A stretch of DNA of 6,834 nucleotides from a bacterium (GTDB lineage: Bacteria > Desulfobacterota > DSWW01): contig JAUWSZ010000133.1 of assembly GCA_030609865.1 (NCBI GenBank), positions 1 through 6,834 of the forward strand, in the 5' to 3' direction. Of the stretch, positions 1-6,834 are shown piece by piece. The notes beneath the pieces were generated by a model, which was not told the origin of the DNA, searched no databases, and worked only from the letters and a program-made list of their open reading frames with translations. The position numbers were made by a program, and so were the translations under genes. Position 1 is the stretch's first letter. Each line of letters begins with the position of its first letter.

Positions 1-214
1 CCCCCAGGATCGCGAGCACCAATGCGGAAGCCAGGGGGAGGACGTTGAGAAAGAGGCCCACGGCAATCCCGCCAAAGGCCACCTCGGCCAGGCCATGGCC
101 CAGCATGGCATCCCTGCGAAGGATCAGGAACACGCCGAGCACGGAACAGGCGACCGAGATCAGGAGGCCGGCGAGCAACGCGCGCTGCATGAACGAATAA
201 GCGAATATTTCCAT
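1..214 (-). CDS. znuB: ABC-3 family zinc/manganese permease, N-terminal part (ZnuB-like)
   Basis: This is the first 71 residues of an integral membrane permease; the rest lies beyond the left edge. Translation from the ATG at 214 gives a short leader (MEIFAYSFMQRALLAG), a hydrophobic segment at about residues 12-32, a basic turn (RR at 33-34), the stretch AMLGHGLAEVAFGG at 36-49, and a second hydrophobic segment at about 47-70. This arrangement is typical of ZnuB/MntB/TroC-type ABC-3 permeases, which form the inner-membrane channel for Zn or Mn uptake. A purine-rich stretch (GGAGTAAGAAGG) just upstream can serve as ribosome binding site. It follows znuA and znuC on the same strand, so the three would make a complete importer, although an unusual 213-bp gap with repeats separates it from znuC. 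Zinc rather than manganese is inferred from the ZnuA and Fur-family neighbours. The family call is secure and the metal is not proven. Confidence 0.85.
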   Translation of the reverse strand, partial: MEIFAYSFMQRALLAGLLISVACSVLGVFLILRRDAMLGHGLAEVAFGGIAVGLFLNVLPLASALVLAILG

Positions 215-271
215 TGGCCTTCTTACTCCACTTCTAAGCCCGCATGCTGCAAGGAACGGCGATCTCGCAGT

Positions 272-376
272 AGGTCAAAGCTCAAAGGCGAAAGGGAAGG
301 ACCAAATCAGGAATGCTTTATTTATAACTTCAACCACCCCTTTCACCTTTTACCTTTATCCTTTGACCTTTGACCT
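272..376. repeat. Inverted pair of heptanucleotide tandem repeats (AGGTCAA type) between znuC and znuB
   Basis: Read on the plus strand from 272, the DNA is AGGTCAA, AGCTCAA, AGGCGAA, AGGGAAG: four degenerate 7-bp units. Read on the minus strand from 376 downwards it is AGGTCAA, AGGTCAA, AGGATAA, AGGTAAA, AGGTGAA, AGGGGTG: six degenerate units. The outer 24 bp of the two arms (272-295 and 353-376) match as an inverted repeat at 21 of 24 positions, with an A/T-rich centre between them (about 311-330). The transcript could fold into a long imperfect hairpin. It has the look of a dispersed intergenic repeat (a heptanucleotide repeat or small non-autonomous element) rather than coding DNA, because a 7-bp period shifts reading frame with every unit. 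It interrupts an otherwise tight transporter operon. Confidence 0.75.
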
Positions 377-380
377 GGGC

Positions 381-416
381 TTGAAGAGCGTAACGCAGTA
401 CATGCGCTTCTTCGAA
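381..416 (-). terminator. Imperfect hairpin just downstream of znuC
   Basis: TTGAAGAGCG (381-390) pairs with CGCTTCTTCGAA (405-416) if two single-base bulges are allowed, giving about ten base pairs around a 14-nt loop. It starts about 12 bp past the znuC stop codon. There is no T-run on either strand, so it is not a convincing intrinsic terminator. It could instead protect the znuAC mRNA 3' end or attenuate read-through into znuB. Confidence 0.3.
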
Positions 417-427
417 TGCTCACTATG

Positions 428-1183
428 CTAGTGTTCGTGGTGGATGATGTGAGCACGACCGCCAGCCATCTCCAGCAAGTGGTCGGTCTCGCAGAATTCG
501 TCGTGGCTCCCGTGGAAGTAGAGCCTCTGGTTGATACAAGCCACCTTGTTCACATGCTTGGTGACCACGCCCACATTATGGGTCGAAAACACGACCGCGA
601 GGCCCGTTTCCCGGTTCAAGCGGTCCAGCATGGCGTAGAACCTGTTCTGCGCTTCCGCATCCACCCCGGCTGTCGGCTCGTCCAGGATCAAGATCTCCGG
701 GGACGAGACCCGGGCCCTTGCGATGAAGACGCGCTGTTGCTGCCCCCCGGAAAGCTCCCCGATCGGGCGGCCATGCTTGTCCTCCATGCCCACTGCCTCC
801 AGGGCATCGAGGACGCGCGATTTCCGCTCCCCGGAGCGAAGCCGCCTTCGATTCCCCCCCGCCACGAGCCCCATGGCCACCACCTCCTGAACAGAGGCCG
901 GGAAATAGGGATCGAAGTGTGTCGCCTTCTGGGCAACGTACCCGACCCTTTCCCATTTGCGGAAATCCCGAATCGGTGTCCCAAACAAAGAAACGGCCCC
1001 GCGGAGAGGTCTGAGGAGCCCCAGCATGATCTTGATCAGGGTGGTCTTCCCGGACCCGTTCGGACCGATGACCGCGAGGAAGTCCCCTGCCTGGATCGCA
1101 AGCTCGATATCGACGAGAACGGCGTCTCTCCGGTAGCGGAACTCCACGTGCTCGATGCGGATCAGCGTGTGGTCATCCTTCAC
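428..1183 (-). CDS. znuC: Zinc ABC transporter ATP-binding protein (ZnuC-like)
   Basis: A 251-residue cytoplasmic ABC ATPase that would power the ZnuB channel. All signature elements are present in order: Walker A GPNGSGKTT (residues 40-48), Q-loop Gln85, signature LSGGQ (144-148), Walker B EILILDEP (163-170, catalytic Glu169) and switch His202 (STHN). Length and layout match the ZnuC/MntB ATPase family. Translation starts at a GTG (1183-1181). The ATG two bases upstream (1185) is followed at once by a stop in its own frame. The gene overlaps the 3' end of znuA by 11 bp, which suggests translational coupling. The C-terminus ends in a histidine-rich tail (residues 245-251, four His plus one Glu) that could bind metal. 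Stop codon TAG is at 430-428. Family assignment is certain; zinc as substrate is inferred from the partner protein and the divergent Fur-family gene. Confidence 0.93.
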   Translation of the reverse strand: MKDDHTLIRIEHVEFRYRRDAVLVDIELAIQAGDFLAVIGPNGSGKTTLIKIMLGLLRPLRGAVSLFGTPIRDFRKWERVGYVAQKATHFDPYFPASVQEVVAMGLVAGGNRRRLRSGERKSRVLDALEAVGMEDKHGRPIGELSGGQQQRVFIARARVSSPEILILDEPTAGVDAEAQNRFYAMLDRLNRETGLAVVFSTHNVGVVTKHVNKVACINQRLYFHGSHDEFCETDHLLEMAGGRAHIIHHEH

Positions 1184-2087
1184 ATTCCAGCCCTTTTCTC
1201 AGGTTCTGCAGGTTTTCCTCCAGGATCGAGAGAAAGGTCAACCCCCTGTCAAACTGCTCTTTGGTCATGTTGGCGCCCGGGTTGAGAACGAGTGTCCGCG
1301 CAGCGATCTCCTCTGCCACGACCTGGGCAAGCTTGGGGCTGACCAGGGTTTCGAAGAAGATGTACTTCACCCGCAAGCCCCTCGCGATCTCGATGACCTC
1401 GGCCAGCCTGTGCGGTGTGGGCTCGGAATCTGCGCTGATTCCGTAGAGCGGCACCTGCGTCAATCCGTATCGCTTCGCAAGATAAGCAAAGGCAGAATGT
1501 CCGCCCAGGACGAGGTAGCGGTGGCGACACTCAGCCAACCCTTCTTTGTATCGCTGATCGAGGGCCTGCAGTTTCGCGTTGTAGGCACCAGCGTTCTTTT
1601 GGTAATGGTCCCCGTTTTCCGGATCGATCGACGTCAGTGCCTGGGCGATCCTTGTCACGATCACCTGGTCGTACGAAAGGTCGAGCCAGACGTGGGGATC
1701 GCGGGCTTCAGCGCCTTTTTCGTCGAGCAGCTCGAGGCCCTCGGCAGCAGCCATCACTCCCAGCCCCTCATGGCTGACGCCCCTGACGACATCGGTAGCC
1801 CACGGCTCGAGGTTCTCGCTCACGCACAGGAAGAGGTCCGCCTTGGATATGGCCACAAGGTCACGGGCCTTGGGTTCCCACGCATGGGGCTCGACACCCG
1901 GGGGCAAGAGGAGGCTCACCTCGGCCTTGTCCCCTCCCACAGCCAGGGCAAACTCGTATAGGGGAAACAGGCTGCAGACGACCCGAGGCTTCTCTGTCTC
2001 TATCGTGCTCTTGCAGCCCAGAAGCAGTAAAAGACTGCCTGCAGCCCAGCACAAGAACCCCTGGTGTCTCCGCTTCCGATCTCGCAC
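1173..2087 (-). CDS. znuA: Zinc-binding lipoprotein, ABC transporter solute-binding component (ZnuA-like)
   Basis: A 304-residue extracytoplasmic metal-binding protein of the cluster A-I (ZnuA/TroA/PsaA) family that would deliver metal to ZnuBC. I chose the GTG at 2087-2085. It has a strong Shine-Dalgarno (GGAGGAGGA) 5 bases upstream, and it yields a textbook lipoprotein signal: basic RDRKRRH, hydrophobic core at about residues 10-23, and lipobox LLGC with lipidated Cys25. The frame stays open upstream to 2381, but that would run through the promoter region and bury the signal peptide. Expected ligands are His68 (GVEPHAW), His132 (DPHVW), His197 (GGHSAF), Glu246 (FFE) and position 269, which is Asn (LNPG) rather than the Asp of MntC/PsaA. 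His at the third site favours zinc; manganese proteins usually have Glu there. The long His/Asp-rich loop of many ZnuA proteins is absent. Stop TGA is at 1175-1173, overlapping znuC. Confidence 0.92.
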   Translation of the reverse strand: MRDRKRRHQGFLCWAAGSLLLLLGCKSTIETEKPRVVCSLFPLYEFALAVGGDKAEVSLLLPPGVEPHAWEPKARDLVAISKADLFLCVSENLEPWATDVVRGVSHEGLGVMAAAEGLELLDEKGAEARDPHVWLDLSYDQVIVTRIAQALTSIDPENGDHYQKNAGAYNAKLQALDQRYKEGLAECRHRYLVLGGHSAFAYLAKRYGLTQVPLYGISADSEPTPHRLAEVIEIARGLRVKYIFFETLVSPKLAQVVAEEIAARTLVLNPGANMTKEQFDRGLTFLSILEENLQNLRKGLECEG

Positions 2088-2090
2088 CCG

Positions 2091-2100
2091 ATCCTCCTCC
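2091..2100 (-). promoter_or_regulatory. Ribosome binding site that sets the znuA start
   Basis: On the minus strand GGAGGAGGAT lies immediately before CGG and the GTG at 2087. This very strong Shine-Dalgarno, together with the lipoprotein signal that follows, fixes the start codon. The predicted transcription start (about 2100) sits at the edge of this site, so the leader would be only about 13 nt. Confidence 0.75.
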
Positions 2101-2106
2101 TCGAAG

Positions 2107-2135
2107 AGTATATGGCTCGCCGGCCACAAGTGCAA
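2107..2135 (-). promoter_or_regulatory. Sigma70-type promoter of znuA
   Basis: On the minus strand TTGCAC (2135-2130) is followed by a 17-bp spacer and TATACT (2112-2107). The -10 matches the consensus at five of six positions and the -35 at four of six. Five bases of the -35 lie inside the inverted repeat at 2131-2145, so a bound repressor would block RNA polymerase. Transcription should begin near 2100. Confidence 0.65.
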
Positions 2136-2145
2136 CACAGTTGCA
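2131..2145. promoter_or_regulatory. Operator candidate 1: perfect 6-3-6 inverted repeat at the znuA promoter
   Basis: TGCAAC-ACA-GTTGCA is a perfect dyad that overlaps the znuA -35 element. A one-mismatch copy sits 61 bp away (centre to centre) at the zur promoter. It can also be written TGCAA-N5-TTGCA. The position next to a Fur-family gene and the repetition at both promoters argue that it is the binding site of that regulator; no binding data are available. Confidence 0.7.
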
Positions 2146-2191
2146 AGCAGAAAGGAAAGATTTCCCGGTGCCGACTCGGCCTCCGCCCTCA

Positions 2192-2206
2192 TGCAACCCG
2201 GTTGCG
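2192..2206. promoter_or_regulatory. Operator candidate 2: near-perfect 6-3-6 inverted repeat at the zur promoter
   Basis: TGCAAC-CCG-GTTGCG matches operator 1 in both half-sites except the last base, and differs only in the central triplet. It overlaps the -35 of the plus-strand promoter exactly as operator 1 overlaps the znuA -35. It implies autoregulation of the Fur-family gene. Confidence 0.65.
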
Positions 2207-2230
2207 CTTGGGGCCCAATCTTCCTATAGT
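2202..2230 (+). promoter_or_regulatory. Sigma70-type promoter of the Fur/Zur-family gene
   Basis: TTGCGC (2202-2207), a 17-bp spacer and TATAGT (2225-2230). The -10 matches the consensus at five of six positions. The -35 is weak (TTG plus poor bases), as is common for promoters with an embedded operator. The expected transcription start (about 2237-2238) coincides with the first ATG of the gene, which bears on start-codon choice. Confidence 0.6.
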
Positions 2231-2237
2231 GTGTACC

Positions 2238-2687
2238 ATGCAAAGGGTTGCCGACAAGATGCCTGCGGGAGACGGGACCGAGCAGGCGGCCGAGATCCTG
2301 CGGAACGCCAAGCTGCGGGTCACTTCGTGCAGAACCTCCCTGTTGAATCTCCTCCTTCATGCAAAGGAACCGCTCACACAAAAGGAATTGATGCAGAACC
2401 TAGAGGAGCGGGGGTTCAACCGGGTCACGATCTACCGAGCCCTGCAAACCTTCCTGGACGCATTCATCGTCCATCGCATTGTCACCGAGGACCGGACATG
2501 GCGTTTTGCGATCACCCACTGTGGCCACCGAGGCCACTGTCACCCCCACTTCACCTGCCGCAGGTGTGGCAGGATTCGGTGCCTCGACGGGGTCGCCATT
2601 CCGGCCGTCAGCTTGGAGGGGCATCGGATCGAGGCACAGGCCATGTACTTGTGGGGACTCTGCCCCGGATGTCTACAAAGGGAGTAG
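2238..2687 (+). CDS. zur: Fur-family metalloregulator, probably Zur
   Basis: A 149-residue Fur-superfamily repressor. The N-terminal winged helix spans roughly residues 15-85, with recognition helix NRVTIYRALQTF (61-72). The C-terminal dimerisation/metal domain carries HPHFTC (102-107), the structural zinc cysteines Cys107/Cys110 (CRRC) and Cys142/Cys145 (CPGC), plus His79 and clustered His94, 97 and 100. In such proteins metal loading causes dimers to bind operators and repress. Divergence from znuA-znuC and the twin operators make Zur the most likely type; a nickel or other sensor is not excluded. The start is uncertain. ATG 2238 has no Shine-Dalgarno and lies about 7 bases past the -10. 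An in-frame ATG at 2259 (142 residues) has AAAGGG at 2242-2247 upstream and a leader that fits the predicted promoter. The open frame further upstream runs through the promoter and is not credible. Confidence 0.88.
   Translation: MQRVADKMPAGDGTEQAAEILRNAKLRVTSCRTSLLNLLLHAKEPLTQKELMQNLEERGFNRVTIYRALQTFLDAFIVHRIVTEDRTWRFAITHCGHRGHCHPHFTCRRCGRIRCLDGVAIPAVSLEGHRIEAQAMYLWGLCPGCLQRE
2242..2247 (+). promoter_or_regulatory. Possible ribosome binding site for an internal zur start at 2259
   Basis: AAAGGG lies 11 bases before the ATG at 2259. If transcription starts at about 2238 as the promoter predicts, this is the only Shine-Dalgarno-like sequence in the leader. Spacing is slightly long, so this is suggestive only. 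Confidence 0.35.
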
Positions 2688-2695
2688 CCCGCCCT

Positions 2696-3691
2696 ATGAA
2701 GAATCATCAGTCAGCCATCGATCGCATCCGGGAGACCATCAGGACGAAAAGCCGGTTCGTCTTGACCACCCACGTCAACCCGGACGGTGACGGGATCGGA
2801 TCCGAGCTTGCGCTCTATCATCACTTGAAGGATCTCAGAAAGGACGTGTGCATCTTGAATCCCTCACCCCTTCCCGATACGTATCTGTTTCTGGATCCGG
2901 AGAGAACCAGGATTCAGGAGTACGAGGAACGTCACGCCCGCACCGTTCTGGAGGCAGATGCCCTCTTCTTGCTCGATCTATCGAGCACGGATCGGCTGGC
3001 CGCCCTCGGCAGGGCCGTTGTGGGAAAGGGCCCCTTGCAAATCTGTGTCGATCATCATCCCGAACAGGGCTCATCGTGCGACCTGGCCTGGATCGACGAT
3101 CATGCCGCTGCAACGGGGGAGCTGGTTTTCTCTCTTCTCAAACAGGATGGATGCAAAATCTCACCCGCCATCGCCGAAGCCCTCTACGTTGCCCTCCTGA
3201 CGGATACGGGCAGCTTCCGATACGCGAACGTGACGGCCCAGACACATCGCGTGGTTGCCGAGCTTCTCGAGACCGGCATCGACCATCCTGGGATCTACCG
3301 GCGTATCTACGAGAGCAACAGCTGGAACCAGTCCCTGCTGTTCGCGAAGACGATCGGGGACATGCAGCGGGCCTGCAACGACAGGGTGGCCTGGATGAAG
3401 ATCACCCAGGAGATGTTCGAGGAAACCGGGGCTCGCGAGAAGGACGCCGAAGGCCTCGCCGAGTTCCCGAGGAGCATCGGCGAGGTACAGATTGCGATTC
3501 TGTTCATCGAGCAGGCGTCGGGTCACACACGGGTGAGATTCCGTTCGAGAAATGATATAGCTGTCGATGCGCTGGCCAGAGAACTCGGTGGGGGCGGACA
3601 CAGGAATGCATCCGCCACGCTTCTCAAAGAAACCACCCTGGACGAGGCCATCGACAAGGTTTTGGGCTTGGCAGGCAAGTACCTTCAGTAG
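2696..3691 (+). CDS. nrnA: DHH/DHHA1 family phosphoesterase, NrnA-type oligoribonuclease / pAp phosphatase
   Basis: A 331-residue cytoplasmic enzyme. Family members degrade very short oligonucleotides (nanoRNA, pGpG) to mononucleotides and dephosphorylate pAp using Mn2+. The DHH domain shows motif I HVNPDGDG (His26, Asp30, Asp32), motif II LLDLSSTDR (Asp94), motif III VDHHPE (Asp119-His120-His121) and motif IV LLTDTGSFRY (Asp170). The C-terminal DHHA1 domain carries the substrate-binding GGGGHRNASA (298-307). Length is normal for NrnA and no key residue is missing. The ATG at 2696 has GGGAG at 2680-2684 upstream. An in-frame ATG at 2669 would overlap zur and lacks comparable support. Only 8 bp separate the zur stop from this start, so the two are very probably co-transcribed. 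That would place this Mn-dependent enzyme under the metalloregulator's promoter, though an internal promoter cannot be ruled out. Confidence 0.9.
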   Translation: MKNHQSAIDRIRETIRTKSRFVLTTHVNPDGDGIGSELALYHHLKDLRKDVCILNPSPLPDTYLFLDPERTRIQEYEERHARTVLEADALFLLDLSSTDRLAALGRAVVGKGPLQICVDHHPEQGSSCDLAWIDDHAAATGELVFSLLKQDGCKISPAIAEALYVALLTDTGSFRYANVTAQTHRVVAELLETGIDHPGIYRRIYESNSWNQSLLFAKTIGDMQRACNDRVAWMKITQEMFEETGAREKDAEGLAEFPRSIGEVQIAILFIEQASGHTRVRFRSRNDIAVDALARELGGGGHRNASATLLKETTLDEAIDKVLGLAGKYLQ

Positions 3692-3717
3692 GGACCAGGG
3701 GTCAGGGATCAGGCCCC
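3690..3717 (+). repeat. Short heptanucleotide repeat (AGGGRYC type) after nrnA
   Basis: Beginning inside the nrnA stop codon, the sequence is AGGGACC, AGGGGTC, AGGGATC, AGGCCCC: four degenerate 7-bp units in tandem. It has the same period and the same AGG beginning as the repeats between znuC and znuB but a different body. It lies in the 94-bp gap before hisI. A weak GGGG...CCCC fold is possible, but there is no T-run, so it is not called a terminator. Confidence 0.55.
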
Positions 3718-3785
3718 ACCCTTGTGCCCCCCAGGGAAAACGACCAATGTGAGGAAGGAATCCAACCGCACAGGAAATGGGAACG

Positions 3786-4199
3786 ATGTCTGATACAGAA
3801 ACCAAGCTGGAAGAGGGGACCGAGCTGTCCCTTGATTTTCAGAAGCTGGGCAAGGTCGCTGCCTGCGGGGAGGCCGTGGTCCCGGTGGCCGTGCAGGACG
3901 CAGATACCAAAGAGGTCCTCATCCTCGCTTACGTGAACGATCAAGCCCTGGACTACTCGGTGAAGCACGGCGTAGCCGCGTTCTGGAGCACTTCGAGGAA
4001 AGAGCTGTGGGTCAAGGGGGCCACCTCAGGGGACATGCTCGACCTGGTGGAGATCCGAGTCAACTGCGAACAGAATTCCCTGCTTTACCTGGTGCGCCCC
4101 CGTGGAAGGGGGGCCTGCCACACGAAGGACGAGGCCGGAAAGCCTCGCCGCGCCTGTTACTACCGCAAGCTGAAGAACGGAAAGCTCGAGCCCTTGTGA
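3786..4199 (+). CDS. hisI: Phosphoribosyl-AMP cyclohydrolase (HisI), stand-alone, with altered Mg site
   Basis: A 137-residue HisI domain protein; HisI opens the adenine ring of phosphoribosyl-AMP in the third step of histidine synthesis. Matching family features are VAVQDADTKEVLILAYVN (34-51), FWSTSRKELWVKGATSG (66-82), VEIRVNCEQNSLLYLV (88-103), ACHT (110-113) and RACYYRKL (122-129). The three zinc-ligand cysteines are present as Cys94, Cys111 and Cys124. The canonical Asp-Cys-Asp-x-Asp that also binds magnesium reads Asn93-Cys94-Glu95-Gln96-Asn97, so all three aspartates are replaced. There is an insertion of about six residues between the last two cysteines. No HisE domain is fused. ATG 3786 is preferred over ATG 3777 because AGGAA at 3772-3776 is correctly spaced only for the former. 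It lies on the same strand 94 bp after nrnA. It could be the normal enzyme of a divergent subfamily or a HisI-like paralogue. Confidence 0.87.
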   Translation: MSDTETKLEEGTELSLDFQKLGKVAACGEAVVPVAVQDADTKEVLILAYVNDQALDYSVKHGVAAFWSTSRKELWVKGATSGDMLDLVEIRVNCEQNSLLYLVRPRGRGACHTKDEAGKPRRACYYRKLKNGKLEPL

Positions 4200-4224
4200 T
4201 CTTGCGGCTGTACCGCAAGATCAC
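4196..4224. terminator. 12-bp perfect hairpin between convergent hisI and kinase genes
   Basis: GTGATCTTGCGG (4196-4207) and CCGCAAGATCAC (4213-4224) pair perfectly around the loop CTGTA. The hisI stop TGA (4197-4199) lies in the left arm and the kinase stop TGA (4223-4221, minus strand) in the right arm. The position between two convergent genes is what a shared bidirectional terminator would occupy. No T-run follows on either strand, so termination may be weak, may need Rho, or the hairpin may mainly protect the two mRNA 3' ends. Confidence 0.6.
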
Positions 4225-6266
4225 CCCTCTGAAAGCACTTTCCGGATCACCGCAGCCAGGTCCGCTACCTTGTATGGTTTCACCAGCACCCCGTCGAAGC
4301 CATACTCCTTGAACTGCGACATGACAGGGTCATCCGAATAGCCACTCGAGACGATCACCTTTGCATCCGGATCCAGCCCTCGGAGCTTTCTGACCAGCCT
4401 CTTGCCCCCGAGCTCTCCCGGAATCGTCAAATCCATGATGACCACGTCAAAGGGACGCTCTTCTTTCATTGCCTTTTCGTATAGATCGAGCCCCTCGCTT
4501 CCATCTTTGGCAAAGCCTACTTCATACCCGAGCCGCTTCAGCACTTCCCCGGCCGATCTCCGGACAATCGCCTCGTCGTCGACCACGAGCACTCGGCCCT
4601 CACCCCTGGTCGGTTCAACCTGCACGCCTTCCCTCGGCTCGGCCGACGTCTCGGAGGTGGGCAAATAGACATGAAAGGCTGTTCCTCCCCCCAAGGCTGA
4701 TTCCACCTCCATGTGTCCTCCATGACGATTGACAATCGAGAAGGCAATCGCAAGACCCAAGCCTCGTCCCCGCTCTTTGGTCGTGAAAAAGGGGTCGAAG
4801 ATCTTCGGGAGCTGCTCCTCGGGTATGCCGCTCCCTTGATCTTCCACGGAGAGCTTCACGTATTTTCCTTCCTCCAACTTTCCTCTCTCGTTTTCCTTGA
4901 TCCGCATGTTTTCAGCACGTATCGTGACGACCCCGCCCTCGGGCATGGCCTGGTCCGCGTTGATGACCAGGTTTTGGACGACCTGACTCAGCTGCCCTTC
5001 GTCCGCACTTACCAGCCAGAGATCATCCGGCATCGAGTACTCGCATCTCGTGTTCGACCCGCTCAGGGCAAATGCAGCACTCTCTTGCAGGAACCTCGAG
5101 ATACGAACGATCTTCTTGATCGGTTCTCCACCCTTTGCAAAGGTGAGAAGTTGCTGCGTGAGGCCCTTGGCACGCAAGGAAGCCTTTTCCGCATCGACCA
5201 GCATCTGAGAGATTTCATCGTCGAATTCGCCGTAGAGTCTCGCCATCGATATGTTGGCCAGGATTGCCGTCAAAATGTTGTTGAAATCATGGGCGATGCC
5301 TCCGGCAAGAACGCCCAGGGCCTGGAGTCGTTGGATGTTGCCCAGCTCCTGTTCCATCCGGTTGCGATCCGTCACGTCAACGATCGAGACCAGGAGCCTG
5401 GCCAGTGTCCTCTCGTAAGCCCTCGGGATCGACCATCGAATCTGGATATCCTTCCTTGTTCCCTCGAGCGTCCGGTTGACCGCCTCGCTCTCGAAAAAGG
5501 ACTTCCCTTCGGCGATGGCGATCAGCCCTTCCCGAAAAACCTCGTAGGACCGTTCCGTAAAGATTCGACCCAGGCCCTCGATGAAATCCTCCTTGCTCTT
5601 CGCTTCGTACACGTCCAGGGTGGCCTGGTTTACATCGACAATCTGCACCATGGCGGCACACTGCTCGACCGCCTCCGGGTTCCTCTCAAAATATCCCCTG
5701 AAGTCCGTGACACCCTCGTTCCGCAACTGCTCGATATATTGCTTCACCTCCGAGTAGTCTTCCTCCCAGAGCGAAATCGGCGAGTCGTCGAACAGCGTGC
5801 GGTACCTTTCGATCGTACGTTGCAGTGCGTCGGCGGTCTTCTTGCGTTCCGTGATGTCCATCATCATCCCGGACAGAATATCTTGTTCGAGCACTTCACT
5901 GACGAGTACGTTCTTGACCTTGCCGGTCTTCGTAAGCAGCCGGATTTCTCTTCCGACCTCCTTCCCCTTTTCCCTGAGGTCTGCAAGCAAGGCTTCCCTT
6001 TCTTCCGGATCTTCGTATGTATCCAAAACACGAATCGACCGCAGTTCTTCGGCCGAGTCGTATTCCAGCATCGAAACGAGGGCGTCATTCACGTAAAGGA
6101 TTTCGCCCTCGATGCTACTCTTGAAGATCCCGACAAGGGCATTGTCCACGAGGTTTCGGTAGTTCTTCTCAGATTCCTGCGGTTCAGCCTCCAGGCCCTC
6201 CAGTTCCACAATCCGCGCACGCAGATCTTTCATTTCATCGATCAGTTGCTTCTTCGTCTTCCTCAT
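4221..6266 (-). CDS. PAS-PAS hybrid sensor histidine kinase with C-terminal receiver domain
   Basis: A 681-residue signalling protein with no membrane segment or signal peptide, hence cytoplasmic. In order: a charged N-terminal helix, probably coiled-coil (1-30); PAS domain 1 (about 33-141, ending DITERK); a PAS-like domain 2 (about 150-300) beginning LFDDSPISLWEEDYSEVK; a dimerisation/phosphoacceptor domain with H-box HDFNN (His326); a GHKL ATPase with N-box NLVINADQA (Asn436), G1 DQGSG (476-480), F-box FDPFF (about 490-494) and G2 GRGLGLA (500-506); and a receiver (about 557-678) with acidic pair Asp563/Asp564, phosphoacceptor Asp612 (VIMDLTIPG), Ser640/641 and Lys663. All catalytic residues are intact. 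ATG 6266 is chosen because AAGG lies 8 bases upstream. The frame stays open to a TTG at 6398, but that extension is low-complexity and contains a promoter-like sequence. There is no output domain and no partner regulator in the window, so the target is unknown. Confidence 0.9.
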   Translation of the reverse strand: MRKTKKQLIDEMKDLRARIVELEGLEAEPQESEKNYRNLVDNALVGIFKSSIEGEILYVNDALVSMLEYDSAEELRSIRVLDTYEDPEEREALLADLREKGKEVGREIRLLTKTGKVKNVLVSEVLEQDILSGMMMDITERKKTADALQRTIERYRTLFDDSPISLWEEDYSEVKQYIEQLRNEGVTDFRGYFERNPEAVEQCAAMVQIVDVNQATLDVYEAKSKEDFIEGLGRIFTERSYEVFREGLIAIAEGKSFFESEAVNRTLEGTRKDIQIRWSIPRAYERTLARLLVSIVDVTDRNRMEQELGNIQRLQALGVLAGGIAHDFNNILTAILANISMARLYGEFDDEISQMLVDAEKASLRAKGLTQQLLTFAKGGEPIKKIVRISRFLQESAAFALSGSNTRCEYSMPDDLWLVSADEGQLSQVVQNLVINADQAMPEGGVVTIRAENMRIKENERGKLEEGKYVKLSVEDQGSGIPEEQLPKIFDPFFTTKERGRGLGLAIAFSIVNRHGGHMEVESALGGGTAFHVYLPTSETSAEPREGVQVEPTRGEGRVLVVDDEAIVRRSAGEVLKRLGYEVGFAKDGSEGLDLYEKAMKEERPFDVVIMDLTIPGELGGKRLVRKLRGLDPDAKVIVSSGYSDDPVMSQFKEYGFDGVLVKPYKVADLAAVIRKVLSEG

Positions 6267-6374
6267 GTCCTTCACCTTGCGTGTCTCCTGCGTGTCAGCG
6301 ACAAGGTCTTTCTTATGTTCAACAACAGGCTCAGGAAGGGAAGAGGTTCCACCCCACCATGGGCCGGAGCGTCC

Positions 6375-6391
6375 AGTATAGCAAAAAAAAA
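6375..6391 (-). promoter_or_regulatory. Weak promoter candidate for the hybrid kinase
   Basis: On the minus strand TATACT (6380-6375) is a good -10 element, preceded closely by a T-run opposite the nine A at 6383-6391. No good -35 is found at 16-18 bp spacing. If used, the kinase mRNA would have a leader of about 100 nt, which supports the start at 6266 over upstream extensions. Confidence 0.3.
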
Positions 6392-6449
6392 CAGGCAATC
6401 GGGAAGAACTTTACGGGATCAGCCACGGTCACTTGGCTCGGCCCCAAAC

Positions 6450-6478
6450 TTGACACGGAACGCCCTTTCGGTCATACA
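6450..6478 (+). promoter_or_regulatory. Possible adk promoter
   Basis: A perfect consensus -35, TTGACA (6450-6455), is followed at 17 bp by CATACA (6473-6478), which matches a -10 at only three of six positions. The position, about 135 bp upstream of adk, is plausible but the -10 is weak. Confidence 0.35.
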
Positions 6479-6566
6479 CATAAGGGTTCATCAACCTTGG
6501 AAAATCATGGCCTTCGAAGCCCTCAAACCGGATCTTTGTCAAACCAGGAAGCGATTCTTTCAGTAG

Positions 6567-6834
<268 letters not shown>

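Follow-up and report, generated by a model that had tools for sequence, protein, structure and literature searches.

A divergent znuA/zur control region with a Desulfovibrio-type Zur box, read as two separate operators predicted to occlude their own promoters

The window (the whole 6,834-bp stretch of DNA analysed here) very probably carries the divergent znuA/zur control region of a Fur-family zinc regulator, with two Zur boxes of the type predicted for Desulfovibrio that would act as separate, locally occluding operators.

On its minus strand, the window encodes znuA (1173..2087), a zinc-type ABC substrate-binding lipoprotein of 304 aa from GTG 2087, a start that lies behind GAGGAGGA; znuC (428..1183), the ABC transporter ATPase (PF00005), whose best NCBIfam model, AztA, scored below its cut-off; and the first 71 residues of znuB (2..214), an ABC-3 permease (PF00950, E 6.7e-16) that continues past the window edge. 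The znuA product matches PF01297 (ZnuA) with an E of 7.6e-76, in residues encoded from position 2078 on. The plus strand has zur (2238..2687), a Fur-family regulator (PF01475) of 149 aa from ATG 2238, followed by a DHH/DHHA1 gene (2696..3691; PF01368 and PF02272), which starts 8 bp past zur and probably shares an operon with it. The gene order is therefore znuA-znuC-znuB leftward, and zur, the DHH/DHHA1 gene and hisI rightward. The order of zur, a DHH-type gene and hisI is common to the window (2238-4199) and to the nearest related locus, L001 of genome G001 (5001-6895). HisI (PRA-CH) is presumably a zinc enzyme, and the Cys residues of its product seem to be retained; on these grounds, transcription of hisI might rise under zinc starvation, if the zur operon extends as far as hisI.

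The control region (2088-2237, 150 bp) separates znuA, read on the minus strand from GTG 2087, from the divergent zur, read from ATG 2238. It contains two predicted Zur boxes. Zur box 1 (2131..2145, TGCAACACAGTTGCA) is a perfect 6-3-6 dyad, TGCAAC and GTTGCA around ACA, with 0 mismatches, and would be the operator of the znuA promoter. Zur box 2 (2192..2206, TGCAACCCGGTTGCG) has TGCAAC and GTTGCG around CCG, with 1 mismatch, and would be the operator of the zur promoter. On the minus strand, the putative znuA promoter has the -35 hexamer TTGCAC (2130..2135, read 2135-2130) in the promoter-proximal half of box 1 and, after a 17-bp spacer (2129-2113), the -10 hexamer TATACT (2107..2112, read 2112-2107). 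On the plus strand, the putative zur promoter has the -35 hexamer TTGCGC (2202..2207) in the promoter-proximal half of box 2, a 17-bp spacer (2208-2224) and the -10 hexamer TATAGT (2225..2230), with the first ATG 7 nt further on; transcription of both genes would start behind these -10 hexamers. In both promoters the first base of the -35 hexamer is base 11 of the dyad and the last is one base beyond it, and the dyad centres (2138 and 2199) are 61 bp apart. The initial annotation had described these dyads, -35 and -10 hexamers, 17-bp spacers and the distance between the centres, and every one of its positions is right to the base.

Each -10 hexamer agrees with TATAAT in 5/6 letters at a 17-bp spacing, as asked of a sigma-70 -10. 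The -35 hexamers each share 3/6 letters with TTGACA, below the 4/6 asked of a sigma-70 -35, and a generic sigma-70 scan requiring at least 4/6 reported no promoter in the control region. Because its -10 hexamer ends 7 nt before the first ATG (2225-2240 from the hexamer through the ATG), zur may be transcribed without a leader; the column of that ATG is also where 11 of 23 aligned homologues start.

The two dyads are not random occurrences. At no more than 1 mismatch, the window has two dyads in total, boxes 1 and 2. When the stretch 2079-2237 (159 bp, made up of the 150 bp between the start codons and 9 bp of znuA) was Markov-shuffled, at least one dyad appeared in 8 of 20,000 shuffles and two dyads in 0 of 20,000; the corresponding figures for the shuffled whole window were 22/2,000 and 0/2,000. 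With up to 3 mismatches allowed, the window has 6 sites vs 1.97 expected, and the four sites beyond boxes 1 and 2, with three mismatches each, are taken as chance.

Both boxes resemble one predicted in 2004 for delta-proteobacteria (PMC545781). That source gives this Zur_D box as a 17-bp palindrome, ATGCAACNNNGTTGCAT, with the consensus ATGCAACnnnGTTGCAT, predicted upstream of znuABC-zur operons in two Desulfovibrio genomes. Against its 15-bp core, TGCAACnnnGTTGCA, box 1 has 0 mismatches and box 2 has 1, and the cores in the window agree with the consensus in 12/12 and 11/12 of the specified letters, respectively. Neither site has the full outer A...T pair of the 17-bp consensus (G...A at box 1, A...C at box 2), and this pair is also variable in L001. 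A literature search, in sources available in part, turned up no experimental test of the predicted box. In the Desulfovibrio regulon, too, this box precedes zinc ABC transporter genes together with a Fur-family regulator; however, a single box stands there before the znuABC-zur operon, whereas in the window zur is divergent and each direction has a box of its own (PMC545781).

Among better-studied systems, Pseudomonas aeruginosa has znuA divergent from zur, as in the window, and the experimental report on it describes a Zur that represses znuA and itself and binds the znuA/zur intergenic region in a zinc-dependent manner (PMC3781045). By binding to both boxes of the window, Zur would likewise repress its own gene along with the zinc importer. 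The P. aeruginosa intergenic region has 70 bp vs 150 bp in the window, and its zur-znuC-znuB arrangement differs from that of the window, in which znuC and znuB sit with znuA (PMC3781045). The control regions of Bacillus subtilis yciC and Streptomyces coelicolor znuA, as presented in PMC6103462, also have two Zur boxes each, one of them overlapping the -35; there, both boxes are on one promoter (-35 and -10), whereas the window has one box per divergent promoter.

The regulator alignment was run as a profile on genome contigs and found 177 relatives, the best 80 of which were retained as loci. L001 is the closest by far, with a regulator 81% identical to that of the window, the next one being 50% identical. 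Its gene order is as in the window, zur being followed by a DHH-like gene and hisI (PF01502), and the other side being occupied by a znuA-like gene, an ATPase and a permease (PF00950); the ATPase, znuA and DHH genes were identified from their ORFs alone. The counterpart of box 1 (3841-3855) has one mismatch, and znuA is preceded by TGCAACTCCGTTGCGC-N17-TATACT, with the -35 hexamer TTGCGC in the place of the TTGCAC of the window. Before zur, L001 has TGCAACCCGGTTGCGC-N17-TATAGT, with the -35 hexamer TTGCGC, and the 17 letters ATGCAACCCGGTTGCGC of box 2 of the window recur identically there (4910-4926). Both dyads and both 17-bp spacers, the conservation of which the initial annotation had named as a check on its reading, are kept in this one close relative.

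The same had been suggested for the occurrence of the dyad at other metal genes, which was scanned for in the genome of this nearest relative. In G001 (8.9 Mb), dyads at up to 1 mismatch occur in 10 places, with 2 for the control pattern. The composite "dyad + 19 + TA[GT]NNT" occurs exactly in 3 places, and a fourth place has it with one mismatch (with 1 mismatch allowed, the control gave 1); a tighter composite with TATANT finds the identical 3 places (control: 0), namely before znuA, before zur and at a third site on the same contig. The third module (L127 4821-10464, G001:C148) heads a run of genes on one strand that includes a second ZnuA-type ABC system. Its first gene encodes a small protein with the motif HCHGGHEH and its second a His-rich protein of porin type, matched weakly by Porin_O_P; then come genes for ZnuA (PF01297), an ABC ATPase and an ABC-3 permease, and last one for a lipoprotein very rich in His. 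The run is likely a zinc scavenging system. All three exact composites are therefore at zinc-type or regulator genes. The lipoprotein of this run has many HEHDH-like stretches. As for the distances to start codons, in L001 an in-frame ATG lies 6 nt past TATAGT, and in the third module TATATT is followed by 7 nt to an ATG.

Because the boxes match a published one, are conserved in L001 and are restricted in G001 to zinc-type genes, the coordinated repression of uptake genes and regulator that the initial annotation had predicted, through a covered -35, is well supported as a prediction. A further part of that proposal did not hold up, namely that Zur dimers on both boxes would meet across the 61 bp in a short repression loop or bridge. 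In its favor, the two boxes are 61 bp apart, near six turns, and Fur-family dimers can touch on DNA, E. coli Zur being described as two cooperating dimers per box (PMC6103462). In L001, however, the boxes are separated by 1,070 bp that include a gene for a protein with thrombospondin type 3 (TSP_3) repeats, so a loop requiring 61 bp does not belong to the conserved part of the mechanism. The 61 bp themselves amount to 5.81 turns at 10.5 bp/turn, which leaves about 69 degrees to six full turns (48 degrees at 10.4); the distance was given correctly, but with a phase 48-69 degrees out, the wording that dimers would lie on nearly the same face was generous. According to PMC6103462, only enterobacterial and actinobacterial Zurs retain the residues through which E. 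coli Zur dimers make contact, and the boxes of two-box promoters most likely work independently.

Pairs of boxes at comparable distances were searched for in related genomes. None 47-77 bp apart was found in the 395 genomes of the phylum of G001, with a pattern that detects the pair of the window, or in 347 genomes of the planctomycete class of L012 (a Sedimentisphaerales MAG by its title), with a stricter pattern that also detects it; these scans, as well as the composite scans over phylum and planctomycete genomes, match exact letters and miss weaker sites. Pairs 34-64 bp apart were present in 2/395 phylum genomes (34 and 57 bp), with a pattern that misses the pair of the window through the mismatch in box 2. 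In the planctomycete class, 9/347 genomes have pairs, at 24, 31, 32, 33, 34, 34, 36, 37 and 39 bp, and these distances do not cluster on whole turns. The idea that the close planctomycete pairs bracket one promoter was considered and found weak, since a -10-like hexamer lies between the boxes in 6/9 pairs vs about 3.3/9 for base-shuffled spacers. A literature search for Zur (zinc uptake regulator) together with a DNA loop found no paper. Given the 1,070 bp in L001 and the lack of 47-77 bp pairs in the 395 and 347 genomes, a loop or bridge between boxes 1 and 2 was rejected as unsupported and is considered extremely unlikely. The preferred reading is that of two operators, each predicted to occlude the promoter next to it.

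Boxes of this kind are frequent beside relatives of the regulator. At up to 1 mismatch they occur in 56/80 of the regulator-relative loci, vs 0-5/80 in five Markov controls, and as exact boxes in 45/80, vs 0-1/80. For the phylum of G001, a regulator relative at an E of up to 1e-12 was matched in 41 of the 395 genomes, and the best 30 of these 41 were taken as loci; 15/30, G001 included, have a box at up to 1 mismatch, with 0/30 in the controls. The loci counted come from related organisms, so these counts are not independent, and 24/80 regulator-relative loci and 15/30 phylum loci have no box at up to 1 mismatch. In 9 of the 29 phylum loci other than G001, a box starts 18-80 bp ahead of the regulator's first matched residue. 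Five of the phylum loci (L103, L104, L108, L116 and L120) have a further box about 360-445 bp past that residue, which is near or just behind the end of the regulator and perhaps serves the next gene. In many planctomycete loci, the box is located roughly 800-1,000 bp ahead of the regulator. Among the three such loci examined for the gene in between, it encodes a ZIP zinc transporter in L058 and, in L038 (4198-4986), a His-rich membrane protein without a Pfam match, possibly an unknown zinc transporter; a His-rich membrane protein resembling that of L038 also lies between box and regulator in L016.

For the 80 boxes found among 109 loci, -10-like hexamers (at least 5/6 letters of TATAAT, with A at position 2 and T at position 6, 3-44 bp off) were counted by position. 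Read on the regulator-gene strand, the near half of the dyad has such a hexamer at 16-17 bp in 22 boxes, and in 14 boxes one lies at 5-7 bp, which corresponds to 16-18 bp from the far half; every remaining distance has 0-3 boxes, and on the opposite strand the near and far classes have 2 and 1. Counted per box-bearing locus, with a T required before the far half, a -10 stands in the near register in 23 loci and in the far register in 13, one locus having both, which makes 35/70; on the opposite strand 3/70 loci have a -10 at 16-18 bp, among them L001 with its znuA promoter. Because the -10 hexamers cluster at these two distances, it appears that the (T)TGCAA half-site can double as the -35, in either half of the dyad.

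Among the 41 phylum genomes with a regulator relative, the exact near-register composite (16-18 bp) was present in only two, G001 and G355, so the near register is not general in this phylum. The exact composite of G355 (G355:C170:9000-9037) is about 380 bp from the start of the regulator match, on the same strand. The exact far register (-10 at 16-18 bp from the far half) was found in 0/41 of these genomes; it occurred in regulator-relative loci mostly titled Planctomycetota. With exact patterns, the near register was present in two of three planctomycete genomes. The design is thus one of the lineage of the window and of planctomycetes, and not of the phylum of G001 as a whole. A tentative extension, which we put somewhat below an even chance, is that in the lineage of the window and in Phycisphaerae the (T)TGCAA half-site is itself the -35, and that operator and promoter evolve as one module with two registers, the -10 being 16-18 bp from the near or from the far half.

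The name and the metal of the regulator are assigned from its context, that is, from the box and the zinc-type neighbors, because its scores miss the Zur cut-off and are better for PerR. The protein belongs to the Fur family by its domain (PF01475, E 6.2e-12, 46.2 bits vs a cut-off of 23.1). Homologues found numbered 43, and 23 were aligned with it. It has two CxxC pairs, C107/C110 and C142/C145 (alignment A1), which we take to be a structural zinc site; C107 is invariant, and C110, C142 and C145 are present in at least 90% of the 24 aligned sequences. None of the 7 NCBIfam models listed for it reached its cut-off. The Zur equivalog PRK11639, which may represent only part of the Zur lineages, gave 30.5 bits vs 167, and the PerR model gave 48.2 vs 180, better than the Zur score and still below the cut-off. 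By profile, the nearest PDB match is PerR (2fe3), and E. coli Zur (4mtd) ranks fifth.

These PerR matches would fit a Fur-family sensor of manganese, iron or peroxide, with the ABC system carrying that metal, as would the zinc or manganese carried by substrate-binding proteins of this family and the many manganese or iron binders among the 52 matches of the znuA product to solved chains. Such a sensor is nevertheless very unlikely here. The three best of those 52 matches are YcdH (2o1e), presumably a zinc binder, and two chains of the zinc-binding AdcA (7jj8 and 7jj9). The znuA product also has a His, in GGHSAF, at what we assume to be a metal-binding position that is usually Glu in manganese binders. 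The divergent znuABC-type genes link the regulator to zinc uptake, the third module of G001 heads the His-rich run with a second ZnuA-type system, and the box of L058 stands before a ZIP transporter ahead of the regulator. Moreover, PMC545781 predicts this very box for znuABC-zur operons of Desulfovibrio.

With zinc as the probable signal and separate operators as the preferred reading, one zinc-loaded Zur dimer would occupy each 15-17 bp dyad when zinc is plentiful and would cover the -35. Since the promoter-proximal half of the dyad is the -35 hexamer, a bound dimer would block RNA polymerase at that promoter, and the two operators would act separately, with no interaction needed. When zinc is scarce, Zur would leave both dyads, and znuABC as well as zur, with the DHH gene behind it, would be transcribed. 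The occlusion of a -35 by a metal-loaded Fur-family dimer, with autorepression, is a textbook mechanism. Zinc import and the repressor gene are probably shut off together in this organism, in what looks like ordinary zinc control. The window would extend the 2004 prediction from two Desulfovibrio genomes (PMC545781) to other lineages and adds a precise promoter geometry to the predicted Zur box, and the three-promoter zinc regulon of G001 offers a testable case in an uncultured relative. If the tentative two-register module is true, zinc repressibility would be built into any promoter of this kind from its origin, and copies of a single 39-bp module could enlarge the regulon, for which the three exact copies in G001 may be a hint.
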